This document shows positions 1 to 64,000 of a DNA stretch of 64,000 bases, piece by piece. A program made the position numbers and the translations under genes. The stretch spans positions 1,844,976-1,908,975 of the forward strand of contig NZ_CP011514.1 in the NCBI RefSeq assembly GCF_001653795.1. The letters are read 5' to 3'. The stretch's first letter is position 1. Every line of letters begins with the position of its first letter. Below the pieces are notes generated by a model. It was not told the DNA's origin. It did not search any database and saw only the letters and a list, made by a program, of their open reading frames with translations. Origin of the DNA: Mitsuaria sp. 7 (GTDB taxonomy: Bacteria; Pseudomonadota; Gammaproteobacteria; Burkholderiales; Burkholderiaceae_C).

Positions 1-1
1 A

Positions 2-52
2 GCTGTATGGACCGAGGACATGGGTGACAGGTGTGCCAGGACATGGGTAACA
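2..52 (+). repeat. IS481 left terminal inverted repeat
   Basis: From the TGT at position 4 about 49 bases match the right end with four substitutions. The repeat contains two near-identical direct copies of AGGACATGGGTGACAGG (the second has A for G), separated by TGTGCC. They look like paired transposase binding sites. Confidence 0.85.
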
Positions 53-65
53 GGTCAGGTCCAGG

Positions 66-1178
66 TTAGTCAGCCTGGCACAGGTCAATCATGCGTACTT
101 TTTGATGGCAGAAGAAGACATCGAAGCTGCCATCAAGATCCAGGTGAGGTCGTAGGGCTACAGGCTGGCCGATGAGGCCTCTGCCGACGCGGTAGGTGTT
201 GCCTTTGAAGGCGATCCGTCCACCGTATCCGACCCGGCGCACGATGGCGCCATCGCCATATTCGACGGGCCGCAAAGAGCTTGGCATCGAGCGCGGGCTG
301 GCCGCGTAGCGGCTGGCTGGCGTGTCCATGCCCAGCGCTTGATGCGGGCGCTTGGCGTTGTACAGATGCCGCCACTGGATGAAGTGGTGCTGGGCATCGT
401 CCAGGTCCTTGAAGTGCCGACTGGCCAGCAACTCGGCTTTCAGGGTGCGATGGAATCGCTCGTCCTTGCCGTTGGTCTGAGGATGCATCGGTCGGCTGTG
501 GCTCAACCGCACTCCCAAGCGAATCAGCCAGACGCCCAGCTCGGTGAGTGCTCCGCGCGTCGGCGAGCCCCAGGGCGGACCGTTGTCGGCGTTGATGCGC
601 TCAGGCAGCCCATAGCGCTCAAAGGCGCGCTGCAGCACCGGCTGCACGGACTCTAGCCGCTCGTTACTCAGCGCTTGCAGCACGATGTTGAAGCGCGAGT
701 GATCGTCCAGCACGGTCAGCGGATGGCAGCGCTCAGTGTCGGTGGCGAAGTGGCCCTTGAAGTCCATCTGCCACAGTGCATTGGGCGTCTCGTGCTCGAA
801 GCGCTGCCATGCCGTCGCGGCCTGGCTTGCTGCCGGGTCGATCAGGCCGTTTCGGCGCAGCACCCAGTTGGCTGTGCTGGCTGCTACGTGCACACCATGA
901 TCGCGCGCCAGCACCTTCGCGATCTTGCGACCGCCCCAAGCAGAACATTCGGCCCGCACTGCAAGCACCTGCGCCTGCAGCTGTTCGGGCGTACGAGTCG
1001 GCGAGGTGTGTGGTCGCCGAGATCGATCCTCGAGATCGTCTCGGCTGAGCCACTTGTAGCCTGTCTTGCGGCTGATCCCGCTGCGTCGACATAGCTCGCT
1101 GATATTGGCGCCAGGCTGTCGGGCCAGTCGAACAAATTCCTCTCGTTGATCCTTCACGGTGTCTTGGCTCCAGGGCAA
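66..1178 (-). CDS. IS481-family transposase (DDE integrase fold)
   Basis: A 370-residue protein that would cut and join the element ends. The N-terminal about 100 residues hold a helix-turn-helix (ISELCRRSGISRKTGYKWL), followed by an rve integrase core. Catalytic acids are visible as D in LWQMDFKGHF, D in LTVLDDHSRF and E in NGKDERFHRTLKAE, giving the DDE triad. The C-terminal part resembles the Mu-type beta-barrel seen in IS481 and IS3 transposases. Length is normal for a full-length family member and no internal stop is present. It is the only gene between the inverted repeats. Confidence 0.95.
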   Translation of the reverse strand: MPWSQDTVKDQREEFVRLARQPGANISELCRRSGISRKTGYKWLSRDDLEDRSRRPHTSPTRTPEQLQAQVLAVRAECSAWGGRKIAKVLARDHGVHVAASTANWVLRRNGLIDPAASQAATAWQRFEHETPNALWQMDFKGHFATDTERCHPLTVLDDHSRFNIVLQALSNERLESVQPVLQRAFERYGLPERINADNGPPWGSPTRGALTELGVWLIRLGVRLSHSRPMHPQTNGKDERFHRTLKAELLASRHFKDLDDAQHHFIQWRHLYNAKRPHQALGMDTPASRYAASPRSMPSSLRPVEYGDGAIVRRVGYGGRIAFKGNTYRVGRGLIGQPVALRPHLDLDGSFDVFFCHQKVRMIDLCQAD

Positions 1179-1209
1179 CTTCGTCCTCCCGCTGACTAGG
1201 CGGGAAAAG

Positions 1210-1260
1210 TGTCACCCATGTCCTGGCACGCCTGTTACCTATGTCCTCGGTCCATACAGC
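1210..1260 (-). repeat. IS481 right terminal inverted repeat
   Basis: Read on the minus strand from 1260 this begins GCTGTATGGACCGAGGACAT and matches the left end with four substitutions over 49 bases. The direct-repeat substructure is the same as in the left end. Confidence 0.85.
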
Positions 1261-1290
1261 GAGCGGGAGAGGGAGTCACATCGGCGCTCA

Positions 1291-2412
1291 TCAAGGGGCT
1301 GGTGACGGTGGCAGCGAAGGCTTGAGCACAGGCGCAGCGGGTGCGGGAATGTCTTCCACCAGCGCCCTGACCCGTGGCAGCGACTGCGGGTGCGTCTTCT
1401 GCAGCCACGCGATCAGCCCTTCGCGCAACTCGCAGCGCAGGTCGAAGGCCTTGCCCGAGTCCTTGGCGCTGACGAGCACGCGGATCTGCATCGTGCGTTC
1501 GGTCGTCTCGACGACCTGGACGCCGCAGACCCGGCCGTCCCAATGGGCGGAGCTTTTGCACATGGTGGTCGCCTTGTCGCGCAGTTCGTTGACCGGCAGC
1601 GTGAAGTCGACCCACAGCATCACCGTGCCGAGGATGCTGGAACTGGTGCGTGTCCAGTTCTGGAAGGGGTTCTCGATGAACCATTGCAGCGGGATGACCA
1701 GCCGTCGTTCGTCCCAGATCTTGAGCACGACGTAGGTGGAGGTGATCTCCTCCACCCTGCCCCACTCGCCCTGGATGATGAGCACGTCGTCGAGCCGGAT
1801 CGGCTGTGCCATGGCGATCTGGAGGCCGGCGAGCAGGTTGCCGAACACGGACTTCGCCGCCAGGCCGAAGACCAGTCCGGCGATGCCTGCCGAGGCCAGC
1901 AGGCTGGCGCCCACCTGCTTCGCGCGCGGGAAGGTCATCAGGATGAAGGCCAGCGCGGTCAGCATCACCGCGCCCTTGGCCACGCGCGCCAGCACCTTGG
2001 TCTGCGTCTGGATGCGGCGTGCGGCGAGGTTGTCCTCCACATCCGCGGGATTCATCAGCGCCACGCCGTTCGCCACGCCGGTGATCGCGCCGGCGGCCAC
2101 CGCCGCGATCGCGACGATGCACAGGACGCCCAGCAGATGCTGCACGCCGTTGATGCCCGGCATCGTGTCGGGCACGCCTTGCGCGGCGATCAGCAGACCG
2201 ATCATGGGCAGCGCCCACCGCGCGGGGTTGTCGCAGCGCTGCACCACCGCGCTCAGCAGCGGCGAGAAGCGCGTCAGGCGCTGCGCGATCGGCCGCAGGA
2301 TCGCGTGCAGCAGCAGCGCGCCGGCGATGATCACCAGGGCGCCGAGCAACAGCTGACCCCAGAGCATGAGGTCGGTATCGAGGATCGTGAAACGGGTCTT
2401 CCAGGCTTGCAT
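1291..2412 (-). CDS. MscS-family mechanosensitive ion channel
   Basis: A 373-residue inner-membrane protein. Several hydrophobic helices fill the first half (LLLGALVIIAGALLLHAIL near residues 20-40, then three further segments). The pore-lining region and MscS beta domain follow, with the typical run AGLVFGLAAKSVFGNLLAGL and then PIRLDDVLIIQGEWGRVEEI. Such channels open under membrane tension to release solutes during hypo-osmotic shock. The start at MQAWK was chosen because a longer in-frame extension reads through the end of the upstream gene, and 41 bp separate the two same-strand genes. The Pro/Ala-rich tail ends just before the IS element. Confidence 0.9.
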   Translation of the reverse strand: MQAWKTRFTILDTDLMLWGQLLLGALVIIAGALLLHAILRPIAQRLTRFSPLLSAVVQRCDNPARWALPMIGLLIAAQGVPDTMPGINGVQHLLGVLCIVAIAAVAAGAITGVANGVALMNPADVEDNLAARRIQTQTKVLARVAKGAVMLTALAFILMTFPRAKQVGASLLASAGIAGLVFGLAAKSVFGNLLAGLQIAMAQPIRLDDVLIIQGEWGRVEEITSTYVVLKIWDERRLVIPLQWFIENPFQNWTRTSSSILGTVMLWVDFTLPVNELRDKATTMCKSSAHWDGRVCGVQVVETTERTMQIRVLVSAKDSGKAFDLRCELREGLIAWLQKTHPQSLPRVRALVEDIPAPAAPVLKPSLPPSPAP

Positions 2413-2453
2413 GGCGCGGGGCGGGCAAGCGCCGTTCCGGCGTCGCGGCGCGT

Positions 2454-3410
2454 TCAGCGTCTGCGGAGCGGACCCGGGTCACGGTGCCCGCCGGCTTGGT
2501 GCCGCATCAACGCACGCAAGGCATCGGCAAACTCCTCGGCGGCCTCCGCCGTGAGCAGGACACCCGGCCCTGCACAGTCGAAACGTGCGGCGACCTCGGC
2601 CGTTGCCCGCCTCAGCGGGTCGTCCCCATTCCGATGGGCGACGCTCTCCATCGCGCGCAGGCAGGATTCCATGCCCGTGAGCGTGTGCAGCAGCCTCGCG
2701 CCTGCGTCGCCTCGTTTCTCGATCGTGCGATGGATGTGGTCCAGCATCACGGCGGCTTCCAGACTGCGCTCAAGCCGCATGAGCGCATCACGCAGGCGCT
2801 GCTTGACCGCGGACGCGCGAGTCGCTGCCGCCAATGTCCGATCAGCCTCGTCCGGCCGGCGTCCAAGCAAGGACTGACTGGCGAGGACCAGCCCGTCCTG
2901 CAGGCGTGTCAGCCGGCGTTGTCTCGGATCGGAAGCGTGGCGTGGCACCTGGTCCCGCAGCTCGTGGATGCAGGCGTCAAGCTGGAGGCAGGCCTGCTCG
3001 CTCCGCCAGAGATCGACCAGTGCCTGCTCGAGGTTGCCGATCAACGCATCGTGGTCCGCTCCGGCGCACCGCGTCTGCTCCTCGAGGGCATGCATGAGGA
3101 TCTGGGCCAGTTCGAGCCCGGCGGAGGGCGATCCCGCACGCTGGAGAACGGCCGCCACCACCTGGGAGAGTTTGCGCAGATCCTGGCGCTGGGCTGCGGC
3201 GTCTCCTGGTCTCTCCAGGATGGACAGCGAGATCCGGAGACAGGTCGGGATGCCTTCCTCGCGGAATCGCTGCAGCGCACCGCCGGTCGATGGATGGTCG
3301 GCATTCCTCCCGGTCTTGTAGCCCTCGGGCATGGCAAGGACCTCATCCAGGGAATCCGTCGGCTGAATGACCGGAAACGGCGGCGGAGACGACGGCGGCG
3401 GCGGGCACAT
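2454..3410 (-). CDS. hypothetical helical protein, likely co-transcribed with mscS-like gene
   Basis: No family recognised. The 318-residue protein begins with a proline-rich stretch (MCPPPPSSPPPFPVIQP) and is then almost entirely predicted alpha-helix, rich in Arg, Leu and Ala, without membrane segments or a signal peptide. The start at 3410 is preferred because GGAGG lies six bases upstream (GGAGGACATCC then ATG). An upstream in-frame start would lack this site and overlap the divergent gene. Its stop lies 41 bp before the mscS-like start, so one transcript is plausible. Confidence 0.7.
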   Translation of the reverse strand: MCPPPPSSPPPFPVIQPTDSLDEVLAMPEGYKTGRNADHPSTGGALQRFREEGIPTCLRISLSILERPGDAAAQRQDLRKLSQVVAAVLQRAGSPSAGLELAQILMHALEEQTRCAGADHDALIGNLEQALVDLWRSEQACLQLDACIHELRDQVPRHASDPRQRRLTRLQDGLVLASQSLLGRRPDEADRTLAAATRASAVKQRLRDALMRLERSLEAAVMLDHIHRTIEKRGDAGARLLHTLTGMESCLRAMESVAHRNGDDPLRRATAEVAARFDCAGPGVLLTAEAAEEFADALRALMRHQAGGHRDPGPLRRR

Positions 3411-3550
3411 GGATGTCCTCCAGCGAACAAGGGAGGATGTCAGTGGCCCTCCGATGCATCTGGTGCGGTGGTATCGACTCGCGCGCCTCAAGACCGGCGC
3501 GGGTGGGCCGATTGCCTGGACCGGACATCGCAATGAACCAGGAGCGCGCC

Positions 3551-3916
3551 ATGGCCGGCACCACCACCGACAACAAGACCGATCGACCTGCCGACAGCCA
3601 GGCCTCGCGCCGCATGCTGGACAAGGCGCCCGTGGCGCCGGGACAGGTCGAGCCCGACCCTGCCCCGACGCACAACGACGACGCGCAGCTGCCGCATGAG
3701 CGCGACCAGAGCACCGGCGGCGATTCGACCGGCGGCATGGGCAGCGGCGCGGCGGGAGAGGACCAGCGTGCGGTCATCGGCCAGGCGCACGAAGACCTGA
3801 AGCAGGGTCAGGTCGACACCGACCTGCGTTCGACGCCGGGACTCGACGCCGAACGGCGCGATCAACTGGTCAAGGACGGAAAGAAGACCGACCCGGCAAA
3901 GGGTCCTGCCCGCTGA
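3551..3916 (+). CDS. small hydrophilic, probably disordered protein
   Basis: A 121-residue protein rich in Asp, Gln, Gly, Thr and Pro with no hydrophobic core and no cysteine, so it is probably intrinsically disordered. Start at ATG 3551 is supported by AGGAG about seven bases upstream (CCAGGAGCGCGCC). The N-terminus MAGTTTDNKTDRPADSQASR and the charged end KKTDPAKGPAR resemble short stress-type or conserved hypothetical proteins of Burkholderiales, but this is an impression and no function is assigned. It is divergent from the 2454-3410 gene, leaving about 140 bp for both promoters. Confidence 0.65.
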   Translation: MAGTTTDNKTDRPADSQASRRMLDKAPVAPGQVEPDPAPTHNDDAQLPHERDQSTGGDSTGGMGSGAAGEDQRAVIGQAHEDLKQGQVDTDLRSTPGLDAERRDQLVKDGKKTDPAKGPAR

Positions 3917-4622
3917 CATCCGGCGGAGGCCCGCAGACGAATTCGTCCCGCCACGACATCCCTGAGATCGAAGGCGGCGGCGCGGACGGAATCAATCGCG
4001 GCGGCAGTGGCGTGGCGATCGAGTCCATCGACAGCGGCGGTGCGGAGGGGATCAACGCCGACGAGCAGGCGGTCGTGATCGAGGGCATCGAGGGCCGCCC
4101 CGTCGACCGCCGCCCGGCGTCCGACAGCAGGGGCGCCGGCAAGGCGGACGGGCTCGCGCATCGCAGCCATCGGGCCTCCAGGGCCAGGAAGGCTCGATAG
4201 TCGTGACCGAGGTTGCTCGCGGTGACGCCTGTGGCGCCTCTCGCTCCTCCCAGCTCTCTCTGATATCCCTCCCGATCGCTCCTGATCAACGCGGCCCATT
4301 GATCCCAGCGGAAGACGCAGTCGTTCCATTGCCGCTGCCACTCGCCACTGGAGCGGTCACGATAGCGGGCCGCCCCCTGGCACAGCCGGTCGACATGCGG
4401 CAGCACACGTCGGTAGTCCACCCGGTCGTGATGCCCCACGTCGAGACAATGGCGCGAGGGTGCACTGCCGCCCCGGCACTCGTCGAGATCGTCCTGCATG
4501 ACCTCCGACCGGTAGGGGCCGGCGAAGCGCACATTGAAGCTGTCGTTCCACATGGGTCTGGAGACGCCTGCATATCCGGCCGCCTCGAAGGAGGCGGCAT
4601 CGGCGCGACATCGAAGCGGCAT
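3870..4622 (-). CDS. hypothetical protein downstream of rpoN
   Basis: About 250 residues. The first 160 look coding: four to six cysteines, several tryptophans and varied codons (YRRVLPHVDRLCQG, WQRQWNDCVFRWDQW). The C-terminal 90 residues are low-complexity Ser/Pro/Ala and may be non-coding, because an overlapping plus-strand frame shares the same third positions. A longer start at 4676 lies inside the rpoN terminator hairpin, so the start was placed at 4622. No clear ribosome site is visible. Function is unknown, and the 3' end overlaps the convergent gene by 47 bp. Confidence 0.4.
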   Translation of the reverse strand: MPLRCRADAASFEAAGYAGVSRPMWNDSFNVRFAGPYRSEVMQDDLDECRGGSAPSRHCLDVGHHDRVDYRRVLPHVDRLCQGAARYRDRSSGEWQRQWNDCVFRWDQWAALIRSDREGYQRELGGARGATGVTASNLGHDYRAFLALEARWLRCASPSALPAPLLSDAGRRSTGRPSMPSITTACSSALIPSAPPLSMDSIATPLPPRLIPSAPPPSISGMSWRDEFVCGPPPDVSGQDPLPGRSSFRP

Positions 4623-4656
4623 GAGTTGCGACCCGCCCCGCCCGGTTCCCGCGCGC

Positions 4657-4686
4657 CAATGAAAACGGAGCCTCATGGGGCTCCGT
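4657..4686 (-). terminator. Rho-independent terminator of rpoN
   Basis: On the minus strand the stem ACGGAGCC / GGCTCCGT (8 bp) encloses a 6-nt loop and is followed by TTTCATT, 35 bp after the rpoN stop. This is the shape of an intrinsic terminator and separates rpoN from the hypothetical gene beyond it. Confidence 0.75.
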
Positions 4687-4720
4687 CCTTGTCTCCATCG
4701 CGCCTCGGGAAATCGGGTCG

Positions 4721-6124
4721 TCAGCTGTGCTGTCTGCGGCGTTCGACCGCGTCGATGCGCAGCATCTGGCGGTACTTGGTCACCGTGCGGCGCGCCACCA
4801 CCAGGCCCTGGCGGGCGAGCTGGCGGGTGATCTCGGCGTCGGACAGCGGGTTGTCCGCGCGCTCGGCCTCGATGATGTCCTTGATCAGGCCGCGGATCGC
4901 GGTGCCCGAGCACGCGCTGCCGTTGCTGCTCACGATCGCGCGCGAGAAGAAGTACTTCAGCTCGTACACGCCGCTCGGCGTCGCGAGGTACTTGTTGTTG
5001 GTGACGCGCGAGACCGTCGACTCGTGGATGCCGACCTCGTCGGCGATCTCCTTGAGCCCCAGCGGCTTCATCGCCATCGCGCCGAACTCCAGGAAGTGGC
5101 GCTGGCGGCGCACGATCGCGTCGGCCACGTCCAGGATGGTCGAGAAACGCTGCTCGATGTTGCGCATCGTCCAGCGCGCCTCCTGCAGATGGGTCGCCAT
5201 CTCCGCATGTCCCTGCTGGCGATGCCGCTGGAACAGCTCGGCATAGACCTGGTTCATCCGCACCTTGGGGATCACCGCCGGATTCAGCTGCACGCGCCAT
5301 TGGCCGCGGACCTTGGTGGTCAGCACGTCCGGCACGATGTAGGCGGCCTGCGTGGTCTCGTAGCGCCAGCCCGGCCGCGGGTCGAAGCGGCGCAGCTTGA
5401 GGCACACGGCCTCCGCTTCCGCGACGCTCACGTCCAGCAGCTGCGCCAGCGACGGGATGTCGCGCGAGGCCAGCAGGTTCAGATGCTGCGAGATGACGCG
5501 CTCGGCCAGCAGGCGGCTGCGCGTGTCCTCGATCTTGGGCAGTTGCAGCAGCAGGCATTCGGCGACGCTGCGCGCGCCCACGCCCAGCGGGTCCAGGGCC
5601 TGCACGCGCTTGAGCGCGATCTGCATTTCCTCGATCGCCACCGTCGGCTGCATCTGCGCCACCGCCGCCAGTTCCTCCAGCGAGCTGCGCAGGTAGCCGT
5701 CGTCGTCCACCGACTCGGCCACGATGGTCGCCAGCACCAGATCGCGCGGCGACAGGCGCAGCACGTTGAGCTGGCTGCGCAGGTGTTCTCGCAGGCAGGT
5801 CTGCGCCGCGGTCATCTCCAGCGCGCTGAGTTCGCCGTCTTCGGCGCGGCGCATCGAGCCCGAGCCCTCGGCGCGCCAGATCTCGCGATCGTCCGGGAAG
5901 GATTCCGGCGCGTCCGACATCACCGGCGACGAGGCGACCGGCACATCGGCGTCCAGCGGCGACGAATCGTCCGAGCCTTCGGTCACTTCGAGGAAGGGGT
6001 TGCGCCCCAGCATGTCGGTGACCATGGTGGTGAAGTCCAGCGAGGACATCTGCAGCAGCCGCACGGCGTGCTGGAGGCGGGGCGACAGCGTCTGCGACTG
6101 CCTGTGCTCATGCCTGAGTTCCAT
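4721..6124 (-). CDS. rpoN: RNA polymerase sigma-54 factor RpoN
   Basis: Sigma-54 directs RNA polymerase to -24/-12 promoters and needs an AAA+ activator to open DNA. The 467-residue protein starts MELRHEHRQSQTLSPRLQHA, the conserved Gln-rich region I that contacts activators, followed by an acidic region II. The core-binding domain and a helix-turn-helix (LKEIADEVGIHESTVSRVTN) come next. The RpoN box ARRTVTKYRQ sits near residues 444-453, 14 residues from the end. An in-frame extension upstream of MELRHEH has no conserved content, so it was excluded. A matching activator with GAFTGA is encoded at 18119-19591. Confidence 0.97.
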   Translation of the reverse strand: MELRHEHRQSQTLSPRLQHAVRLLQMSSLDFTTMVTDMLGRNPFLEVTEGSDDSSPLDADVPVASSPVMSDAPESFPDDREIWRAEGSGSMRRAEDGELSALEMTAAQTCLREHLRSQLNVLRLSPRDLVLATIVAESVDDDGYLRSSLEELAAVAQMQPTVAIEEMQIALKRVQALDPLGVGARSVAECLLLQLPKIEDTRSRLLAERVISQHLNLLASRDIPSLAQLLDVSVAEAEAVCLKLRRFDPRPGWRYETTQAAYIVPDVLTTKVRGQWRVQLNPAVIPKVRMNQVYAELFQRHRQQGHAEMATHLQEARWTMRNIEQRFSTILDVADAIVRRQRHFLEFGAMAMKPLGLKEIADEVGIHESTVSRVTNNKYLATPSGVYELKYFFSRAIVSSNGSACSGTAIRGLIKDIIEAERADNPLSDAEITRQLARQGLVVARRTVTKYRQMLRIDAVERRRQHS

Positions 6125-6742
6125 TGCTCCCACTTGTGACACTCCTGTCCGGTAGAGGGTGAATCTGCCGACAACCGGTTCCGGAAAGTCCCCGCCGGCG
6201 AGGACGGGAACGGGTTGTAGGCAGTGCCGGCGAACCGGCCTGATGGAGCCATCAGCGCAAGGACCATGCCACCTCGTCCAGGAGGTTTCACATGGCGGAG
6301 CGCGCGTCATTCGGCGTGCCTGCCCGAAAGACGCAAACGCAGTAGGCACGGGGCCTGCCGGGGATACGGCGCATCGACGTGCGGCGAACCCGAACACCCC
6401 CGGATGCCACCGCGCCGGTTCGCCCAACGTCCGCGAAGCCCGCGCCGCCCCCGCTTCCTCGCAAGGCTTTCGGCACCTTTTACCGACGGCGGGATATGTC
6501 ACGCCCACCGAACGCCGCACCTCGCTTCTTCGGGAGTCCGAAGACCTCCGTGGGGCCGGAATGAGGCTGGGGGTTCGCGGACGCGATGCCCCCTGCCTCG
6601 TGGAGTGCCCGCGCCTGGCCGAACGCAGTCAGGGCCCGTGGTAGCGCTCCCTCCTGGCCCAGGCCTTGCTTCAACAGCCTGCCCGATCCCTCTCTCCGTC
6701 ATCCTTACCATCTTGCGCCCCTCCGCCCTGCCCCCGACCACG
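6125..6742. other. divergent intergenic region, rpoN / AI-2E permease
   Basis: About 620 bp between divergent starts. It holds the 76-nt structured element described at 6550-6625. Elsewhere I see no credible gene; the open frames are GC-driven and lack conserved content. Promoters for both flanking genes must lie here but none is clear by eye. Confidence 0.5.
6550..6625. ncRNA. 76-nt structured intergenic element, copy A
   Basis: Matches 18026-18101 without gaps, 69 of 76 identical. Element positions 14-18 pair with 46-50 and 20-24 with 40-44, making one long hairpin with an inner CGCG-GA-CGCG turn. Relative to copy B, position 16 G pairs 48 C (T-A in B) and position 22 G pairs 42 C (A-T in B), so pairing is kept by double changes. 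Coding strand and function are unknown. It could be a small RNA, a 5' leader or a repeated palindromic element. No T-run follows it. Confidence 0.5.
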
Positions 6743-8014
6743 ATGCGCCGCTGGGCGACGCGAGGCCTGCTCTTGATTGCGCTGGTCTTCCTGCTGAAGG
6801 AGGCCAGCGCCATCGTGCTGCCGGTGCTGGTGGCGCTGATCCTGACCTTCGTGTTGGCGCCCGCGGTGCGGACGATGCGTCACTCGGGCATCCCGGAGTC
6901 GGTGAGCGCGGCCATGCTGGTGACCACGGTGGTGGGCTGCACGGTGCTGAGCGTGGCGCTGCTGGCCGAGCCGGTGGCGCAGTGGTGGCAGCGTGCGCCG
7001 GTGGCGGTGTCGCAGGCCTTGAACCAGGTGGACAAGTGGCGGGCGGCGATTCCGGGTTTCGGTCCGCCGGTGGAGCGTCGCAATTCGAATCGCGCCGCGG
7101 CGCCGACGCCCCCCGCGGATCCGGTCCGGGAGCGCATCGCCAGCGAAGGCGTGGCGCTGACGGCGCAGGCGCTGGGCATCGGCCTGAAGTTTCTCGTGTC
7201 GACGGCCGCGACGACCATCCTGCTCTACTTCCTGCTCGCGTCCGAGCACTGGGTGCTGTCGCGCTGCATCGAGCTGCTGCCGCATCGTCCGCGCTTGCGG
7301 GCCGTGGTGCTCGGCGGCCTGCGCGCGGCGCAGCGCGACATCTCGCGCTATGTCGTCTCGGTCAGCGCCATCAACATCGGCGTCGGGCTGGTCGTGTCCG
7401 GCACGATGTGGTTCGTGGACCTGCCCAACCCCGGCTTCTGGGGCGCGCTGGCCGCGATCTTCAACTTCATCCCCTACCTCGGTCCGCTGATCATGTGCGG
7501 GCTGCTGCTGGCGGCGTCGCTCGCCGCCTCGCTCGGCGATGCGGGCCTGGCGGCCCTGTTCGCGCCGGTGCTGTCCTACCTCTGCATCCACGCGATCGAA
7601 TCCAACTTCGTGACCCCGATGGTCGTCGGCAAGCGGCTGTCGATGAACCCGCTGTCGGTGCTGCTCTCGGTGATGTTCTGGGGCTGGCTCTGGGGCGTCG
7701 CCGGCGCGGTGCTGGCGGTGCCGCTGCTGATCTGCCTGCGCAGCATCAGCCAGCGCAACCGGCAGATGCGCCCGGTCGCCGTCTACCTGCGCGGCAGCGA
7801 CCGCCCCTGCACGCCGCTGAGCACGCTGCTGCGCCCGCCCCGGCCGCCGCACGCGCCACCGCTCGTGCCCGGCTATGTGCCCGCGCACGTCGCGGCGACA
7901 GCCACATCGACGGCAGCGACCGCCACGACCACCGCGACGACCTCGCCCCCGCCCCTTGCCGATGGCGCCATCCCCGTGGCCCATCCGAACGCCCTTGAAC
8001 AGCACCGCCCATAA
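6743..8014 (+). CDS. AI-2E family (PerM/YdiK-type) membrane transporter
   Basis: A 423-residue inner-membrane protein of the AI-2E/TqsA/PerM family, whose members are described as autoinducer-2 exporters or ion antiporters; the substrate here is unknown. Two or three helices occur near the N-terminus (LLLIALVFLLKEASAIVLPV and the next segments). A soluble loop of about 100 residues and the C-terminal helix cluster with the family signature NFIPYLGPLI follow. The last 75 residues are Ala/Thr/Pro-rich and probably cytoplasmic. Start at MRRWATRG was chosen because the preceding in-frame residues read through the structured intergenic element. Confidence 0.88.
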   Translation: MRRWATRGLLLIALVFLLKEASAIVLPVLVALILTFVLAPAVRTMRHSGIPESVSAAMLVTTVVGCTVLSVALLAEPVAQWWQRAPVAVSQALNQVDKWRAAIPGFGPPVERRNSNRAAAPTPPADPVRERIASEGVALTAQALGIGLKFLVSTAATTILLYFLLASEHWVLSRCIELLPHRPRLRAVVLGGLRAAQRDISRYVVSVSAINIGVGLVVSGTMWFVDLPNPGFWGALAAIFNFIPYLGPLIMCGLLLAASLAASLGDAGLAALFAPVLSYLCIHAIESNFVTPMVVGKRLSMNPLSVLLSVMFWGWLWGVAGAVLAVPLLICLRSISQRNRQMRPVAVYLRGSDRPCTPLSTLLRPPRPPHAPPLVPGYVPAHVAATATSTAATATTTATTSPPPLADGAIPVAHPNALEQHRP

Positions 8015-8105
8015 TCTGCCGCCTCGACGTGCCCGCGCCCGCGGGCTCGTCCTCGCCGCCGGCCTCTGGCCGCGGCGGCCCGACCGTTCCTCCGACCGAC
8101 CGCCC

Positions 8106-10442
8106 ATGCCCCTGCCGATCCGTTCCCGCCTGCTCGTGCTTGTCCTGTCCGTGATGTTGCCGGGCATCATCGCGGCGCTGTGGGTCAGCTGGCAGACCTG
8201 GAACGACGAGCAGCAGGCCACCGTGCGCCACATGCGCGACAGCACGCGCGCGCTGTCCATGGTGGTGGACAAGGAACTGGCCCGCCGCGCAGGCATCGCG
8301 CGGGTGCTGTCGCTGTCGCAGATCCTGGACGCGTCGCCGCAGATCCCGCCCGACGACCTGGCGATGCTGGAGCTGCAATCGCGTCGCGCGATGCAGGGCC
8401 TGTCGGGCTGGGTGGAGCTCAACGCGCCCGACCGGACGCTGTTCAGCACGCGCCTGGCGGCGGAGCGTCTGCCCGAACCGGCGACCGGATCAACGACCGG
8501 ATCCACAACGGGATCAACCACCGAGTCGCCGACCGGATCGGCGACCGGTTTGACCACCGTGACGCCGCCCAAGGCCGCGGCCTCCGCGGCGCTGATCGAG
8601 CAGGCCGTCGTGAGCGACCTCGGTCCCGATCCGGCCACGGGCCAGCTGCGGGCGCAGATCATCCAGCCGATCGAACGCGGCGGCCACGTCTGGCTGAACA
8701 TGGTCATCACCGTGCTGCCGCAGGAGCTGCAGCAGATCATCGACGGACAGCGTCTCCCGGCGGACTGGACGGCGTCCATCGTCGACGCCCACGGCGCGGT
8801 CGTCGCCCGCCACCCGGGCGGCATCAGCTACGCCGGCCGCCCCAGCACCGACGACCTCAAGCGCCTGATGGCCACGCGCGACGAGGCGCCGTTCGACTCC
8901 GTCAACCTCGACGGCAAGCCGGTGACGGGCTATTTCAGCAAGTCGCCGCAGGGCTGGACCGTCATCACCGCCGTGCCGCGCGACGGCGGCCCGGGCGGCT
9001 TCGGCGCGCGCGCCGCGCTGCAGCCGATCGCGATCGGCGCCTTGCTGCTGGTCCTGGTCGGCATGTTCGGCGCGCTGTGGATCAGCCGGCGCATCTCCGG
9101 CCCCATCCACGCGCTCAACGAGATCGCCAACGAACTGCGCGCCGGCGAGCCGGTGCGCGCGCGCAAGACCGGCATGGTCGAGTGCGACGAGGTCGCGCTG
9201 GCGCTCGAGGACGCGAGCGCCGCCATCCATCAGGGCCGCTACGAGCTCGAGGAGCGCGTCAACGAGGCCATCGACCGCACGCGCGAGGCCGAGCAGCTCA
9301 GCTCGCGCTCGCAGCGCACGGCGGCGCTGGGCCGGCTCACCGGCGGCGTCGCGCATGATTTCAACAACCTGCTGGGCGTCATCAGCAACAGCGCCCACCT
9401 GATCCAGCGCAGCCCGCACGCCGAATCGCTGGCGATGCCGCTGGGCGCGATCATGCGGTCCGTGGACGTCGGCAGCCGGCTCACCCAGCATCTGCTGCGC
9501 GTGGCGGGCCGCCAGCCGGTGCACCCGCAGGTGGTGGACCTGCGCTCGACGCTGGGCGAGATGAACGAGCTGCTGGTGACGGTGCTCGGCAAGCGCATGC
9601 AGCTCGCGACCACGATGGCGCCGGACCTGCCGAGCGTGCGCGTCGATCCCTCGGAGCTGGAGCTCGCGCTGATCAACATCGCGCTCAACGCGCGCGACGC
9701 GACCAACGGCATGGGCGAGATCTCGCTCGAGGCCGGTCGCGCGTCGCCGGGCGACGTGCAGGACCTCGCGCCGGGCGAGTACGTCGCGATCAGCGTCACC
9801 GACCGCGGCCCGGGCATCCCGGAGGACCTGCTGGCGCGCGTCTTCGAACCCTTCTTCACCACCAAGCCCGTGGGCAAGGGCACGGGCCTGGGCCTGAGCC
9901 AGGTGCTGGGCTTCTGCGTGCAGGCGGGCGGCACGGCGCGCATCGCGAGCCAGCTCGGCGCGGGCACGACGGTGACGCTGCTGCTGCCGGCGCAGACCAG
10001 TTCGCGCCTGGTGCCCGACGGCGCCCGCGTCGACGGGACCGAGCGCACGCGCGACGACGGATTCACCAACAGCCTGGCGGGCGTGCGCGTGCTGCTGGTC
10101 GAGGACAACGAGGAGCTAAACCGCGTCACCGCCGGCCTGCTGCGCAGCTTCTCCTGCCAGGTGCTCAGCGCCAAGGACGCGGACGAGGCGCTGCAGCTGT
10201 TCGGCAGCGGCGCGGCGGTGGACATCGTGCTGTCGGACGTGGTGATGCCGGGCTCGATGGACGGCCAGGCGCTGGCCCGCGAACTGCGCGCGCGCCGCCC
10301 CGGCCTGCCCGTGGTGCTGATCAGCGGCTACAGCGAAGCGCTGACGGCGGAATCCTCCTTCATCGTGCTGCGCAAGCCCGCGTCGCCGTCGCAGATCCTG
10401 GAAGCGCTGCGGCATGCGATGGGACTGCCGACGGGTACGTGA
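8106..10442 (+). CDS. hybrid sensor histidine kinase with C-terminal receiver
   Basis: A 778-residue membrane kinase. An N-terminal transmembrane helix (LLVLVLSVMLPGIIAALWVS) is followed by a periplasmic sensor region of about 280 residues containing a short Thr-Gly-Ser repeat. A second helix (IAIGALLLVLVGMFGALWI) and a HAMP segment lead to the HisKA dimerisation box GGVAHDFNNLLG with H417. The HATPase domain has NIALNARDATN, GPGIP, FEPFFTTK and GTGLGLS. The receiver ends the protein, with phospho-acceptor D711 in IVLSDVVMPG and Lys in VLRKPAS. The kinase class resembles PAS/Cache hybrid kinases whose receiver acts alone or phosphorelays. No partner regulator is adjacent. Confidence 0.92.
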   Translation: MPLPIRSRLLVLVLSVMLPGIIAALWVSWQTWNDEQQATVRHMRDSTRALSMVVDKELARRAGIARVLSLSQILDASPQIPPDDLAMLELQSRRAMQGLSGWVELNAPDRTLFSTRLAAERLPEPATGSTTGSTTGSTTESPTGSATGLTTVTPPKAAASAALIEQAVVSDLGPDPATGQLRAQIIQPIERGGHVWLNMVITVLPQELQQIIDGQRLPADWTASIVDAHGAVVARHPGGISYAGRPSTDDLKRLMATRDEAPFDSVNLDGKPVTGYFSKSPQGWTVITAVPRDGGPGGFGARAALQPIAIGALLLVLVGMFGALWISRRISGPIHALNEIANELRAGEPVRARKTGMVECDEVALALEDASAAIHQGRYELEERVNEAIDRTREAEQLSSRSQRTAALGRLTGGVAHDFNNLLGVISNSAHLIQRSPHAESLAMPLGAIMRSVDVGSRLTQHLLRVAGRQPVHPQVVDLRSTLGEMNELLVTVLGKRMQLATTMAPDLPSVRVDPSELELALINIALNARDATNGMGEISLEAGRASPGDVQDLAPGEYVAISVTDRGPGIPEDLLARVFEPFFTTKPVGKGTGLGLSQVLGFCVQAGGTARIASQLGAGTTVTLLLPAQTSSRLVPDGARVDGTERTRDDGFTNSLAGVRVLLVEDNEELNRVTAGLLRSFSCQVLSAKDADEALQLFGSGAAVDIVLSDVVMPGSMDGQALARELRARRPGLPVVLISGYSEALTAESSFIVLRKPASPSQILEALRHAMGLPTGT

Positions 10443-10489
10443 CTTGCTGTTCCAAGGCATCACCACTCCCCCGATCGGAAAGGACTGCC

Positions 10490-10948
10490 ATGGACAACAA
10501 GGACGTCATCGACGAACTGAACACCCTGATCGAGACCTGCAAGGACGGCGAGTACGGATTCCTGAGCTCGGCCGAACACGTCAAGGGCGCCAGCCTGCGC
10601 GAGGTCTTCGCCCAGCGCGCGGCGGACTGCCGTCAGGCCGCCTCCGAACTGCAGCAGCTGGTGCGCCAGCACGGCGGCACGCCGGAGGATGACGGCAGCG
10701 CCTCCGGATCGCTCCACCGCGGCTGGGTCGCGGTCAAGGGCACGCTGACCGGCTACAGCGACAAGGCCATGCTCGAGGAATGCGAGCGCGGCGAGGACGT
10801 CGCCGTCGCGCGCTACCGCAAGGCGGCGCAGAAGGACCTGCCGGCCGGCGTGCTGGAAGTCGTCCAGCGCCAGCTCGCGGGCACGCTGCGCAACCACGAC
10901 CAGATCAAGCTGCTGCGCGATCAGGCGCGCAACGCCGAGAAGGCATGA
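10490..10948 (+). CDS. PA2169/DUF2383-like four-helix-bundle protein
   Basis: A 152-residue soluble protein matching the ferritin-like PA2169/DUF2383 family: an opening MDNKDVIDELNTLIETCKDG and then four amphipathic helices. The motif CKDGEYGFLSSAEHV and the final helix LRNHDQIKLLRDQA are typical. No metal-ligand set is obvious, and family members are mostly uncharacterised and often stress-linked. It starts 47 bp after the hybrid kinase with AAAGG upstream (GGAAAGGACTGCC then ATG), so it may be co-transcribed. It is convergent with the calpain-like gene. Confidence 0.82.
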   Translation: MDNKDVIDELNTLIETCKDGEYGFLSSAEHVKGASLREVFAQRAADCRQAASELQQLVRQHGGTPEDDGSASGSLHRGWVAVKGTLTGYSDKAMLEECERGEDVAVARYRKAAQKDLPAGVLEVVQRQLAGTLRNHDQIKLLRDQARNAEKA

Positions 10949-11002
10949 CGCTGAGTTGACGTGACGCTGCCGCGATGCGAGTCCCAGCGAGCGTCGCGGC
11001 GC

Positions 11003-12985
11003 TCACAGATTGATTTGCTTGAATCGTTTCTGGAAGTCGACCAGTTCGATCCATGAGCGTCCGTCACCCTGCTCCACCACTTGCGGAGCCAGCACGCCCG
11101 ATGCGCCGGCGACGTAGATCCGACCGTAGCGTCCCCAAGGGTTGCGGACCTGGACGTAGCGCACATCCGCCTCGGTCTTCACCGCCAGGACCGAATAGGA
11201 GTGGTTGCCGACCAGCCCGCCGCCTTTGGGCTCCCGGGCGCTCTCTCCAGAATTTGTCTGATCCACGGAGATCACCCCGGGCGTATCCGCCGTCACAGCC
11301 TTGCCCGCCATACAAGCCTTGCGCACCTTCTCGTAGAGCGCGATGTGCTCCCGCGTATAGCGCCCCGTGCCGCGCCTCCCCGGCAACAACTGGCCGTCCC
11401 GGAGGTATTGGTTGATGGCCGACTTGATGCCGGATGGCAAGCCCGAGGCAGACATCGTCTCGTCAATGTCCTCCAGCGTCACGGCCTCTTCGTAGCTGCG
11501 CCGGCTGCGATCCCGCAGCAGGACCTGGTTGTCTTCGAACCGATTGCGAATTCCGTCCCCTTTCACGAACGCCCGCCATCTGCGGGTAAGGTCCTTGTCG
11601 CCTCCGAACCAGACGTGGGTGACACTGTCTTCCCACGGTGCCTTACCGGCGGCCGCGAGGTCGATCCTCTCCATCTCGGCGTCGCTCCACGGCATGTCAT
11701 CGCGGTTGTGATGGCGAAACTCGTTGCGTGGATTCTCAGGGTCGCTATCGTCACCGTCGAGCCTGTCGACACGAACCTCCCGGCCGAGCAGGATCTCCAG
11801 CGCCTCGTCAGAGCGGCCTCCCTCCAGATTCTCATAGGTGTTGCGGTCGTTCGCTCTGCCTTGACGGCTTCCCAAGCCGGACATGGCGTACGCTTTCTCG
11901 AGCATCTGCACCCAGAGCGCGCCTGATGCGTAACGTGGCTGGCCGTTCGAGCGTTTCAGGATCGACTTGTCGACGGCCATGTAGCGCGGCGTGAACGTCT
12001 TGCGTCCGGGAGTTCCAGCGACTTCGAACAGGCGCACGATCACCTTCTCGGCGCCTTGCTCTCTCATCATGGCCCTGATGAGTCCCGGATTCATCGCCGC
12101 GACGCTGGCCGCCGGAGCCAGGAGAAAGCAGTCGCCGATCGGACCTTGCCGGACATGGTCCGGGCTGGGATCGACCGGAAACAGATCGTCCAGCAACCGG
12201 CGATGCGGCTCTTCGACGTCGGCGGCGGCCACGACATAGGTCGACGTCCCCGAGCTGAACTCACGATACTGGCCGTGCTCCCTCGTGATTTGGACGGCGA
12301 GGGGCTGGCTCAGCGTCAGTTGGCTCGTGAGCTGACCCTCGACAAGTTTCGCAATGCGTTTGCCGGCTTCAATCCACACCTCCGGCACCGGCGGATTGGC
12401 GGTAGCGCGGAAATCGTTGAAGGCCGGACTCTGATGCGCGACGTTCCGGATGCCGGCCAAGCGGTCCCTTTCCTGCGCAGCATCGCGGAACAGCTGGAAG
12501 GCGGCCTCCTGCGGCCGCGTGCGCTGCGTCCCGCGGGTCATGCAACGCTCGGCGGCAAAGCACAGGCGCTCCAGGCTCGTCACCAGGTGCGGGCCGTCTC
12601 CCCGTCTGTCCAGGAGTTTGAGGTACTCGTCGAGCATTGCGGCGACTGCGGTGAAGCCGGCGTCGTCGGACACCGGGCCCGCCTGCTCGGCAAGTCTCTC
12701 GGCGCTCCAGTCGAGCTGCCGCTGCACGGTGTTGGCACCTGAACGAGGCTGCGGGGATGGCAGGCCGGTGCGATGCCCGGACCGTGGCCGGAATGCATCA
12801 CCCAGAACGCGCTGCAACCGGCGCCTTTGCGCGAGCATTCGCGGGGAGCTGTCGATGTGCGCTTGCCACGCGTCGGACTTGGCGGCGACGCTTGCGAGGT
12901 CGGCCGTCGTCGCCAGTGGCTGCTCCGGCACGGCGGCGGCAGGCTCATGCGGACCCGCAACGGCGTTGGCATCTCGCGCTCTCAT
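11003..12985 (-). CDS. calpain-like (peptidase C2) cysteine protease
   Basis: A 660-residue protein with a C2-type catalytic core at about 265-640. The triad is complete: Cys286 in QGPIGDCFLLA (the Gln also forms the oxyanion hole), His595 in GNHSYSVLAV and Asn615 in VQVRNPWGRYG. No EF-hand or C2 domain follows. The N-terminal 100 residues are Ala/Arg/Gln-rich with the pattern DSSPRMLAQRRRLQRVLG and then TVQRQLDW. Similar SPR...AQR..L...VQR leaders occur, to my knowledge, on cargo-like proteins near DUF4157 or contractile-injection loci. No classical signal peptide is present. AAAGG lies about eight bases before the start. Delivery as an effector is inference. Confidence 0.85.
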   Translation of the reverse strand: MRARDANAVAGPHEPAAAVPEQPLATTADLASVAAKSDAWQAHIDSSPRMLAQRRRLQRVLGDAFRPRSGHRTGLPSPQPRSGANTVQRQLDWSAERLAEQAGPVSDDAGFTAVAAMLDEYLKLLDRRGDGPHLVTSLERLCFAAERCMTRGTQRTRPQEAAFQLFRDAAQERDRLAGIRNVAHQSPAFNDFRATANPPVPEVWIEAGKRIAKLVEGQLTSQLTLSQPLAVQITREHGQYREFSSGTSTYVVAAADVEEPHRRLLDDLFPVDPSPDHVRQGPIGDCFLLAPAASVAAMNPGLIRAMMREQGAEKVIVRLFEVAGTPGRKTFTPRYMAVDKSILKRSNGQPRYASGALWVQMLEKAYAMSGLGSRQGRANDRNTYENLEGGRSDEALEILLGREVRVDRLDGDDSDPENPRNEFRHHNRDDMPWSDAEMERIDLAAAGKAPWEDSVTHVWFGGDKDLTRRWRAFVKGDGIRNRFEDNQVLLRDRSRRSYEEAVTLEDIDETMSASGLPSGIKSAINQYLRDGQLLPGRRGTGRYTREHIALYEKVRKACMAGKAVTADTPGVISVDQTNSGESAREPKGGGLVGNHSYSVLAVKTEADVRYVQVRNPWGRYGRIYVAGASGVLAPQVVEQGDGRSWIELVDFQKRFKQINL

Positions 12986-13080
12986 GCGTGACCTTTCGGA
13001 CTGGCACCGTCTTCACCATCGACCGTTCACGATAGAGACGACGTGCCGCCGTGGCCATCGGCAGATCACCTAGAGCGCGC

Positions 13081-13638
13081 TCAGCGATTCCCGGAAGTGC
13101 CCGTCTCACCGACGGTCCGGTCGCGGGATTCGTCCCGCTGCGTCTTGCGGCCTTGCATGAACCCCGCGATCACGCCCAGCAGGAGCTGGGTGATCTCGGG
13201 TCCCACCTGCCCGCGCAGTCGGGTCGGCATGAAGCTCCACAGCATCGTGAGCAGCTGCAGCGTCCCGACTTCCGGACGATCCGCGGCCGGCTTGGCTGCA
13301 TCGGCGTGCGACTCGCGCGGCGCACGGAAGGCATGCCGCGGGGACTCGTCCTCGCGATGCCGTTCGTGACGCCGTCGCTTGCCGCGCACCAGGCGCCAGA
13401 ACAGCCAGCTCGCGCCGGTGCCCAGCGCCGGCAGCAGCCAGCGGCCCGGGACCAGCACGTTCCTGCCGCGCTGCTGCACCGCGTCCCAGTGCAGCTGGAA
13501 TTCGAGGTCGCGACGCACGACGCGCAGCTCCGCCATCTCGATGCGCAGCGTCAGCGCCTCGATCGACTCGGCCGCGCCCCCGGGGTCGGGGACATCGGGG
13601 ATGCGTCGGGGGTCAGGACGGTCTTGGGGTGCGGCCAT
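13081..13638 (-). CDS. hypothetical YqjK-position protein of the yqjD-yqjE cluster
   Basis: A 185-residue protein. The N-terminal Pro/Asp-rich stretch precedes a charged helix (EALTLRIEMAELRVVRRDLEFQ), a short hydrophobic part (LVPGRWLLPALGTGASWLFW) and a basic linker. A further hydrophobic C-terminal helix (ITQLLLGVIAGFMQG) follows. It overlaps the end of the YqjE-like gene by 26 bp, so translation is probably coupled. The family is not recognised; position and topology suggest a membrane-associated partner of the two preceding proteins. Confidence 0.75.
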   Translation of the reverse strand: MAAPQDRPDPRRIPDVPDPGGAAESIEALTLRIEMAELRVVRRDLEFQLHWDAVQQRGRNVLVPGRWLLPALGTGASWLFWRLVRGKRRRHERHREDESPRHAFRAPRESHADAAKPAADRPEVGTLQLLTMLWSFMPTRLRGQVGPEITQLLLGVIAGFMQGRKTQRDESRDRTVGETGTSGNR

Positions 13639-14179
13639 CGGGACTCGGTTCCTCGGGATCCATGGGATCGTTGAACAGCCAGTGGAACTGTCGGCGGGAA
13701 GCCGGCAGCGCCAGCATCGGGGCGAGCGCCTTCATCGCGGCGGCGACCCAGACCAGCAGCAGCAGGTTGATCACCAGCACGCCGGCGAAGGCCCAGGGCC
13801 AGGTCAGGCCGAAGTGCACCGCCAGCGCAACCGCCAGGGCCCACAGCGCGAGCCAGGCCGTGGCGCCGGCGATCGCCGCCACCACGCCCAGGATCGCCAG
13901 GCTCACCAGCCCGTGCTTGGCACGCTGCAGCTCCAGCGCCAGCAGCAGCAGGCGTCCGGACAGCATGCCGCGCGCGGCACGGGCCATGCCCTGCAGCTCG
14001 CCGATCAAGCTGCCACTGGAGGCCGGACCTTCGCCCGAAGGCGGAGATCCAGCGGTTGATCCGGGGGCTGAACCCGCAGTCGACCCCGCGGCCGATCCGG
14101 GAGCAGGCCCGGACCGGGGCGGTGGCGGCGGCGGAAACGGCGGCGGGAAAGAAGGCGTCGCGTGCGGCACGTCGCTCAT
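13613..14179 (-). CDS. YqjE/phage-holin-like membrane protein
   Basis: A 188-residue protein with a long Pro/Gly/Ser N-terminal tail (about 60 residues) and a YqjE-type core. The amphipathic helix GELQGMARAARGMLSGRLLLLALELQ is followed by two transmembrane helices. E. coli YqjE is an inner-membrane protein co-induced with the ribosome- and membrane-binding YqjD; its exact role is unclear. This copy lies 13 bp after a YqjD-like gene, supporting the assignment. The repeated AGSTAGSAPGS tail is unusual. Confidence 0.82.
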   Translation of the reverse strand: MSDVPHATPSFPPPFPPPPPPRSGPAPGSAAGSTAGSAPGSTAGSPPSGEGPASSGSLIGELQGMARAARGMLSGRLLLLALELQRAKHGLVSLAILGVVAAIAGATAWLALWALAVALAVHFGLTWPWAFAGVLVINLLLLVWVAAAMKALAPMLALPASRRQFHWLFNDPMDPEEPSPDGRTPRPS

Positions 14180-14192
14180 GGGCGCGACGCGA

Positions 14193-14570
14193 TCAGCGCG
14201 TCAGACGCGCGATCAGCAGGCCGACCGCCAGCGCGGTGCCGATGGCCGTGAGCGGATGCTCGCGCACGTTCGTGCGCAGGCTGTCGCACCACTCGTTGCC
14301 GGTGGAGCGCAGACGCTCGGCGCGGTCGTGCAGCAGCTCGTTCGTGTCCTCCAGGCTTTTCTGCAATTGCTGCGCCTTCGGTGCGGCCGTGGTCGCGAGC
14401 CGGTCGATGGTCGCGTGCGCCTTGTCGGCGACGCGGTTCACCAGATCGGCGGCCGCGGTGCTGGACGGCGCGCTCGACGAGGCGATGCCGTTGGCCAGCT
14501 TGGCGGCGTCCTCGGCCGTCGTGAACGGCACGGTCTTGTCGCTCTTCTCGTTGTTGGGCGTGGTGCTCAT
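14193..14570 (-). CDS. YqjD/ElaB-like DUF883 protein
   Basis: A 125-residue protein of the DUF883 family: a hydrophilic helical body (NRVADKAHATIDRLATTAAPKAQQL) and a single C-terminal membrane anchor, REHPLTAIGTALAVGLLIARL. Characterised relatives YqjD and ElaB bind ribosomes in stationary phase and tether them to the inner membrane. It is first in a three-gene minus-strand cluster with the YqjE-like and 185-residue proteins. AAGGAAAC lies just upstream of the start. Confidence 0.88.
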   Translation of the reverse strand: MSTTPNNEKSDKTVPFTTAEDAAKLANGIASSSAPSSTAAADLVNRVADKAHATIDRLATTAAPKAQQLQKSLEDTNELLHDRAERLRSTGNEWCDSLRTNVREHPLTAIGTALAVGLLIARLTR

Positions 14571-14711
14571 GGGAAGTTTCCTTTCGTGGTGCGCAGTGGC
14601 AGCAAGGGCATGGATCGGTACTGAATCGCTGTTCGACCGGTGCTGAGCAGGATGGCAAGCGGCGTGCCTCGAAAGCCGCGCTGCGAAGACCGGGCCGCAG
14701 GAGGGACAGGC

Positions 14712-15233
14712 TCAGCGCGGCAGCGGCGGTTTCGGATGCGTGTCGAGGCCGCGGTGCGGCGACTCGGCCACCTGCGGACGGCCGCCTTCGGGCTCCAGCA
14801 TCTCCTCGATGATGAAGTGCCCGTAGTACTGCGCTCGCTCGGCGCGGTTGCGGCGCGCGATCTCGGCGATCTCGCGCGCCTGCTCGTCGTTCTTCGCCTT
14901 GACGACGAGGAAGTGGTAGCCGCGTCCGGCCAGTTCGCCGTGGCTGCGCAGCAGGTTGATCTCCTGCCCGATCGCGGCCAGCGGACTGGCGCGCTTCAGG
15001 TCGCGCTCGACGAGTTCGACCATCTCGCGGTCATCGATCGCATGCAGGTCTTCGTCGGCGATGCCGTGCGCGCTCAGCGCCGCGCGCGCCTGGGCCGCAT
15101 CGGGCGCGCCCGGGAAGCTGATCACCAGGTGGTCCACCGGCTTGTGCACGCCGAAGCTGGTGGGGCGATCATCACCGGCATCGTCGGAGATGTCGGGGCT
15201 GTCGGCGTCGCTCGGTCGCTTGCTGGTAGCCAT
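14712..15233 (-). CDS. conserved hypothetical cytoplasmic alpha/beta protein
   Basis: A 173-residue protein. A disordered acidic N-terminus (about 30 residues) precedes a compact domain with alternating strands and helices (VDHLVISFPGAPDAAQARAAL and GYHFLVVKAKNDEQAREIAE), reminiscent of ferredoxin-like stress proteins. A short Pro-rich tail ends it. AAGGAGC five bases upstream fixes the start at 15233. No catalytic residues are recognised. It sits in a run of small stress-type genes. Confidence 0.72.
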   Translation of the reverse strand: MATSKRPSDADSPDISDDAGDDRPTSFGVHKPVDHLVISFPGAPDAAQARAALSAHGIADEDLHAIDDREMVELVERDLKRASPLAAIGQEINLLRSHGELAGRGYHFLVVKAKNDEQAREIAEIARRNRAERAQYYGHFIIEEMLEPEGGRPQVAESPHRGLDTHPKPPLPR

Positions 15234-15575
15234 GGAAGCTCCTTGAAGTGAGACGTTGGGTGGGGCGTCGGGTGAGGCGTGAAGGTGCGCCGTGGGAATT
15301 GCGGCATGGGAAGTGCGGCGAGTCTTCCCGTCAAGGCAAGCCTCGTACCCATTGCGTACGCCGTCTTCCCCGGACGCGAACCGACCGGAAAAAGAGAGCA
15401 CTGAACATGTCACCGAGATTGACGGAAGGCTCATCCAGCGGTTACACCGGACGAGCCGAATGACCCGGTGCGACGCGGTGCCCGCGCGTGGAATCCCCAG
15501 GGTTGGGGAGACCTTCAGGCACGGCGATTGCCATATCTCGCGACCAACTGGATTCGAACAGGGAAGGAGCGAACG
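15234..15575. other. intergenic, divergent promoter region
   Basis: About 340 bp between the divergent hypothetical gene and the single-domain receiver. No convincing gene, hairpin terminator or operator was seen. Confidence 0.4.
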
Positions 15576-16109
15576 ATGAACGACGGTCTCACGTCGGTGC
15601 TGTACGTCGAAGACAGCCCGCTCAACGTCATCGTGATGGAGGCGATGTTCGAGCAGCGCCGCGACCTGCGACTGCACGTCGCCGAGGCCGGCATGCCCGC
15701 CTGGCGTCTGAGCGCGCAGCTGCAGCCCTCGCTGCTGCTGATCGATCTGCATCTGCCGGACTGCCACGGGTCGGACCTGCTGAAGCTGCTGCAGATGCGG
15801 CGCGGCTGGGCGCAGGTGCCGGCGATCGCGGTGACGGCGGATTCCGATTTCGACGCCCTGGGCTGCGGCTTCATGGAGCTGTGGGCCAAGCCGCTGGATG
15901 TGCGCAGGACGCTGGCCCGCCTGGCTGAACTGCTGCCGCCTCCGCGCGGTGTCCGGCCGGCCGACGCGGTCGCCGCGCCGGTCGACGGGCTGCAGACCGG
16001 CGTCGTGATCGATCCGGCCGGCGACGGTCCGAGACGGGAGTCGGGCCTGATGGCCCGGCACAAACAGTCGCTGGCGCCGCGCCAGACCGACTACGGCTGG
16101 GTGCGCTGA
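15576..16109 (+). CDS. single-domain response regulator (receiver only)
   Basis: A 177-residue protein with one CheY-like receiver and no DNA-binding or enzymatic output. The acidic pocket is in YVEDS, phospho-acceptor D57 in LLLIDLHLPD, and the conserved Lys105 in LWAKPLD. The last 50 residues are unstructured. AAGGAGC seven bases upstream supports the start; an upstream in-frame Met lacks a ribosome site. Such proteins often close the gap in phosphorelays, and the hybrid kinase at 8106-10442 is a possible but unproven partner. Confidence 0.85.
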   Translation: MNDGLTSVLYVEDSPLNVIVMEAMFEQRRDLRLHVAEAGMPAWRLSAQLQPSLLLIDLHLPDCHGSDLLKLLQMRRGWAQVPAIAVTADSDFDALGCGFMELWAKPLDVRRTLARLAELLPPPRGVRPADAVAAPVDGLQTGVVIDPAGDGPRRESGLMARHKQSLAPRQTDYGWVR

Positions 16110-16131
16110 GCGCGTCGCGGAGGCTGATCCT

Positions 16132-16938
16132 GTGACTGCCTGGCTCGACGCCCCCCTCACCACCCTCTCCCTCCACGACCTCGATTTCTCGCGCGAGCGG
16201 CCTGACGGCCCCTCGCCGGGATCGTTGCGTCCGGCGGTGTTCCTCGACAAGGACGGCACGCTGGTCGAGCCCGACGACGCCGCCATCCACGATCCCTCGC
16301 GTCTGCGGCTGATGCCCGGCGCGGGCGAGGCGCTCGCGCGATTGAGCGCGGCGGGACTGGCGCTGGTCCTGGTCACCAATGAGAGCGGCATCGCGCGCGG
16401 CGCGTTCACGCGGGTCCAGTTCGCGCGACTGCAAGGCGCGTTGCTGCGCCGCCTGAAGGAGGAGTTCGGCGTGGTGCTCGACGACGTCGCGGTCTGCCCG
16501 CACGCGCCCGATCCCCAGGGCCGTCCGGCCTGCCTGTGCCGCAAACCCGCGCCCGGCATGCTCACGCGCGCGGCACGGGCGCACGGCCTCGATCTGAGCC
16601 GTTCATGGATGGTGGGCGACCTGCTCGACGACGTCGAGGCGGGCCATCGCGCCGGAGCCACGGGCCTGCTGCTGGACACCGGCGGCGAGACCGTCTGGCG
16701 CCGCTCGCCGCTGCGCGAGCCGGCGGGCGTCTTCAGCGACTGGCCGTCGCTGGCCGAGCACGTGGTGCGCGAGGCGGCGTCGACATCGCCGCCGCCGTCG
16801 TCGTCGTCGTCGAGCCTGTCGGCTTTGTCCTTGAAGGACGACGCGCTCGCCCCGCCGCTGAGCCGGATGAGCGCGACGTCGGCTTCTTCGACGATGGCCT
16901 CGATGACGCCGCCGGTTCCGGCGCAGGCGCAGGCGTAG
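16132..16938 (+). CDS. HAD phosphatase, GmhB/HisB-N-like
   Basis: A 268-residue HAD-superfamily phosphatase. Motif I FLDKDGTL holds nucleophile D39 and D41; motif II is VTNESGIARG; motif III/IV is VGDLLDDVEAG. The insert CPHAPDPQGRPACLCRKP carries the Cys/His zinc site typical of D-glycero-D-manno-heptose-1,7-bisphosphate phosphatase (GmhB) and histidinol-phosphate phosphatase. GmhB is the better guess because no his genes are near, but substrate is not proven. Translation starts with GTG. The last 60 residues are a Ser/Pro/Ala tail that family members lack, encoded where the topoisomerase gene overlaps from the opposite strand. Confidence 0.85.
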   Translation: MTAWLDAPLTTLSLHDLDFSRERPDGPSPGSLRPAVFLDKDGTLVEPDDAAIHDPSRLRLMPGAGEALARLSAAGLALVLVTNESGIARGAFTRVQFARLQGALLRRLKEEFGVVLDDVAVCPHAPDPQGRPACLCRKPAPGMLTRAARAHGLDLSRSWMVGDLLDDVEAGHRAGATGLLLDTGGETVWRRSPLREPAGVFSDWPSLAEHVVREAASTSPPPSSSSSSLSALSLKDDALAPPLSRMSATSASSTMASMTPPVPAQAQA

Positions 16939-17950
16939 CGACCTCCACGCGGGGCTGCGTCCGGAGCAACCCCATCAGACGCCGCTCCGCCGCGCTCAGG
17001 CCGGGCATCGCCGGCGGCGTGCTCATCCAGCGCTGCGACGGCAGGGACGCCAACGCTTCCGACTGGCCCCACGCCAGTACCGCGGGATGGATGTACGACT
17101 TGCGGCAGACCGCCACGGTATTGCCCAGTCGCGCGGCGACCTCCTTCACCGTCTGCTTCAGCGCGTCCACCGGCGCGGTGCCGGCGCGTGCGTGGTCCGA
17201 CAGCAGGTCGAGCGCCAGCACGCTTGCATGCCAGGTGCGGAAAACCTTCGCGCTGCACGTCGGTCCGCCGGCGGTGGCGAGCCAGTCGTTGACGTCGGAG
17301 GCATCGATGCGATGGGGCTCGCCGGCCTCGTCCTCGTAGCCGAACAGCTCCTGTCCGGGCAGATCGCGGCAGTGACGCACGAGCGCCGCGACGCGGTCAT
17401 CCCGGACGGCGAGCTGGTGGCGCACGCCGCTCTTGCCGGGGAAGCTCAGCAGCAGCGCGTCGCCCTTGACCTTCACATGCCGGCACAGCAAGGTGCTCAG
17501 GCCGTAGGAGCCGTTGCTGCGCGCGTACTCGCGATGGCCGATGCGCATCCAGGTGCGGTCGAGCAGGCGGACCAGCGCCGCGATGACGCGCTGGCGGTCG
17601 ACGCCGGTATCCCGTAGATGTCGTTGCACCTGCCGCCGCAGCCGGGGCAGGCGCTGGCCGAAGTCCAGCAGCAGGCCGAACTTGTTCTCGCCGCGCAGGG
17701 CCATCCAGTCCGCGTGATAGCGGTACTGCTTGCGGCCGCGGGCGTCACGCGCGGTGGCCTGGATATGGCCATCGTCACGCGTGCAGATCCAGACGTCCTC
17801 GTAGGCCGGCGGGATCGCCAAGGCGCGGATGCGCTGGAGCGTCGATGCATCGCGCACCGGCCGCCCCGCCGCATCGACATAACGGAAGCCCTTGGCTGCG
17901 CGCTTGCGGCGCAGCCCGGGTTCGCAATCGGACACCCAACGCAGTGACAT
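16733..17950 (-). CDS. DNA topoisomerase IB
   Basis: A 405-residue bacterial poxvirus-type topoisomerase that relaxes supercoils through a 3'-phosphotyrosine. The N-terminal beta domain includes GFRYVDAAGRPV and IPPAYEDVWI. Catalytic residues are Arg136 (WMRIGHREYA), Lys about 160-162 (RHVKVKGD), Arg238 and His241 (FRTWHAS) and Tyr286 (CRKSYIHPAVL). About 80 C-terminal residues form a basic Ser/Thr/Pro/Arg tail and overlap the HAD gene by 206 bp tail to tail. An upstream Met (18004) would extend into the structured element, so MSLRWVSD was taken as the start. Confidence 0.92.
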   Translation of the reverse strand: MSLRWVSDCEPGLRRKRAAKGFRYVDAAGRPVRDASTLQRIRALAIPPAYEDVWICTRDDGHIQATARDARGRKQYRYHADWMALRGENKFGLLLDFGQRLPRLRRQVQRHLRDTGVDRQRVIAALVRLLDRTWMRIGHREYARSNGSYGLSTLLCRHVKVKGDALLLSFPGKSGVRHQLAVRDDRVAALVRHCRDLPGQELFGYEDEAGEPHRIDASDVNDWLATAGGPTCSAKVFRTWHASVLALDLLSDHARAGTAPVDALKQTVKEVAARLGNTVAVCRKSYIHPAVLAWGQSEALASLPSQRWMSTPPAMPGLSAAERRLMGLLRTQPRVEVATPAPAPEPAASSRPSSKKPTSRSSGSAAGRARRPSRTKPTGSTTTTTAAAMSTPPRAPRARPATASR

Positions 17951-18025
17951 ACGAGTCCTCCTGCCTTTCACAAGGCAGGCCGCATGCCAAGCCCTCAAGC
18001 GCAAGCTCGAAGTCAGCCACTTCCG

Positions 18026-18101
18026 GTGGGGCCGGAATGATGCGGGAGGTTCGCGGACGCGATGCCTCCTGCATCGTGGAGTGCCCGCGCTTGGCCGAGC
18101 G
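18026..18101. ncRNA. 76-nt structured intergenic element, copy B
   Basis: Gap-free partner of 6550-6625, with seven substitutions. The same hairpin forms: GATGC / GCATC outside and GGAGG / CCTCC inside, with the CGCG-GA-CGCG core. It lies between the start of topoisomerase IB and the end of the sigma-54 activator gene, both on the minus strand. It could therefore be a leader of the former or a 3' element of the latter. The two genomic contexts share no obvious gene function, which argues for a dispersed element or stand-alone RNA. Confidence 0.5.
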
Positions 18102-18118
18102 GTGTTGGGCGGTCTCTC

Positions 18119-19591
18119 TTACTGCGCAGCCTGGTCGGCGGCCGCCGCGTCTTCCGCCGCGTATTCCTTCAAGCGGTTGTAGAGCGTCTTCAGGCTGATG
18201 CCGAGGACGGCCGCCGTCTGTTCCTTGTGGTGCTTGTAGTGCTGGAGTGTGGCCAGGATGAAGGCCTTCTCCACCTGTGCCATCGAGCTGCCCAGCGGCA
18301 TCGTGATCGACGGACCGGAAGACTCCGCCGACGTCACGAAGGCCGGTGCCGTCGCGGGTGCCGCAGCGGTCGGGACGCCCACGCCGAAGCTGGTGACCGC
18401 CGCGGCGGACGAAGCCGTGGACTGCGGATCCACGCCTTCCCCCTTGGGCAGCCATTGCTCGTCGACGACATCGGCCACCGCCATCACATACGCGCGCTGG
18501 ACCGCGTTGCGCAGTTCGCGCACGTTGCCGGGCCAGTGGTAGGTCTGGAGCTGCGCCAAGGCCTTCGCGGTGAAGCGCTTGTTCTTGCCTTCCTTCGCCG
18601 CGATCTGGCGCAGGAAATGGTCGGCCAGCAGCGGCACGTCGTCCAGGCGGTCGCGCAGCGGCGGCATCTCGATCGGGAAGACGTTGAGGCGGTACAGCAG
18701 GTCCTCGCGCAGCTTGCCGGCCTGCACCGCCTGCAGCAGCGGGCGGTTGGACGCGGCGATGACCCGCACGTCGGCGTCCAGCGTCGTCGTCGAGCCCACG
18801 CGCATGAAGCGCCCGGTCTCAAGCACGCGCAGCAGCTTGACCTGCAGCTCCATCGGCATCTCGGTCAGCTCGTCGAGGAACAGCGTCCCGCCGCTCGCGC
18901 GTTCGAAGAAGCCCTCGTGCTGCTTGTCCGCGCCGGTGAAGGCGCCCTTCTCGTGACCGAAGATCTCGCTCTCGATCAGGTTGGGCGAGATGGCGCCGCA
19001 GTTGACCGCCAGGAAGGCCTTCTTGCGGCGACGGCTCAGGTCATGGACGGTCTGCGCGACCAGTTCCTTGCCCGTGCCGCTCTCGCCGTTGATGAACACC
19101 GACACGCTGGTGCCCGCCACGCGCGAGATCTGTTCGTAGATCCGCTGCATCGGCTGCGTACGGCCCCACAGCAGCCCGAAGTGGCCGGTGTTGGCCAGGT
19201 TGGCGTTGAGCTCCGAGACCTCGGCCTGCAGCGCCGCAGGCTTCATCACGCGCGACAGGACACCCTGCAGCTGCTTGATGTTGATCGGCTTGACCAGGTA
19301 GTCGGCCGCGCCCAGGCGCAGCGCCTGGATGGAGGTGTCCAGGCTCGCGTGGCCGGTGATCAGCACGACCTCGGAGTTGGCCACCAGCTGGGGATCCTGG
19401 AACAGCTCCATGCCGTTGCCGTCCGGGAGTTGCAGGTCCAGCAGCACCACGTCGGGCTGCTGCAGCGCAATGTGCCGGCGGGCATCGCGCAGGGTATGGG
19501 CCACCGACACGGTGAATTTCTCGCTCGCGATCAATTCCTGCAGGGTGGCGACGGAATCGATATCGTCGTCCACGATCAACGCATGGGTCAC
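18119..19591 (-). CDS. sigma-54-dependent NtrC-family response regulator
   Basis: A 490-residue activator in three parts. The receiver (about 1-120) has D52 in VLLDLQLPDGNG and K101. The AAA+ domain (about 140-370) has Walker A GESGTGKE (169-176), the sigma-54 contact GAFTGA (216-221) and Walker B-like GGTLFLDELTEM. A Fis-type helix-turn-helix (KEQTAAVLGISLKTLYNRL) ends it after a variable Ala/Ser/Thr linker. Start is GTG with AAGGATG upstream; no ATG suits the receiver fold. The partner kinase is not adjacent. It would act with the RpoN encoded at 4721-6124. Confidence 0.93.
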   Translation of the reverse strand: MTHALIVDDDIDSVATLQELIASEKFTVSVAHTLRDARRHIALQQPDVVLLDLQLPDGNGMELFQDPQLVANSEVVLITGHASLDTSIQALRLGAADYLVKPINIKQLQGVLSRVMKPAALQAEVSELNANLANTGHFGLLWGRTQPMQRIYEQISRVAGTSVSVFINGESGTGKELVAQTVHDLSRRRKKAFLAVNCGAISPNLIESEIFGHEKGAFTGADKQHEGFFERASGGTLFLDELTEMPMELQVKLLRVLETGRFMRVGSTTTLDADVRVIAASNRPLLQAVQAGKLREDLLYRLNVFPIEMPPLRDRLDDVPLLADHFLRQIAAKEGKNKRFTAKALAQLQTYHWPGNVRELRNAVQRAYVMAVADVVDEQWLPKGEGVDPQSTASSAAAVTSFGVGVPTAAAPATAPAFVTSAESSGPSITMPLGSSMAQVEKAFILATLQHYKHHKEQTAAVLGISLKTLYNRLKEYAAEDAAAADQAAQ

Positions 19592-19605
19592 CGGTTCATC
19601 CTTCG

Positions 19606-19649
19606 TTCTGGGAGAGTTCTGGGAGAGTTCTGGGAGAGTTCTGGGGAGT
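19606..19649 (-). repeat. 11-bp tandem repeat in the leader of the sigma-54 activator
   Basis: TTCTGGGAGAG occurs three times head to tail, followed by a degenerate fourth copy (TTCTGGGGAGT). The array ends about 15 bp before the GTG start, so on the minus strand it lies in the 5' leader. It could bind a regulator or vary in copy number and tune translation; this is inference. Confidence 0.7.
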
Positions 19650-19905
19650 GGGGTCACATCGCGGAGTTCAGCGTTTCGTGAACTAGGTCCACTGAACTCG
19701 TCTAACTCATTCTTGCAGCAAGCGGCCAGCTTGCCAGCCCCTTGACGGATTGATTTGAAAAATATTCCGGTGAGCGCTGGTCGATGAGCGTCCATGCGGA
19801 AACGACATGCGAACAACAAGCCCCACAAAACGACACCGGCAGCGGTTCGAGAACCACGCCGGTGCCGGTGAACGGTCTGCGGGACCGCGGAAGACAACGG
19901 GGACG

Positions 19906-20253
19906 TCAGGCATCCCGACGGCGTCGCTGGACCCACCCCACCAAGGCCAAGGCGACGACCAGGGTGAAGAAGTTGCGGATCTCGAACGACGTGCCGGACG
20001 GCTCGCTGTCGGCGTCGATGACGGAGGACGGGCTCGGCGACGCAGAGGTGCCCGTCGACGGCGTCTGGCCCTGCGGGGCGGGACGGACACCGGCGGGAGC
20101 GTGGTGGGAAGGGCCGTTCGCCGGGGCCGCGGCCTCCGGACGGACCAGGGCCGCGAGCTTGGCACCCTCCAGGAAACTGCCGGAGCTTTCCGCGTGGGCC
20201 ACGGTGGCGGCCAACATCAGCGGGATCGCCCAGGCGAGCTTGTGCAGGTGCAT
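19906..20253 (-). CDS. small exported protein with C-terminal membrane anchor and Arg cluster
   Basis: A 115-residue protein. It has a clear Sec signal (MHLHKLAWAIPLMLAATVAHA, cut about residue 21), a Pro/Ser/Ala-rich middle and a C-terminal hydrophobic helix ending RRRRDA. This three-part end resembles protein-sorting tails of the PEP-CTERM or rhombosortase type, but no VPEP or GG motif precedes the helix. AGGAGG seven bases upstream decides the start at 20253. Function is unknown. It is encoded upstream of the sigma-54 activator on the same strand. Confidence 0.65.
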   Translation of the reverse strand: MHLHKLAWAIPLMLAATVAHAESSGSFLEGAKLAALVRPEAAAPANGPSHHAPAGVRPAPQGQTPSTGTSASPSPSSVIDADSEPSGTSFEIRNFFTLVVALALVGWVQRRRRDA

Positions 20254-20405
20254 GAAAACCTCCTGTAATGGAAACGCAGCGCGGCCGGACATCCGCCCGG
20301 TCGTCGCAGTCGCCGAGCGTCCACGCGCGGCTCGCACCAGAGGCAAGCACCGTGCCCGGACGAACGTCCTGTGACGATTTCGTTTCCCGCCAGAAGGTCA
20401 GGAAT

Positions 20406-21215
20406 TCAGCAAAGCAGCGCGCCCAACCCGAAACCGACGGCGGCCGGCAGCATGGATCTCATGACCGATCCACAGGATGAGAACGGCGAATACGCGCAGG
20501 GTTCTGCGTAGCTTGTGCCATAAGGCGAGTGGTACGGCGCAAACGGTGCGGCATACGCCTGCGGGAAGGTCGCAGCGCACGAGTAGGGATTGACGCCCAT
20601 CCAGGAGTTCAATGCCCCCAACTGCGAGTACGAGCGCTGCAGTTGCATCATGGCCGCCTGCATCTGCACGGCCTGGAGCGCTTCGTGCATGTACTTGAAC
20701 GCCTGCTCCAGCTGCTGCTCGGTCGGCTGCTGCTGGGCCGGCTGAACCACCTGCTGCACCGCCGGCTTCTGCGCACCCAGCGCCTGCTGCATCAGCCCGA
20801 TGAGCTGCTGCATCTGCTGCTGCGGGGTGGATTGCTGCTGGACCGGCTGACCGGCGGCCTGTTGCGGTTGGAGCGCCTGCAGCAGGAGCCCGATGAGCTG
20901 CTGCATCTGCTGCTGTTCCGTAGTCGATTGAGCGGCAGGCTGGGCGGAGGGCTGAGGCGGCTTCGGCTGCCTGGGCTGCCCGCCGGGCGCCTGGTTGCGC
21001 AGGTTGTGCGCCCGTCGATCGTCCCGCGCGCGCTGGGGGGCCTGCCATTGGGCAAAGCCTCCTTCCAATCGATCCCGGGCTGGCTCGTACCCGCAGTCAT
21101 CGTCATCGACGGATCCATCGTCGGAGTGGCTCATTTCATCGATCGCGTCCTCGTAGGCATACGCGTGATCGAAGTGGCCCTGCGCCCCCCCTGTCGAAAC
21201 TCCCGATTTGGGCAT
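20406..21215 (-). CDS. Gln-rich protein with repeated QQQMQQLIGL helices
   Basis: A 269-residue protein, start 21215 supported by AAAGGA. The N-terminal 80 residues are acidic and disordered. The middle repeats a helical unit: EQQQMQQLIGLLLQALQ, PQQQMQQLIGLMQQALG and a diverged EQQLEQAFKYMHEALQ. The last 80 residues are Ala/Pro/Tyr/Ser-rich, with a hydrophobic end (MLPAAVGFGLGALLC). No family is recognised. The Q..LL.QLI.ALLQ pattern loosely recalls harpins of plant-associated bacteria; that comparison is weak. Confidence 0.62.
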   Translation of the reverse strand: MPKSGVSTGGAQGHFDHAYAYEDAIDEMSHSDDGSVDDDDCGYEPARDRLEGGFAQWQAPQRARDDRRAHNLRNQAPGGQPRQPKPPQPSAQPAAQSTTEQQQMQQLIGLLLQALQPQQAAGQPVQQQSTPQQQMQQLIGLMQQALGAQKPAVQQVVQPAQQQPTEQQLEQAFKYMHEALQAVQMQAAMMQLQRSYSQLGALNSWMGVNPYSCAATFPQAYAAPFAPYHSPYGTSYAEPCAYSPFSSCGSVMRSMLPAAVGFGLGALLC

Positions 21216-21289
21216 GTCATTCCTTTCGCTGAACTGCAACCCTCCATCGGGGTTCGATAGCGATGTGTCGATCTCGACCCGCCAGCAGT

Positions 21290-22360
21290 TCAGGAAAAGT
21301 TCATCTCGCGTCGCAGCGCCTCGCCGGGGAGAACGGCGGGCACCCGCACGGCGGCGGCGATCGTGAGCGGCAGGTCATCCGTGGCCACCATCACGCGGGC
21401 GCCGGCCGCCAGCGCGGCCAGTTCGCCGATGGACACGGTCGCCAGCAAGACGTGACCCCGTTGAGGCAGCGTCGCGCGGAGTTCGGCCAGGGCGGCCTCT
21501 TCAGCCGGCAGCGCGCACAGCACGACCGCCGTGTCGTCCGCCCAGGCGTCGAGCAGCACATCCGCCGCCGCCGCGAACGCCGCGGGCGGGCAATGGCGCG
21601 CGCCGCCGCCGCCCGGGCACACCAGCACGTAGCGCTGACCGAAACGCAAGCCCGCTTGCTGCAAGGCGTTCCTCATCTGGTGGCTGTCCTTGGGCAGCAG
21701 CCGCAGGCGCGGTCGTTCGTCGGCGGTGCGCATGCCGACGTGCGCCACCAGCGCGAGTTGTCGGAGGGTGTCGTCGCCGCCGGTGCCGACGGTGCCGTCG
21801 GCGAGCAGTTCATCGCTGAGCAGTCCGTGCGCCGGTTCGCGCACATGGGCGAGCGTCAACGGAATGCCTGCCATGCGGCACAACACGGCCGCCGGCAAGG
21901 CGCTCTGGTCCGCAGGCGAGAACAGCACCGCCGCATCGAAATGGCTGCGGCGCAGCTTGCGCACGAGGTGCATCTCGGCGTCGCCGCGCATCGTCGAGGG
22001 CTCCGCGTTCAGCGCCATGGCGCCGCAGGCGGTCCAGGGCGCGTTGAAGGTGAGGACCTCGTCCACCGCCTGCAGATGCGGCCGCAGCGCCAGGGCTTCG
22101 GGCGCCGCGAGCAGCGTCGACTGCGTCCACGGCATCGTCTCGTGCACCGCCGCGAACGACGCCGTCGAGGCCAGCACGCCCGCCACGCCGTCCAGCCGGA
22201 TCAGCAGCACGCGACGCACGTTGCACCAGCGGCGGTGGCGTTCCTCGGCCTGCGTGCCCGCGTCGACCGGCAGCGGTCCGTCGCGCAGGATGGCTCCCGC
22301 CTCGCTCAGCGCCAGAGGGCCGGGGGCGGGGGCTCGCTGCTCGAGGGACGTCGCAATCAT
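21290..22360 (-). CDS. glycosyltransferase family 9 (heptosyltransferase-like)
   Basis: A 356-residue GT-B enzyme of the ADP-heptose:LPS heptosyltransferase family. The N-terminal Rossmann domain opens RRVLLIRLDGVAGVLAS, matching the family start R(V/I)L(V/L)IR....GD. The C-terminal donor-binding half contains YVLVCPGGGGARHCPP, where GGG..R replaces the common PG.....K.WP. About 45 extra residues precede the core. No other LPS core gene is adjacent, so the acceptor is unknown. Confidence 0.85.
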   Translation of the reverse strand: MIATSLEQRAPAPGPLALSEAGAILRDGPLPVDAGTQAEERHRRWCNVRRVLLIRLDGVAGVLASTASFAAVHETMPWTQSTLLAAPEALALRPHLQAVDEVLTFNAPWTACGAMALNAEPSTMRGDAEMHLVRKLRRSHFDAAVLFSPADQSALPAAVLCRMAGIPLTLAHVREPAHGLLSDELLADGTVGTGGDDTLRQLALVAHVGMRTADERPRLRLLPKDSHQMRNALQQAGLRFGQRYVLVCPGGGGARHCPPAAFAAAADVLLDAWADDTAVVLCALPAEEAALAELRATLPQRGHVLLATVSIGELAALAAGARVMVATDDLPLTIAAAVRVPAVLPGEALRREMNFS

Positions 22361-22481
22361 CCCGCAAACGTGGCAAGCGGCATGCCGGACGGAGCGCCAG
22401 CATTGGCGCGGGTTTCCGGGTGATCGCGCGCTCCGTTCCGGTGCGCGTCCCGCCCCTGCCGGCGGGGTGCCGGTCGCGACC

Positions 22482-23396
22482 TCAGCCCGGCGTCAAGGTC
22501 CGCGTGGCCGTCTCGGCGGCCTGCTCCCGCAGGCTGTGGCGTTTCGCGAAAGCCCAGCTCAGTTCGGCGCCCATCAGGAAGACCTGCGTCGAGTAGTAGA
22601 CCCACAGCATCATGACCACCAGCGAGGCGGCGGCGCCGTACGCGGAGCTCACGCCGCTGCGGCCGATGTACAGGCCGATCAGCGACTTGCCCAGGCTGAA
22701 GAGCGCCGACGTGATCAGCGCGCCGACCCAGACGTCGCGCCAGCGCACGGGGACGTCAGGCACCCACTTGTAGATGACGGCGAACATCACGGTGATCAGC
22801 GCGTACGCGAGCGTCCCGTTCAGGATCTGCGCGAGCAGGACGAACTCGGTGCCCAGCCAGGGCGTCCACCACTTGCTGATCGCCGCGAGCGCGGCGCTGG
22901 CCACCATCGAGATCATCGACAGGAAGCCCAGCCCGAGGATCAGGCCCAGCGACAGGAGGCGCTTGCGCAGCAGCGTCACGAGCCCTTGCCAGACCGGACC
23001 GCTGCGCACCATCGGCGCCTTCCAGATCCGGTTGAGCGAGTTCTGCAGTTCGGCGAACACCGAGGTCGCGCCCACCAGCAGCACGATGGTGCCGATCGCG
23101 GCGGCCCAGCCGCCCTCCTCCGGCCGGTTCACGCGCTTGAGCAGGTCCTCGACCGCCAGGGCGCCGTCGGTGCCGAGCAGGCCGGAGAGCTGCTCCATGA
23201 CTTCGCCGCGCGCGGCCTGCTCGCCGAACACCAGGCCGGCCACGCTGATCACGATCAGCAGCAGCGGCGCGATCGAGAACAGCGTGTAGTACGCCAGCGC
23301 CGCGCCCATGCTGGGCGCGTTGTCGTCGCTCCAGCCTTGCGCGGCCTCGCTGACGATGTCGATGGCTTCCTGGAGGGCATGAGGCAGCTTGGGCAT
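22482..23396 (-). CDS. YihY/BrkB-family membrane protein (short form)
   Basis: A 304-residue inner-membrane protein with six helices and the family signature region GAALAYYTLFSIAPLLLIVISV. Typical late motifs are SVFAELQNSLNRIWKAP and SSAYGAAASLVVMMLWVYYSTQVFLMGAEL. It was once called ribonuclease BN, but RNase activity belongs to another protein; the present function is unclear. A second, longer paralogue with an extra C-terminal domain lies at 36592-37953. Start MPKLPHAL was preferred over upstream in-frame codons with no conservation. Confidence 0.9.
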   Translation of the reverse strand: MPKLPHALQEAIDIVSEAAQGWSDDNAPSMGAALAYYTLFSIAPLLLIVISVAGLVFGEQAARGEVMEQLSGLLGTDGALAVEDLLKRVNRPEEGGWAAAIGTIVLLVGATSVFAELQNSLNRIWKAPMVRSGPVWQGLVTLLRKRLLSLGLILGLGFLSMISMVASAALAAISKWWTPWLGTEFVLLAQILNGTLAYALITVMFAVIYKWVPDVPVRWRDVWVGALITSALFSLGKSLIGLYIGRSGVSSAYGAAASLVVMMLWVYYSTQVFLMGAELSWAFAKRHSLREQAAETATRTLTPG

Positions 23397-23583
23397 GCAG
23401 GGCGGCCGCGGCGGGACGCGGCGTTGAGGGATGACGGGGCGGAAGGCATTTCTTTGTCGAGGCAAGGGAAATTCCCGCCCGGCGCCGATGTGCGGGACAA
23501 CCGTCGGGCGACATCGGGGAAGACGGGGGCGGCGGCACGGCGATTGCCTTGAACCTCCTATCCCAACCCACCAGGAGACCCTC

Positions 23584-23925
23584 ATGGCAAGCACCACCAT
23601 CGCTTCCGACCGCGTCGAAGGCACCAAGGTCTACAACGGCAACGGCGACAAGCTGGGCTCGATCGACAACCTCGTGATCGACAAGCGCTCGGGACTGGTC
23701 CGCTACGCGGCGCTCGAGTTCGGCGGCTTCCTCGGGATCGGTACCGACCGGTATCCGATCCCCTGGAACATGCTGAAGTACGACACCAGCCTGGACGGCT
23801 ATGTCGTGCCGCTGCGCGAGGACCAGCTCGAGAAGGCCCCGCGCTACGCGCAGACCGATCGTCCCGAGTACTCCGACGAGTACGGCCGCAAGGTTTACGA
23901 CTACTACGGCGTGGCTTGGATGTAA
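23584..23925 (+). CDS. PRC-barrel domain protein
   Basis: A 113-residue single-domain protein. The PRC-barrel is clear in GTKVYNGNGDKLGSIDNLVI and SGLVRYAALEFGGFLGIG. Such domains bind proteins or RNA or sense stress; free-standing versions in Proteobacteria are uncharacterised. CAGGAG is upstream of the start. It is followed by two strong hairpins. The high codon bias and strong terminator fit an abundant protein. Confidence 0.88.
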   Translation: MASTTIASDRVEGTKVYNGNGDKLGSIDNLVIDKRSGLVRYAALEFGGFLGIGTDRYPIPWNMLKYDTSLDGYVVPLREDQLEKAPRYAQTDRPEYSDEYGRKVYDYYGVAWM

Positions 23926-23933
23926 AAATCCCC

Positions 23934-23957
23934 GGCCCTTGCCTTCAGGCAAGGGCC
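23934..23957. terminator. perfect hairpin after the PRC-barrel gene
   Basis: GGCCCTTGCC-TTCA-GGCAAGGGCC, a 10-bp perfect stem with a tetraloop, eight bases past the stop codon. There is no T-run, so it may be a transcript-stabilising hairpin that works with the terminator 20 bp further on. Confidence 0.6.
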
Positions 23958-23975
23958 ATCGATCCTGCAATGAAG

Positions 23976-24005
23976 AACGCCCCGGGAGACCGGGGCGTTT
24001 TTTCT
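23976..24005. terminator. bidirectional Rho-independent terminator
   Basis: AACGCCCCGG-GAGA-CCGGGGCGTT followed by TTTTCT on the plus strand and preceded by A-rich sequence on the other. It lies between convergent PRC-barrel and CBS genes and can serve both. Confidence 0.9.
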
Positions 24006-24026
24006 TTGGGGGTCGCTTGGGGGCGA

Positions 24027-24482
24027 TCAGGCAGCGTTCGCGCCGTCTTCCGCCGGCCAGTCCCGGATGTAGGCCTTGAGCATGCGGTTCTCGAAGTCCT
24101 GCGCATCGACGACCGTCTTGGCCACGTCGTAGAACGAGATCACGCCCATCAGCTGCCGGCCGTTGAGCACCGGCATGTAGCGCGCATGGCGGCCGAGCAT
24201 CATGCGGCGGACTTCGTCGATCTCGGTCTCGGGCGTGCAGGTCAACGGCGCGTCGTCCATGACGCTGCGCACCAGCCGGGTCCCGACGGTGCCGCCGTTG
24301 CCGACCACCGCCTGGATGACCTCGCGGAAGGTCAGCATGCCGACCAGGTCGCCGAACTCCATCACCACCAGCGACCCGATGTCGCGCTCGGCCATGGTCT
24401 CGGCGGCCTGGGCCAGCGGGGTGTCGGGAGAGACGGTGAAGAGCGTGCTGCCCTTGACGCGCAGGATGTCGGAGACTTTCAT
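24027..24482 (-). CDS. CBS-domain-pair protein
   Basis: A 151-residue protein consisting of two CBS domains (Bateman module): MKVSDILRVKGSTLFTVSPDTPL to FREVIQAV, then VRSVMDDAPLTCTPETEI to VISFYDVAKTVV. Such modules bind adenosyl nucleotides and act as energy sensors. Start is MKVSDIL; upstream in-frame residues cross the divergent promoter region. It is divergent from metY, 89 bp apart. Confidence 0.9.
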   Translation of the reverse strand: MKVSDILRVKGSTLFTVSPDTPLAQAAETMAERDIGSLVVMEFGDLVGMLTFREVIQAVVGNGGTVGTRLVRSVMDDAPLTCTPETEIDEVRRMMLGRHARYMPVLNGRQLMGVISFYDVAKTVVDAQDFENRMLKAYIRDWPAEDGANAA

Positions 24483-24497
24483 GGCCGCGAGAGAGAA

Positions 24498-24514
24498 ATG
24501 TTGACTGCCAACAT
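24498..24514. promoter_or_regulatory. inverted repeat between CBS and metY genes
   Basis: ATGTTG-ACTGC-CAACAT, a perfect 6-bp dyad with a 5-nt spacer, lies 16 bp upstream of the CBS start and 58 bp upstream of metY. An operator for either divergent gene is plausible; no factor is identified. Confidence 0.4.
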
Positions 24515-24571
24515 AGCACACAATGCCCGGCGCCAGACACGACTGGACACCATAACAAGCAGGAGACACCC

Positions 24572-25885
24572 ATGTCAGGTCCATCCGACCCGGGCTTTGA
24601 TACCTTGGCGCTACACGCCGGGGCCGCGCCCGATCCCACCACCGGCGCCCGCGCGGTGCCGCTGCATCTGACGACCTCGTTCGTGTTCGAGAGCGCCGAG
24701 CAGGCCGCGGGCCTGTTCAACATGGAGCGCAGCGGCCATGTGTATTCGCGGCTGTCGAACCCGACGACCGCGGTGCTGGAGGAACGCATCGCCGCGCTGG
24801 ACGGCGGCATCGGCGGCCTGGCCACGGCCAGCGGGCAGGCCGCGTTGCACCTGGCGATCGCGACGATCGCGGCGGCGGGCGACCACATCGTGGCGTCGAG
24901 CGCGCTGTACGGCGGCTCGCACAATCTGCTGCACTACACGCTCAAGCGCTTCGGCATCGAGACGACCTTCGTGCGGCCCGGCGACCTGGATGCGTGGCGC
25001 GCGGCGATCCGCCCCCAGACGAAGCTGCTGCTGGGCGAGAGCCTCGGCAATCCCGGGCTGGACGTGCTGGACATTCCATCGATCGCACAGATCGCGCATG
25101 ACGCGCATCGGCCGCTGCTGGTCGACGCGACCTTCGCGACACCCTACCTGCAGCAGCCGATCGCGCTGGGGGCGGACCTGGTCTATCACTCGGCCACCAA
25201 GTTCCTGTGCGGCCACGGGACCGTGGTGGGCGGACTGCTGGTCGACGGCGGCCGATTCGACTGGGACCGCACGCATTCGGCGAGCGGTGAGCGCCGCCGC
25301 TTCGCCGAGCTGTGCGAGCCGTACGACGGCTTCCACGGCATGGTGTTCTCGGAAGAAAGCACCGTCGGCGCCTTCCTGCTGCGCGCGCGCCGCGAGGGCC
25401 TGCGCGACTTCGGCGCCTGCATGAGCCCGCACACCGCGTGGCTGATCCTGCAGGGCATCGAGACGCTGCCGCTGCGGATGCAGCGCCACGTGAGCAACGC
25501 GCAGAAGATCGCGGAGTTCCTCGAGGCGCAGGACATCGTCGAGCGCGTGAACTACCCGGGCCTGGCTTCGCATCGCGACCATGCGCTGGCGCAGAAGCTG
25601 CTGCCCAAGGGCAGCGGCGCGGTGTTCAGCTTCGACCTGAAGGGCGGGCGCGAACCGGGCCGGCGCTTCATCGAATCGCTGCGGCTGTTCTCGCATCTGG
25701 CGAACGTGGGCGACGCCCGCTCGCTGGTGATCCATCCGGCGTCGACGACGCATTTCCGCATGGACGACGCGGCGCTCGCGGCGTCGGGCATCCGTGCGGG
25801 GACGATCCGCCTGTCGATCGGATTGGAAGATCCCGACGACCTGATCGCCGATCTGAAGACCGCGTTGAAGGTGGCGTCGAAATGA
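24572..25885 (+). CDS. metY: O-acetylhomoserine sulfhydrylase-like PLP enzyme
   Basis: A 437-residue Cys/Met-metabolism PLP enzyme that would make homocysteine from O-acetylhomoserine and sulfide. The opening FDTLALHAG and HLTTSFVFESAEQAAGLF are typical of MetY, as is VYSRLSNPTTAVLEERIAALDGG. The PLP lysine is K210 in YHSATKFLCGHG. O-succinylhomoserine use (MetZ) cannot be excluded. The stop overlaps the following ATG in an ATGA junction, so the two are translationally coupled. GGAGA lies before the ATG. Confidence 0.9.
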   Translation: MSGPSDPGFDTLALHAGAAPDPTTGARAVPLHLTTSFVFESAEQAAGLFNMERSGHVYSRLSNPTTAVLEERIAALDGGIGGLATASGQAALHLAIATIAAAGDHIVASSALYGGSHNLLHYTLKRFGIETTFVRPGDLDAWRAAIRPQTKLLLGESLGNPGLDVLDIPSIAQIAHDAHRPLLVDATFATPYLQQPIALGADLVYHSATKFLCGHGTVVGGLLVDGGRFDWDRTHSASGERRRFAELCEPYDGFHGMVFSEESTVGAFLLRARREGLRDFGACMSPHTAWLILQGIETLPLRMQRHVSNAQKIAEFLEAQDIVERVNYPGLASHRDHALAQKLLPKGSGAVFSFDLKGGREPGRRFIESLRLFSHLANVGDARSLVIHPASTTHFRMDDAALAASGIRAGTIRLSIGLEDPDDLIADLKTALKVASK

Positions 25886-26712
25886 GCGCGAAGAAACTCG
25901 GCATCCAAGGTCGCGCCGCCTATGTGTACACCGGCGGCAAGCGCTTCGACGCGGCCCTGCCCTGCGTCGTGTTCATCCACGGCGCCTTGCACGACCACAG
26001 CGTGTGGACGCTGCTGGCGCGCCATTTCGCCCATCACGGGCGCAGCGTGCTGGCGGTCGACCTGCCCGGGCATGGGCGCAGCGAGGGCCCCGCGCTGGGA
26101 GACGTGGAGGCGCTCGGCGACTGGATCAACGAGGTGCTCGACGCCGCCGGCGTGAATGCCGAAGGCTCGGTGTCGCTGGTCGGACACTCGATGGGATCGC
26201 TGATCGCGCTCGAAGCCGCGGCGCGGCGACCGGCGCGCGTGTCGCGGCTGGTCATGGTCGGCACCGCGTGGCCGATGAAGGTGTCGGACGCGCTGCTGAG
26301 CACCTCGCGCGAACGGCCGCGCGCAGCGATGGCGATGGTCAACGCGTTCTCGCATTCGACGACGGCCGGCAAGCCGTCGTATCCGGGACCGGGCGCATGG
26401 ATGCACGGCGGCAACCTGGCGTTGATGGAGCGCATGCAGGACCGCTACGGCGAACACGGCAACCTCTTCGAGCACGACTTCCTGGTCTGCGATCGCTACC
26501 AGGGCGCGCCGGAGGCTGTCGCGAAGGTGACCGCAGCCGGCATCCGCACTGAGATGATCCTCGGCGCGAAGGACGCGATGACGCCCCCCAAAGCCGCGAA
26601 GCCGTTGGCCGAGATGTCGGGCGCGCGCGTGACGACCCTGCCGGCCGGGCATTCACTGATGACCGAGGCGCCAGAGGAGATGTTGAATGCACTGAAGGCG
26701 GCGCTCGGCTGA
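25882..26712 (+). CDS. alpha/beta-hydrolase, co-translated with metY
   Basis: A 276-residue hydrolase. Oxyanion-hole motif FIHGALHDHS, nucleophile Ser103 in GHSMGS, and catalytic acid and His in the C-terminal third (LGAKDAMTP and LPAGHSLMTEAPEE). It shares ATGA with metY, which is unusual and hints at a thioester or ester substrate linked to sulfur or acyl-homoserine chemistry; that is inference. Sequence type is that of generic carboxylesterases or lactonases. Confidence 0.87.
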   Translation: MSAKKLGIQGRAAYVYTGGKRFDAALPCVVFIHGALHDHSVWTLLARHFAHHGRSVLAVDLPGHGRSEGPALGDVEALGDWINEVLDAAGVNAEGSVSLVGHSMGSLIALEAAARRPARVSRLVMVGTAWPMKVSDALLSTSRERPRAAMAMVNAFSHSTTAGKPSYPGPGAWMHGGNLALMERMQDRYGEHGNLFEHDFLVCDRYQGAPEAVAKVTAAGIRTEMILGAKDAMTPPKAAKPLAEMSGARVTTLPAGHSLMTEAPEEMLNALKAALG

Positions 26713-26775
26713 GCGCCCTACGGTGACGCCCTCAGCCAAGCAGACGGTCCGTGAGGGCCGCGCCAGGAGACGACC

Positions 26776-27135
26776 ATGAGCACCAGCCCCCTGCCCCACG
26801 CGCCCGAGGAATCGGACGCCGGCGTCGACCGCGTGAAAGCGATGCGCAGCTTCGCCGAGTTCTATCCCTTCTACCTCGGCGAGCACCGCAACCGGACCTG
26901 CCGGCGGCTGCACTTCGTCGGCTCGACGCTGGGGCTGCTGTGCCTGGCCTACGCGCTGGTCACGCAGACGTGGAGCTTCCTGCTGATCGGGCTGCTGTGC
27001 GGATACGCCTTCGCGTGGATCGGGCACTTCGGCTTCGAGAAGAACAAACCCGCGTCGTTCAAGCGCCCGCTGTACAGCTTCATGGGTGATTGGGTCATGT
27101 ACAAGGACATCTGGGTCGGGAAAATTCGCTTCTGA
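26776..27135 (+). CDS. DUF962/Mpo1-like membrane protein
   Basis: A 119-residue protein with two hydrophobic segments. Family landmarks are FAEFYPFYLGEHRNRTCRRLHFVGS, WIGHFGFEKNKPASF and the ending YSFMGDWVMYKDIWVGK. Yeast Mpo1 is an Fe-dependent dioxygenase for 2-hydroxy fatty acids and the His pairs (GEHRNR..RRLHF and WIGHF) fit its ligands. Here the final residues are IRF, while the duplicated 3' fragment at 27984-28082 ends SKF. The original end was probably replaced during duplication. Confidence 0.88.
   Translation: MSTSPLPHAPEESDAGVDRVKAMRSFAEFYPFYLGEHRNRTCRRLHFVGSTLGLLCLAYALVTQTWSFLLIGLLCGYAFAWIGHFGFEKNKPASFKRPLYSFMGDWVMYKDIWVGKIRF
27037..27122 (+). repeat. 86-bp perfect direct repeat, copy 1 (within DUF962 gene)
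   Basis: Identical to 27984-28069, 947 bp away. Downstream of the identity both copies read into related but diverged leaders of two paralogous genes. Confidence 0.9.
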
Positions 27136-27246
27136 ATCATTTCCGGCGAACCCCCGCCGATTTGCACATGACATATCCATCCTGGCACCTCGACTGGCAA
27201 TTCCGCAGCCGGGGATTCGAGTTCGCGACAATCAGGATGCGATGCA

Positions 27247-27936
27247 ATGAACCCAACAGCCCACTCTGTCGGCACGGCCTCCGGCGTTTCCGGCACCTCG
27301 TTCGATTCACCAATCCACGAATTTCAACGCCTGTTGGATGAGGTGGAAAAACTACCTTCAGACACGCAGATGCCAAAGCTGAAGGAGCTGGGGAATCTGG
27401 CGCACCGCCTCCCCTTCAGCCCGCAAGGTCACGACCTCATTCACAAATACAACTCCCTTGCTCTCGAGGGCCCTGCCGGCGATGAGGTCAGAGCGGGAGG
27501 AAACGTGAAAGACATCGCCAAACGATATGGCATCTCCGATGTCAGTTGCCGACGTGCGCTAGGAGCACCTGATGTCGTTTTCGAAACCGACTATGACTAT
27601 GGCCCCAGCTCCGGGCTCTCCCGATTAGAACAACTTGCTGTCGAAGGCATGGCGGCACAGGAAGTCGCAGACGGCGCAAACCCACAGGACGTTGCCCACA
27701 AATTCGGTGTGGGGCTTGATGATGTTGCAATTTTTACGCTGTACGACATCGCTGTCACTGGCCCCGGAAAGAAGTCCATCGAAGGGGGAATGAGCGCGGA
27801 AGAGGTCAGGACCCGGTTTGGCCTTCCTAAGTTCTGCGGTCCAACTTATAAACTGGAGGAGTTTGAGGCGGAGTACTTGAAAAGGATCAATGCCAAGCCG
27901 TCTGCGTCAACGCACGTTGGCAAGCGTCCCTACTAG
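27247..27936 (+). CDS. low-GC repeat-helix protein A
   Basis: A 229-residue protein, paralogue of 28191-28916. Three related units: GPAGDEVRAGGNVKDIAKRY, AAQEVADGANPQDVAHKFGV and GGMSAEEVRTRFGL. Each ends (V/I)A.(R/K)(Y/F)G(I/V/L), a pattern like a helix-turn-helix or short helical repeat. No signal peptide or membrane segment. GC content and codon choice are visibly lower than the neighbours, suggesting acquisition by transfer. It lies between the DUF962 gene and the DUF962 3' fragment. Function unknown; an effector or antitoxin-like role is possible but unsupported. Confidence 0.7.
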   Translation: MNPTAHSVGTASGVSGTSFDSPIHEFQRLLDEVEKLPSDTQMPKLKELGNLAHRLPFSPQGHDLIHKYNSLALEGPAGDEVRAGGNVKDIAKRYGISDVSCRRALGAPDVVFETDYDYGPSSGLSRLEQLAVEGMAAQEVADGANPQDVAHKFGVGLDDVAIFTLYDIAVTGPGKKSIEGGMSAEEVRTRFGLPKFCGPTYKLEEFEAEYLKRINAKPSASTHVGKRPY

Positions 27937-27983
27937 ATCTTTATATCGGTGCAGTGGTCTCCCCTGAACCTCTGACAATTCAC

Positions 27984-28082
27984 GAGAAGAACAAACCCGC
28001 GTCGTTCAAGCGCCCGCTGTACAGCTTCATGGGTGATTGGGTCATGTACAAGGACATCTGGGTCGGGAAGAGCAAGTTCTGA
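27984..28082 (+). pseudogene. duplicated 3' fragment of the DUF962 gene
   Basis: The first 86 bp are identical to 27037-27122, then a short diverged part encodes GKSKF and a stop. It lacks the first 86 codons and has no start signal, so it is a remnant. It marks the boundary of a tandem duplication that includes the downstream gene. Confidence 0.9.
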
Positions 28083-28190
28083 ACCGTCTCCGCGAACTCC
28101 TGTTGATTCGAACATCACAGATCCGTCTCGCCGTCCCACCCGCCAAACTGGTAGTCGTGGGACTTCCATTCATAAGAATCGGGACACCCT

Positions 28191-28916
28191 GTGATGAAAA
28201 CAGCAATCCTCTCCGGAGCCACGGATTACAGCAATGCGGGCAGTTCAGTTGATCCATTCACCACGGACTTTCAACGGCTGTTGGTCGAGGTCGCGAAATT
28301 CGCCCTCGGGAATCAAGTGGAGAAGCTTCGTGAAATGGGTGCACAGACGCACCGGTTGCCCGACGACACGCTCGGGCACTCCCTACTCGACAAGTACAAC
28401 ACCATCGCCTGCGAAGGCCCCGCAGGTGAAGAAGTGAGGAACGGCGGAAATGTCAAAGAGGTCGCCGGCAGGTATGGCCTCACTGAGCAGGCGTGTTTCC
28501 TTGCCCACGGTTTCTTCGGGGCATTGGAAACGAACTTGGGCGTCACCGACGACTCTGTCTTGGTTGATGAGCCGGACTACGGTCCCCGATCAGGCGTGAC
28601 ACGTCTGGAAGAGATTGCCGTTGGTGCAGTGGCTGGCAAGGAAGTGGCGGACGGCGCCAACCTCCTTCAGGTTGCCCACAAATACGGCATTCGAGTCGAT
28701 GGCAATCCCTTTGCTCGCTTGGCGCGCATCGCCGTCCAGGGGCCTGGGCGAAAAGCCGTCCTTGCCGGAGGTCGCGCGGCTGACTTCCTGGCCAGCAACG
28801 GCATCTCCAAGCTCTGGGACTGCGGCCGGGATCTGATCGCGTTCGAGAAGGAACATCTGAAGAGGCTCCAGCCGCAGGCGCAGGCATCAACGCAAGCCGG
28901 CAAGGTCCCCGACTAG
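28191..28916 (+). CDS. low-GC repeat-helix protein B (paralogue of A)
   Basis: A 241-residue protein (GTG at 28191 or ATG at 28194) that aligns along its length with protein A. Shared landmarks are FTTDFQRLLVEVAKF, LLDKYNTIACEGPAGEEV and NGGNVKEVAGRYGL, then KEVADGANLLQVAHKYGI and the ending FEKEHLKRL. B is longer by an acidic insert near residues 115-130. The third unit has decayed (AADFLASNGIS). Leaders of A and B also align after the DUF962 stop. The 3' end overlaps the convergent NmrA-like gene by 30 bp. Confidence 0.7.
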   Translation: MMKTAILSGATDYSNAGSSVDPFTTDFQRLLVEVAKFALGNQVEKLREMGAQTHRLPDDTLGHSLLDKYNTIACEGPAGEEVRNGGNVKEVAGRYGLTEQACFLAHGFFGALETNLGVTDDSVLVDEPDYGPRSGVTRLEEIAVGAVAGKEVADGANLLQVAHKYGIRVDGNPFARLARIAVQGPGRKAVLAGGRAADFLASNGISKLWDCGRDLIAFEKEHLKRLQPQAQASTQAGKVPD

Positions 28917-29756
28917 GTCCTCATAGCTGCGAAGTGGCCGGCCGAGCAGTGTTTCCAGGCGCTGCGCTGTTCCCACCGATGGCTTCATGCCGTGCTGCTG
29001 TATGCGCGCCATCATCAACCGCATGTCATAGGCCATCCAGGACGGCGCCGCATTGGCGAGCTGTGCTTCGAAGGCAGCCAGGTCATCGCCGCCGTAACGG
29101 ATCTCCCGCTGCAGCACGCGGCTCCAGGTCTCGGCCGCCGATGCTCCCGTCAGTGCTTCCGGACCGACGACATCGAACACCTCGCGCGGCAGCGGTCCCG
29201 GCGCAGCATCACGCCGCAGCAGTTCCGCGACGGCGACATCCGCCAGATCGCGCGTGTCGATCATCGCCACGCCCGCGTCGCCGATGGGCATCGGATAGAC
29301 GCCGTAGCCCTCGATCACCGATTGCACCTGCTGATCGTTCTGCATGAAGTAGGCCGGGCGCAGCACCGTCGCGGGCAGGTCCAGGCTCTCGATCATCCGC
29401 TCCACCGTGTGCTTGCCGGTGAAGTGCGGCACGTCGGTGAACTGGTCCGCGTGGATCACGGACAGGTAGACGATGCGCTCGATGCCGGCCTCGCGGGCCA
29501 GGCTCAGCGTCTGCAGGCCCTGCGTGACTTCGTCCGGCGTGACCGCGTTGAGCAGGAACAGCGTGCGCACGCCCGACAGCGCACGGCGCATCGACGGGAT
29601 GTCGGACATGTCCGCGACGACTTCGGCGACGCCTTCCGGCAGTTGCGCCTTGCCCGACTTGCGGACCAGCGCCTTCACGGAGGCGCCTTGGCGCGACAGA
29701 CCTTGGACGACGAGGGAACCGATGGTGCCGGTGGCACCGGTGACGAGGATGCTCAT
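28887..29756 (-). CDS. NmrA-like NAD(P)-binding protein
   Basis: A 289-residue atypical SDR. The glycine motif GATGTIG follows an immediate start (MSILVTGATGTIGSLVVQGL); no YxxxK catalytic pair is evident, as in NmrA/HSCARG redox sensors. Body motifs LSVIHADQFTDVPHF and LPATVLRPAYFMQN match the QOR2/NmrA group. It is 60 bp downstream of a zinc-less quinone-oxidoreductase gene on the same strand, likely one operon under the divergent LysR regulator. Confidence 0.87.
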   Translation of the reverse strand: MSILVTGATGTIGSLVVQGLSRQGASVKALVRKSGKAQLPEGVAEVVADMSDIPSMRRALSGVRTLFLLNAVTPDEVTQGLQTLSLAREAGIERIVYLSVIHADQFTDVPHFTGKHTVERMIESLDLPATVLRPAYFMQNDQQVQSVIEGYGVYPMPIGDAGVAMIDTRDLADVAVAELLRRDAAPGPLPREVFDVVGPEALTGASAAETWSRVLQREIRYGGDDLAAFEAQLANAAPSWMAYDMRLMMARIQQHGMKPSVGTAQRLETLLGRPLRSYEDLVGDLAGLR

Positions 29757-29816
29757 GGTGGACTCCTTGTGGGAATGGTGGGGTTGGGGAACAGGAACGT
29801 GGTGGCGGGACATTGA

Positions 29817-30749
29817 TCAGGCGTTGAAGTCGACGACCGCCTTGCCGTGGACGCCGCCGTTGCGGTGGCGCTCGATGGCGGCGGGCAACTCGGCGAAGGG
29901 CACGACCTCGCCGACGCGGGTCTGCAGTTCGCCGCGGGCGACCTGCTGCGCCAGGTGCTCCAGCAGCTTGGCGTCGGGCTTCATGACGAACCACAGACCG
30001 CGCAGGCCGGAGGGCGTGCTCGCGAGGATCCCGGGCGACGAGGTGCCGACGACGACGCCGGTCCGGGACAAGACCTGCCACGTGCGGTCGAGGACGTCGC
30101 CGCCGACGTAGTCGAGGACCAGGTCGATGTCGCGGACGACCGATTCGAAGCGCTCGGTCCGGTAGTCGATGACCTGATCGGCACCGAGCGCGCGGACGGC
30201 CTCGATGTCATCGCTCGAAGCGGTCGCGATGACGTGCGCCCCGGCACGCTTGGCGAACTGCACCGCGAAGCGCCCCAGTCCGCCGGCCGCGCCGTGGACC
30301 AGCACGCGCTGGGACGGCCAGATCGGGCCGGCGAAATGCAGGCTCTGCCAAGCCGCCAGCACCGCGACAGGCAGCGACGCGGCGGTCAGGTCGTCCAGCG
30401 ATTCTGGCGTCGGCGCGAGATTGGCTTCGTTCACCGCCACGAGTTCGGCGTAGGCGCCAAGGCCGCCTAGCGGTCCCATCACGCGGTCGCCGACCTGGAA
30501 GCGCGAGGCGCCCGGCCCGACCGCCTCCACGACGCCGGCCAGTTCGATGCCCAGCACCGCGGGCAAGGCGATCGGGAAAGCGTCGCGGACGTAGCCCTCA
30601 CGGACCTTCCAATCGAGGGCGTTGAGCCCGGCGGCGCGCACGCGCACCAGGACTTGGCCGGCCTGGGCGACCGGGGCGGCGATGGTGGAGATCGTGGCGG
30701 CATCGGCGCCGCCGTAGGCATTCAGGGTCAGGGCTTGCGTAGTGGTCAT
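29817..30749 (-). CDS. MDR-family NADP-dependent quinone oxidoreductase
   Basis: A 310-residue medium-chain dehydrogenase of the zinc-free quinone-reductase type. N-terminal GroES-like part with GLNALDWKVREGYV and GIELAGVVEAVGPGASRFQVGD, then a Rossmann domain with VHGAAGGLGRFAVQFAKRAGA. No zinc-ligand Cys cluster is present. It is divergent from a LysR gene 106 bp away and followed by the NmrA-like gene, a common redox-stress arrangement. Confidence 0.9.
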   Translation of the reverse strand: MTTTQALTLNAYGGADAATISTIAAPVAQAGQVLVRVRAAGLNALDWKVREGYVRDAFPIALPAVLGIELAGVVEAVGPGASRFQVGDRVMGPLGGLGAYAELVAVNEANLAPTPESLDDLTAASLPVAVLAAWQSLHFAGPIWPSQRVLVHGAAGGLGRFAVQFAKRAGAHVIATASSDDIEAVRALGADQVIDYRTERFESVVRDIDLVLDYVGGDVLDRTWQVLSRTGVVVGTSSPGILASTPSGLRGLWFVMKPDAKLLEHLAQQVARGELQTRVGEVVPFAELPAAIERHRNGGVHGKAVVDFNA

Positions 30750-30764
30750 GGTTCAGTTCTTTCC

Positions 30765-30780
30765 ATCGGTGGGTTGCGAT
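30765..30780. promoter_or_regulatory. candidate LysR-type operator
   Basis: ATCG-GTGGGTTG-CGAT, an interrupted dyad between the divergent oxidoreductase and LysR genes, close to the T-N11-A shape bound by LysR regulators. Evidence is positional only. Confidence 0.3.
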
Positions 30781-30855
30781 GGATGAACGATAGGCCGTTG
30801 CGTTCCATAAACACAGACGCCAAAATCGATACCGACTGTCTCAATGGTGGAACAC

Positions 30856-31776
30856 ATGGATTTGAACGCACTGGCGGACTTCAATCTGGTCGCGACGCAT
30901 GGCGGCTTCGGACGGGCGAGCCGCGCCAGCCGGCGCTCGAAGGCGACCTTGTCGCGGCGGGTCGCGGATCTGGAAGAGCAGCTCGGGGTGCGGCTCATCG
31001 AGCGCAGTACGAAGGGGCTGGAGCTGACGGAAGCGGGTCAGGCCTTGCTCAGCCGGACGGAAGGTCCGATGAACGAGGTGGCGGAGGCCTTCGCATCCAC
31101 GGTCGAGGGCGCGGACCAGGTGCGGGGGCAGTTGCGCATCGCTGCGCCGCTGCTGTTCTCGCAGTTGGCGATGGGACGGTTGTGCGCCGAGTTCCGCGCG
31201 CTGCACCCCGGACTCACGGTCGACGTCGTCGGGGAAGACCGGGTGGTGAACCTTGTCGATGAGCGGTTCGACGTCGCGATCCGTCCCAATCCGCGGATGG
31301 ACACGGCGCTCGTGGGACGCTGCTTCGCCAAGGACCGGCTGGTGGTCGTCGCGGCGCCGTCGTTCGCGATGCCGGCCACGATCAGGCCGGCCTCCGGCAA
31401 GGCGACATCACGCAGGACTGCGGTGAAGCCTCCTCCCATGGAGGTGCCTGCAGTCGTGAGCACGGCGCGCGAGGGCGATGTCTGGGAGCTCGATGGCGGC
31501 CTGATGCTCGCGCCACGCCCCGTGCTGCGGTTGTCGTCGATGCTGATGGTGCGGGACGCCACGCTCGCCGGCGCAGGGGTCGCGCTGCTGCCTCAATCGA
31601 TCGTCTGGAGCCAGCTCACGCGCGGGGAGCTCGTGCAATGGGGCGCCGTGCCCGGCAAAGAGGTCGAGCTGTGGGTGCTGCACACCTCGCGCCGGCTCGC
31701 GAGTCCGAAGGTCAAGGCCTTCGTGGATTTCATGTGTGCCAGGTATCCGGATGGGGTGCTGACGCTGGCCGGCTGA
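30856..31776 (+). CDS. LysR-family transcriptional regulator
   Basis: A 306-residue regulator. The N-terminal winged helix spans about 1-60 (LVATHGGFGRASRASRRSKATLSRRVADLEEQLGVRLIERSTKGL) and the effector domain follows (RGQLRIAAPLLFSQLAMGRL). A Met four codons upstream (30844) is an alternative start; MDLNALADFN matches the family. It probably controls the divergent oxidoreductase and NmrA-like genes. A central stretch (RPASGKATSRRTAVKPPPMEVP) is unlike typical members, possibly a local variation. Confidence 0.9.
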   Translation: MDLNALADFNLVATHGGFGRASRASRRSKATLSRRVADLEEQLGVRLIERSTKGLELTEAGQALLSRTEGPMNEVAEAFASTVEGADQVRGQLRIAAPLLFSQLAMGRLCAEFRALHPGLTVDVVGEDRVVNLVDERFDVAIRPNPRMDTALVGRCFAKDRLVVVAAPSFAMPATIRPASGKATSRRTAVKPPPMEVPAVVSTAREGDVWELDGGLMLAPRPVLRLSSMLMVRDATLAGAGVALLPQSIVWSQLTRGELVQWGAVPGKEVELWVLHTSRRLASPKVKAFVDFMCARYPDGVLTLAG

Positions 31777-31785
31777 TGTTGCGAT

Positions 31786-31989
31786 CTACTTCAGGTCCAG
31801 ATCCCAGTCCTGCTTCGCTGCCGCTTGGACGTCCTTGAATATGCCATTGAGCTTGACGAGGTTCTCATCCACGAACACCTGCTCATCTTCGTCCACCGAG
31901 TTCTTCGAAACCTGCGCCAAGTGTTGTCGATAAAACTTCAACGCTTCCCACAGGAGGTTGTATTCGCTGACGATGAACCTAGCGGGCAT
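31786..31989 (-). CDS. candidate Tsi2-like immunity/antitoxin protein
   Basis: A 67-residue, probably all-helical acidic protein (LLWEALKFYRQHLAQVSKN then FVDENLVKLNGIFKDVQAAA). AAGGAG six bases upstream fixes the start at 31989. It overlaps the end of the Tse2-like gene by 11 bp, so translation is coupled. Size, helical nature and position match Tsi2 (77 residues, helical hairpin dimer) that neutralises Tse2 in Pseudomonas aeruginosa. Sequence similarity to Tsi2 is weak by eye. GC is lower than the surroundings. Confidence 0.55.
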   Translation of the reverse strand: MPARFIVSEYNLLWEALKFYRQHLAQVSKNSVDEDEQVFVDENLVKLNGIFKDVQAAAKQDWDLDLK

Positions 31990-32428
31990 CTGAATCTCCT
32001 TCACCGATGAGTTGAACTCGGCTGCGGTCCATGCCGAGTTCCTCCAACGCACCGAGGTACTTCTTCAATGGCATCGTCGTGGCCGGCGCGATCATGTAGT
32101 GCCCAGTGTGGTTGAGACGGAGGTCCTTCACCAAAACAAGTTCTGACGGGATCACAGCACCCTTCATGATGCGCCAGACCTTCCGTCCCGGTTGTCGCAT
32201 CACGGGAACGATCGTGTCAAAGGCGGAGAACCCATTGCCGTTGGCGATCACGACCTCCACGCCGTTCTGCACGGACACTGGAACGTCGACCCGCGCGCGC
32301 TCGTCAGTGAACAAGGGCCACTTCCCGTTCCCCATCCGATAGAAGTCTTTCGAGAACTCGGTGACATCGAGGATGTACAGATCCTCGGGAGAGACGATTG
32401 ACTGCGATGCGACAACGACGGAAGACAT
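31979..32428 (-). CDS. Tse2-like toxin (ADP-ribosyltransferase-fold) candidate
   Basis: A 149-residue protein. It shares an ordered set of features with the Tse2 toxin family: NGNGFSAFD (Tse2: GTSVFD), GAVIPSELVLVKD (Tse2: GTDIPPDLKVKQD) and HYMIAPATTMPLKKYLGAL (Tse2: HYTIMPAKPMYREVLMGHL), near residues 60, 90 and 110. Tse2 is a type VI effector that arrests cells when not bound by immunity protein. GGAGGTG upstream selects MSSVVVAS as the start. No secretion genes are in view, so a resident toxin-antitoxin role is equally possible. Confidence 0.62.
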   Translation of the reverse strand: MSSVVVASQSIVSPEDLYILDVTEFSKDFYRMGNGKWPLFTDERARVDVPVSVQNGVEVVIANGNGFSAFDTIVPVMRQPGRKVWRIMKGAVIPSELVLVKDLRLNHTGHYMIAPATTMPLKKYLGALEELGMDRSRVQLIGEGDSDAR

Positions 32429-32530
32429 GGATGGCACCTCCGGGAAGGAAGGCAGCAACTTTGTCTGGCGGCACCGCGATCGTCATTGACCTATCGATGT
32501 GAATGTCGCCGAGTTCATTCCACACAGAAG

Positions 32531-33223
32531 TCAGCGCTTCTCCATTCCAAGCATCAATGCCCTCGCCGCCTCGATCCTCAGCGCCATTGGCACGGTCGCA
32601 TCATTCATCACCTGCAGCAGGAACGCGCGGGGATCGGTGAAGCGGGTGGCGGGCGAGTAGGAGGAGGTCGCGGCTGAGACCTGCGGTCCCGGCGACGCGG
32701 TCGTGAGGGCCAGGTCTTGCGGTGCCGGCGCAAGTTGCCCCATCGCCGCCGCCCACTCCTGTGGCGTGATGCTCTTCAACGTCTTCAGCAGATCCGCCTG
32801 TCCTTCGACGCCCGGCGGAATGTCAAGCCAGGTCGCCTCGACGAACACCGGCGCCAGGTCCGGCGCAACGAAGGCGGACCATTGGCCTTCCTTCACTTCG
32901 GCCGGTACTGCCGGGGGCTCGGTGAGGCACCGGATGCGCGATGCGGCGACGCCGTTCAGGTAGCGCGACTTCAAGCCGTCGAAGAACGTCCGCGCCTCGT
33001 CCGGCGAACAGCCGTGCCCCAGCGAGAACCACAGCTGATAACTGTTCTCTCCTGCGATGGCGATGCCCGGCGCCGGCAGCGACAGATCGAGCTGCACGCC
33101 GCGCCAGACGGTGCCGAGCAGCTCCCAGTCCGAGGGGCGACCGACGTCGAGCACGAACGAGCGCACCGATCCTTCGGAGCCGGCGGCATAGAGTCTTTGG
33201 AATTCAGTGGCGAGTCGGGACAC
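32531..33223 (-). CDS. conserved hypothetical protein downstream of tdh
   Basis: A 230-residue protein with GTG start, seven bases past the tdh stop, so probably in the kbl-tdh transcript. The N-terminal 150 residues form an alpha/beta domain (WELLGTVWRGVQLDLSLPAPG and GENSYQLWFSLGHGCSPDEA). The C-terminal helix DPRAFLLQVMNDATVPMALRIEAARAL resembles a short motif also seen in phage packaging proteins, but the rest does not. No function assigned. Confidence 0.7.
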   Translation of the reverse strand: MSRLATEFQRLYAAGSEGSVRSFVLDVGRPSDWELLGTVWRGVQLDLSLPAPGIAIAGENSYQLWFSLGHGCSPDEARTFFDGLKSRYLNGVAASRIRCLTEPPAVPAEVKEGQWSAFVAPDLAPVFVEATWLDIPPGVEGQADLLKTLKSITPQEWAAAMGQLAPAPQDLALTTASPGPQVSAATSSYSPATRFTDPRAFLLQVMNDATVPMALRIEAARALMLGMEKR

Positions 33224-33230
33224 GACGTCC

Positions 33231-34172
33231 TCAGCCCTGCGCCTTCAACGACGTCAGCATGTCGTCCGACATCGCGTCCAAGTCGTAGCCCAGCTTCCAG
33301 CCCCAGTCGCGCTGCGCGACCGAGTCATCGATGGACTGCGGCCAGCTCGCCGCGATGTTCTGGCGGAAGTCCGGCGCGTAGTCGATCGTGAAGCCGGCGA
33401 TGCGGCGACGGATGGATGCGGCGATCTGCTCCGGCGTGAAGCTCACGCCCGCCAGGTTGTAGCTGCCCCATTCGGTGATGCGCTCCGCCGGTGCTTCCAT
33501 CAACTCCAGCGTCGCGCGCAGCGCGTCCGGCATGTACATCATCGGCAGCGCCTGTTCTTCCTTCAGGAAGCAGGTGTAGCGGCCGTGCTTGAGCGCCTCG
33601 TGGAAGATCTCGACCGCATAGTCGGTCGTGCCGCCGCCGGGCGGCGTCTTCCAGCTGATCAGGCCCGGATAGCGCAGGCTGCGCACGTCCACGCCGTGGT
33701 TGGCGTGGTACCAGCGGCACCAGCCCTCGCCCGCCAGCTTGGAGATGCCGTAGATCGTCGTCGGATCCATCACCGTCGTCTGCGGCGTGTCGCGCTTGGG
33801 CGTCTGCGGACCGAAGGCCGCGATCGAGCTCGGCCAGAACACCCGCTCCAGTTTCACCGTGCGCGCCAGCTCCAGCACGTTGAGCAGGCCCTTCATGTTC
33901 AGGTCCCAGGCCCACATGGGGTGCTTCTCACCCGTGGCCGACAGCGCCGCCGCCAGGTGGTAGACCTGCGTGATGCCGTAGCGCTTGACCACCGCCGCCA
34001 GCGCGGCCGCGTCGGTCACGTCCAGCATCTCGTGCGTCAGTTGCGGCACGCGGCCCTGGGGCGCCACATCGCTCGTGATCACGTTGGCGTTGCCGTGGCG
34101 CTTCGCCAGCTCCACCGCCAGTTCGGAACCGATCTGGCCGTTCGCGCCGATCAACAGGATCTTCGTCGTCAT
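33231..34172 (-). CDS. tdh: L-threonine 3-dehydrogenase, SDR type
   Basis: A 313-residue epimerase-like short-chain dehydrogenase. NAD motif GANGQIG near residue 9 and active-site Y141/K145 in YGISK are clear. Family-specific landmarks include WPSSIAAFGP and SWKTPPGGGTTDYAVEIF. This branch oxidises L-threonine to 2-amino-3-oxobutyrate, unlike the zinc MDR-type Tdh of E. coli. It follows kbl by 24 bp, which strongly supports the substrate. Confidence 0.93.
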   Translation of the reverse strand: MTTKILLIGANGQIGSELAVELAKRHGNANVITSDVAPQGRVPQLTHEMLDVTDAAALAAVVKRYGITQVYHLAAALSATGEKHPMWAWDLNMKGLLNVLELARTVKLERVFWPSSIAAFGPQTPKRDTPQTTVMDPTTIYGISKLAGEGWCRWYHANHGVDVRSLRYPGLISWKTPPGGGTTDYAVEIFHEALKHGRYTCFLKEEQALPMMYMPDALRATLELMEAPAERITEWGSYNLAGVSFTPEQIAASIRRRIAGFTIDYAPDFRQNIAASWPQSIDDSVAQRDWGWKLGYDLDAMSDDMLTSLKAQG

Positions 34173-34196
34173 GGAATCTGCTTCTTACGCTTCTTC

Positions 34197-35438
<1,242 letters not shown>

Positions 35439-35468
35439 GCGGTGCTCCTGCGGCACAATCCGTTAAAT

Positions 35469-35491
35469 CGAACGTGTTCGTTATATCGAAC
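35469..35491. promoter_or_regulatory. candidate operator between kbl and the XRE-cupin regulator
   Basis: Three half-sites in a row: CGAAC, GTTCG (2 nt apart) and CGAAC (6 nt further on). They form two overlapping inverted repeats, CGAACGTGTTCG and GTTCGTTATATCGAAC. The position, 31 bp upstream of kbl, fits repression or autoregulation by the divergent XRE protein. Confidence 0.55.
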
Positions 35492-35592
35492 AGCCGTGCA
35501 GTATCAAGGAAGTGCCGCAGCCGGTCAAGGCGTCGGCGCTCCCCGGCACGCTACCTGAACTCAACGTTTTCTCCGAACCCTTGTCGCCACCG

Positions 35593-36171
35593 ATGTCCGC
35601 CAGTCCCTCAGAGAAACTCGAGCCGCCCAGAGTCGGCGCGACGCTGCAGACCTTGCGGCAATCGCAGGGCCTGTCGCTGGACGAACTCTCGCGAAGAGCG
35701 GGCGTGTCCAAGTCCATGCTCTCGCAGATCGAGCGCAACCAGGCCAATCCCACGGTGGCCGTGGTGTGGCGGCTGGCCAATGCGCTGCGGGTGGAGTTGT
35801 CGGAGCTGCTGGGCGGCGAAAGACCCGCCGCGCCGCCGATCGAGGTCGTCGCGTCGCACGGCACGCCGGGGCTGTCGAGCCCGGACGGCCTGTGCCGGCT
35901 GCGTATCCTCGGCCCCATCGATCTGGCCGGCAATTTCGAGTGGTACGAGCTGACCGTGCAGCCGGGCGGCGCACTGGAGTCCGCGGCGCATGAGCCCGGC
36001 TCGCGCGAGCACCTGAGCGTGCTCGGCGGCGAGCTTGAAGTGACCGCCGGAGGGAGCCGGCAAATGGTCAAGACCGGCGAGACCGCGCGCTATGCCGTCG
36101 ACGGCGCGCACGCGATCCGCAACCTGTCGAAGAAGGCGGCGACGGCGCTGCTCGTGGTGCTGCACGCGTAG
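35593..36171 (+). CDS. XRE-family regulator with cupin domain
   Basis: A 192-residue protein. N-terminal helix-turn-helix (LRQSQGLSLDELSRRAGVSKSMLSQIERNQANPTVAVVWRLANAL), then a small cupin barrel (LTVQPGGALESAAHEPGSREHLSVLGGELEV). Such regulators sense small metabolites, often amino acids. Divergent placement next to kbl-tdh suggests control of threonine breakdown. A GTG at 35512 would extend the protein by 27 residues but its AAGGA sits too close, so the ATG start was used. Confidence 0.88.
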   Translation: MSASPSEKLEPPRVGATLQTLRQSQGLSLDELSRRAGVSKSMLSQIERNQANPTVAVVWRLANALRVELSELLGGERPAAPPIEVVASHGTPGLSSPDGLCRLRILGPIDLAGNFEWYELTVQPGGALESAAHEPGSREHLSVLGGELEVTAGGSRQMVKTGETARYAVDGAHAIRNLSKKAATALLVVLHA

Positions 36172-36287
36172 CATCCGGTTTTCCCCTCGTTCGCTCCTAC
36201 CTCCTGTTACTTGACCCACGCGTCGAGGTCGTGACAATCGGTCGCTTCGCGGAGGCGAGGGAGCGTATTGCAGTCAAGGCAGTCCAC

Positions 36288-36608
36288 ATGCAGCAACGCT
36301 CGTTTTCAGACAAGCACCCCCACATCCCCACCCCGACCCAACCGGCCACGATCGACACCGAAACCCAGGCGAAGCAGCTCCAGTTGCTGGATGGATCCGC
36401 GCGCCTGCGCGTGGCTGAACAGCGGGCCCGCGAGCACCGCTCGACCCCCTTGATCGACAAGGCGGCGCTGCCGCTCGGCGCGACGCCCAAGTACGGCATG
36501 AAACCGACCGGCGCGACGCGGCCCAAGCCGCCGTACCGGCGGGCGATCTATTCCGTGGTGGCGCTGCTGGCCGTGATCGGCGGCGTGGCCGTCACCTGGC
36601 TAAGGTAG
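36288..36608 (+). CDS. small protein with C-terminal membrane anchor
   Basis: About 106 residues. A hydrophilic N-terminal part with a charged helix (TQAKQLQLLDGSARLRVAEQRAREH) is followed by a single C-terminal transmembrane segment (AIYSVVALLAVIGGVAVTWL). A GTG start at 36231 would add 19 residues. No family recognised. The end overlaps the convergent YihY gene by 17 bp. Confidence 0.55.
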   Translation: MQQRSFSDKHPHIPTPTQPATIDTETQAKQLQLLDGSARLRVAEQRAREHRSTPLIDKAALPLGATPKYGMKPTGATRPKPPYRRAIYSVVALLAVIGGVAVTWLR

Positions 36609-37953
36609 CGGCCGAGGCCGACATCGCACTCGAGGACGCCACGGGCGTCAGCGCCATCGCGCCTTCAGCGGGCTCGGCGAGCGAGGCGGGGGCCGTGCGC
36701 CCGATCAGCACGCCCACGGTCGTCTGTTCCCAGCCGGCCTTCTCCCAGAGTTCCGCCAGTCCCGGCTGGCGGTCCGCCAGCAGCGTGCGGATGAGCGGCT
36801 CGGCGATCGTCGAGGACGGTTCGCAGAGCAGCACCAGACGCTGAGCGCCCTCCTCTTCCAGGCGTCCGATCCAGTCCAGCTTCTGCAGGTGCTGGATCAC
36901 GGGCTCCAGCTGCAGCGGGTCGACCGACATCCGCTGCGACATGCCGAGCATGGACAGCCCCGACTCGCCGCCGGCGCGCGCCGCGTCGAGTTCGCGGATC
37001 ACGTCCAGCGCCAGCGCCATCTGCATGCCCGGCTTGTTGCCGCGCACGCTGACGCCGCCGGCCAGGGCCGGCGCGTTCGCCGCCAGGATCGCGCCCAGCA
37101 GCACGATCGACCAGCCGACGTAGATCCAGATCAGGAAGATCGGGACCGCCGCGAAGGCGCCGTAGAGCGTCGAGTAGGTCGGCACCTGTTTCACGTACCA
37201 GGCCAGTGCGAGCTTGGCCAGGTGGAAGGCCACGGCGACGAAGGCCGCGCCCGTCAGGGCGTGGCGCCAGCGCACGTCGGTGTTGGGCACGTAATGGAAG
37301 AGCCCCGCGATCGCGGCCCAGAGCACGAGCAGATCCACGCTGTTGAGCAGCACGACCAGACCGCGCGGCAGGTTGTCGACGAGGTCCCGGCCGGCCGAGA
37401 CCAGCAGGCTGGTGACCGTCAGGCTGCCGCCCAGCAGCAGCGGGCCCAGCGTCAGCGCGGCCCAGTACACGAGCACGCGCTGCGCGATGGGCCGCGGCCG
37501 CTGCACGCGCCAGATCTGGTTGAGCGTGCGGTCGATCGTCAGCATCAGCGACAGCGCGGTCACGGCCAGCACGATCAGGCCGACGACGCCGAGGCGGTTC
37601 GCCTTGGCCGCGAACTGCGTCAGCGACATCAGCACGGGGCGCGCGATGGTGTCGGGGATCAGCGACTTGAGGAAGTACTTCTCCAGCGCGGACTGGAAGC
37701 TGGAGAACATCGGGAACGCGGTGAACAGCGCCAGCGCGACGGTCAGCAGCGGCACCAGCGAGATCAGCGTCGTGAAGGTCAGGCTGCCGGCAGTGAGGCC
37801 CAGCCGCTCCTCGCGAAAACGCTGCACGAACAGGCGCAGCGTGCGCGCGTACGGCCACGTCAACAGCTCGCGTCCGAGCTCCCGGATTCCCTCGCGCCAG
37901 CTCTGCGTCTGCGCCTGAACTTCACTGATCATGCTGGCTATGATGCCAGCCAT
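36592..37953 (-). CDS. YihY/BrkB-family membrane protein (long form)
   Basis: A 453-residue inner-membrane protein. The YihY domain occupies about 40-320 (GLTAGSLTFTTLISLVPLLTVALALF, then IDRTLNQIWRVQRPRP and STLYGAFAAVPIFLIWIYVGW). A C-terminal winged-helix-like domain (MSVDPLQLEPVIQHLQKLDWIGRLEEEG) is typical of the longer beta/gamma-proteobacterial form. GAGG seven bases upstream favours the start at 37953. An inverted repeat (GCTGGC-TATGAT-GCCAGC) overlaps the two divergent starts. Role unknown despite the RNase BN name. Confidence 0.9.
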   Translation of the reverse strand: MAGIIASMISEVQAQTQSWREGIRELGRELLTWPYARTLRLFVQRFREERLGLTAGSLTFTTLISLVPLLTVALALFTAFPMFSSFQSALEKYFLKSLIPDTIARPVLMSLTQFAAKANRLGVVGLIVLAVTALSLMLTIDRTLNQIWRVQRPRPIAQRVLVYWAALTLGPLLLGGSLTVTSLLVSAGRDLVDNLPRGLVVLLNSVDLLVLWAAIAGLFHYVPNTDVRWRHALTGAAFVAVAFHLAKLALAWYVKQVPTYSTLYGAFAAVPIFLIWIYVGWSIVLLGAILAANAPALAGGVSVRGNKPGMQMALALDVIRELDAARAGGESGLSMLGMSQRMSVDPLQLEPVIQHLQKLDWIGRLEEEGAQRLVLLCEPSSTIAEPLIRTLLADRQPGLAELWEKAGWEQTTVGVLIGRTAPASLAEPAEGAMALTPVASSSAMSASAATLAR

Positions 37954-38407
37954 GTCAAGCCTCGATGCCGCCCCTTCGACAAGGTCCGGAGCGACCTCCC
38001 CGGCCGCCCCGACCTCGCGTTCGGCGCCCACCGCGCGGGAACGCGGCAGCCGGCAGCTCGCCTTCTTCGCCACGCTGGCGCTGGCGCTGGTGTGCCTGGC
38101 CTGGGAGCTCTGGCTGGCACCGACGGGACGCGGCACGCTCGCGATCAAGGCGCTGCCGCTGCTGCTGCCGCTGCCCGGCCTGTGGCGCTACCGCATGTAC
38201 ACCTACCGCTGGCTGAGCCTGATGATCTGGCTCTACGTGACCGAGGGCCTGGTCCGCGGCACGTCCGAAGGCGGCGTCGGCATGGCGCTCGCGTGGGTCG
38301 AGGTGGTGCTGTCGGTGGCCATCTTCGTCGCCTGCGCCGCGCAGATCCGGCAGCGGCTGGCCGAGGCCAGACTGGCCGACGACAGGTCGACGAAGGACGC
38401 ACGATGA
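37952..38407 (+). CDS. DUF2069-family membrane protein
   Basis: A 151-residue protein with four predicted transmembrane helices after a 35-residue soluble N-terminus. Landmarks LAFFATLALALVCLAWELW, ALPLLLPLPGLWRYRMYTYRW and YVTEGLVRG identify DUF2069. Function is unknown. The stop overlaps the next start (ATGA), so it is co-translated with the oxidase gene. It starts within 2 bp of the divergent YihY start. Confidence 0.87.
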   Translation: MSSLDAAPSTRSGATSPAAPTSRSAPTARERGSRQLAFFATLALALVCLAWELWLAPTGRGTLAIKALPLLLPLPGLWRYRMYTYRWLSLMIWLYVTEGLVRGTSEGGVGMALAWVEVVLSVAIFVACAAQIRQRLAEARLADDRSTKDAR

Positions 38408-39816
38408 CTACCGCCCTGATCGCCGCCCTGCGCGCGGCGCTGGGCAATGCGCATGTCCTGCTGCCTGCCGAGCACGACCTGTCCGGCTTCGAGCGCGACT
38501 GGCGCAAGCGCTACATCGGACGTGCACTGGCCGTGGTCCGGCCGGCCGATACGGCGCAGGTCGCCGCGGTGGTGGCGCTCGCTCGCGAGCACGGCGTGCC
38601 GCTGGTGCCGCAGGGTGGCAACACCGGGCTCGTCGGAGGCGGCGTTCCCGACGACTCGGGCACCCAGCTGCTGCTGAGCCTGCAGCGGTTGAACCGAGTC
38701 CGCCACATCGATCCTTCCAACCTGACGATGACCGTCGAAGCCGGCTGCGTGCTGCAGAACGTGCAGCAGGCGGCGCGCGAGGCGGGATGGCTGTTCCCGC
38801 TGAGCCTCGCGGCCGAAGGGAGCTGCACCATCGGCGGCAATCTGGCGACGAACGCCGGCGGCACGCAGGTGCTGCGCTACGGCAACGCCCGCGAACTCTG
38901 CCTCGGCCTGGAGGTGGTGACCGCGGACGGCACCGTCTGGGACGGGCTGTCCGGCCTGCGCAAGGACAACACCGGCTACGACCTGCGCGACCTGTTCATC
39001 GGCTCGGAGGGCACGCTGGGCGTGATCACCGCGGCGACGTTGAAGCTGCATCCGCTGCCGCGCGCGCGGATGACGGCGCTGGCCGCCTGCGACACGCTGG
39101 GCGAAGCGGTGGCGCTGCTGGACCTGGCGCGGTCGCGCTGCGGCGCCGCGCTGACCGGCTTCGAGGTCATGAACGCGCTGTCGCTGGCGCTGGTCCGCAA
39201 GCACTTCCCGCAGTTGCCGCAGCCGCTCGGCCCGCGGCCGTGGACGGTGCTGTTGGAGCTGTCGGACAGCGAGGGTGAGGACCACGCCCGCACGCAGTTC
39301 GAAGGCCTGCTCGAGGAAGCGCTGGAGCGCGGCGCGATCGACGACGCGGCGGTGGCGGAGAGCCTGTCGCAGAGCCAGGCGATGTGGCACCTGCGCGAGT
39401 CCATCCCGCTGGCGCAGAGCGAGGAAGGCCTGAACATCAAGCACGACATCGCGCTGCCGGTGTCGCGCATCCCGGCGTTCGTCGAACGCTGCGACGCGTT
39501 GCTGGCGGAGCGTTTCCCGGGCTCGCGGCTGGTGGACTTCGGCCATCTGGGCGACGGCAACCTGCACTACAACCTCCAGGCGCCGGAAGGCGTCGCCGCC
39601 GCGGACTTCCTTCGCGAGCACGAGACCGAAGTCAACGAGGTCGTCTACGACCAGGTGGCGGCGCACGGCGGGTCCATCTCCGCCGAGCACGGCATCGGGC
39701 AGCTCAAGCGCGAGGAACTCGCGCAGCGCAAGAGCCCGGTGGCGATGCAGCTGATGCGGCAGATCAAGCAGGCGTTGGATCCAAGGGGCCTGCTTAATCC
39801 GGGCCGCGTCATCTAA
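38404..39816 (+). CDS. FAD-linked 2-hydroxyacid dehydrogenase (D-2-HGDH/GlcD type)
   Basis: A 470-residue flavoprotein. The FAD-binding PP-loop is in VPLVPQGGNTGLVGGGVP, the covalent-type His is absent, and the second FAD segment is TIGGNLATNAGGTQVLRYGN. The C-terminal cap has FGHLGDGNLHYNL and SAEHGIGQLKRE, motifs of GlcD, D-lactate and D-2-hydroxyglutarate dehydrogenases. Without partner GlcE/GlcF genes, a stand-alone D-2-hydroxyglutarate or D-lactate dehydrogenase is most likely. Confidence 0.9.
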   Translation: MTTALIAALRAALGNAHVLLPAEHDLSGFERDWRKRYIGRALAVVRPADTAQVAAVVALAREHGVPLVPQGGNTGLVGGGVPDDSGTQLLLSLQRLNRVRHIDPSNLTMTVEAGCVLQNVQQAAREAGWLFPLSLAAEGSCTIGGNLATNAGGTQVLRYGNARELCLGLEVVTADGTVWDGLSGLRKDNTGYDLRDLFIGSEGTLGVITAATLKLHPLPRARMTALAACDTLGEAVALLDLARSRCGAALTGFEVMNALSLALVRKHFPQLPQPLGPRPWTVLLELSDSEGEDHARTQFEGLLEEALERGAIDDAAVAESLSQSQAMWHLRESIPLAQSEEGLNIKHDIALPVSRIPAFVERCDALLAERFPGSRLVDFGHLGDGNLHYNLQAPEGVAAADFLREHETEVNEVVYDQVAAHGGSISAEHGIGQLKREELAQRKSPVAMQLMRQIKQALDPRGLLNPGRVI

Positions 39817-39835
39817 GCAAACGTCGAAGTTCGAC

Positions 39836-41308
39836 TTATGGTGTGCGCACTGGGCTGATCTTGCGGATCAGGTTGTTGCCCGAATCTGCGACGTAGACGT
39901 TCCCCTGGCGGTCGACCGCGATGCCGAAGGGTCGATTGAAAGTTGCAGCAGGACCGATAGCGCTGGCTGCGCCCTGCGCGCCGGATCCCGCGAGGGTTCT
40001 TACGTCCCCTGTGGGCGAGATCCTGCGAATCTGGTTTCCGTGAATGTCAGCCACGTAGACATTACCGCCGCTGTCCACGGCCACGCCAATTGGCCCGTTG
40101 AATGATGCATTGGCACCGCTGCCATCGATGGAAGCTCTTGCGCCGGAGCCTGCCAACGTCGTGACATCGCCGACTCCGTTGATCTTGCGGATCAGTCCGT
40201 TGTTCGAGTCCGCCACGTAGACGTTCCCGTCACCGTCAACTGCCGCACCATTTGGCTGGGAAAAAGATGCATTGAGGCCATTTCCGTTTGCGAACCCAAA
40301 CGACGCGGAACCCGCCAGAGTGGAAACTTCGCCCCCCGGCGTGATCTTGCGCATCACATCCCCAGTCGAGTCTGCGACATAAACGTTCCCTGCTCTGTCC
40401 ACTGCGATGCCCTTTGGCGTCGAAAACGAGGCATTGACTGCTTTGCCATTTTCAGCGCCATCAGCCCCTGAGCCGGCGAGCGTCGTCACCTCACCCGCTG
40501 GGGAAATCTTTCGAATCAGATTATTGAACGCATCCGAGACGTAGAGATTTCCACCGCTGCCCACAGCTACGCCGTAGGGATAGTGGAACGTCGCTCCTCC
40601 GCCGTTGCCATTGTTCGATCCTCCCACGCCAGAGCCAGCCAGCGTCGTGACGTCACCCAACGGCGATATCTTCCGGATCAAGTTGTTGTACGTATCGGAA
40701 ACGTAGACGTTTCCACCCCCATCTACTGCAACCCCAGTGGGGTATTTGAACGTTGCATTTGAACCATTGCCATTAGCCGATCCTGCTGCACTGGAGCCAG
40801 CCAACGTCGTGACCTCAGCCTGCGCCGCGACGCACATCACCGTCACGTTGCTTGCCACCGCCGTTGCAGTGCCTCTGGCATTGGAGATCGCACAGTTCTG
40901 CCACAGCGGTTGGTCCTTCACGGTCACGGAGAACGTGGTGCCATCAGCGACAGGCGCTGCAAAGGAGAACGCACCGTTGGCCTTGACGCTCAGATCGTCG
41001 CCACCGTTCTGCCGGAGCACCAGCACATTGCCAGCATCCAGGCCGATCACGTTTCCGACGATCGTGTGAGTCGGAACTGGTGTCGGTGTCGGTGTCGAGG
41101 CCGGGTCTGATGCAGGAGCCGTCGGAGTTGCTGGATTCGTCGGCAGGCCAGCGTCAATAGGTGGCGGAGTAATGGAGATCGGCGTTGAAGCGACGTCGCT
41201 GCCCCCACCGCCACAAGCCGCTACGCCGGCCAAAAGAAGGATGGACACGGCCGCTTGCACGGTACGCAGTGCCGCTAGCCGCGGCGCGTTTTCATGAACC
41301 GAATACAT
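39836..41308 (-). CDS. NHL-repeat lipoprotein
   Basis: A 490-residue exported lipoprotein. Lipobox LAGVAAC near residue 32 is followed by a Pro/Thr/Ala spacer and a small domain with two Cys. Six NHL blades follow, each with GxAVDxxGNVYVADxxNNxIRKI and the linker VTTLAGSG, forming a beta-propeller. Such propellers bind carbohydrate or protein ligands at the cell surface. GC is lower than the neighbours, and the blades are near-identical at DNA level in places, so copy number may vary. Convergent with the oxidase gene. Confidence 0.85.
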   Translation of the reverse strand: MYSVHENAPRLAALRTVQAAVSILLLAGVAACGGGGSDVASTPISITPPPIDAGLPTNPATPTAPASDPASTPTPTPVPTHTIVGNVIGLDAGNVLVLRQNGGDDLSVKANGAFSFAAPVADGTTFSVTVKDQPLWQNCAISNARGTATAVASNVTVMCVAAQAEVTTLAGSSAAGSANGNGSNATFKYPTGVAVDGGGNVYVSDTYNNLIRKISPLGDVTTLAGSGVGGSNNGNGGGATFHYPYGVAVGSGGNLYVSDAFNNLIRKISPAGEVTTLAGSGADGAENGKAVNASFSTPKGIAVDRAGNVYVADSTGDVMRKITPGGEVSTLAGSASFGFANGNGLNASFSQPNGAAVDGDGNVYVADSNNGLIRKINGVGDVTTLAGSGARASIDGSGANASFNGPIGVAVDSGGNVYVADIHGNQIRRISPTGDVRTLAGSGAQGAASAIGPAATFNRPFGIAVDRQGNVYVADSGNNLIRKISPVRTP

Positions 41309-41420
41309 CGCATTGCTCCTGGATTGCTAAGAGCTACTCAAGTCTTGCTGGGGTCGTGTTGGGTTCGTTGAGCGGATCTTCGAACTGCCAATAAGTGCAG
41401 TCGCAGGCCGCGGCCGTTGA

Positions 41421-41714
41421 TCAGGGCGCACCTTTGATCCGCCACGTGGCCATCTCCGCCGCGCCTCTCCAAGGCCACGCCCGTTGAGCCGTGTGGGTCG
41501 CGTCGACGTTGTCCGCAAGAGGTTCGGAAGCTTGCGCAGGCAACTGCGTCGCTTCACCGGCGGCGGCGATAGCCGGTGAGGCCGCGCTCTCCGTGGGAGC
41601 AGCGTCCTCGCTGCCATCACACGCCGCGACGCCGGTCAGCGCGCAGGCCGCCAGGACCATACGCACGATGGGGCCTGCTGCACGTCGCAGCAATTCATCA
41701 AAAACGAAAATCAT
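41421..41714 (-). CDS. small putative lipoprotein
   Basis: A 97-residue protein. Start MIFVFDELLRRA, then a hydrophobic stretch (IVRMVLAACALTGVAAC) with lipobox TGVAAC at about residue 31 and an Ala/Glu/Thr-rich mature part. The signal is long but plausible for a lipoprotein. Long frames upstream on this strand are antisense to the kinase gene. Function unknown. It lies next to the NHL lipoprotein gene, with 112 bp between. Confidence 0.5.
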   Translation of the reverse strand: MIFVFDELLRRAAGPIVRMVLAACALTGVAACDGSEDAAPTESAASPAIAAAGEATQLPAQASEPLADNVDATHTAQRAWPWRGAAEMATWRIKGAP

Positions 41715-41855
41715 CGGGTTGCTTTCAAGGTTGGACAGCCCCCCCCAGTGCTCTGGGCGCAAGTCGAGTTCGCGCAGCGGCATCGACGAGCGTGAGAACT
41801 TCGGCACCCCTGCCCACAGGCACAATCCCATCGCTTCCGCGTCCGCCCCTCTTCG

Positions 41856-44800
41856 ATGCCGCTTCCGACGTCCTTTTCGCCCCCGATCCGTCCGCACCTC
41901 CTCGCCCTCGCCGCCCGTTCGACACTGATGGCGTTGACGGTGTTGCTGCCGCCGACCGCTCACGCGCAGTCGTCGACACCGTCCGAGCAGCCGCTCGCAC
42001 ATCTGCAGCACACGACCTGGACGCTGAAGGACGGCATGCCGGGCCCGGTGATGGCCATCGCGCAGACCACCGACGGCTACCTCTGGCTGGGCACCGGCGC
42101 GGGACTCTTCCGATTCGATGGCGTGCGCTTCGAGCGTTTCGATGCGATCGCCGGCCAGCCGCTGCCGAGTCGGCAGGTGCTGTCGCTTTTCGCGACGAAG
42201 GACAACGCGTTGTGGGTCGGCCTGCTCGACGGAGGCACCGCGTTGGTCCGCCAGGGCCGCGTCCTTCACCTCGATCCTGCGGGCGGACATTTCGCGACCT
42301 CGACCCGCGCCTTCGCCCGGCAACCCGACGGCACGCTGTGGACCGCCACCGGTCGATCCCTGCTCAAGCGCGAAGGCGATCGGTGGACGGCGATCGGCCC
42401 GGAGTCCGGTTACGACGACGGCACCGGACGCACCCCGCTGACGATGAAGGTCGACGTCGACGATCGCGGCAACGTCTGGGCCGTCACCGACCGCACCGTG
42501 TTCATCAAGACCGCCGCGAGCGCGCGTTTCGTCGCTACCGGGCAGCCCGCGCTCGGCCTTTCCCAGCTCGTCATCGCCACCGACGGTCGTGCGTGGGCCA
42601 ACGACATGTCCCCCGCCACCCGCGGCTTCGGTCCACTGCCCGTCCCCGGCGAACCCGCCGCTTCCGCGGCCGAACCGACCTATGGGGTGCCGAAGAGCTT
42701 CTTCATGCCGACCTTCGACCGGCAGGGCCTGCTCTGGTACGGCGCGCTGGACGGCATCAACCGCATGGACGTCTCCGGAACGCCGGCGGCAGCGGCCGCC
42801 AGCCGTCAGTTTCTCGGCATCGACAAAGGACTGTCCGGCGAACTCGTGATGCGCATCTTCCAGGACCGCGACGGCGCGATCTGGGTCGGCACCAACGGCG
42901 GGCTGGACCGCTTCCGCGGGGCCGGCGTCGACCGTGTCGATCTGGCGTCCCGAAGCGCCAGCATCGCCATGTCGACCGACGACCGCGGCAATCTCTGGAT
43001 CGCGTCCGGCAACACGCTGCAGCGCCGCGCATCGGGAAGCGCGACGTTCGAGCAACTCCCGGTCGACCCGCGGATGGAGACTTTCACCAGCGTGCTGGTC
43101 GACAGTCGCGGACAGCTTTGGGCCGGAGGACGCACGGGCTTGTGGCGACAGGAAGGGGGCCGCTTCGTCCCGCTGCCCACACCCGATGGTCAACCATGGA
43201 TGGCCGCGGTCTTCGAGGTCACGGAGGACGCCGACGGCGCGATCTGGTTCTGCGGCAATCGCTATGGCCTGATGCGTTATGCCGACGGCCAGGTCATCCG
43301 ACTTTTCGGCGCCGAGGGCTTTCCGCGCAAGGGGCCCAATGCGATCGCCCGGGATGCGCGGGACCGGATCTGGGTCGGCTATGGCGACGGCTCGCTGTTC
43401 CGCCGCGAGGGCGGGAAGACCCTCGCACTGACGCCCGCCGACGGCCTCAAGATCGGTTCGATCAAGGTCATCGCGCCCAAGGGCGACCATCTGTGGGTCG
43501 GCGGCGAACGCGGCGTTCAGCTCGTGTCCGCGCCCGGTCTGCCGACGCTGCGGCTGGCCGACCCCGACGCGCTGGACGGTGTGTCCGGGATCGTCGAGAC
43601 GCCCGACGGCGAGCTGTGGCTGAACGGCGCCAACGGGATCACCCGGCTGACCGCCGACGAGGTCCGACGCGCGTTGCTTCCTGCCGGCGCCGACACGTCA
43701 CGTCCCTCAGGGCGGCGCTTCGATCTGATCGACGGCCTCTCCGGTCGCGCCGAGCAGTCCTGGCCGTTGCGCACGGCCGCGCGCACGCCGGACGGCGTCC
43801 TCTGGTTCTCGCTCAGCAACGGCCTGGTGCGCATCGATCCGACGCGCTTGCCCAAGGGAGAACCTGTGCCGCCGCCCGTCGAGGTGCAAGGTCTCTTCGT
43901 GCGTGGCGAGACCACGCCGGTCGGTGGAGTCCGTGGAACGGGCGGCGCCAGCGCCAATGGAGACGGACTCGGCGACAACGGCCGGCAACACCTGTCCCCC
44001 GGCACGCGGGACCTGGAGATCACCTACACGGCGATCAGCCTCGCCCAGCCGGAGCGCACGCGATTCCGGTACCGGCTGATCGGACAGGATCGCGGCTGGC
44101 AGGACGCAGGCACGCGGCGCCGGGCGTTCTACACCAACCTCGGTCCGGGCGAGTACGACTTCCACGTGGAGGCGTCCCAGGACGGCGGGCCATGGAGCGC
44201 CACGCCCGCGACGCTGCACTTCGAGATCGCGCCGACCCTGACCCAGAGCGCGTGGTTCCGCGCGGCCGCCGTGCTGGTGGGCCTGGCGACGCTGGGCGCG
44301 CTGGCCGCGCTGCGCGCGCGACAGCGTCGCCTGCACGAGCAGGAGCGTCTCGCCGCCCGCGTGCAGGAGCGCGAGCGCATCGCCCGGGACCTGCACGACA
44401 CGCTGCTGCAGGGCGTGTACGGGTTGATCCTGCGCTTTGAAGCCATCGCGCGCCGGCTGCCCGGCACGGAGCGCGCGGCGATGGAACGCGTGCTGACCGA
44501 CGCGGATGCGCTGCTCGTCGAGGGCCGCGATCGCGTCACCGACCTGCGCCTGCCGCCGCCCGATGCCAACCTGCTCGAGCACACGCTGGAGGCGCTCGGG
44601 CGCGAACTCTCGCACACGCATGGCGCCGCCTTCGCGCTGTCCGTCGAGGGCAGGCCGCGTCCGCTGGTGCCGACGCTGTCGGCCTCGATCTGCCTGATCT
44701 CGCGCGAGGCGATCTTCAACGCGTTCCAGCACGCGCAGGCCGGGCAGATCGAAGTCACGCTCCACTACGAGGCCGCGCGCTTCGCACTCTTCATCCGCGA

Positions 44801-45041
44801 TGACGGCGTCGGCGTGCCCGACGACGTGCAGGAACGCGGCGGACGGGCGGGCCACTGGGGCCTGTCGGGCATGCGCGAACGCGCCGAGCTGGCCGGTGTC
44901 GCCTATCGGCTAACGTCCCACGTCGGCAGGGGGACGGAGATCGAGCTGTCCGCGCCCGCCGCGCGAGCGTACGACCCGTCCGGCGAGGCCACGTCCCTCA
45001 AGACGGGCGCGCCGTGGTGGCGTCGGGCGCGTCGCGTTTGA
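41856..45041 (+). CDS. two-component propeller sensor histidine kinase
   Basis: A 1061-residue kinase. Signal peptide (cut near HAQS), then about 700 residues of Reg_prop beta-propeller repeats (TTDGYLWLGTGAGLFRFDG, DRDGAIWVGTNGGLDRF). A Y_Y_Y domain follows (YRLIGQDRGWQDAG), then one transmembrane helix and a HisKA_3 kinase with H847 in ERERIARDLHDTLLQG. The HATPase part has DDGVGVPDD and GHWGLSGMRERAELAG. Such sensors usually bind polysaccharide breakdown products and pair with a NarL/FixJ regulator. None is adjacent. Ends 1 bp before the convergent RND stop. Confidence 0.93.
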   Translation: MPLPTSFSPPIRPHLLALAARSTLMALTVLLPPTAHAQSSTPSEQPLAHLQHTTWTLKDGMPGPVMAIAQTTDGYLWLGTGAGLFRFDGVRFERFDAIAGQPLPSRQVLSLFATKDNALWVGLLDGGTALVRQGRVLHLDPAGGHFATSTRAFARQPDGTLWTATGRSLLKREGDRWTAIGPESGYDDGTGRTPLTMKVDVDDRGNVWAVTDRTVFIKTAASARFVATGQPALGLSQLVIATDGRAWANDMSPATRGFGPLPVPGEPAASAAEPTYGVPKSFFMPTFDRQGLLWYGALDGINRMDVSGTPAAAAASRQFLGIDKGLSGELVMRIFQDRDGAIWVGTNGGLDRFRGAGVDRVDLASRSASIAMSTDDRGNLWIASGNTLQRRASGSATFEQLPVDPRMETFTSVLVDSRGQLWAGGRTGLWRQEGGRFVPLPTPDGQPWMAAVFEVTEDADGAIWFCGNRYGLMRYADGQVIRLFGAEGFPRKGPNAIARDARDRIWVGYGDGSLFRREGGKTLALTPADGLKIGSIKVIAPKGDHLWVGGERGVQLVSAPGLPTLRLADPDALDGVSGIVETPDGELWLNGANGITRLTADEVRRALLPAGADTSRPSGRRFDLIDGLSGRAEQSWPLRTAARTPDGVLWFSLSNGLVRIDPTRLPKGEPVPPPVEVQGLFVRGETTPVGGVRGTGGASANGDGLGDNGRQHLSPGTRDLEITYTAISLAQPERTRFRYRLIGQDRGWQDAGTRRRAFYTNLGPGEYDFHVEASQDGGPWSATPATLHFEIAPTLTQSAWFRAAAVLVGLATLGALAALRARQRRLHEQERLAARVQERERIARDLHDTLLQGVYGLILRFEAIARRLPGTERAAMERVLTDADALLVEGRDRVTDLRLPPPDANLLEHTLEALGRELSHTHGAAFALSVEGRPRPLVPTLSASICLISREAIFNAFQHAQAGQIEVTLHYEAARFALFIRDDGVGVPDDVQERGGRAGHWGLSGMRERAELAGVAYRLTSHVGRGTEIELSAPAARAYDPSGEATSLKTGAPWWRRARRV

Positions 45042-48000
45042 TCAATCGTCCCCCGCACCCAGCACGGCCTCGTGGTGCGCGACCGGGCGGCCCCGGTTGA
45101 TCAGGCCGGCGATCAGCCACCACACGAAGATCAGCCCGGTGAGGAAACCGACGATCACCGCCAGCTCGACGAGCCGGTTGATCGCCATCGCGCCCACCTT
45201 GCCCCAGCCGTCGCCCGCCTTCGCCACGCGGGCGCGCTGCTTGTCGCGGAACATCTCGATGCTGTCGTAGAAGCTCGGCACCATCAGCAGCGTCAGGAAG
45301 GTCGACGTGATCGTGCCGCCGATGATCGCCACCGCCATCGGGCGGTAGAACTCGCCGCCCTCGCCGATGCCCACCGCCACCGGCAGCATGCCGGCGATCA
45401 GCGCGAAGGTCGTCATCAGGATGGGCCGGAAGCGCTTGCGGCCCGCGTGCATCAGCGCCTCCTCGCGCGGCACGCCCGCCGCCTCCTCCTGGCGCGCGGC
45501 GTCCAGCAGCAGGATCGCGTTCTTCGCCACCAGGCCGGCCAGCATGATGATGCCGATGAAGCTCATCAGGTTCAGCGTGCCCTTGGTCAGCAGCAAGGCC
45601 ACCACCACGCCGATCAGCGAGAGCGGCAACGACAGCATCACGCCCATCGGCGCCGTGAAGCTGCCGAACTGCATGACCAGGATGAGGTACATCAGGCCGA
45701 TGCCCGAGACCAGCGCGATGCCCATCGCGCTGAACACCTCCTGCTGGTCCTTCGCCGCGCCGGCCAGTTCGATGCCGTACCCCGGCGGGAAGTTGATGGC
45801 CTTGGCCAGCTTCAGCGCGTCGCTGGTGACCTCGCCGGGCGAGCGGCCGTGCGCGTTGGCCGACACCGCGATCATCCGCTTGCCGTCCGCGTGCTGGATC
45901 TTGGCCGGGCCCTTGCCCATGGTCACCGTCGCGATCTGCTCCAGCGGCACCATCACGCCGGCACCGGTCACCGCGATCGGCAGGCGCTCGATGTTGCTAG
46001 CGTCCACCCGGTCCTCCGGCGCCAGCCGCACCGCCACATCACGCGTCTCGCTGCTCGGGTCGATCCAGTCGCCGACCTCCACGCCGGCGAAGGCCACGCG
46101 CAGCGAGTTCGCCGCGTCGCCGACCGAGATCCCCAGCGTGTTGGCCAGGCCGCGGTTGAGCTCGATCTGCAGCTCGTTCTGCGGATCCTGCTCCGACAGG
46201 CCCACGTCCACCGCGCCCGGCACGCGGCGCAGCTTCTCCATGTAGTCGGTGGTGATCTCCATCAGCTTGCGCGAGTCCGCGCCCGAGAACCGGATCTGCA
46301 CCGGCTTCTGCGCGCCGTTGTTCAGGTCGTCGAGCACCACGTACTCCGCCCCCACCAGCCGCGACACGCGCGTGCGCAGGTCGGCCGCGATCTCCGCCGC
46401 GCTGCGCTTGCGCTTGGTGCTCTTGCCCAGGTCCACGTAGACACGGCCGCCGCTGGCGTTGACGCTCTCGTTGGTGGCCACGGTCTCGGGGATCTCACGC
46501 GCCAGCGCGGACGCGGCGCCCATCTTCAGCCGCGCGTACTCCAGGCTGGACGAGGCCGGCGTGCGGACCTCGATCGCGATGGTCCCGGAGTCCGAAGCCG
46601 GCAGGAAACTCGTGCCGCCCAGCGTGCCCTGCAGGAAGATCGCCAGCGCGAAGCTCAGCACCGCGAACACGGCCATCCACCGGCGGTGGTGCAGCGCCCA
46701 CGCGATCACGTGGCCATAGCCGTCGGCCTGCCGGTCGAACCATTCATTGAAGCCCTGCAGCTTCTTCGAGATGCCGGTCTTGGGCGCCTCATGGTGTCCC
46801 GGAGGGTCGCCCCAGAACGCCGACAGCATCGGGTCCAGCGTGAACGAGATGAAAAGCGAGACCAGCACGGAGGCGACCACCGTCAGCCCGAAGGGCCGGA
46901 ACCACTCGCCCGACACGCCCGGCATGAAGGCCACCGGGATGAACACGGCCACGATGGAGAAGGTCGTCGCCGCGACGGCCAGGCCGATCTCGGCCGTGCC
47001 CTTCAGCGCGGCGGTGCGGCGGTCGGCGCCGCGCTCCATGTGGCGCACGATGTTCTCGCGCACCACGATCGCGTCGTCGATCAGCACCCCGATCGCCAGC
47101 GACAGGCCCAGCAGGCTCATGAAGTTCAGCGTGAAGCCGCACAGCCAGACGGCGATGAAGGCCGCGATCACCGAGGTCGGCAGCGACAGCGCCGTGATCA
47201 TCGTCGAGCGCCAGGAGTTCAGGAACACGTAGACGACGAAGATGGTCAGGCCCGCGCCGAACACCAGCGCGTGGATCACGTTGTTCAGGCTGTCCTGCGC
47301 GTCCTGCCCGCCGTCCTGCACGACCTCGAGCTTGGTGCCCTTGGGCAGCGTCTTGTCGATCTCCTCGACCAGCTTGCGGACTTCCTTGGCCACGCTCACC
47401 GTCGAGGCGTCGCGCGAGCGCGTCACCATGATGCCGACGTTCGGATGGCCGTTGCGCACCGACAGGCCGGTCTGCTCCGCGAAGCCGTCCTGCACCGTAG
47501 CCACCTGGCCCAGGCGGATGAGCTCGCTGCCCGAGCGTTTCACGACGATCTGGTTGAAATCGGCCGGCGACTCGATGCGGCCCAGCAGCCGGATGCTCTG
47601 GTCTTCCAGCTGCCCGCGGACCTTGCCCACCGGCGCCGTCGTGTTCTGCATGCGCAGCGCGTTGACGACCTCGGTCACCGAGACGTTGAACTCGCGCAGC
47701 TTCTGCGCGTTCAGCAACACCGACAGCTCACGCTTGAGCGAGCCGTTCACGGTCACCGTCGCCGCACCGGGGATGGCACGGAAACGGTCGGCGAACTGGT
47801 CCTCCGCCATCCGCGAGATCTCGGCATGCGACTGCGTGCTGGACGAGAGCGCCAGCTGCATGATCGGCTGCGCCGACGGATCGACGCGCTGCAGCACGGG
47901 CTCGCGCATCTCGGTCGGCAGCTTGTGGCGGACCGCGGCGATCGCGTTGCGGACCTCGTCGGCCGCCTCGATCATGTTCTTGTCGAAGTTGAAGAACAGC

Positions 48001-48275
48001 AGCAGCTGGGCCGAACCCTCGCCGGAGGTCGAGCGGACCTCGTTCACGCCGGAGATGCTCTGCAGCGACTTCTCGATGCGGTTGACGATCTCGCGCTCGG
48101 AGGTCTCCGGCGACGCGCCCGGATAACTGATGCTGACCACCAGCAGCGGCAGGTCGACGTCGGGGCGCTCGTTGACGCGCAGCTTGGACAGGGCCAGCAG
48201 GCCCAGGGCCATCAAGCCGATGATGATCACGATCATCGCGATCGGCTTCTTGACCGAGAAATTGGAAAGGAACAT
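45042..48275 (-). CDS. RND efflux permease (HAE1/MdtBC-like)
   Basis: A 1077-residue inner-membrane proton antiporter subunit. Family start FLSNFSVKKPIAMIVIIIGLMALG, pore-domain signatures GASPETSEREIVNRIE and the TM4 acid pair in IGVLIDDAIVVRENI (Asp-Asp). The TM10 lysine region is GLVAKNAILLLD. About 12 TM helices and two periplasmic loops fit the class. It lies 20 bp downstream of its adaptor gene, with GGAG before the start. No outer-membrane channel gene follows, so an unlinked TolC/OprM is presumably used. Substrate unknown. Confidence 0.95.
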   Translation of the reverse strand: MFLSNFSVKKPIAMIVIIIGLMALGLLALSKLRVNERPDVDLPLLVVSISYPGASPETSEREIVNRIEKSLQSISGVNEVRSTSGEGSAQLLLFFNFDKNMIEAADEVRNAIAAVRHKLPTEMREPVLQRVDPSAQPIMQLALSSSTQSHAEISRMAEDQFADRFRAIPGAATVTVNGSLKRELSVLLNAQKLREFNVSVTEVVNALRMQNTTAPVGKVRGQLEDQSIRLLGRIESPADFNQIVVKRSGSELIRLGQVATVQDGFAEQTGLSVRNGHPNVGIMVTRSRDASTVSVAKEVRKLVEEIDKTLPKGTKLEVVQDGGQDAQDSLNNVIHALVFGAGLTIFVVYVFLNSWRSTMITALSLPTSVIAAFIAVWLCGFTLNFMSLLGLSLAIGVLIDDAIVVRENIVRHMERGADRRTAALKGTAEIGLAVAATTFSIVAVFIPVAFMPGVSGEWFRPFGLTVVASVLVSLFISFTLDPMLSAFWGDPPGHHEAPKTGISKKLQGFNEWFDRQADGYGHVIAWALHHRRWMAVFAVLSFALAIFLQGTLGGTSFLPASDSGTIAIEVRTPASSSLEYARLKMGAASALAREIPETVATNESVNASGGRVYVDLGKSTKRKRSAAEIAADLRTRVSRLVGAEYVVLDDLNNGAQKPVQIRFSGADSRKLMEITTDYMEKLRRVPGAVDVGLSEQDPQNELQIELNRGLANTLGISVGDAANSLRVAFAGVEVGDWIDPSSETRDVAVRLAPEDRVDASNIERLPIAVTGAGVMVPLEQIATVTMGKGPAKIQHADGKRMIAVSANAHGRSPGEVTSDALKLAKAINFPPGYGIELAGAAKDQQEVFSAMGIALVSGIGLMYLILVMQFGSFTAPMGVMLSLPLSLIGVVVALLLTKGTLNLMSFIGIIMLAGLVAKNAILLLDAARQEEAAGVPREEALMHAGRKRFRPILMTTFALIAGMLPVAVGIGEGGEFYRPMAVAIIGGTITSTFLTLLMVPSFYDSIEMFRDKQRARVAKAGDGWGKVGAMAINRLVELAVIVGFLTGLIFVWWLIAGLINRGRPVAHHEAVLGAGDD

Positions 48276-48295
48276 GGTTCAGGCTCCTGTGCGCA

Positions 48296-49540
48296 TCACT
48301 GGGCCGACGCGGCCGAAGCCACCGGCAGCACCGGCAGCGGCGCGGCGGTCGAGCCCGACGTCGTCGACCCTGCCGCGGGCGCGCCGCTGGGGTTGGTCAA
48401 GCCGGTCGCCGGGCTGGTGGTCCCTGCGGCGGAGACCGCGGTCTTGCTCAACTCGACGCGTTGACCGTCGATCAGCGTGCTGGTCGGGCTGCGCAGGATG
48501 CGATCGCCCTGCTTGATCCCGCCGGTCACCACATACAGGCCCTGCCGGTCATCCCGGGCCCCCAGGTTCACGGAGGTCTTCGCGACCTTGCCACCGTCCA
48601 GCCGCCAGACGAAGGACTTGTCGCCCTCCCGCACCAGCGCGCTGTCCGCGACCATCAACGCCGAGACGCTGTTGGTCTGCACGCGCCCTTCGGCGTAGAG
48701 GCCGGCCACGCCGGGCTGCTGCGCGCCGGCGAAGTCGACCAGCACCTCGACCTGGCGCGTGTTGGCGTTGGCGGCCTGCGCGATGCGGCGCACCTTGCCC
48801 TGGAAGTCGACCTGCGGGTAGCCGTTGACGCGGAAGTAGACCGTCTGCGCGAGCTTGAGCTCGGACATGCGGTCGGCGGAGACCAGACCTTCGAAACGCA
48901 TGGACGCCGGGTCCATCACCTTGATCAGTTCCTTGCCGATCTGCGCGGAGTCGCCCGGCGAGACCTTGCGGTCGCTGACGACGCCGTCGAACGGCGCGCG
49001 CACCTCGGTACGCTGCTGTTGCTGGCGCGCCGTGGCCACGCGGGCGCGGGCGGCGACCAGGTCGCTCTGCGCGTTGTTGCGTCGGATCTCGGCGTCTTCC
49101 ATCGCCTGGATGGAACTCATGCCCTGCGCCTGCAAGGTCTTCAGACGCTGGTATTGGCGCTCGGCCTGCTCGAAGCTCTGCGAGGACGCGCGGGCGGACT
49201 CGTCGGCGGACTGGACCGTGTCACGGATGGCCGTGTCGTCCAGGCGCACCAGCAGGTCGCCGCGCTTCACGCGCTCGCCGTTCTCCTTGTAGACCTGCAG
49301 CACGATGGCCTGCAGTTCGGCGCGCAGGTCGGCGCGGCGCTCCGGCTGGATGGAACCGGTGATCACCGGGCCGCTGGCATAGGCGCTCACGCCCAGGGTC
49401 TGGACGTCCTCGTTGGCCACCAGCAGGCTGGGCGCGCTGGCTGCCTCGGCCGCAGGCGACGCCTTCTTGTCGGGAGAGGACTTGCCGCAACCGGCAAGCA
49501 GGGATGCAACGACAAGGGCGATCAGCGACAGACGCAGCAT
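48296..49540 (-). CDS. RND efflux periplasmic adaptor (MFP) lipoprotein
   Basis: A 414-residue adaptor. Lipobox LLAGC near residue 18 anchors it to the inner membrane. Lipoyl half-motifs flank a coiled-coil hairpin of about 100 residues (ERVKRGDLLVRLDDTAI, then RAPFDGVVSDRKVSPGDSAQIG), followed by the beta-barrel. The Ala/Ser/Pro/Thr tail of about 45 residues is longer than usual. Same operon as the permease. Confidence 0.93.
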   Translation of the reverse strand: MLRLSLIALVVASLLAGCGKSSPDKKASPAAEAASAPSLLVANEDVQTLGVSAYASGPVITGSIQPERRADLRAELQAIVLQVYKENGERVKRGDLLVRLDDTAIRDTVQSADESARASSQSFEQAERQYQRLKTLQAQGMSSIQAMEDAEIRRNNAQSDLVAARARVATARQQQQRTEVRAPFDGVVSDRKVSPGDSAQIGKELIKVMDPASMRFEGLVSADRMSELKLAQTVYFRVNGYPQVDFQGKVRRIAQAANANTRQVEVLVDFAGAQQPGVAGLYAEGRVQTNSVSALMVADSALVREGDKSFVWRLDGGKVAKTSVNLGARDDRQGLYVVTGGIKQGDRILRSPTSTLIDGQRVELSKTAVSAAGTTSPATGLTNPSGAPAAGSTTSGSTAAPLPVLPVASAASAQ

Positions 49541-49953
49541 GAAGCGGGCTCCGGGGGAACGTGGCAGGTGGCGTAAAGATGTGTCCTTCGTGCGAAACCC
49601 GCAAAAAGGCGCGCTAGCTTAACTTCAATGACCCTGCATGCAGGTGGTCACGCCCTGCAGTTCATCCCAGGGAAACAGCGCTTCGTCGCGCCGCCGGCCA
49701 CGCCCCCCGGCATTGCCGGTTTGGTTACGTCAGGTTTCATCGACCTGGACATCCCCACGCCCCAACTGAGCGCGTGGCTCGCCCCACCTTCGCCCCGACT
49801 GTTCGTGCAGCGTCAACACCGCGCATGGAATTGCGCACACCTTTGCTATTGACGCACCGTACATCCCACGATCTCGGGGGAAATCCCGCTCTATTGCTGA
49901 ATGTTAAGAAATAGACTCCGGACGTTATTTATCCTTTTTGCCGATTCGACGTC
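49541..49953. other. divergent intergenic region, adaptor / glycosyltransferase
   Basis: About 410 bp. The last 80 bp before the glycosyltransferase are AT-rich (TGTTAAGAAATAGACTC and TATTTATCC), a likely promoter zone. A 74-codon frame in the middle has no conserved features and no ribosome site. Nothing else is supported. Confidence 0.4.
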
Positions 49954-51030
49954 ATGCGCGCACTTTCCATCGTCCATGTGGTCTTCTCGTCTCGCATCGC
50001 CGGTGGCGAGCATCATTGCGTCGACCTGGCCAACGCCCAGGCGGCGCTGGGCCACACGGTCCACGTGATCGGGCCGGCGGGATCGGCTGTCCGCCATGCG
50101 CTGGACCAGCGCGTGAGCTACCACGGCCTGCGCCTGCCGCTGCTGCGAGGCGCGCGCGTGCGCCGCCTGGCCGCGAAGCTGGGCGCGGACGTCGTCCATG
50201 GTCACCTGGGCCCCGCCTGCAAGGCGGTGGCGGCGGCCAAGCAGAGCGCGCGGGTGGGCACGCTGCATGTCGGGTACAAGACGCATCACCATGCGCGGAT
50301 GGACGCGCTGGTGTGCGTCAACTCGGCGCAGGTCGATCACCTGAAGGAATTCGGCGGCATGCATCGCGTCATCTACAACTGGGCCCCGGAACGCAGCCCC
50401 GGCTCCTGCGCCGCGAAGGCGCCGTCGGGTTCCTTGCGCATGGAGCTCGGCATCCCCCACGCCGCGCCGGTGATCGGCTGCGTCGGCCGGCTGCACGCGG
50501 CCAAGGGCATGCACACCCTGATCCAGGCCTTCCAGCAGCACGCCCCGTCGACCGCCCATCTCGTCCTGATCGGCGAAGGCCCGCAGCGCGCCGAACTGGA
50601 GGCGCTGCGCGGCGACGACAAACGCATCCACCTGCTCGGCTTCCGATGGAATGTGGACGAACTGCTCGGCGAGATGGACCTGTACGTCTCCTCGTCGCGC
50701 GAGGAGCAGTTCCCGCTGGCCATCCTCGAAGCCATGCGTGCCCGCCTGCCGATCGTCGCGACCGCCACGCTGGGCGCGCGCGAGATGCTGGACCCGGCTC
50801 AATCGACCATCGTGCCGATCGATGACGCGACCGCCATGGGCCAGGCGGTCGCCGCCGCGCTCGCGCAACGGCAGCGCGACAACCGGCGTCCGGTCGACTA
50901 CGACATGCAGCGCTACGACCGCTCCAGCGCCGTGCGCGCCACGCTGGGCCTCTACCAGGACGTGCTGACGCGCCAGGGCGCGCGCGAGCACGACCTGGCC
51001 GGCCTGAGCGTGGAAGACGTCCGGGGTTGA
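49954..51030 (+). CDS. GT4-type glycosyltransferase
   Basis: A 358-residue GT-B enzyme of family GT4. Opening LSIVHVVFSSRIAGGEHHCVDLANAQAALG has the GG.E acceptor-loop pattern. The C-terminal donor site shows IGCVGRLHAAKGMHTLIQAF and the EX7E-type motif SREEQFPLAILEAMRARLPIVAT. Donor and acceptor are unknown. Its stop overlaps the next gene's ATG (TGATG), so the two act together in glycan or exopolysaccharide assembly. The local AT-rich promoter suggests a separate transcriptional start. Confidence 0.9.
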   Translation: MRALSIVHVVFSSRIAGGEHHCVDLANAQAALGHTVHVIGPAGSAVRHALDQRVSYHGLRLPLLRGARVRRLAAKLGADVVHGHLGPACKAVAAAKQSARVGTLHVGYKTHHHARMDALVCVNSAQVDHLKEFGGMHRVIYNWAPERSPGSCAAKAPSGSLRMELGIPHAAPVIGCVGRLHAAKGMHTLIQAFQQHAPSTAHLVLIGEGPQRAELEALRGDDKRIHLLGFRWNVDELLGEMDLYVSSSREEQFPLAILEAMRARLPIVATATLGAREMLDPAQSTIVPIDDATAMGQAVAAALAQRQRDNRRPVDYDMQRYDRSSAVRATLGLYQDVLTRQGAREHDLAGLSVEDVRG

Positions 51031-51965
51031 TGTCCATGGTCAAGCGACCGAAGTCGGACTTCTGGACCGTCGGCGTCGTTCCCGAGCGCATCGATCTGCT
51101 CAGCCCCGAGCGGCTGCTCGAACTGCGGGACCGCATCGTCTGGATGCCCGAGGCCGGTGACTGGCGTTACTACGCCGATCCCTTCGCCTTGCGCGACGGC
51201 GACGCCTTGCATGTCTTCGTCGAGAACTTCGACTACCGCACCAAGCGGGCCGATCTGCAGCGCCTCACGCTGAACCTCAGCGACGGCGCCTGGAGCGCGC
51301 CCAGGCCGGTGCTGCAGACGCCTTTCCATCTGTCCTACCCCTTCGTCTTCGAGCACGAAGGACAGGTGTGGATGGTCCCCGAATCGAGCCAGGCCGAGGA
51401 AGTCGCGCTCTACCGCGCCGTCGACGGCGCCGAGCGCTGGGAACGGTGGGAGCGGGTCTGCGCGCTGCTTCCGGGCGTGCGCGCGGTCGACGCCTCGCTG
51501 GTGCGGCACGATGGGATGTGGTGGATGTTCTATGCGGTCATCGGCCCGGACAAGCGCGACCAGCGCGAGTTGCATGTCGCCCACGCCGAGTCGCTGCAGG
51601 GTCCCTGGACACCGCATCGCACGAATCCGGTGAGGTCCGCGCACGACGGCGCGCGACCCGCAGGTACGCCCTTCGTCGGCGCGGACGGTCTCGTGACGTT
51701 GCCAGTGCAGGACAGCCGCAACGGCTACGGCGGCGCGACGCGCTGGGTGCGCTTCAGCCGCCTGACGCCGGAGGCCGTCGAGGTCCAGGCGCTGCCGGCG
51801 ACCTTCACCGGCGACCTCGCCCACCGCGACTTCGCCAGCGGCCTGCACACGATGTCCGCCTGCGGCGACGTCACGCTGATCGACGTGAAGCGCATCGACC
51901 GCTCGAGACACCGGCAATGGCTGGACTGGAAGCGCCGCGCGCGGCGGTGGTTCGGCAAGCGATGA
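51030..51965 (+). CDS. GINT1-N-like five-bladed propeller protein
   Basis: A 311-residue protein with the motif order WRYYADPFALRDGDALHVFVENFDYRT and HLSYPFVFEHEGQVWMVPESSQ. It then has DASLVRHDGMWWMFYA, as in the N-terminal domain of plant glucosamine inositolphosphorylceramide transferase and related GH43-like propellers. In bacteria it sits in polysaccharide loci. The enzymatic role is unproven. Start overlaps the GT4 stop; an alternative TTG lies one codon upstream. Confidence 0.75.
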   Translation: MSMVKRPKSDFWTVGVVPERIDLLSPERLLELRDRIVWMPEAGDWRYYADPFALRDGDALHVFVENFDYRTKRADLQRLTLNLSDGAWSAPRPVLQTPFHLSYPFVFEHEGQVWMVPESSQAEEVALYRAVDGAERWERWERVCALLPGVRAVDASLVRHDGMWWMFYAVIGPDKRDQRELHVAHAESLQGPWTPHRTNPVRSAHDGARPAGTPFVGADGLVTLPVQDSRNGYGGATRWVRFSRLTPEAVEVQALPATFTGDLAHRDFASGLHTMSACGDVTLIDVKRIDRSRHRQWLDWKRRARRWFGKR

Positions 51966-51972
51966 GGCGGCG

Positions 51973-53394
51973 CTAGTCCGCGTCGTGCATCGAGGGCGCG
52001 ACGTCCTCCAGCGGTCTGCGCTCAGCGTCGACGCCGAAGCGCAGCGCCAGCAGGCCCGCCACGATCACGAGCACCGCACCGATGCCATAGCCGATCGCCA
52101 CGTTGCCGCGGTCTCCGCTCTCCACCAGCCACCCGAACAGCAACGGCGCCGCGAAGCCGCCCGCGCCCGTGCCGACCGCGTAGAAGATCGCGATCGCCAT
52201 CGCGCGCATCTCCAGCGGGAAGATCTCGCTGACCGTCAGGTAGGCGGAACTGGCGGCCGCGGACGCGAAGAAGAACACCGCCGACCAGCACAGCGCCTGC
52301 GACCGCGCATCGAGCACGTCTGCGAGGAAGGCGACGCCGGTAGCCGCCAGGCCGACGCCGGCCAGACCATAGGTCAGCGCGATCATGCGGCGGCGGCCGA
52401 CCCGGTCGAACAAGGGCCCCAGCAGCAGCGGTCCCAGGACGTTCCCGAGCGCGAAGGGAAAGATGTAGAGCGCCACGCGGTGGTCGGCGACGCCGTAGAA
52501 GCGCGTCAGCACCAGCGCGTAGCTGAAGAAGATCGCGTTGTAGAAGAAGGCCTGCGCCAGCATCAGCGACATGGCGACGCCGCTGCGCACGCGGTAGCGG
52601 CGCAGCAGCACGTGCAGCACCTCGCGCATCGTGGGCACGGCGCGGCGATGCTCGTTCTGTGCTGCCGGTGGGACGGACGGCAGCGGTCCGTGCTGGGCGA
52701 CGACTTCTGCCTCGATGGCGTCGATGATGCGGGAGGCCTCTTCGACACGGCCGTGACGCAGCAGCCAACGGGGACTCTCCGGAACGTGGCGACGTACCAG
52801 CATCATGCCGACCGCCAGCAGCGCGCCCATCCCGAACCCCACCCGCCAGCCTTGCACAGGGCCCAGCACGTCCGGATGCAACAGCAGGAGACTGGACGCG
52901 GCCCCCAGCGCGGCGCCGATCCAGAAACTTCCGTTGATCGCGAGGTTCACGCGGCCGCGCACGCGGGCCGGCACCAGTTCGTCGATCGCGGAGTTGATCG
53001 CGGCGTACTCGCCGCCGATGCCGAGACCGGTGACGAAGCGGCACAGCGCAAAGAAGGTGAAGTCGGTGGAGAAGGCCGTCGCCAGCGTGGCGACGGCGTA
53101 GATGGCGAGGGTCGCGAGGAACAATTTCTTGCGGCCAAGCCGGTCGGACATGCGTCCGAAGATCAATGCACCGACGATGGCGCCCGCCAGATACAGCGAC
53201 CCGGACCAGCCCACCTGGACGGCGCTGAGGCCCAGGGTGTCAGGTCTTTCCAGCACGGCGCCGACGGAGCCGACCAGCGTGACTTCAAGTCCGTCCAGGA
53301 CCCATGCCACGCCGAGCGCGAGCACCACGCGCCAGTGCCAGCGCGACCAGGGCAGCCGATCGAGCCGGCGTGCGATATCGAGGGAAGCCGTCAT
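51973..53394 (-). CDS. MFS transporter (sugar/aromatic-acid porter type)
   Basis: A 473-residue 12-TM transporter. MFS signatures are present: GRMSDRLGRKKLF between TM2 and TM3, and RFVTGLGIGGEYAAINSAIDELVPARVRG in TM4-5, typical of the metabolite:H+ symporter group. PESPRWLLRHGRVEEA follows TM6, as in sugar porters. A TTG six codons upstream is an alternative start. Substrate cannot be told. It converges on the propeller gene with an 7-bp gap. Confidence 0.9.
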   Translation of the reverse strand: MTASLDIARRLDRLPWSRWHWRVVLALGVAWVLDGLEVTLVGSVGAVLERPDTLGLSAVQVGWSGSLYLAGAIVGALIFGRMSDRLGRKKLFLATLAIYAVATLATAFSTDFTFFALCRFVTGLGIGGEYAAINSAIDELVPARVRGRVNLAINGSFWIGAALGAASSLLLLHPDVLGPVQGWRVGFGMGALLAVGMMLVRRHVPESPRWLLRHGRVEEASRIIDAIEAEVVAQHGPLPSVPPAAQNEHRRAVPTMREVLHVLLRRYRVRSGVAMSLMLAQAFFYNAIFFSYALVLTRFYGVADHRVALYIFPFALGNVLGPLLLGPLFDRVGRRRMIALTYGLAGVGLAATGVAFLADVLDARSQALCWSAVFFFASAAASSAYLTVSEIFPLEMRAMAIAIFYAVGTGAGGFAAPLLFGWLVESGDRGNVAIGYGIGAVLVIVAGLLALRFGVDAERRPLEDVAPSMHDAD

Positions 53395-53436
53395 CGACGG
53401 CAGACGCGGCAATCGGCGTTCCGGCCGCGCCTGGCG

Positions 53437-54228
53437 TCATGCAGGCTTCCAGGCTGCCGCGGCCTCTTCCCACACCTCGGGACTGCGGGCGACGAGCAAT
53501 CCCGGCTGCCGATCACCCGCGCGATACGGCGTGCCGTCCAGCCGCGCCGCGAAGCCTCCGGCTTCTGTCATGAAGAGGGTGCCCGGCGCATGGTCCCAGG
53601 CGAGCTTGCGCCAGTACAGCGTCGCGTCGAACGCGCCTTCGGCCAGAGCGGGGTATTCGGCGCCGGCGCAGTTGAGGCCGGACAGGATCTCGACGCCTGA
53701 CCAGGTCGCGACGCGATCCTGATGTTCCTGCGGCAGGAAGCGCGTCTTGACGACAGCCCGCTTCAGCCCCGGACCCGACGCGGCGTGCAGCCGCTCGGAC
53801 TCCCGCCAGGCGCCCTGCCCGCGCCGGGCGTGATGCAGCACGCCCGAGATCGGATCCAGCATCCATGCGCCCACGGTGACGCCATCCTCCAGCAGCGCCA
53901 CCATCGACGACAGCGGCTCCCTCCCGGAGATGAAGTTGAAGGTCCCGTCCAGCGGATCGACCAGCCACACGGCCCCCTCGTCGAGCTGGTCCAGCAGTTC
54001 CGGCGTCTCGGCGCATTGCTCCTCGCCGACGACGCGCGATCCGGGCACCAGCGCGCGGAGTTCGGGCGTCAGGAAGGCTTCGACGTCGCGATCGACGGTC
54101 GTGACCCACTCGCCGGGGGCCTTCTCCATCACCTCGTCGTCCGCCAGATGGCGGAAACGCGGCGCGATCCATGTCGAGGCGGCGTGGCGCAGCAGGGCGG
54201 CGACGGGGTCAGGCGTTGTCGAAGTCAT
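53437..54228 (-). CDS. inositol-monophosphatase-family phosphatase
   Basis: A 263-residue Mg-dependent, Li-sensitive-type phosphatase. Metal ligands lie in VVGEEQ (Glu), WLVDPLDGTFNFISG (Asp, Asp) and WDHAPGTLFMTEAGG (Asp). Substrate may be inositol-phosphate, histidinol-phosphate or 3'-phosphoadenosine. A lone copy with no partner gene prevents a choice. Confidence 0.9.
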   Translation of the reverse strand: MTSTTPDPVAALLRHAASTWIAPRFRHLADDEVMEKAPGEWVTTVDRDVEAFLTPELRALVPGSRVVGEEQCAETPELLDQLDEGAVWLVDPLDGTFNFISGREPLSSMVALLEDGVTVGAWMLDPISGVLHHARRGQGAWRESERLHAASGPGLKRAVVKTRFLPQEHQDRVATWSGVEILSGLNCAGAEYPALAEGAFDATLYWRKLAWDHAPGTLFMTEAGGFAARLDGTPYRAGDRQPGLLVARSPEVWEEAAAAWKPA

Positions 54229-54324
54229 CCTGGGATGCTACCCGCTGCGCCATGACCCCGAAGCGAGCCCCGGCGCCCTCAAGACCCGGCTCGCGCTAGG
54301 ATTCCACCCCTGAAGGGGTTCCAC

Positions 54325-54759
54325 ATGGTCACGACGATCAAACGCGAAGAGTTCTGTTTCCTGGTGGTCGACGATTTTTCGACCATGCGCCGCATCATTT
54401 CCGGTCTGCTGCGCGAACTCGGCTTCAAGAAGATCCTCGAAGCCGAGGACGGCAAGGCCGCGCTGCGCCAGCTCGAGCTCTCGGCCGAGTCCGGCGAGCC
54501 CATCCATTTCGTGCTCAGCGACGTGAACATGCCGGTGATGAACGGCTTCCAGCTGCTCGAGGCGCTGCGCGCCAAGCCGGAGTCCGATCCGCTGCGCAAG
54601 GTGCCGGTGCTGCTGGTCACCGCCGAGGGCCGCAAGGAAGACATCATCCGCGCCGCCCAACTCGGCGCGACCGGATACATCGTCAAGCCGTTCAACAAGG
54701 ACACGGTCGGCGACAAGATCCATCTGACGCTGAAGAACCGGAACATCCTGGTCGACTGA
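54325..54759 (+). CDS. CheY-like single-domain response regulator
   Basis: A 144-residue receiver very close to chemotaxis CheY: FCFLVVDDFSTMRRIISGLLRELGF, acceptor D66 in VLSDVNMPVMNGF, Thr99 in LLVTAEGRKED and K121 in IVKPFNKDT. It would bind the flagellar motor switch. No che or flagellar gene is beside it, so it may be an orphan copy. It carries a 10-residue N-terminal extension. Confidence 0.9.
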   Translation: MVTTIKREEFCFLVVDDFSTMRRIISGLLRELGFKKILEAEDGKAALRQLELSAESGEPIHFVLSDVNMPVMNGFQLLEALRAKPESDPLRKVPVLLVTAEGRKEDIIRAAQLGATGYIVKPFNKDTVGDKIHLTLKNRNILVD

Positions 54760-54885
54760 GTCGCGCCCGGGCGCGGCGCTCGCCAGGTGCGCGCATCGCG
54801 CGTAACGTGCGTAACCGCTTCCAGGACGCGGGGCGGCGCGGTGGCGCGAGACACTCGCGACCCTTCGTTGCTCCAGCTCCCTCGC

Positions 54886-55815
54886 ATGATCGACCGCAGG
54901 CAAACTCTCGCCGCGATGCTGGGCCCGCTGCTGATGCCGACCGCCCGGTCCATCGCCGCGCCCGTGCTGCCCGAGGCCACCGGGCCTTACGTCCTTCCCG
55001 GCACCTTCGTCCATCCGCTGCCCGATCCAGCCACGGGTCGCCGATACGAGGCCTGGATCGACCTGCCGCCGGATGCGCCCCCGACCGCCGGTCCCCGGCC
55101 GGCCGTGTTCGTGACCGACGCGCCGTACGCGTTCCCGCTCGTGCGGGCCCTTCGCAACCGCGTGGGCCAGCACGGACGCAACCTGGCCGATTTCGCCGTC
55201 GTCGGATTGGCGGGGCCAGCGGATGAATCCGCCGTGGACATGCGTTCACGCGACTACACCCCCAGCGATCCCCGGATCCGTTCCGGCCAGCCCGCCGACC
55301 GTTATGGCGCGCCGCGCTACGGCGAGGGAGCGGCCTACCTCCGGTATCTGAGCGAGGTCGCCGTGCCGGCGATCTCGGCCCGGTACCAGTTCGACCCGGA
55401 CCGCCGGGTCCTGCTTGGACATTCCTATGGCGCGCTGCTCGCGGCGCAGGTGCTGTTCGCAAGACCGACGCTGTTCAGCCACTACATCCTCGGCAGTCCG
55501 TCGTTCTGGTTCGATCGCCACCTGATGTTCGAGCGCGAAGCTGCCTACGCGAAGCAGCACAACGATCTGGCGGCCCGCGTCTTCCAGTACGTCGGCGCCT
55601 ACGAGGCCGTGGCGCCGGGTCCGCGCTTCAACAAGGAGGCCGATCTCGTCGCCGATGCACGTCGTTTCGAGGCGCTGCTGCGCAAGCGCCGCTACAAGTC
55701 ACTGCGCATCGACACGCGCGTGATGGCCGGCGAGGACCACCTCACCGTCGCGCCGGCCGGCGCGACGCTCGGCCTGCTGTGGGCGCTGCCCGGGAAAGGA
55801 CCGTACCAGGGTTGA
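54886..55815 (+). CDS. exported putative esterase (esterase D/IroE-like)
   Basis: A 309-residue alpha/beta-hydrolase. The N-terminus has a short Arg pair and hydrophobic segment (RRQTLAAMLGPLLMPTARSIAA), a likely signal, possibly Tat. The nucleophile is Ser in LLGHSYGALLAAQVL, after YQFDPDRR as in putative esterases of PF00756. The His lies in GEDHLTVAP. ATG 54886 was preferred over an earlier in-frame codon that lies in a GC-rich leader. Confidence 0.82.
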   Translation: MIDRRQTLAAMLGPLLMPTARSIAAPVLPEATGPYVLPGTFVHPLPDPATGRRYEAWIDLPPDAPPTAGPRPAVFVTDAPYAFPLVRALRNRVGQHGRNLADFAVVGLAGPADESAVDMRSRDYTPSDPRIRSGQPADRYGAPRYGEGAAYLRYLSEVAVPAISARYQFDPDRRVLLGHSYGALLAAQVLFARPTLFSHYILGSPSFWFDRHLMFEREAAYAKQHNDLAARVFQYVGAYEAVAPGPRFNKEADLVADARRFEALLRKRRYKSLRIDTRVMAGEDHLTVAPAGATLGLLWALPGKGPYQG

Positions 55816-55855
55816 CGCGATTACCATCCTCGCCATCGAACGGAGAGGATGGCGC

Positions 55856-56536
55856 ATGGGGGCCAAGACTTGGATGCTGGTCATCGCGGACGGCGACGCT
55901 CGCGAGGCGCTGGAGCGGCAGCCGGCGCTCGACCGCGACGCCTCGCGTGCGCTGGCTGAAGCGCTCTTTCCGGGGGAAACGCTCGAACTGATCGGCGAAG
56001 GCGATCTGAGCTACACCAATCCGCCGGACCCGCTGATGTTCATCGGCTGTTTTCCCGGCGTTGCCGTCATCGCGGCCAGCGAGTTCGCGATCGATCACCC
56101 TTCGCAACTGCCGGGCCGCTTCCTCGACATCGCCGGCAAGCGCCGGATCACCTTGCACGCCATGCACAGCGTGGTCGACTGGTTCGCCTTTGCCGTCTGG
56201 GAAGACGGACGCCTCATCCGCTCCCTGAGCCTGTCGCCGGACAGCGGGATCCTGGAAGACATCGGAGAGCCGCTGCCCTTCGAAGCGCCGTACTGGGCGG
56301 AACAGCCACGCGCGACCATCGATCAGGGCGACGACGCCTACCCCTTGCCCTTCCATCCACTGGAGCTTGGCGAAGAGGTCCTCCTCGCCCGATTCGGCTA
56401 CCAACTCGAGGGCCGCGCCGCAGCGAAAGTCGATCCGTTCTCCATTCCCTTGCTGCACTTCCAACGCTCAGGCATTCGACGCAGGGCGGCGCTTGAAGAA
56501 CACTCCGAGCCCACCCCCTGGTGGAAATTCTGGTGA
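55856..56536 (+). CDS. DUF6928-like conserved hypothetical protein
   Basis: A 226-residue protein. The opening MGAKTWMLVIADGDAREAL and the body with HSVVDWFAFAVWEDGRLIRSLSLSPDSGI match a widespread uncharacterised family (DUF6928-type). No signal peptide or catalytic motif is evident. The C-terminus ends in an aromatic PWWKFW. It begins 40 bp after the esterase gene. Confidence 0.75.
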   Translation: MGAKTWMLVIADGDAREALERQPALDRDASRALAEALFPGETLELIGEGDLSYTNPPDPLMFIGCFPGVAVIAASEFAIDHPSQLPGRFLDIAGKRRITLHAMHSVVDWFAFAVWEDGRLIRSLSLSPDSGILEDIGEPLPFEAPYWAEQPRATIDQGDDAYPLPFHPLELGEEVLLARFGYQLEGRAAAKVDPFSIPLLHFQRSGIRRRAALEEHSEPTPWWKFW

Positions 56537-56574
56537 CGTCGCCCCCAGACGCTGACACCCCCCGGTCGCGCGGA

Positions 56575-57069
56575 TCAGGCCTCTGATCCGGTTCGCCCGC
56601 CCAAGGCGCTCACCACCTCGTCCGGCGCCTGGACCAGCTCGATCAGCACGCCCTCCCCGCCGATCGGGAACTCGCCGCTGCTCTTCGGGTGGATGAAACA
56701 GATGTCGTGCCCCGCCGCCCCCCTTCGGATGCCGCCAGGCGCGAAACGCACGCCGTTCACGGTCATCCACTCGACGGCCTTGGGCAGATCGTCCACCCAC
56801 AGCCCGATGTGATTCAGCGGCGTCGCATGGACCGCCGGCTTCTTTTCCGGATCCAGGGGCTGCATCAGATCGACCTCGACCCGGTAGGGCCCGGCACCGA
56901 TCGTACAGATGTCCTCGTCGACGTTTTCCTGCTCCGACACAAACGAGCCTGTGATCTGCAGTCCCAGCACGTCCACCCACAACCGGCGGAGCGCCGCCTT
57001 GTCCATCCCTCCAATCGCGATCTGCTGGATGCCGAGGATCCGGTATGGCTTCGTCGTGTTCATCTTCAT
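56575..57069 (-). CDS. VOC-family (glyoxalase/methylmalonyl-CoA epimerase-like) protein
   Basis: A 164-residue vicinal-oxygen-chelate protein. Two beta-alpha-beta-beta-beta modules are visible ([24 protein letters not shown] and [25 protein letters not shown]). Metal ligands probably include His in NHIGL and Glu in LIELVQAP. Substrate is not known. Start is Met 57069 or Met 57063, and an AT-rich inverted repeat abuts it. Confidence 0.88.
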
Positions 57070-57093
57070 ATTAATTGGCCATTAGTAATTAAT
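57070..57093. promoter_or_regulatory. AT-rich inverted repeat at the VOC gene start
   Basis: ATTAATT-N10-AATTAAT immediately upstream of the VOC start, in an otherwise GC-rich stretch. Shape and length fit a MarR- or TetR-type operator covering the promoter or ribosome site. Confidence 0.5.
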
Positions 57094-57349
57094 AGCGGTC
57101 GTCATACCCTCGAAACTGGACGCGACGAGGCGGCCGGAAACCCGTGAACTTATCACGACCTGTACAACTCGCCTCTGTCCAAGCCCGGAGCCAGCGCCAT
57201 GCCTTCTCGGACTTCGTTCACACCACTTACATTGCGTGACAGGACGTGATGGGACCTGTCGGCGGCTGGCCGATCCAGCCAGCGATTTGCGCCAGATTTC
57301 AGAATCGCCGCTAACTGCCGATCACCATTGAATGTCTGGCGCGTGACAG

Positions 57350-57365
57350 TCGAACGATCGTTCGA
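57350..57365. promoter_or_regulatory. 16-bp perfect palindrome
   Basis: TCGAACGATCGTTCGA is its own reverse complement. It sits 285 bp upstream of the giant gene and shares the CGAAC/GTTCG half-sites seen at 35469-35491, with a different spacer. A dimeric regulator site is plausible. Confidence 0.5.
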
Positions 57366-57607
57366 TGACCCGCTCGAATCCCTTGCCCTGGCAAGGATCT
57401 CCTCCCCCGCATTCGCGGGCTTTACGCGCGTTCTGTAACCGTGAACTGAGGCCCACTCCGGGCTCTTTTGTTCCATTCACGTTAAGCGCGGCGCCAATAA
57501 CATTTCCGGGCTCGCTCAAGTTTGTCAATCGGCGACCGAAAACCGAATGACGGCATCCGGAAGTTCGGCTGCCCGGCAACAACAAGCTGACCCAACCCCA
57601 CCTCGCG

Positions 57608-57633
57608 CCTATGGGCGCATCCGCCCCCATAGG
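57608..57633. promoter_or_regulatory. hairpin in the leader of the giant repeat gene
   Basis: CCTATGGG and CCCATAGG pair around a 10-nt loop, ending 16 bp before the ATG. In the mRNA it would stand next to the ribosome site (CGGAG), so it could affect translation; it could also be an operator. Confidence 0.5.
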
Positions 57634-57649
57634 TTCACGGAGTTCCAAG

Positions 57650-60600
57650 ATGGCATCGCTGATTACCAACCTGACGACCGACCAGATCGCCGCCCTCACG
57701 TCGACGACCCTGGCGCGCCTGACCAGCGAAGACTGGGCCGCGTTCTCCACCGAGCAGTTCCAGGCGCTGACGACGTCGCAGTTCGCCACGCTCGGCACGA
57801 AGGCGGTGTCGCTGTTCACGACGACCAACATCGCCGCCATCGAGTCCGACGACCTGCGCGCGCTGTCCACCGTGGCCGTGCAGACCTTCACCAGCGCGCA
57901 GTTGAATTCGCTGGGCTCCGATCAGTTCGGCGCAATGACGACCAAGCAGGTCGGCGCGATGACCACGCAGCAGGTCCGGAACCTGGAGTCCGACGATCTC
58001 AACGCTTTGGCCTCGGACCAGATCCGGGCGCTGAGCACGCAACAGGTCGCCGCCCTCTCCACCAGCCTGATCGGCACCCTGGCCTCCGATGATCTGCAGG
58101 CACTGAAGACCGATCAGATCAAGGCCCTGAGTTCCCAGCAAGTTCACGCCCTCTCCACCGAGGGCGTTGCCGCTCTGGCGACCCACCAGGCGGCCGCGCT
58201 GAGCAGCACCCAGGCCGCCGCGCTGACCTCCGACCAGACCGCCGCACTGACCTCGGACGCTGTGCACGCGCTGAGCACCGCCGCCGTCAAGGCGCTGGGC
58301 ACCGACCAGATCGCCGCGCTGAATTCCGACCAGATCGCCGCGCTGACCACGGCACAGATCGGCGCGTTGTCCACGCAGCAGATCCGCCAGTTGGCCAGCG
58401 ATGAGCTCGCCGCCCTGGACACCAACCAGATCCGCGCCATCACCACGCAACAGATCGCCGCGCTGACGACCGACCAACTGGCCGGCGTCAACAGCACCGA
58501 CGTGCAGGCGCTGACGACGGCGCAAGTCCGCGCGTTGAGTTCCGCCCAGATCGGCGCCTTGAGCACCGACTCGATCGAGGCGATGAGCTCCGGCCAGATC
58601 GGCGCGCTGAGCTCCACCCAGGTGAAGGGCCTGACGACCGACCAGATGGCGGCCATCGGCTCCGAGGACATGAAGGCGCTCTCGACCGCCACCATCCGCG
58701 CACTGTCGACCGACCAGGTCCAGGCGCTGAATTCCGACCAGGTGTCGGCGCTGAGCAGCACGCAGATCGGTTCCTTGACGACCGGTCAGGTCGCCGTGCT
58801 GTCGACCGATGAGTTGAACGCGCTGAGCAGCGCCCAGATCCGCGCGTTGGGCACTGCCCAGATCGCCGCGTTGTCGACCGATCAGGTCTCGGGCATGGAG
58901 TCCGCCGATGTTCAGGCGTTTACCACCGGCCAGGTTGCCGCACTGAGCTCGGCCCAGATCGCCGCGCTGTCCACCGACGCCATCGTTGCACTGACCTCCG
59001 GCCAGTTCGCAACGCTGACCTCCAAGCAACTGGCAGGTCTGTCGACCGACCAGGTCGCCGCGATCGAGTCGCAGGACTTGCGTGCGCTGTCGACGGCAGC
59101 CATCCGCTCGCTGACGACCGACCAGTTCGACGCGCTGCATTCCGACCAGGTTGCCGCGCTGTCGACCCAGCAGGTCGCCGCCCTGACGACCGGCCAGGTC
59201 CAGGCGCTGTCCAGCGACGACCTGAACGCGCTGGGCTCCGGTCAGATCCGCGCGCTCGGCACCGCCCAGGTCGCCGCGCTGTCGACTGCCCAGGTCTCCA
59301 CGATGGAAAGCGCGGACGTTCAGGCGCTCACCAGCGGCCAGGTCCAGGCGCTGAGCTCGGCCCAGGTGGGTGCGCTGTCCACAGAGAACATCGCCGCGCT
59401 GAGTTCTGCCCAGGTGGCCGCCCTCTCGACCAAGCAGATTGCCGGTCTGACGACCGACCAGGTCGCCGCCATCGAGACTGCCGATCTGCGCGCCATGTCC
59501 ACGGCTGCGATCCGCTCGTTGACGACCGACCAGTTCGACGCGTTGAACTCCGATCAGGTCGCTGCCCTGTCGACCGCCCAGGTTTCCGCGCTGACAACCG
59601 GCCAGGTCCAGGCGCTGTCCAGCGATGACCTGAACGCACTGGGTTCGGCCCAGATCCGCGCGCTGGGCACTGCCCAGATCGCCGCCCTGTCGACCGCCCA
59701 GGTCTCCACGATGGAGAGCGCCGACGTCCAGGCGCTGACCACCGCGCAGGTCGCCGCACTGAGCTCGGGCCAGATCGGCGCGCTGTCGACTGACAATGTC
59801 GCCGCGCTGAGTTCTGCACAAGTCGCCGCCCTGTCGACCAAGCAGATCGCCGGTCTGACAACCGACCAGATGGCCGCCATGGAAACGCAGGATCTGCGTG
59901 CCCTTTCCACGGCCGCGATCCGTTCGCTGACCACCGACCAATTCGACGCACTGGGCTCGGCCCAAGTCGGCGCGCTGACGACCCAACAGGTCGCCGCCCT
60001 GACGACTGGTCAGGTCCAGGCGCTCGCCAGTGACGACTTGAACGCGCTGGGTTCGGCCCAGATCCGCGCGCTCGGCACTGCCCAGGTCGCCGCCCTGTCG
60101 ACCGCCCAGGTTTCCACCATGGAAAGCGCCGACGTGCAAGCGTTGACCAGCGGCCAGGTGCAGGCGCTGAACTCCGCTCAGGTCGGCGCGCTGTCGACCG
60201 AGAACATCGTCGCCCTGACCTCCTCGCAGGTCGCCGCTCTGTCGACCAAGCAGGTCGCAGGCCTGACGACTGACCAGATGGCCGCCCTCGAAACGGGCGA
60301 CCTGAAGTCGCTGAGCACTGCGGCCATCCGTGCGCTGTCCACCGATCAGATCGCCGCGCTGGGTTCCGATCAGATCGCCGCACTGACGACCGCACAGGTC
60401 GCTGCGCTGACGACCGGCCAGATCGCCAACTTGACTTCTGACGATCTGAACGCGTTGACCAGCGCCCAGATCAAGGCCTTGTCGACCGCGCAGGTCGCGG
60501 CCCTGACGACCGCGCAAATCTCCACGATGGAGAGCAACGACGTCCAGGCGCTGTCCACGCAGCAGATCGCCGCGCTGAACTCTGACCAGGTCGGCGCGCT

Positions 60601-63600
60601 GTCGACTGAGAACATCGCTGCGCTGACCTCGCAGCAGGTCGCCCCGCTGTCGACCAAGCAGGTCGGCGGTCTGACGACCGACCAGGTGGGTGCCATCGAG
60701 ACGGTGGACGTCCGTGCGTTGTCGACCAACGCACTGCGCGCCCTGACGACGGCGCAGATCGATGCGCTGAATTCCGACCAGATCGCCGCGTTGACGACCG
60801 CTCAGGTCGCCGCGCTGACGACCGCTCAAGTCCAGGCACTGGCTTCCGATGATCTGAACGCGCTGGGCTCGGCCCAGATCCGCGCTCTGACGACCGCGCA
60901 GGTCGCCGCGTTGACCACGGGACAGGTCAATGGCATGGAATCCGCTGACGTGCAGGCCCTGACGACGGCACAGGTCGCCGCGCTGGGCTCCGCGCAAGTC
61001 GGTGCGCTGTCGACCGAAAACGTCGCCGCGCTCACCTCGGCCCAGGTGGGCGCGCTGTCGACCAAGCAGGTTGCCGGCCTGACCACTGACCAGATGGCCG
61101 CCCTGGAAACGGGAGATCTGAAGGCGTTGTCCACCGCGGCGCTTCGCGCCTTGGGCACTGACCAGATCGAGGCGCTGGGCTCTGACCAGATCGCTGCGCT
61201 GACGACCAACCAGGTCGCCTCGCTGACGACTGGCCAAGTCAGCAACCTGACCTCCGACGACCTGAACGCGCTCACGAGCGGCCAGATCAAGGCGCTGTCG
61301 ACCGCACAGGTCGCCTCACTGACGACCGGCCAGATCGCGACGATGACGAGCGAAGACGTCGCCGCGCTGACCACCGCGCAGTTGCAGTCGCTGGGCTCGG
61401 CTCAGTTCGGCGCGCTGAGCACGGACGCGATCGTCGCACTGAGCTCCGCCCAGGTGGGCGCGCTGACGACCAAGCAGGTCGCCGGACTCACCACCGACCA
61501 GATGGCCGCCATCGAAACCGGTGACCTCCGCGCGCTGAGCACGACCGCGTTGCGCGCCCTCACCACCGATCAACTGAACGCGTTGGGTACCGATCAGGTC
61601 GCCGCGTTGAACACCCTCCAGGTTTCCGCGCTGACGACTGCGCAAGTGGCCGGGTTGGCCAGCGATGATTTGAACGCGCTGAGCAGCGCACAGATCAAGG
61701 CGCTGGGCTCCGCCCAAGTGGCCGCACTGACGACCGCCCAAGTCTCGACGATGGAATCCGCCGACGTGCAGGCCCTCACCACGGCACAGGTCGCCGCGCT
61801 GGGCTCCGCGCAAGTCGGCGCGCTGAACACGGATTCGATCGTCGCGCTGACGTCGACGCAGGTCGCCGCGCTGAGCAGTAAGCAGGTCGCAGGACTGACG
61901 ACCGACCAGATCGCCGCCCTCGAGACGGGTGACCTGAAGGCGCTGTCCACCACGGCCCTGCGTGCCCTGAGCACCGACCAGATCGATGCGCTGGGTTCCG
62001 ACCAGATCGCCGCGCTGACGACCGCCCAGGTCTCGTCGCTGTCGACGGGCCAGGTCAGCAACCTGTCCTCGGACGACCTGAACGCGCTGACCAGCGGCCA
62101 GATCAAGGCGCTGACGACCCAGCAGGTCGCCGCACTGTCGACCGCACAGGTCTCGACAATGGAATCGGCCGATGTGCAAGCGCTCGCCACCGGCCAGGTC
62201 GCCGCACTGAGTTCGGCCCAAGTCGGCGCGCTGAGCACCGACTCGATCGTCGCCCTGACTTCGGGTCAAGTGGCCGCGCTGAGCAGCAAGCAGGTCGCCG
62301 GTCTGACGACCGATCAGATGGCCGCCCTGGAAACATCGGACCTGCGTGCGCTGTCCTCGACCGCCCTGCGCGCCCTGACCAGCGACCAGTTGCAGGCCCT
62401 GTCGACCGATCAGGTCCAGGCGCTGACGACCACCCAAGTCGCCGCGCTCACGACCGGCCAGGTCAGCCAGCTCGCCACCGATGACTTTGGTGCATTCACC
62501 TCCGGCCAACTGCGAGCGCTGGGCACCGCCCAGATCGCTGCGCTCGGCACCGCTCAACTCGACGCACTGAACAGCGATCAAGTCGCCGCACTGTCGACCC
62601 AGCAGGTCGCCGCGCTGACGACCGGTCAGGTCAGCAACCTGTCCTCGGACGATTTGAACGCCCTGACCAGTGGCCAGATCAAGGCGCTGACGACCCAGCA
62701 GGTCGCCTCGCTCACGACGGGCCAGATCAATACGATGGAATCAGGTGACGTCGCCGCGCTGGCGACCAACCAGATCGCCGCGCTGAGCTCGTCACAAGTC
62801 GGCGCGCTGAGCACCGAAGCCATCGTCGCGCTGACCTCTTCCCAGGTCGGGGCGCTGACGACCAAGCAGGTCGCCGGTCTGACGACCGATCAGATGGCCG
62901 CCCTGGAAACGGGTGACCTGAAGTCGCTGTCGACCGCCGCACTGCGCGCCCTGAGTACCGACCAGATCGAGGCGCTGGGCTCCGACCAGATCGCTGCGCT
63001 GACGACCGCCCAGGTCGCGTCGCTGACGACCGGCCAGGTCAGCAACCTGACCTCCGACGACCTGAACGCCCTCACGAGCGCTCAGATAAAGGCGCTGACG
63101 ACCCAGCAGGTCGCCTCGCTGACGACCGGCCAGGTCTCGACGATGACCAGCGACGACGTCGCCGCGCTGACCACCGCGCAGGTGCAGGCCCTGGGCTCCG
63201 CCCAGGTCGGCGCCCTGAGCACCGAGGCGATCGTCGCCCTGGGTTCGACGCAGGTCGCTGCGCTGACCAGCAAGCAGGTCGCCGGTCTGACGACCGACCA
63301 GATGGCCGCCCTGGAAACGGGTGACCTGAAGGCGCTGTCCACCACGGCTCTGCGTGCCTTGGGCACCGACCAGATCGATGCGCTGGATTCCGACCAGATC
63401 GCCGCGCTGACGACTGCGCAGGTCGCTTCGTTGTCGACCGGTCAGGTCAGCAACCTGTCCTCGGACGACCTGAACGCGCTGACGAGCGGCCAGATCAAGG
63501 CGTTGTCGAGCCAACAGGTCGCTTCCCTGACGACTGCGCAGGTCTCCACCATGGAAAGCGCCGACGTCGCCGCACTGACCACGCAGCAGGTCACCGCCCT

Positions 63601-64000
63601 GAGCTCGGCCCAGGTCGGCGCCCTGAGCACCGACGCCGTCATCGCCCTGAGCTCGAGCCAGGTCGCCTCACTGAGCAGCAAGCAGGTCGCAGGCCTGACG
63701 ACCGATCAGATGGCCGCCCTCGAAACGGGCGACCTGAAGGCGCTGTCCACCAACGCCCTGCAGGCGCTGACGTCTGCGCAACTGGAAGCGTTGGGCTCCG
63801 ACCAGATTGCGGCGCTGACGACCCAGCAGGTCGCCTCCCTGACGACCGGCCAGGTCAGCAACCTGACGTCCGATGACCTGAACGCCCTCACGAGCGGCCA
63901 GATCAGGGCCTTGTCGACGCAGCAGGTCGCCGCGCTGACGACCGCCCAGGTCGCTGCGATGGAGTCCGCCGACGTGCAGGCGCTCGCCACCAACCAAGTC
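57650..64000 (+). CDS. giant octapeptide-repeat protein, 3' end beyond window
   Basis: The frame stays open for 2117 codons to the right edge. After MASLITNLTTDQIAAL nearly every residue belongs to an octad L-(S/T)-(S/T)-x-Q-(V/I/L)-x-A, about 260 copies. Variants SDDL, ESADV and STEAI recur at fixed places. From 58217 they form 17-octad (136-residue) super-units. Composition is Ala/Leu/Thr/Ser/Gln/Asp with almost no Lys/Arg and no Cys, so it is acidic. No Sec signal is seen; export by a type I system with a C-terminal signal is possible. Each S/T-x-x-Q could cap a short helix, giving a solenoid; that is inference. A surface or adhesin-like role is a guess. Confidence 0.85.
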   Translation, partial: MASLITNLTTDQIAALTSTTLARLTSEDWAAFSTEQFQALTTSQFATLGTKAVSLFTTTNIAAIESDDLRALSTVAVQTFTSAQLNSLGSDQFGAMTTKQVGAMTTQQVRNLESDDLNALASDQIRALSTQQVAALSTSLIGTLASDDLQALKTDQIKALSSQQVHALSTEGVAALATHQAAALSSTQAAALTSDQTAALTSDAVHALSTAAVKALGTDQIAALNSDQIAALTTAQIGALSTQQIRQLASDELAALDTNQIRAITTQQIAALTTDQLAGVNSTDVQALTTAQVRALSSAQIGALSTDSIEAMSSGQIGALSSTQVKGLTTDQMAAIGSEDMKALSTATIRALSTDQVQALNSDQVSALSSTQIGSLTTGQVAVLSTDELNALSSAQIRALGTAQIAALSTDQVSGMESADVQAFTTGQVAALSSAQIAALSTDAIVALTSGQFATLTSKQLAGLSTDQVAAIESQDLRALSTAAIRSLTTDQFDALHSDQVAALSTQQVAALTTGQVQALSSDDLNALGSGQIRALGTAQVAALSTAQVSTMESADVQALTSGQVQALSSAQVGALSTENIAALSSAQVAALSTKQIAGLTTDQVAAIETADLRAMSTAAIRSLTTDQFDALNSDQVAALSTAQVSALTTGQVQALSSDDLNALGSAQIRALGTAQIAALSTAQVSTMESADVQALTTAQVAALSSGQIGALSTDNVAALSSAQVAALSTKQIAGLTTDQMAAMETQDLRALSTAAIRSLTTDQFDALGSAQVGALTTQQVAALTTGQVQALASDDLNALGSAQIRALGTAQVAALSTAQVSTMESADVQALTSGQVQALNSAQVGALSTENIVALTSSQVAALSTKQVAGLTTDQMAALETGDLKSLSTAAIRALSTDQIAALGSDQIAALTTAQVAALTTGQIANLTSDDLNALTSAQIKALSTAQVAALTTAQISTMESNDVQALSTQQIAALNSDQVGALSTENIAALTSQQVAPLSTKQVGGLTTDQVGAIETVDVRALSTNALRALTTAQIDALNSDQIAALTTAQVAALTTAQVQALASDDLNALGSAQIRALTTAQVAALTTGQVNGMESADVQALTTAQVAALGSAQVGALSTENVAALTSAQVGALSTKQVAGLTTDQMAALETGDLKALSTAALRALGTDQIEALGSDQIAALTTNQVASLTTGQVSNLTSDDLNALTSGQIKALSTAQVASLTTGQIATMTSEDVAALTTAQLQSLGSAQFGALSTDAIVALSSAQVGALTTKQVAGLTTDQMAAIETGDLRALSTTALRALTTDQLNALGTDQVAALNTLQVSALTTAQVAGLASDDLNALSSAQIKALGSAQVAALTTAQVSTMESADVQALTTAQVAALGSAQVGALNTDSIVALTSTQVAALSSKQVAGLTTDQIAALETGDLKALSTTALRALSTDQIDALGSDQIAALTTAQVSSLSTGQVSNLSSDDLNALTSGQIKALTTQQVAALSTAQVSTMESADVQALATGQVAALSSAQVGALSTDSIVALTSGQVAALSSKQVAGLTTDQMAALETSDLRALSSTALRALTSDQLQALSTDQVQALTTTQVAALTTGQVSQLATDDFGAFTSGQLRALGTAQIAALGTAQLDALNSDQVAALSTQQVAALTTGQVSNLSSDDLNALTSGQIKALTTQQVASLTTGQINTMESGDVAALATNQIAALSSSQVGALSTEAIVALTSSQVGALTTKQVAGLTTDQMAALETGDLKSLSTAALRALSTDQIEALGSDQIAALTTAQVASLTTGQVSNLTSDDLNALTSAQIKALTTQQVASLTTGQVSTMTSDDVAALTTAQVQALGSAQVGALSTEAIVALGSTQVAALTSKQVAGLTTDQMAALETGDLKALSTTALRALGTDQIDALDSDQIAALTTAQVASLSTGQVSNLSSDDLNALTSGQIKALSSQQVASLTTAQVSTMESADVAALTTQQVTALSSAQVGALSTDAVIALSSSQVASLSSKQVAGLTTDQMAALETGDLKALSTNALQALTSAQLEALGSDQIAALTTQQVASLTTGQVSNLTSDDLNALTSGQIRALSTQQVAALTTAQVAAMESADVQALATNQV
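58217..64000 (+). repeat. 408-bp super-repeat array in the giant gene
   Basis: Equivalent points (the codons before LTTDQMAA) recur at 58625, 59033, 59441, 59849, 60257, 60665, 61073, 61481, 61889, 62297, 62873, 63281 and 63689, all 408 bp apart except 62297-62873, which is 576 bp. 408 is 17 x 24 and 576 is 24 x 24, so changes occur in whole octads. The array continues past the window end. Confidence 0.93.

What the first reader, a model, noticed from the sequence alone, without database searches (positions are those of the whole stretch)
6550..6625. Two-copy 76-nt intergenic element with covarying stem (copy A; partner at 18026-18101)
The copies align without gaps, with seven substitutions. 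Four of the seven form two complementary pairs in the same predicted stem: element positions 16-48 change G-C to T-A and positions 22-42 change G-C to A-T. Chance would not favour paired changes. Both copies lie outside genes, in unrelated contexts. I do not recognise it as a known RNA family. It could be a dispersed small RNA or leader motif of this lineage.
Basis: seen in the sequence. Interest (0 to 1): 0.8.

Follow-up and report, generated by a model that had tools for sequence, protein, structure and literature searches.

The report
Dispersed REP-like hairpin repeat in Roseateles
The two matching stretches belong to a family of about 40 short repeats in this bacterium's genome that keep the same hairpin by paired mutations; they look like a new kind of small mobile repeat that also serves as a landing pad for a larger jumping gene.

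Summary
But the family is larger: 37 uninterrupted and 3 split matches in this genome, and copies in 8 of 16 genomes of the genus (Roseateles/Mitsuaria), 0 of 44 others. Between orthologous sites 159 pair changes are double-sided, 21 one-sided, 41 involve a mispair. G·T lies almost only on the + strand, so one strand is the folded one. Sites lie at gene 3' ends, rarely between divergent genes, without significant orientation preference; 'leader' or 'sRNA' is not supported. An IS3-family element has its three genomic copies inside the hairpin loop. This is REP-like, but the unit is longer, a REP-type head (GTGG) stands in only 102 of 153 copies, and no intact-looking or element-flanked RAYT transposase was found. 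One gene carries a copy in frame in 6 of 16 genomes. Most likely: a new REP-like, non-autonomous element recognised as single-stranded DNA, mobiliser unknown. An RNA role is not excluded.

The parts
6523..6632 (+). copy A, approximate full extent (less conserved 5' part GNAGTCAGCGAGTGC and 3' part GCGNAGTC included; ends approximate)
   Evidence: column conservation around 31 own copies and 90 copies; 8 of 9 places matching the 5' part with up to two mismatches lie at copies
6551..6614 (+). copy A, 64-nt core TGGGG...GCCCGCGC
6561..6601 (+). copy A inner hairpin: arms 6561-6578 and 6583-6601, T·T mismatch 6568/6594, loop GGAC 6579-6582, bulge 6587
6553..6610 (+). copy A outer helix GGGC 6553-6556 with GCCC 6607-6610
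   Evidence: double-sided changes in L323/L301/L316 and L337
18027..18090 (+). copy B, 64-nt core
18037..18077 (+). copy B inner hairpin (same columns as copy A; G·T in place of the T·T)
4721..6124 (-). rpoN (sigma-54), left neighbour of copy A
   Evidence: Pfam
6743..8014 (+). AI-2E family transporter gene, right neighbour of copy A
   Evidence: Pfam
16733..17950 (-). topoisomerase IB gene, left neighbour of copy B
   Evidence: Pfam
18119..20350 (-). open frame holding a sigma-54-interacting response regulator, right neighbour of copy B (true start not determined, inside this frame)
   Evidence: Pfam

Best explanation
The 76-nt stretch is one copy of a dispersed, non-autonomous REP-like hairpin element found in part of the genus Roseateles/Mitsuaria. 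Shown: about 40 copies; a two-part hairpin (4-bp outer helix; internal loop with conserved CGGA and GGAG; 17-pair inner stem with mostly kept T·T and T·G positions; GGA loop); the + strand is the structural strand; copies lie near stop codons and are rare between divergent genes; presence varies between species at one site; at fixed sites the stem changes mostly in pairs while most other core columns hardly change; an IS3-family element inserts into the loop. Inferred: the + strand hairpin is recognised as single-stranded DNA by an enzyme that spreads the element (not identified; the two Y1 protein families seen in the genus look altered and are not flanked by the element), and the conserved unpaired bases are its contacts. 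Selection or continued copying then keeps the structure. The 3' location and the rare gene insertions are what the host tolerates.
For: Copy number. Restricted spread: 8 of 60 genomes, all same genus; 72 stretches, all in records named Roseateles, Mitsuaria or MAG Rubrivivax PMG_223; no match in the plasmid and phage collections. Covariation; at orthologous sites; stem divergence tracks flank divergence while 25 other core columns stay at 0.5-2.1% (columns 36, 50, 55, 62, 74, which do vary, were left out). One structural strand: G·T 315, A·C 5 (265 of the 315 sit at two column pairs, 30/68 and 42/56). Head GTGG in 102 of 153 copies fits the GT(A/G)G head of REPs (PMC2817692, passages). Site choice: convergent 35, tandem 39, divergent 4 of 90 sites; median 47 nt after the stop codon where the left gene points at it, against 158 tandem, 46 divergent, 38 convergent gaps in 72 loci and 14, 8, 2 in the window. 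Presence/absence at one site. IS landing: the 3 IS copies found are all in the loop, with 3-4 bp duplications read by eye; domains rve and HTH_21; relatives annotated as IS3 family. In-frame gene insertion. REPs as IS targets, including IS3-family members: PMC1525189 (abstract and passages).
Against: No mobiliser was found. The Y1 (PF01797) proteins aligned have H-Y-E in place of HUH (3 proteins) or Ser (10) or Ala (1) at the usual Tyr position (by eye); Y1 genes occur in element-free genomes too; 18 such loci hold no convincing copy (best E 0.23). No clear strand bias with replication: 18-22 against 15-19 for several ori/ter choices (skew). No clean empty site was obtained. GTGG is not invariant, CTGG stands in 36 of 153. 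No two copies on the main contig lie closer than 5.2 kb, so no REP dimers. Folded as DNA the + strand is only modestly more stable than shuffles (z -1.9 and -2.2), as RNA more clearly (z -3.0 and -4.1). G·U tolerance fits RNA as well as DNA.
Confidence: 0.62

Rival explanations
1. A dispersed regulatory RNA element: the + strand is transcribed in 3' untranslated regions and the hairpin with three GGA motifs outside the helices (columns 26-28, 47-49, 70-72) binds a protein, for example CsrA/RsmA (motif recalled, no call), or protects mRNA 3' ends.
For: Wobble pairs almost on one strand only, 315 against 5; + strand folds better as RNA than - strand (-43.4 vs -34.0 and -44.3 vs -32.3 kcal/mol); GGA in the loop in 152 of 153 copies; copies lie a median 47 nt after stop codons that face their 5' side (n=94); pairing mostly kept at orthologous sites.
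Against: No significant orientation preference in tandem gaps (22 sense, 17 antisense, p=0.52); patchy presence between species; in the GGA at 70-72 the middle base is A in 13 and C in 3 of 153 (column 71); no Rfam match.
Confidence: 0.2
2. The paired changes come from DNA processes alone: swapping of whole hairpins between copies by gene conversion, or template switching between arms, without selection for the structure.
For: Several stem pairs are statistically linked; many copies have an identical or near-identical core elsewhere in the same genome; in G013 copies look homogenised (identical hairpin in 62% of samples of 14 of its own copies against 14-38% for four other genomes); up to five paired changes at one orthologous site.
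Against: In G000, G005 and G009 own copies are no closer than copies of other genomes, or only marginally so; arm-to-arm correction should remove the T·T mismatch, kept in 131 of 153; orthologous hairpins are closer (5.2) than paralogs (8.4) or unrelated copies (8.9); swapping alone does not explain where paired variants arise.
Confidence: 0.1
3. A MITE left by a DDE transposon, perhaps of the IS that sits in the loops.
For: Small, repeated, mostly non-coding, without its own gene.
Against: No inverted ends seen in the consensus, and it does not resemble the IS ends (by eye); the IS was found in 1 of 17 genomes, the element in 8 of 60.
Confidence: 0.05

Closest known systems
REP/BIME palindromic units (GTAG and CGTC superfamilies)
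   Same: imperfect hairpin, dispersed, mostly extragenic, copy number variable within a genus, paired changes in the stem, target of site-specific ISs; a GT(A/G)G-type head (GTGG) in 102 of 153 copies (PMC2817692, PMC3733652, PMC1525189: passages, and abstract of the last)
   Different: 64-nt core within about 110 nt instead of 20-40 bp; outer plus inner helix; head not invariant; no dimers; about 40 copies here
CGTC-tagged REPs, which apparently lack a dedicated transposase
   Same: no flanking RAYT although Y1 genes exist in the genome (PMC3733652 passages; here)
   Different: no CGTC at the 5' hairpin foot; other sequence and structure
Rickettsia palindromic elements (RPE, about 150 bp)
   Same: repeated palindromic elements of similar size, some in frame inside genes (PMC10969869 passages; here)
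   Different: here mostly extragenic (8 of 90 sites called in genes)
IS1397/ISKpn1-type ISs that insert into palindromic units
   Same: IS3-family type transposase; the three copies found lie inside the hairpin loop
   Different: different palindrome; 1 of 17 genomes searched carries it

Membership tests
REP (GTAG/CGTC) superfamilies | unpaired GTAG-type (GT(A/G)G) or CGTC tetranucleotide at one foot of the hairpin | tested here: inconclusive
   GTGG at the foot in 102 of 153, CTGG in 36, others 15; its last G pairs in the outer helix; GTAG occurs anywhere in 3 of 153 aligned copies, CGTC in 43
REP (GTAG/CGTC) superfamilies | dispersed extragenic palindrome of 20-40 bp | tested here: inconclusive
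   dispersed and mostly extragenic but longer
REP/REPIN-RAYT systems | a RAYT gene flanked by inverted copies, with HUH and Tyr residues | tested here: not met
   18 Y1 loci hold no convincing copy (best E 0.23); residues altered in the 14 genus proteins aligned (the frame of L155 was not recovered); PF01797 only, in 21 genomes
MITE | terminal inverted repeats and target duplications | tested here: inconclusive
   no inverted ends seen in the consensus; no clean empty site
Rfam RNA families | score above a curated threshold | tested here: not met
   0 matches in the window; best match of one copy E 4.7, 16.2 bits against a cut-off of 40
Rickettsia palindromic elements | repeated palindrome inserted in frame in genes | tested here: inconclusive
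   shown for one gene in 6 of 16 genomes; homology to RPE sequences not tested
palindrome-targeting IS (IS1397-like) | IS3-family transposase with insertions in the palindrome | tested here: met
   3 of 3 copies found are in the loop, 3-4 bp duplications; kinship to IS1397 itself not tested
CsrA/RsmA-binding RNA | transcribed GGA hairpins bound by CsrA | not testable with these tools

The most novel reading that the evidence does not exclude
A new class of genus-specific hairpin element, maintained copy by copy at fixed chromosomal sites, whose stems keep changing as matched pairs about as fast as their surroundings while most other core bases stay almost frozen. It is spread by an enzyme that is not a Y1/RAYT transposase, or kept because the transcribed hairpins titrate an RNA-binding protein such as CsrA.
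Probability: 0.25. Interest if true: 0.75.

Novelty: new variant of a known kind. Interest (0 to 1): 0.55.

Why it matters
It adds a REP-like family in Burkholderiales (lineage) with unusually clear structural evidence and no visible RAYT partner, which bears on how REPs without a dedicated transposase spread and why hosts keep them. The orthologous-site data (159 double-sided, 21 one-sided, 41 mispair-involving changes) make the choice between selection in place and hairpin exchange testable. The loop-specific IS offers a natural probe of whether the hairpin forms in vivo.

Tried and rejected
Rfam: nothing. RAYT as mobiliser: genes exist but look altered, are not flanked by the element, and occur in element-free genomes. 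Plasmid or phage carriage: no match. Independent 5'-flank repeat: 8 of 9 places with up to two mismatches lie at copies, so it is part of the element. Sense-strand preference: an early tally seemed to favour sense, but it counted copies inside genes as tandem; on 90 de-duplicated sites it is 22 against 17. Replication strand bias: none clear. Whole-hairpin swapping as the sole explanation: neither shown nor excluded. Copies inside genes were scanned by open frame, which is uninformative in GC-rich DNA; only the FAD monooxygenase case was aligned with relatives. A count was off by one column and was redone.

Biases: the 72 named stretches were found by a pattern that fixes most of columns 19-44, so counts are biased on the 5' arm; 9 of the 40 rows come from them. 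Searches use 153 copies taken from model and BLAST hits instead, but decayed copies are still under-represented (a degraded one is visible in L134). I fetched 117 stretches of relatives and 3 further own ones, not all hits, whose list was itself cut; 157 loci were aligned and 4 (L031, L032, L033 split by the IS, L037 weak) left out. The 92 orthologous comparisons come from 40 site clusters and are not independent. The gene caller is my own, trained on the window.

Literature: (Roseateles or Mitsuaria with repeat terms) found 0 papers; one search found 3, seen as a listing only, unrelated by title.

Full report
OBSERVATION. The window lies at G000:C1:1844976-1908975 of a 6.09-Mb genome in two contigs. 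A BLAST search with copy A lists 40 matching pieces; a covariance model built from 40 copies (31 of them own) finds 39 at E<=0.01. Two of those 39 are halves of copies split by an insertion; with the third split copy, seen by BLAST only, that makes 37 uninterrupted matches (one of them weak, C1:4924841) and 3 split ones. Three of the 37 lie on the 263-kb second contig. That the genome is a Roseateles/Mitsuaria is inferred: the genomes called same genus share the element, and the named records with it bear those names.

ANATOMY. In 31 own copies the core TGGGGCCGGARTG...GTGGAGWGCCCGCGC is 63-64 nt; clear conservation reaches about 18 nt upstream (GNAGTCAGCGAGTGC), weakly 28, and about 15 nt downstream. 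RNAalifold gives a long inner stem and a short outer helix. For the 21-pair structure tested on 40 copies, 99.2% of cells are standard pairs and 100 cells change on both sides against 35.2 in shuffles, 0 of 500 reaching it; sliding partners by 1-3 columns leaves 1-7 double-changed cells; the measure of further pair types is weak (38 of 500 shuffles reach it). Because 9 of those 40 rows came from a pattern search that fixes much of the 5' arm, I repeated the count on 153 copies from six genomes aligned with a sequence-only HMM: 3310 of 3360 cells over 22 pairs are standard, and 16 of 22 pairs (counted by hand from the table) show double-sided changes. The outer helix, invariant in the first set, now shows G-C to C-G at 21/78 together with G-C to A-T at 23/76 in L323, L301 and L316 (possibly one orthologous site), and A-T at 23/76 in L337. 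Column pair 36/62 is T·T in 131 of 153; 30/68 and 42/56 are T·G in 145 and 120. G·T cells number 315 (265 of them at those two places), A·C cells 5: the + strand is the structural one. GGA stands in the loop in 152 of 153, and at columns 26-28 and 70-72 (column 71 is A in 13, C in 3). GTGG precedes the hairpin in 102 of 153 copies, CTGG in 36. As RNA the + strands of the two window copies fold at z -3.0 and -4.1, as DNA at -1.9 and -2.2.

EVOLUTION AT FIXED SITES. Using flanks only, 92 comparisons between genomes fall in 40 orthologous site clusters, 33 of which hold more than one core sequence; the comparisons are not independent. They contain 159 double-sided pair changes, 21 one-sided ones and 41 that involve a non-standard state. 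Stem divergence follows flank divergence (5.7 vs 7.6%, n=30; 12.7 vs 12.4%, n=34; 18.7 vs 18.9%, n=28), while 25 other core columns stay at 0.5, 0.7 and 2.1%. Columns 36, 50, 55, 62 and 74 were left out of those 25 because they vary (50, 55 and 74 in 32, 39 and 33 of 92 comparisons). So stems change nearly as fast as their surroundings and mostly keep pairing. Hairpins at orthologous sites differ by 5.2 positions on average, paralogs by 8.4 and unrelated copies between genomes by 8.9; one genome (G013) looks homogenised, the three with most copies do not. Both compensation in place and exchange between copies may contribute.

DISTRIBUTION. 8 of 60 genomes have matches at E<=1e-4, all in the genus (8 of its 16), with 1 to 57 copies; 0 of 44 outside. 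In 250 genomes drawn from the family only the own genome matched, with stricter filters. A pattern scan of the species-level genome collection found 72 stretches, all in records named Roseateles, Mitsuaria or the MAG Rubrivivax PMG_223; near relatives of the window's genome may be left out there. Plasmid and phage collections gave nothing. At site B some relatives carry a copy and others none; the intergenic DNA is too diverged for an exact empty site.

CONTEXT. After merging orthologs, 90 sites divide into convergent 35, tandem sense 22, tandem antisense 17 (p=0.52), divergent 4, inside genes 8, unclear 4, by a codon-usage gene caller of my own. Gene gaps of 60 bp or more in 72 loci were 158 tandem, 46 divergent, 38 convergent, element-bearing gaps included; in the window 14, 8 and 2. 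The median distance from a facing stop codon is 47 nt on the 5' side (n=94 copies) and 34 nt on the 3' side (n=87). Copy A is one of the rare divergent cases. In an FAD-binding monooxygenase-like gene (Pfam FAD_binding_3) the element is in frame in 6 of 16 genomes and encodes about 23 residues (VGPEWGLGVQEGSPMPRGEPAPG and near variants); the other 10 lack it. There is no clear bias with respect to replication: 18-22 copies one way, 15-19 the other, depending on the assumed origin and terminus.

INSERTION SEQUENCE. The 1454-bp insert in the three split copies has rve and HTH_21 domains, plasmid relatives annotated as IS3 family, and ends TGAAGTG.../...CACTTCA. It lies at the GGA loop in all three, with target duplications GAG, GAG and GACG read by eye, and in both orientations. 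These are the only copies found in the genome at E<=1e-50, and 16 other genomes have none. Copy L034 carries 15 nt identical to the right end of this IS, 8 of which the element itself supplies; a deletion scar is the likely reading. Insertion of IS3- and IS110-family elements into REPs is known (PMC1525189, abstract and passages).

MECHANISM. [quoted passage not shown] Here the own genome has one Y1 (PF01797) protein, with H-Y-E where HUH is expected; of the genus proteins aligned, 3 have H-Y-E and 11 of a second family have Ser (10) or Ala (1) where the catalytic Tyr is expected (by eye, residue roles recalled). None of 18 Y1 loci holds a convincing copy, and Y1 genes occur in element-free genomes. 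I therefore infer, without direct evidence, an unidentified enzyme reading the + strand hairpin as single-stranded DNA. The RNA reading remains the main rival because G·U tolerance, the better RNA folding and the GGA loop fit RNA; the lack of orientation preference is the main evidence against it.

VERDICT. The finding is real and larger than described; the sRNA/leader reading is not supported; a REP-like element of a new kind is the best filing. Membership of a named REP superfamily is open (head test inconclusive, RAYT flanking not met).

Noticed in passing
L133, L135, L138 (site B in relatives): A second palindrome-like sequence, close to CCCTCTCCCGCAAGCGGGAGAGGG, stands at or near the place where other species have the element.
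   Followed up: no
L038 (C1:4129453-4129755) and L154-L169: Two Y1_Tnp families recur across the genus and look catalytically altered (H-Y-E; Ser or Ala for Tyr), suggesting domesticated proteins.
   Followed up: partly
L031, L032, L033 (C1:388088-389541, 3739220-3740673, 4668722-4670175): A 1454-bp IS3-family element whose three genomic copies all sit in the loop of the hairpin.
   Followed up: yes
L034 (C1:2880787-2880889): Copy with an apparent scar of that IS in its loop.
   Followed up: partly
L017 and orthologs L242, L326 (C1:5558738): Element lies between a C-terminal membrane-anchor-like end and a thioredoxin-like domain (both by eye) with an open frame across; a gene fusion is possible.
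   Followed up: no
L036 (C1:3578697): Short tandem repeats GCAGGCCTTCCC directly downstream of the copy.
   Followed up: no
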